Source of the DNA: Lachnospiraceae bacterium
GTDB lineage: Bacteria; Bacillota; Clostridia; Lachnospirales; Lachnospiraceae
Direction of reading: 5' to 3'
Assembly: GCA_017477005.1 (NCBI GenBank)
Contig: JAFUXY010000177.1
Location: forward strand, 1 to 11,182
DNA length: 11,182 nucleotides
Within the stretch, counting starts at the first letter, position 1. Each line of letters starts with the position of its first letter. A program made the position numbers and the translations under genes. The notes below the pieces were generated by a model. It was not told the origin of the DNA. It made no database searches and saw nothing but the letters and a program-made list of their open reading frames with translations. Positions 1 to 11,182 of the stretch are shown one piece after another.

Positions 1-2751
1 ATGCGGGATTACTTTTTCCTCAACTCCTTTTTCGATCTCTTTCTCCTCTGCTTCCTCATACGAATCCCCTAGAAGCAGACGTTCCAACACTCGTTTGCTG
101 TTTTCCTTGTCATTGAACGCGAAAGTTTTGTTGACCCTTTCCAAATATTTCTCTTTTGGCTGGCAATCATTTTTGACATAATCAATAATCAAATCAATTG
201 TATCATCTAAGGTGTAAGCAACCTCTCCGAACCCATCCCTTTCATAATCAAAATATCCCTCTACATAGCTATGCCCACCCGCACGAAACGTTTCGATATC
301 AAAATGTGTATAAATAATCGGTTTCCTTAAATACGCGAAATCAAAAGCTGTTGATGAATAGTCCGTCAGGATCAAATCAGACCAGGCGAAAACATCCCGA
401 TAAGCCACATTTTCCTCAAATACCTTGACATTCTCCATTCCTGAGAACAGCTCGTCCAAATACGGCTCAACCAACGGATGTGGTTTCATGCACAATGTGT
501 AACCATATTTCTCAAGAGCCTTTTTTAACCTCGTGCTTTGTATCAAAGCACTATAAAATTTGCTGTACTCGATATCTTCTATATCTTCCCGCAATATCCA
601 TCTTCCCGTCACAGGATCTGGCTTGGGTTCCATAAGATATTTTCTCCAAGTAGGCATCAACGTAATGTACCTTTTTTCATCTCGGTACAACAAATCATTT
701 CTAGGAAATCCTGTCAACCAAATATTCTTTTTTTCGTAATAATAATCATAGTCAAACATCGATCTATATTCCGGATCAGTAGCTACCACTAACCCGTAAA
801 TATTTCGGCTATATCTATTCAACCACGCAGACTGATCGTCTTTGGTAACGCCATGTTGCAAAAATACAAATTTCATATGGTGTCTGATATCGCGAAAATA
901 GATATTGGGAACGACTCCCAGCACCGGAGAATTTGCTTGCGAAGAAATTATATACTCCGCAAACAGATGATACAAGGTATGCTTCACACTAAATGGAGTA
1001 ATCGTTCTCGCATATTTTGAAATACGCTTCCCTTCCTCCGACTTTCGATCAATAACGAAATAATAATATACTCCTTTAGGTCTATGCTTCTGGAGATATT
1101 TCAAAAATGCCTCACCGTTGTCATCCCCACGATCGGCTCGATCGGATATCAACCATATTCTTTTATCCTTCATCACAGGATATAACCCCCAGTATGCCAC
1201 TCGAACGGGAATAGAGAGCAGAGCATTCTTTCTTCTTTTCATCAGCAATGAAAAAAGCAGTCTAGCTTCAAGATAAGGCAAGCGAATTCTTGATGTCCTT
1301 TTAAGAACTATGTCTTTTCGTCCGCCATCAAAAAACATCAACCACCCCTTGTGGTAATAATACCCTCTTCTATTGTTTTCTGAAATAGGCGCATACCTCC
1401 CAAATCCAATTTTCTCCCTCTTTACTTCAACCCCTTGACCACCTTCAAACAAAGAGATTCGTTGTATTTTCTCTTTGGAATCCAGAGGAATTTCGATATC
1501 AAAAGCCTTTCCAGGATACACTATCTGATCCCAACAAATCGAATCGTATCGTCCTTTTCCTTCTTTCGCAAAATACTGATTTTGATGATTTACTTTCGCA
1601 TAAAACGTAGCCTTTTCTTTGTCTTCTTCGTTCAAAAATTTGGCACGGACACGTATTTTTAATTTGTTTTTTTCAAAATCTATCAGCTCTACCTTTGTAT
1701 ATACCAACGAACTACGCAATATCTCGGTTTCTCCGTGCTTAAGTACCTTGTCTTCTTCTTCAAGTACAATATCCAATTCATTCTGCTTGCATCTGAAAAA
1801 GAAAACCTTGTCTCTGGCATTCTGATTGATCTTCATCAAATAATCATCATCTATTTTATTTATAACTTTATTTAGAAAGCCTTTGAATTCTTGAACATCA
1901 TATACTTCGGATATGACATCTGTCGCAGACGATTCTGTCGCACACCATCTAAAAAGACGGATCAGGTTATATTGAATAAAACGAGGAGTTTCAATTTTAT
2001 ATTTTTGATAAACAGGCTCTATCACATTCTCTCGGAAGACACGAAGCTGCTCTGGATCTTGCTGATACTCAGGGAAGAAATTGGAGCTTCTGCGTTTTGC
2101 TGGGGACGCTTCTACAAGCGTCTGCTTCGTGAGTAAAACCCGGGGGTTTGCATGAAATACCTCCGCCAACAATCGGAAAGACAGCAGCTCTTCTATCTCT
2201 GTTGAATATCCTTTACTCCATTTCCCTGCTTTGTTTTTTCTTGTTGACACGATACTATCTGCTCGGACAAAACTATAGTTCCAAAAAAACAACGGAATCT
2301 CATCATACTCATCTAAATCTACGATTCGTTCTCCCTTGGGAACCCTGCTGATTACCTGTCTGATCAGATCATTTTTCTTTTTTGAGTCATATCTTGCAAG
2401 CACGACTTCTATTCCATTTCCCCTTTTGGAAAACAAAAAAGAAATAATTTTGAACGTGTTTCTTTGATAAACAGATCCACATTCCGCATAATGCACATAT
2501 TTCCCCTTTATCCGAAAATACGCACGTTTTTGAAATTCCCCTTTGGAAATTTGTCCCAAATAGGATATATTTTCAAAATGCTGTGAAATGATCCTTTTCA
2601 GTTCCTCTGTATAAAAAAAATCTGACGAAACCGCCAAAATCAAATTGATATGCCTGTCAAAACCTATACTCTGATTCAGCAGACTTTGCAATGTTTGTTT
2701 GTAATATTCATTCGAAATATATAACAATACATAAAATTTTCTACTTTTCAC
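1..2751 (-). CDS. TagF-like CDP-glycerol glycerophosphotransferase family protein (3' end outside window)
   Basis: The frame is open without a stop from a GTG at 2751 to the left edge: 917 residues, C-terminus missing. AAAGGAG five bases upstream supports this start. Residues about 1-125 look like a degenerate GT2 glycosyltransferase: a GT2-type opening with LLNQSIGF, then KGKYV (82-86), but the usual LDSDD is replaced by AECGS. About 311-465 is a probable beta-rich middle region. About 525-880 is the glycerophosphotransferase domain, with WLISDR near 533, LQHGVTKDD (H633), MKPHP (H758) and TDYSST (D797), the hallmark motifs of TagB/TagF enzymes. A Glu/Lys-rich tail follows from about 899. 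Family members act on the inner membrane face, moving glycerol phosphate or another phospho-alcohol from a CDP donor to a growing wall or capsule polymer. In this operon the donor might be CMP-hydroxyethylphosphonate instead; that is inference. It lies 27 bases after the phosphonopyruvate decarboxylase gene. Confidence 0.88.
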   Translation of the reverse strand, partial: MKSRKFYVLLYISNEYYKQTLQSLLNQSIGFDRHINLILAVSSDFFYTEELKRIISQHFENISYLGQISKGEFQKRAYFRIKGKYVHYAECGSVYQRNTFKIISFLFSKRGNGIEVVLARYDSKKKNDLIRQVISRVPKGERIVDLDEYDEIPLFFWNYSFVRADSIVSTRKNKAGKWSKGYSTEIEELLSFRLLAEVFHANPRVLLTKQTLVEASPAKRRSSNFFPEYQQDPEQLRVFRENVIEPVYQKYKIETPRFIQYNLIRLFRWCATESSATDVISEVYDVQEFKGFLNKVINKIDDDYLMKINQNARDKVFFFRCKQNELDIVLEEEDKVLKHGETEILRSSLVYTKVELIDFEKNKLKIRVRAKFLNEEDKEKATFYAKVNHQNQYFAKEGKGRYDSICWDQIVYPGKAFDIEIPLDSKEKIQRISLFEGGQGVEVKREKIGFGRYAPISENNRRGYYYHKGWLMFFDGGRKDIVLKRTSRIRLPYLEARLLFSLLMKRRKNALLSIPVRVAYWGLYPVMKDKRIWLISDRADRGDDNGEAFLKYLQKHRPKGVYYYFVIDRKSEEGKRISKYARTITPFSVKHTLYHLFAEYIISSQANSPVLGVVPNIYFRDIRHHMKFVFLQHGVTKDDQSAWLNRYSRNIYGLVVATDPEYRSMFDYDYYYEKKNIWLTGFPRNDLLYRDEKRYITLMPTWRKYLMEPKPDPVTGRWILREDIEDIEYSKFYSALIQSTRLKKALEKYGYTLCMKPHPLVEPYLDELFSGMENVKVFEENVAYRDVFAWSDLILTDYSSTAFDFAYLRKPIIYTHFDIETFRAGGHSYVEGYFDYERDGFGEVAYTLDDTIDLIIDYVKNDCQPKEKYLERVNKTFAFNDKENSKRVLERLLLGDSYEEAEEKEIEKGVEEKVIPH

Positions 2752-2756
2752 AGAAA

Positions 2757-2763
2757 CTCCTTT
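2757..2763 (-). promoter_or_regulatory. Ribosome binding site for the TagF-like gene
   Basis: AAAGGAG on the minus strand, five bases before the GTG at 2751-2749. It fixes this GTG as the start. The next codons upstream in the same frame run back to the stop codon of the preceding gene, with no better start. Confidence 0.8.
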
Positions 2764-2778
2764 TTTTGAATTACAATC

Positions 2779-3903
2779 TTATACTATGCCCATCCTATCC
2801 ATAAATTCTCTTTTGTTCTTAAAAGTCGTCGTTGTTGGCCTGCCAAGCTCTGGTCTCGATCCTACCTTGCATTTGATTTCAATCAAAGACAGTCCTTGAT
2901 TTTTCTTTGCCGATTTCAGAGCCTCCATCAGTTCGTCTCTCTCTGTGATGCAGCACACTCTTGGATATCCACATGCTGCGGCTATTTTCGATATATTTAA
3001 TTTTCCCATTACTGTTGGCTGTCCTCCAACAGATTCGTGGGCACCATTGTTGATAACAATATGGATGAAATTTCGGGGATTCAAATCTGCAATCACAGGA
3101 AGCGCTCCCAAATGCATCAATGCCGCTCCATCTCCATCCACGCACCAAACGGTCTGTTCGGGCTTGTTCAAAGCGATCCCCAAAGCAATCGAACTGCAGT
3201 GTCCCATAGAGCCTACTGTCAAAAAATCAAACCCATGACTTTGTCCGCTCCTTTCTCTTGCCTCAAACAATTCCCTGCTTGCTTTTCCCGTAGTGGAAAT
3301 AATGAGATCTGTGCCTGACGCTTGAATAATACACTCGATTGCTTCCTCTCGCAATAAAGCTCCTGTCCCTTTATACAAAGAAGTTGCTCCCTCATATGAA
3401 AAAGCACCTTCACGTATGACAAAAGCCGCTTGCTTTCCATTTTTGAGCAAACTGGAATATTCCTCCATTTTATTTTTGACATCTGCTTCTGTCGTATTTT
3501 TATCCACGACCATACAAGCAATATCCATGACCTCCAACAGTTCTTTCGTGATCTGTCCCTGAAAAGCATGATGAGGCTCATCTTTGATCCCCGGCTCCCC
3601 TCTCCAGCCAATCACAAATATCACAGGTATCGCATACACTTTTTCATTCAATAAAGAGGTAATAGGATTCACGGCATTTCCTTCTCCGCTATTTTGCATA
3701 TAAACAACCGGAATTTTGCCGGTTGCCAGATGGTATCCTGCTGCAATTCCAATCGCATTCCCCTCATTGGCTGCAATAATATGCTGTTTTGTATTGATAC
3801 CATAGCTTGCGCTGATATAATCGCACATTGGCTTCAATCGGCTGTCCGGTACTCCTGTAAAAAAATCTGCGTTCAAACATTCAACAAAGCTTTCAACCTT
3901 CAT
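2779..3903 (-). CDS. Phosphonopyruvate decarboxylase
   Basis: A 374-residue thiamine diphosphate enzyme that decarboxylates phosphonopyruvate to phosphonoacetaldehyde, the irreversible step that pulls the unfavourable PEP mutase reaction forward. Visible signatures are TGVPDS (16-21), NEGNA with the cofactor-activating Glu47, the Mg/ThDP motif GDG (257-259) ending in NN (285-286), and the C-terminal SRPELGRPT typical of Ppd/AepY/Fom2 proteins. The length is normal for the family. I chose the ATG at 3903 over the in-frame ATG at 3927: it overlaps the dehydrogenase stop as ATGA and has AGGTGG four bases upstream, whereas the earlier ATG would add eight residues (MQNEKGGF) and lie inside the preceding gene. 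The enzyme is expected to be cytoplasmic. Its neighbours supply its substrate (PEP mutase) and use its product (dehydrogenase). No aminotransferase is visible. Confidence 0.93.
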   Translation of the reverse strand: MKVESFVECLNADFFTGVPDSRLKPMCDYISASYGINTKQHIIAANEGNAIGIAAGYHLATGKIPVVYMQNSGEGNAVNPITSLLNEKVYAIPVIFVIGWRGEPGIKDEPHHAFQGQITKELLEVMDIACMVVDKNTTEADVKNKMEEYSSLLKNGKQAAFVIREGAFSYEGATSLYKGTGALLREEAIECIIQASGTDLIISTTGKASRELFEARERSGQSHGFDFLTVGSMGHCSSIALGIALNKPEQTVWCVDGDGAALMHLGALPVIADLNPRNFIHIVINNGAHESVGGQPTVMGKLNISKIAAACGYPRVCCITERDELMEALKSAKKNQGLSLIEIKCKVGSRPELGRPTTTTFKNKREFMDRMGIV

Positions 3904-5012
3904 AAATCCACCTTTTTCATTTTGCAATACAAATCTTCAATATCCGCTGATTTCAACTGAATCGGATGATTGGACAATCGAATTGGATTGACAGATTTTA
4001 CCAGAAAACCTATATCTTTTTCCTGAACTGGCAGCAAGTCCAACCTGAGCGAGTGCAAAAAATCAGAAAACATCTGCGCTCCGGCCATACTATTTTCCGC
4101 ACCAAAGACCGCCCCTAGATTGTCAAATACCCCCATCAAATATTCTTTTCCCCGTTGATCCAAACACTGATCTATGTGCTCTATCATCCAAGGCCATAAT
4201 TCATTCAAGCATATCGCGGCCGCATGGCCATGTGCTATTCCATATAAACCTGTCAATTTGTAACTCATTGCATGCGCTGCCGTTGTCTGTGTAATATTGA
4301 TCGCCCTGCCTGCTGTATAAGCTGCTTTTTGTATCTCTGGAAACGTTCGACTGTCACCATCTAAATAAGATTGGCTATTTTTTAATATAATTGCAATCGC
4401 ATCTTGGGAATAGCATTGACTTTCTTCTGTACTATGTACAGACCAATAAGATTCAATTGAATGACAGAGCGCGTCCAACAAGGCCGATTTTTTTTGATAA
4501 TCTGAAACAGATTCCAACCCAGAGTGATCAAACAATACGATATTCGGAATAATCGCATCGGATGTCACAGACTGTTTGACTCCATCCTCGTATACAACTG
4601 CAAAACGAGTGGCTTCTGATCCGGATCCCGCCGTCGTCGGTATCGCCACAAAAGGAACAGAAACCATTGCCTCCGATGGAATTTCCGACAAACTGCTCCA
4701 CCCCGAAATATCATAGCCCCCATAGAGCTTGACACATTTCGCAATGTCCATAGCCGAGCCACCACCGACTGCTAAAATCATTTCATATTCATCTGCTCTG
4801 AATATTTGAATGGCATCTTTCAAGCTCTCTGTCGTCGGGTTCGGACTGAACCCACTAAATCGCTCATAATGAATGTTCTCCAACAGACGTTCTAATTTCT
4901 CCCGGTTGTATCGGAATGATGTATTTCCACAAATCAAAAAAACCTTTGAAATACCTTGTTTGTTTATACAGCTTCTCAGTTGTTCATAAGATTGAAAAAT
5001 TTTTTGCTCCAC
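3900..5012 (-). CDS. Iron-containing alcohol dehydrogenase, probable phosphonoacetaldehyde reductase
   Basis: A 370-residue group III (iron-type) alcohol dehydrogenase. The nucleotide-binding motif VGGGSAMDIAK is at about 82-92, and PTTAGSGSEAT at 125-135 is typical of the family. The expected metal ligands are Asp180, His184, His247 and His261 (ALLDALCHSIESY, TAAHAMS, GIAHGHAAA), so the enzyme looks intact. Set between a PEP mutase and a phosphonopyruvate decarboxylase, the likely reaction is NAD(P)H reduction of phosphonoacetaldehyde to 2-hydroxyethylphosphonate, as by PhpC/FomC-type enzymes. The family alone does not prove the substrate; the assignment rests on context. It starts with GTG, whose G overlaps the TAG stop of the upstream gene by one base, after AGAGGAG at eight bases spacing. 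It ends in an ATGA overlap with the decarboxylase. Expected in the cytoplasm. Confidence 0.88.
   Translation of the reverse strand: MEQKIFQSYEQLRSCINKQGISKVFLICGNTSFRYNREKLERLLENIHYERFSGFSPNPTTESLKDAIQIFRADEYEMILAVGGGSAMDIAKCVKLYGGYDISGWSSLSEIPSEAMVSVPFVAIPTTAGSGSEATRFAVVYEDGVKQSVTSDAIIPNIVLFDHSGLESVSDYQKKSALLDALCHSIESYWSVHSTEESQCYSQDAIAIILKNSQSYLDGDSRTFPEIQKAAYTAGRAINITQTTAAHAMSYKLTGLYGIAHGHAAAICLNELWPWMIEHIDQCLDQRGKEYLMGVFDNLGAVFGAENSMAGAQMFSDFLHSLRLDLLPVQEKDIGFLVKSVNPIRLSNHPIQLKSADIEDLYCKMKKVDL
3908..3913 (-). promoter_or_regulatory. Ribosome binding site that sets the decarboxylase start
   Basis: AGGTGG on the minus strand, four bases before the ATG at 3903-3901. It lies within the last codons of the dehydrogenase gene, and the ATG overlaps that gene's TGA. 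This supports translational coupling and argues against the longer start at 3927. Confidence 0.75.
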
Positions 5013-7024
5013 TATACAAACTCCTCTGGGATCAAACGAATAATTTCAGAAAAAGGCATCAACATCCCTTCACATTCCTGGGCACGATGTTCCTTCAATA
5101 TCGTTTCTGCTACCTTTTGAATGGCCGGAACCGTTGCTCGCATCAATTGATTTGCATAAATAACGATATTGACTCCCCTCTCTTTGAATTCTTCTTCTTT
5201 CACTGCATCAAAACTAGTGGGAACCACCACTATAGGCGTCATTTGATTGGTTTCCCGGAATTGTTGGACGAAATCAAATATTTCCATTGGATCCTTTTGT
5301 CGGCTGTGAATCATGATTGCGTCTGCACCAGCTTCCACAAAGCTTTTTGCCCGGAACAGCGCATCCTCCAACCCCTTTTCCAAAATCAAACTCTCTATTC
5401 TTGCACAGATCATAAATTCCTTTGTTCGCTGTGCATTTTTTCCGGCTTTTATCTTTTCGCAAAATACCGAAACGTCCTCTTGTGTCTGAGCCACCTCTGT
5501 GCCAAATAGACTGTTTTTCTTTAGTCCGGTCTTGTCTTCTATGATTACCATGGAAACTCCCATACGTTCTAACGAACGCACGGTATAAACAAAATGCTCA
5601 ACCTTCCCTCCTGTATCACCGTCAAAAATAATAGGCTTTGTGGTCACCTCCATCAAATCCTCTATCGTACGAAAACGGCTAGTCATATCTACGAGTTCGA
5701 TATCTGGCTTCCCTTTCGCGGTAGAATCACACAAACTCGACACCCACATGGCATCAAACTGATGACCACCTCCATCTTGACTGACAACCGTATTCTCAAC
5801 CACAAGTCCCGTCAATCCATCGTGTGCTTCCATCGCCGTTGCAAATCCCTTTATATCCAAGATACGTCTCAGACGACCTCTTCGTACATCCGGCATCGCA
5901 ATTTCTGTCTTCGTGCGGGCTTCGAGTTCTCGATATTTTTTGTCCGCCGCATAGGGAAATTCAATAAGTCTGCCCCCGTATCCTGCCAAAACAGAAACAA
6001 CCTCATCTCGAATAGATTTCTGAAATCCATCCTTCCAATCATCTCCATGAACCACAAAATCCGGCTTGATCTGCTCCAGATTTTCCCGATAGCTCAAATG
6101 CTTCTGCTCGACAACCCTGCTGACTCCCTTGATACAACCAAACATTTCCTTTCGATCTTCAAACGGCAAAAGAGGATATCTTTTGTAAGAAGCTATCGCT
6201 TCATCCGACAGCACTCCAACGATCAATTTTCCTAATCTTTGCGCCTTGCGGATAATCGAAATATGCCCTCCATGAAGTGTATCTGTACTAAAACACATAT
6301 ACACTATACGCCCTCCTATCTCGTGAAGCCTCGCATGCACTACCGATAAATCATTGGCATCGTCTATTTCATTACACAGACGATCTTCCACATCCAAAGG
6401 CACTATATTGCACTCTTCCCCTATTTCATTGAACGCCTCTTCAGCATAGCAGTTTGTATTGCCCGAATCGCAAAATGTAATAATTCGGGCCAGCCACTTT
6501 TCCCAGTCCTCCTCCAAGAGTTTGTAAAATGGCTGTGCTGCTATCGCTTCACTGAAATAATTTATCCCCACATGTGTGATTTTTTCATCTGAGACAACGG
6601 CTTTGAAATCCTTCATCGGCAGAGGAATCGTCGAGCTGACTGCCATACAGGATTTTTTTGAAAGCATCATATCGTCAAACACACTATTCTCAAATACCAA
6701 ATCTCCATGGATCAGCAATATATCACCATGGAGATATTCTCTGGCACAGTATATAGAAAAAATATAATTTGTTTCCGAATACAGTTCGTTTTTTATAAAT
6801 CGAACTTTTATCGGAAGATCCAGACTTTGAACATAATTGACCAGAACGCCTTCATGATAGCCAGTCGTCATGATTACTTCATCGATCCCATATTCCGTCA
6901 AAATATTCAACTGTCTGGAGAGAATCGTCTCTCGATTGGATATTTCTGTCATGCATTTTGGTTGATCCGAAGTCAGAACTCCCATACGGGTTCCCATCCC
7001 TGAATTTAGAATAAGTGCTTTCAT
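5012..7024 (-). CDS. Three-domain enzyme: LicC-like nucleotidyltransferase, TagD-like cytidylyltransferase, phosphoenolpyruvate mutase
   Basis: A 670-residue protein with three catalytic domains. Residues 1-232 are a LicC/sugar-nucleotidyltransferase fold: SGMGTRMG (8-15), Lys23 in QPKCM, HGDLVF (106-111) and EIDDANDL (219-226) retain the nucleotide and metal positions. Residues 238-365 are a TagD/GCT-type cytidylyltransferase with HGGH (251-254), PFEDRKEM and VHGDDWK (325-331). I do not see the usual C-terminal ISSTxI-type signature. Residues about 380-670 are PEP mutase: WVSS (427-430), FDGDTGG (D468, D470), the diagnostic EDK-x5-NS (496-505), Arg542 and His573. The mutase converts phosphoenolpyruvate to phosphonopyruvate, the entry to most C-P natural products. 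Fom1 of fosfomycin synthesis joins a cytidylyltransferase to PEP mutase and makes CMP-hydroxyethylphosphonate; this protein carries one further nucleotidyltransferase. It starts directly after the TAA of the small upstream gene, with AAGGAA six bases before the ATG. Which domain activates which substrate is unknown. Confidence 0.93.
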   Translation of the reverse strand: MKALILNSGMGTRMGVLTSDQPKCMTEISNRETILSRQLNILTEYGIDEVIMTTGYHEGVLVNYVQSLDLPIKVRFIKNELYSETNYIFSIYCAREYLHGDILLIHGDLVFENSVFDDMMLSKKSCMAVSSTIPLPMKDFKAVVSDEKITHVGINYFSEAIAAQPFYKLLEEDWEKWLARIITFCDSGNTNCYAEEAFNEIGEECNIVPLDVEDRLCNEIDDANDLSVVHARLHEIGGRIVYMCFSTDTLHGGHISIIRKAQRLGKLIVGVLSDEAIASYKRYPLLPFEDRKEMFGCIKGVSRVVEQKHLSYRENLEQIKPDFVVHGDDWKDGFQKSIRDEVVSVLAGYGGRLIEFPYAADKKYRELEARTKTEIAMPDVRRGRLRRILDIKGFATAMEAHDGLTGLVVENTVVSQDGGGHQFDAMWVSSLCDSTAKGKPDIELVDMTSRFRTIEDLMEVTTKPIIFDGDTGGKVEHFVYTVRSLERMGVSMVIIEDKTGLKKNSLFGTEVAQTQEDVSVFCEKIKAGKNAQRTKEFMICARIESLILEKGLEDALFRAKSFVEAGADAIMIHSRQKDPMEIFDFVQQFRETNQMTPIVVVPTSFDAVKEEEFKERGVNIVIYANQLMRATVPAIQKVAETILKEHRAQECEGMLMPFSEIIRLIPEEFV
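5021..5027 (-). promoter_or_regulatory. Ribosome binding site for the dehydrogenase
   Basis: AGAGGAG on the minus strand, eight bases before the GTG at 5012-5010. It lies inside the last codons of the three-domain gene, and the GTG shares a base with that gene's TAG, so the two are probably translationally coupled. Confidence 0.7.
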
Positions 7025-7240
7025 TTATTTTTCCTTATTGCTCTTTATAATAATATCATCTGTTTCGTGTTCCTTTTTATCCTTGATGCCCAATGCATCC
7101 TGTGCTTTCTTCTTTGCCTTTCTCCAATAGATTCCAACTGCTGCACCAACAGCAATCACTACTCCTGCTCCTGCCTGTATCGCATATGTCATAACAGACG
7201 GATCAATATACGCCAAATTCTTTACTGCAATAATACTCAT
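7025..7240 (-). CDS. Small single-pass membrane protein of unknown function
   Basis: I do not recognise this 71-residue protein. AAGGAG lies five bases before its ATG, and its stop abuts the next gene's start, so it is very likely a real translated gene. Residues about 18-39 form one Gly/Ala-rich membrane segment (AGAGVVIAVGAAVG) with small-residue spacing of the GxxxG kind that favours helix packing. It is followed at once by RKAKKK, so the C-terminus should face the cytoplasm. The remaining tail (46-71) is highly charged, with Lys, Glu and Asp, and probably has little structure. There is no cleavable signal peptide or lipobox. It lies between the YidC-transferase fusion and the phosphonate enzyme. 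It might be a membrane anchor or regulator for the cytoplasmic enzymes, or a client of the fused YidC; both are guesses. Confidence 0.8.
   Translation of the reverse strand: MSIIAVKNLAYIDPSVMTYAIQAGAGVVIAVGAAVGIYWRKAKKKAQDALGIKDKKEHETDDIIIKSNKEK
7031..7036 (-). promoter_or_regulatory. Ribosome binding site for the three-domain enzyme
   Basis: AAGGAA on the minus strand, six bases before the ATG at 7024-7022. It lies in the last codons of the 71-residue gene, whose TAA directly abuts the ATG. Confidence 0.6.
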
Positions 7241-7245
7241 AATGT

Positions 7246-7251
7246 CTCCTT
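7246..7251 (-). promoter_or_regulatory. Ribosome binding site for the small membrane protein
   Basis: AAGGAG on the minus strand, five bases before the ATG at 7240-7238. It lies in the 41-base gap after the YidC-transferase gene, the widest gap in the window. I see no hairpin terminator or promoter in that gap. Confidence 0.75.
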
Positions 7252-7281
7252 TTCTTCAAGTCATTTTTTACAATGCCAACC

Positions 7282-9171
7282 TTATTTTCGACTATTTATA
7301 ATTTCCTGAAGTTCTTGTATTATATATTCTCCTCCCACTTCTGCGCTATGATCCAGATTATATACATAGTCTTGGGCATATTGCTTAATGCTTTCTCTGT
7401 ACTGTGGAATACTATTCATCACCTCCTCTGTCACATTTGCAATCTTAGGCACTTCTTCTTTTTTTACAACTTTTCCCAAAACATCCCTCATCCATATATT
7501 AAATGGTTCCGTATCAATCCTTTGGTATTCCGGATTCATAATCTTCATAGGTGTATCAATAAAGATCACAGGTCTATATGTCGCAAACGAATACTCATAG
7601 GCTATACCAGACCAATCCGTAATCATCAAATCTGCTTCATATACTGTGTTGTTCAAAGAAAAATCTGTCTGTATTTCTATGTTTTCATTATTTTCATATT
7701 GCCTTTTTAGAAACTCCATGCGCTCGGGTTGATGACGAACGTGCTGAGGATGCGGTCTGACAACTATATTATAATCGGTATTTTTCAAACTATCCAACAT
7801 TTCATCCAAACAACTATCCACAATATTGTCCTTCTGCCACGATGGAGCTATCAGAATTGTCTTTTTTTTGGTTTCCGCACCTTGTTTCTCCTTAAAATCT
7901 TCTCTCATATCGTCCAATAGACTATACCCCCATTGAACCAACTTTCTTTTGGGAAGCTGATATGCCTCCTCTGTTTTCAAAGCCTCCTCCACTTGATGCT
8001 TCCCTGTGCAAAAAACGGTATCGAAATGATCCGTCGATCCTTTTCGCATTGTAAGATTCAGGGAGCACATGCTATGCGGGATAAAGATGTAATCAATATC
8101 CTTTTTTATATAACTTCGCTTGATATGATAATTCTCCAAATCCGGCATAGTCATAACTACTATATCCGCTTCCATTTTCATCATTAGCGTGATCAATTTG
8201 TTTTCACCAATATAATATGGCTTGATCTGCTGCTTGGTCCTGCTCAACTCAAATATCTGATCTTGGGGATCACTGGTAATGTAATGGATCGTGACATTCG
8301 TATTATCCAAAATATACTCAATTATTCCCTTGAAATATTTATAAAACCCACTGCTCTCTGAATAAAAGACGAGATGTTTGTTTTCAATAGAAAAAAACCG
8401 TTTATAATCCGCTTTCTCTCGGCGTTTATCTTCACGGCTTCTCTTTTTACCCTGATCGACCGATTTCAGCTCCTCTAACTCCTTCTTCGTTTTTTCAAGT
8501 TCTTCTTCGTCCACATAATCCATCGGATCAAGTACTTTGTTCAATATCCATTGCTGTATCATTGAAAAGAGATTGCTTGCCACCCAGTACAAGGCTACTC
8601 CACCAGGCACATACCAGCCCAAAATCAACGAAATACCTACAGAAAGACCCATCGTAAAATACTGCATTCCTTTGCTTTGCTCAGCCTGCAAGATATTGCT
8701 TTTATTTTGTGAAATGGAAAGCATCAGTGATGACAAACCCGCAGCCAGTGGAGAAATAATGTATACCCCTTTGTTTACATACGGCAATACACTCAGATCC
8801 AATCCCAGAAACCATATATTGTAAGTCCCCTTAGCGATCGTTTCTCTGACTGCACCTATTAATCCCAATAAAATTATAATCTGAATCAATGTAGGAACAA
8901 CCGTAATAAACGGATTGTAGCCATGCTCCTTGTAAAGTTTCTGTTGCTCTTCTGCTATTGTTTCAGCATCTCCATAATGATGAATTTTGATCTTATTCAA
9001 CTCTGGAGTCATACTGACAATTTTAATGGAATTTTTTTGAAGCCACAAACTCAATGGAAACAATACGATTTTACTTAAAAGCGTAAATAATATAATTGCT
9101 CCACCGAAATTGTTACAAATATGGTAGCACAAATCTAGAATTATACCAAAAAACAAGTTAATCGAATTCAT
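7282..9171 (-). CDS. YidC/Oxa1 insertase fused to a CDP-glycerol glycerophosphotransferase-like domain
   Basis: A single open frame of 629 residues joins two families. Residues 1-215 match the YidC/Oxa1/SpoIIIJ core: an ILFTLLSKIVLFPL helix with a positive residue (Lys34) where YidC has its groove Arg, the MTPELNKIK cytoplasmic hairpin, the EHGYNPF loop, LGLDLS, and the hallmark PGGVALYWVASNLFSMIQQ (189-207). There is no lipoprotein signal. Residues 216-260 are a charged linker, first acidic (EEELEKTKKELEEL) then basic. Residues about 262-629 are a TagB/TagF-like transferase: His366 in IPHSMCS, YDxx-type HFDTVFCTG (382-390), VRPHP (His474) and TDWSG (518-522). The usual HG at the first histidine is HS here, which suggests a divergent subfamily. 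The start has GAGG seven bases upstream and lies 13 bases after the preceding stop. The natural substrate of either half is unknown; the transferase should sit on the inner face of the membrane. Confidence 0.93.
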   Translation of the reverse strand: MNSINLFFGIILDLCYHICNNFGGAIILFTLLSKIVLFPLSLWLQKNSIKIVSMTPELNKIKIHHYGDAETIAEEQQKLYKEHGYNPFITVVPTLIQIIILLGLIGAVRETIAKGTYNIWFLGLDLSVLPYVNKGVYIISPLAAGLSSLMLSISQNKSNILQAEQSKGMQYFTMGLSVGISLILGWYVPGGVALYWVASNLFSMIQQWILNKVLDPMDYVDEEELEKTKKELEELKSVDQGKKRSREDKRREKADYKRFFSIENKHLVFYSESSGFYKYFKGIIEYILDNTNVTIHYITSDPQDQIFELSRTKQQIKPYYIGENKLITLMMKMEADIVVMTMPDLENYHIKRSYIKKDIDYIFIPHSMCSLNLTMRKGSTDHFDTVFCTGKHQVEEALKTEEAYQLPKRKLVQWGYSLLDDMREDFKEKQGAETKKKTILIAPSWQKDNIVDSCLDEMLDSLKNTDYNIVVRPHPQHVRHQPERMEFLKRQYENNENIEIQTDFSLNNTVYEADLMITDWSGIAYEYSFATYRPVIFIDTPMKIMNPEYQRIDTEPFNIWMRDVLGKVVKKEEVPKIANVTEEVMNSIPQYRESIKQYAQDYVYNLDHSAEVGGEYIIQELQEIINSRK

Positions 9172-9178
9172 TTCTCAT

Positions 9179-9182
9179 CCTC
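9179..9182 (-). promoter_or_regulatory. Ribosome binding site for the YidC-transferase fusion
   Basis: GAGG on the minus strand, seven bases before the ATG at 9171-9169, within the 13-base gap after the sulfatase-like gene. A modest site, but no better start is nearby. Confidence 0.55.
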
Positions 9183-9184
9183 GC

Positions 9185-11182
9185 CTATTTATCAATCTTC
9201 ATTGAGATCAGCCAAAAGGTGGTTGTTCTATTTAACAACTCCTCGTCCATCTGTTCATCCGGTATCGTCGGAAACTCAAATTCTAATGCGAGGACTTTTG
9301 ACGTATCGAAAGAATTGACATCTATGTCAAAAGATATCCCCCTCCCTATTGCTTTGTCATCTATATTATCATGCTTAACCTCTTTCCCATTTGCCTTTAT
9401 TATATATTCCAGACCACGCTTCGTAAGACTATGTAAACGAATGTTTGCATTTAAAGTCCCTGTTTTGGGCAAATCATAAAAGGGTATCTCCATTTTTGCG
9501 TAAGCTCCACGCAATCTCGTAGAAAAACCACTATTTTCAGCAAAACCTTCAACCGCATATCGATTACCTGTTGTATCTGAGTCAAAACGTAAAACAGTGC
9601 CAAGAGAATAGGGAACTTCTGAGCCATCTATATCTTTATACGATTTTATTTCTCTTAATGCGTCTGTATCCCAAGCATCTTCTGTAGTCACATATTCCAC
9701 TATTTCATAGTCTGCTTTTCTTACACCGGCATTATAGAAAAAATGTCTCTCTCTTTTCTCTCCTTCCTTTAGGGAGTGGATATCCTCTCCATATTTATTC
9801 ATTGTATCCTCTTCACCAGTGAGATGTTCTAGAAATACTGGCAAATCGAACAAGGAAACAGATTCTCTTTTGGTTTGATATTTTCCTATACTGTTTTTTT
9901 CTTTTATAAGAAATATAGGGCGTTCTGCTAGATTGATATCCCCATGATCTGCTGTTATAATCACGGTCGTCTTATCATAAATACCCTTTTCTTTTAAATC
10001 CTTCAACATTTCTGCTATTCTTGTAAAATTCCCTGCAACCTGTGATTCTACTGTCGCTCCATTACCGACATCTCCATTATTTAGCATTCGATAAGGTTTG
10101 TGAGCCCCACGCAAATGATATATTCGGACTGACTTTTTCCCATCTCCAATCGTGAAGCGTTGCTCTCTAAAGTCATTATAAAAAGCAGTATCACTGGTAG
10201 AATTCATCGCATATGTTTCCGCTTTGTCTATCGCCTCATCAAACTCTGATGTATCCATCAGAAAATATTTTTTTAAATAGTGCGGGACAAATTTAAACAT
10301 CGTCAACTTGAATACCTTATTTGCAAAAAGAGTTCTTGATCCTACTTTTGCACCACCCGAATCAAAATTTGTAATATAATCTACGCACTTTTCTGAAAAC
10401 AATGGCGTCTCAGAATATAAACCTATATCATACCCGGATTTATGCATCATTGCCAACGGATTCTCGTCTCCATATATTTTGTCTTTGTATTCTGAGTACA
10501 ACTCTGAATATGTAAATGGTATACCAGAAAACATTGAGGGAACTGCGATAAACGTCCGAGCTCCACTGCCAATAACATTTTCATAGTGACTAAAACCCTC
10601 CAATTTATCTGTGTAATCTGGATTTTTAGTGATGAAATCCGAGTAATATTCTTCATCCAATGTATCTAATACAAATATAATCACATTTTCATCTCCAGAC
10701 AGTTCAAACATCCCTTGCTTAGTAATACTAAACTCAGTATTGCCATTCGGATTATAAGAAAAAATTTGAACAATGAATGCAGGGATCTGTATCACCGTAA
10801 GAAAGATACTTATATAGCTTATTACTTTATAAAATTTGTCTGTTTTGGGTTTCAGAAACTCTAATAATATAAATGGAAATGCCAAACATACTATCCAAAT
10901 TGATGTATCCAGTACACCATATCTCGTATAATGATCCCATGCTATATCTGATCCATCCAATACCCCAGAACCATAGCTGATGTTGATGTAATTCCCTTGT
11001 ATGTATAACCCTAATGCTAATCCAAATAATATTTTGTAAAATATGTATTTATTCTTTTCAGATAATACAAAAAATAAAATAAAACCCAACATTGGTATAA
11101 TAATAGATGCTGGTAACACTACAGACAAAACATCAAGTGGTCCAAACCAAAAATTTTCTGCATTTGGCAGATAAAGACTAAA
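9185..11182 (-). CDS. Membrane-bound sulfatase/LTA-synthase-like phosphotransferase (5' end outside window)
   Basis: The frame is open to the right edge, giving 665 visible residues. An internal TTG at 11128 is not a convincing start, because the upstream codons read NFWFGPLDVLSVVLP, which continue a normal membrane segment. Counting from the edge, about 19-142 contain four likely membrane helices with hydrophilic loops. About 165-460 is an extracellular alkaline-phosphatase-superfamily domain: NVIIFVLDTLD (metal Asp173), GSGARTF (candidate nucleophile Thr210), LRGAHKPY (His361) and TTVIITADHGD (Asp412, His413). LtaS uses Glu, Thr, Asp and His in comparable places, here with Asp for Glu. About 523-665 is a beta-rich C-terminal module with YAVEGFAENSG and a closing FWLISMKI strand, of a kind found attached to membrane polysaccharide enzymes. 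It probably transfers or removes phospho-alcohol groups on a surface polymer, outside the cell. The substrate cannot be read from sequence. It is the most upstream gene in view. Confidence 0.87.
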   Translation of the reverse strand, partial: FSLYLPNAENFWFGPLDVLSVVLPASIIIPMLGFILFFVLSEKNKYIFYKILFGLALGLYIQGNYINISYGSGVLDGSDIAWDHYTRYGVLDTSIWIVCLAFPFILLEFLKPKTDKFYKVISYISIFLTVIQIPAFIVQIFSYNPNGNTEFSITKQGMFELSGDENVIIFVLDTLDEEYYSDFITKNPDYTDKLEGFSHYENVIGSGARTFIAVPSMFSGIPFTYSELYSEYKDKIYGDENPLAMMHKSGYDIGLYSETPLFSEKCVDYITNFDSGGAKVGSRTLFANKVFKLTMFKFVPHYLKKYFLMDTSEFDEAIDKAETYAMNSTSDTAFYNDFREQRFTIGDGKKSVRIYHLRGAHKPYRMLNNGDVGNGATVESQVAGNFTRIAEMLKDLKEKGIYDKTTVIITADHGDINLAERPIFLIKEKNSIGKYQTKRESVSLFDLPVFLEHLTGEEDTMNKYGEDIHSLKEGEKRERHFFYNAGVRKADYEIVEYVTTEDAWDTDALREIKSYKDIDGSEVPYSLGTVLRFDSDTTGNRYAVEGFAENSGFSTRLRGAYAKMEIPFYDLPKTGTLNANIRLHSLTKRGLEYIIKANGKEVKHDNIDDKAIGRGISFDIDVNSFDTSKVLALEFEFPTIPDEQMDEELLNRTTTFWLISMKIDK

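Follow-up and report, generated by a model that had tools for sequence, protein, structure and literature searches.

Insertases of the YidC/Oxa1/Alb3 superfamily (PF02096, TIGR03592) share a core fold, an LYW..N motif and a positive residue in the first membrane span. For E. coli YidC, yeast Oxa1 and Get1, a preprint reports lipid scrambling in vitro, which in simulations runs along the insertion groove (PMC10491306). The CDP-glycerol and CDP-ribitol transferases TagF, TarF and TarL (PF04464) have a GT-B fold with invariant histidine motifs, while LtaS, GacH and the EptA/PptA transferases share a fold class and an Asp/Thr/His/Asp-His pattern. In the Lic-1 (LicA, LicC, LicD) and PntC phosphonate pathways, choline- or ethanolamine-like head groups are activated with CDP or CMP. 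PMC10434233 contrasts two routes, CDP-choline used with LicD and a lipid donor used with an alkaline-phosphatase-type enzyme, and phosphatidylcholine is proposed there as the lipid donor of PptA; GacH takes its group from phosphatidylglycerol (PMC12282279). Here we describe a locus on an 11,182-nucleotide stretch of a Lachnospiraceae genome (contig JAFUXY010000177.1, hereafter the window) that encodes a YidC-like domain (Y), a TagF-like domain (T), an LTA-synthase-type outer enzyme (S) and a small "YIDP" membrane protein (D). Comparison with related genomes shows an exchange of enzyme partners by Y and D and provides good support for the association of the four parts.

Positions 7,282-9,171 (reverse strand, as for all features of the window given below) form an uninterrupted 629-aa frame joining a YidC/Oxa1 core to a TagF-like transferase. 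The Y half comprises residues 1-222 (8,506-9,171; Lys34 codon at 9,070-9,072), a charged linker spans residues 223-258 (8,398-8,505), and the T half extends over residues 259-629 plus the stop codon (7,282-8,397), with H366 and R472-P-H-P475. Residues 23-212 match the Pfam family 60KD_IMP (PF02096) with 113.3 bits (cut-off 35), residues 261-603 match Glyphos_transf (PF04464) with 50.6 bits (cut-off 22.1), and the chain scores above the cut-off of the YidC/Oxa1 model TIGR03592 (110.2 bits, cut-off 84.3). The original prediction of YidC and TagF-like halves in one frame is thus borne out, and the YidC hallmark PGGVALYWVASNLF, Lys34 and the charged linker that it listed are all present. In an AlphaFold model (pTM 0.69, mean pLDDT 89.5) the YidC fold is kept in Y, and the linker is mostly helical, with helices at residues 222-240 and 246-261. 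The length of this linker is steady: the columns of residues 212 and 258 are 40-50 residues apart in 64 of 64 aligned rows.

In order to determine how widespread the fusion is, we searched GTDB-species genomes with exact peptide words, so that the 66 loci returned are a sample and not the full set. Counts over these loci come from related genomes and do not represent independent events. Both halves lie in one ORF in 63 of the 66 related loci, including L040, whose frame breaks late in T, and L064, which is truncated at the 5' end; in the other three (L049, L065 and L066) the contig ends inside the gene. The fusion is therefore not an assembly artefact, and relatives do not always encode the halves as separate genes, the case that would have undermined the original prediction. 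A fusion by chance or by assembly was ruled out by the 63 fused loci, some of which belong to named strains not labelled as MAGs (R. inulinivorans DSM 16841, Lachnospiraceae A4 and G41, NK3D112 and Ruminococcus FC2018). The record titles name Lachnospiraceae, Erysipelotrichaceae, Oscillospiraceae, Eggerthellaceae and some "Saccharibacteria", and many carriers of the enzyme set come from animal guts. The loci titled Candidatus Saccharibacteria (L009-L012, L014, L018 and L049) encode fusions 54-57% identical to that of the window, as close to it as many Lachnospiraceae records, which makes their naming or binning doubtful. A literature search, with subscription papers largely outside its scope, returned no title or abstract beginning suggestive of a Y-T fusion, a YidC-sulfatase fusion or D.

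Across 64 aligned fusions (the window's plus 63), K34, P56, P93, Q97, S181, Y195, W196 and N200 are invariant in Y, and H366, R472-P-H474-P475 and S444-W445 are invariant in T. A second alignment of 62 fusions gave the same result for K34, Q97, S181, Y195, W196 and N200 of Y and for H366 and R472-P-H474-P475 of T. The original claim that Lys34 is retained (64 of 64 fusions) and the view that the groove is under constraint both hold.

The fold of T was compared with known structures. Its best Foldseek match is TagF (E 1.4e-11), and the highest Z score, 21.9, was obtained with TagF 3l7m_A (rmsd 5.2, 339 residues aligned); GT-B epimerases score within 1 Z of TagF, and identities over the structural alignments are only about 13-18%. 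H366 and H474 presumably correspond to the catalytic histidines of TagF, and the His and RPHP motifs are also invariant in seven unfused relatives of T. The Pfam family and the TagF-type fold could indicate that T is a teichoic-acid-type glycerophosphate transferase whose vicinity to phosphonate genes is incidental, and a neighbour in L010 is a cytidylyltransferase like the glycerol-3-phosphate type, below the cut-off (103 bits of 165). However, the fusion is matched by neither the TarF nor the TarL model of NCBIfam (NF041712, NF041713), the recurring neighbours are phosphonate, PLP-enzyme or choline-kinase sets, and unfused T is also found inside phosphonate operons (L078, L141, L143). The model results and the recurring sets weaken the teichoic polymerase reading of T, which we consider very improbable. 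The wall-polymer role initially assigned to the C-terminal half has thus lost ground, the neighbours indicating phosphonate, phosphoethanolamine or phosphocholine donors instead, and a teichoic role of the fusion is not supported. In comparison with TagF, TarF and TarL, T is distinguished by its low identity, by neighbours that supply other activated alcohols and by its fusion to Y or D. A second, longer Glyphos_transf protein of 917 aa is encoded at positions 1-2,751 (PF04464, 169 bits), its 3' end open at the contig end. This protein is matched by NF041712 and NF041713 below cut-off; over the 63 fusion loci its profile exceeded 60 bits in one gene only (L053), and it is not conserved near other fusions. 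Its membership of the set is uncertain.

Downstream of the fusion, the window carries a phosphonate biosynthesis operon in which both PEP mutase and phosphonopyruvate decarboxylase (PPD) score above cut-off. A 670-aa chain (5,012-7,024) combines NTP transferase, cytidylyltransferase-like and PEP mutase domains (PF12804, PF01467, PF13714) and scores 397 bits with TIGR02320 (cut-off 319.6); PPD (2,779-3,927) scores 463 bits with TIGR03297 (cut-off 312.5). Between them lies an iron alcohol dehydrogenase (Fe-ADH; 3,900-5,012, PF00465), for which no NCBIfam model scored above cut-off. It occupies the place of PhnW in other phosphonate loci and is probably a phosphonoacetaldehyde reductase. In Rice et al. 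(PMC6697681), chains in which PEP mutase is fused to both nucleotidyltransferase domains, like that of the window, make up 2.9% of PEP mutases. We observed this three-domain chain beside Fe-ADH, not PhnW, in the window, in L063 and in L103.

Within 8 kb of the 63 fusions we found an NTP nucleotidyltransferase in 38 loci, a CobD-like PLP enzyme in 17, PEP mutase in 11, PPD in 11, PhnW in 10 and Fe-ADH in 4, that of L048 being on the other strand and outside a phosphonate locus. The PEP mutase noticed beside the fusion in the original prediction is therefore a recurrent neighbour. No PEP mutase, CobD-like enzyme, NTP transferase or CTP transferase was found within 8 kb in 20 of the 63 loci, many of which have short flanks. 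An NTP transferase is the only such match in 14 loci, and in some of these it may be an ordinary sugar nucleotidyltransferase. The neighbours form sets of three interchangeable kinds. The first is a phosphonate set, with PEP mutase and PPD followed by PhnW, giving an amino product, or by Fe-ADH, probably giving a hydroxy product. The second consists of an NTP transferase with a CobD/HisC-like PLP enzyme, often in a single chain; these PLP enzymes score below equivalog cut-offs (188 of 291 bits for CobD in L004, 236 of 277 for HisC in L010), and we infer a phosphoserine-decarboxylase-like route to phosphoethanolamine. A variant is the 848-aa chain of L038 (8,027-10,570, +), in which an NTP transferase is joined to a PLP aminotransferase-type domain and a methyltransferase; it might supply methylated ethanolamine or choline donors. 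In the third set, an NTP transferase and a choline/ethanolamine kinase share one chain, often with a winged-helix start. Single chains with a winged helix, an NTP transferase and a choline/ethanolamine kinase or APH domain were observed in L044 (5,763-7,517), L050 (8,093-9,964), L101 (2,925-4,703), L106 (7,515-9,284) and similar loci; it is odd for a Lic-type enzyme to carry a DNA-binding domain. The common thread of the three sets would be a CMP- or CDP-activated two-carbon head group. The neighbours thus appear to make CMP/CDP-activated phosphonates, phosphoethanolamine or phosphocholine, and the head group in the window's genome is probably hydroxyethylphosphonate. Unlike in Lic-1, T lies beside these genes, where it may take the place of LicD, and S is added; the combination of T and S would join the two routes set apart in PMC10434233.

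S is encoded 13 bp upstream of the fusion (9,185-11,182), its 5' end being cut by the contig end. It is an LtaS/sulfatase-type membrane enzyme of the alkaline-phosphatase superfamily (PF00884, 33.2 bits, cut-off 25), with three hydrophobic segments predicted from hydropathy. In 26 S proteins D155, H343, D394 and H395 are invariant, and T192 is present in 90% or more. A fold search retrieved YejM, LtaS and sulfatases, which places S at the superfamily level only, and the confidence of its model is modest; NCBIfam gave no family for the window's S, and its sequence had only weak matches among solved structures in the PDB (best E 0.012). The LTA-synthase-like gene of the original prediction is a frequent neighbour: S lies on the same strand within 300 bp of the fusion in 29 of 63 loci (26 when only the 51 loci flanked by over 1,500 bases at both ends are counted), and 40 of the 63 have it within 8 kb. 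In the 8 genomes checked there are 1-6 PF00884 matches per genome, with a profile that misses some S, e.g. in G108. In contrast to LtaS, GacH and EptA/PptA, S occurs together with T, Y and D, and some relatives have it joined to a YidC domain.

A frame absent from the original prediction follows 41 bp downstream of the fusion, ahead of the PEP-mutase gene. It encodes D (7,025-7,240), a 71-aa protein with the motif YIDPSVMTYAIQ, one hydrophobic segment by hydropathy and a basic tail. A pattern search detected D in 57 of 63 fusion loci. In 40 of these it is a free gene on the strand of the fusion, no more than 150 bp away; in 11 it forms the N-terminus of a nearby S; and in 6 it lies further away or on the other strand. 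Thus 51 of the 63 loci have D either next to the fusion or at the beginning of a neighbouring S. A profile recovered one more, in L046, and D was not found in five loci, two with short upstream flanks (L033, L047) and three whose flanks are not short (L041, L048, L056). Free D are mostly 60-150 aa long. None of the 7 D proteins submitted to Pfam and NCBIfam reached a family cut-off, and D would be a new small protein family. Among the D, free or on S, with an N-terminal extension, Ala precedes the motif in 48 of 51, a sequence feature that resembles a signal-peptidase site. In 200 genomes of the family, an A-type D query (E <= 1e-4) matched 10 of 10 genomes carrying Y-T, with D on another contig in G152, and 1 of 190 others, where the match is 40 residues with a stop (Fisher 5e-16, kinship of the genomes ignored). 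These figures concern A-type D, since the query misses the D-like start of the T described below. No D match was detected on the Y chains (64 Y-T and 14 Y-S). D is thus a concrete candidate partner of Y.

The window exemplifies what we call arrangement A, in which Y is fused to T, and D is free or fused to S. In arrangement B the partners are swapped, giving D-T and Y-S. In locus L077 of a relative, for example, a 935-aa protein (5,581-8,385, -) joins a YidC core to a sulfatase domain, shows several hydrophobic segments when read by eye, and overlaps an unfused T. Y-S fusions amount to 14 proteins in 11 of the 200 family genomes, a set with about one genome per genus. The T profile matched 19 of these 200 genomes, with Y-T in 10 and unfused T in 10, both being present in G027. 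YidC and T were confirmed in one frame in each of the 10 Y-T genomes, that of G217 being cut at the contig end. Each of the 10 genomes that have unfused T also belongs to the 11 with Y-S (hypergeometric 5e-16, kinship ignored), and no full Y-S was found in the 10 Y-T genomes checked. In a phylum-wide set, T occurs in 6 of 398 genomes: G458 and G523 have unfused T with Y-S, G593 has Y-T, G517 contains a fragment only, and the distant G573 is an exception, with T, a sulfatase and a phosphonate operon and with neither a fused Y nor a clear D. We read 16 arrangement-B regions. Unfused T overlaps Y-S or lies within about 50 bp of it in 11 of them and about 6 kb away in L141; none was found near Y-S in L104 (contig end), L107, L108 and L111. 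Four Y-S regions of G009 and G216 have no adjoining T. A D-like start is present on 12 of 12 unfused T in the regions read, and the unfused T of L078 and L079 also begin with a D-like segment. The same kinds of neighbours recur in arrangement B: L103 has PEP mutase, Fe-ADH and PPD, the same enzyme types as the window, L141 and L143 have PEP mutase with PhnW, L102 has an NTP-CobD protein, and L101 and L106 have choline-kinase fusions. Seven of the 16 regions show none of these neighbour sets and no NTP gene.

Because Y is attached either to the inside enzyme or to the outside enzyme, this looks like a working link across the membrane and not a chance fusion. Moreover, since Y and D carry different enzymes, which are exchanged between the D-S form of arrangement A and arrangement B, they would be the two halves of a connector. 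This bears on the proposal, made in the original prediction, that Y is a membrane anchor. Y as a mere anchor or scaffold that places T at the membrane next to S would make sense for a soluble GT-B enzyme, which needs membrane placement, and for a linker that is short and of steady length. However, an anchor would hardly account for the six Y residues invariant in both alignments, and unfused T bears a D segment in place of Y, which moves to S. Since S has hydrophobic segments of its own, anchoring is unlikely as the whole story, and we regard this reading as quite improbable.

We then considered the groove of Y. In an alignment with B. halodurans YidC, K34 falls on an arginine (chain position 48), which we take to be the groove residue R72. 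In the Y of arrangement B, the same position is Asn in 14 of 14 proteins; the groove chemistry thus differs between the two arrangements. The YidC equivalog models of NCBIfam that matched the fusion all did so far below cut-off, e.g. 85 of 479 bits for NF002357 and 67 of 377 bits for the SpoIIIJ model NF002803. Positions N47, Q155, N156, N159 and Q162, which are near-fixed and polar in the Y-T family, vary in 21 housekeeping YidC of relatives, and at the K34 position these have Tyr in 6, Asn in 2, Arg in 10 and Lys in 3. The window's genome (76.4% complete) encodes on another contig a 422-aa housekeeping-type YidC, which rules out the fusion as the sole YidC of a YidC-less genome. This protein (L001, G000:C17) and 5 of 20 from relatives have Tyr at the K34 position, most others having Arg or Lys.

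The strongest rival to a crossing role is that Y serves as an insertase dedicated to D (or D-S, D-T), a client of the sort that YidC handles alone, since such clients are typically small membrane proteins (PMC7618853). The size of free D and the single hydrophobic segment of the window's D would fit, as would the way D tracks Y-T across genomes with no D match on the Y chain, and the insertase fold and K34 kept in Y. On the other hand, a housekeeping-type YidC is already present in the window's genome, the signal-peptide-like start of many D (Ala in 48 of 51) suggests a Sec route for these proteins, the groove charge is gone in arrangement B, and the fusion of Y to T or S is left unexplained. 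We therefore consider this explanation unlikely. A lipid path and a dedicated inserter, two uses put forward for the insertase half at the outset, may both be retained as readings of Y.

Taking these data together, we give an even chance to a model of a four-part membrane system, with the fusion as its inner half, by which a small phospho- or phosphono-alcohol is attached to a surface glycan. Cytosolic enzymes, judging from the neighbours, would make the CMP- or CDP-activated head group, and T on the inner face would move this group off its nucleotide and onto a lipid or polyprenyl acceptor. Y, with its Oxa1-superfamily groove, would together with D let the lipid-linked head group cross the membrane, presumably outwards, and S outside would pass it from the lipid to the glycan, as its family suggests. 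A lipid-linked intermediate made by T is the simplest join, since the set combines nucleotide activation inside with an S-type enzyme that by family acts outside. Y belongs to the same superfamily as the insertases for which the preprint reports in vitro scrambling (PMC10491306); there the activity is described for insertases generally, whereas for Y scrambling would be the job. The kept YidC fold and K34 would be in agreement with such a crossing role. As a tentative proposal, somewhat short of an even chance, a YidC-family domain would have turned from protein insertion to the passage of lipid-linked head groups, Y and D forming a portable two-piece connector that couples an inner and an outer transferase and is wired both ways, as Y-T/D-S and as D-T/Y-S. 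Against the four-part model stand the loss of K34 in arrangement B, genome G573, the 20 of 63 loci with no activation gene found within 8 kb, the Y-S regions of G009 and G216 that lack T, a LicD gene on another contig of the window's genome, and the fold search with S, which resolves the superfamily only. T could act on the glycan directly, and the donor of S could be ordinary phosphatidylglycerol.

We know of no settled natural use of lipid scrambling by insertases. If the model is true, the locus provides a well-defined example, open to testing, of an insertase put to new use as a passage for lipids or head groups, and a transfer route for phosphonate, perhaps also phosphoethanolamine or choline, decorations in Lachnospiraceae and their relatives. 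At this locus an insertase domain is coupled to enzymes of the envelope that, judging by their families, work on opposite sides of the membrane.

Finally, we compared the YidC domains in a tree built from 24 of the 64 arrangement-A rows, with no outgroup and with long branches. Y of arrangement A, Y of arrangement B and the housekeeping proteins each fall on one side of a branch (support 99, 100 and 83, respectively), L112 being assigned to none of the groups; with three groups and no outgroup, their order is uninformative on one versus two origins of the fusions. The YidC domains of Y-T form their own clade apart from the 21 housekeeping YidC of relatives. Y thus differs from the YidC/Oxa1/Alb3 insertases as a separate clade, linked to envelope genes, whose fusion partner is a TagF-like transferase or, in arrangement B, a sulfatase-type enzyme. 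The L112 protein (907-2,451, -), from genome G117, a family-level relative of the window's genome, is a YidC with the periplasmic domain PF14849.
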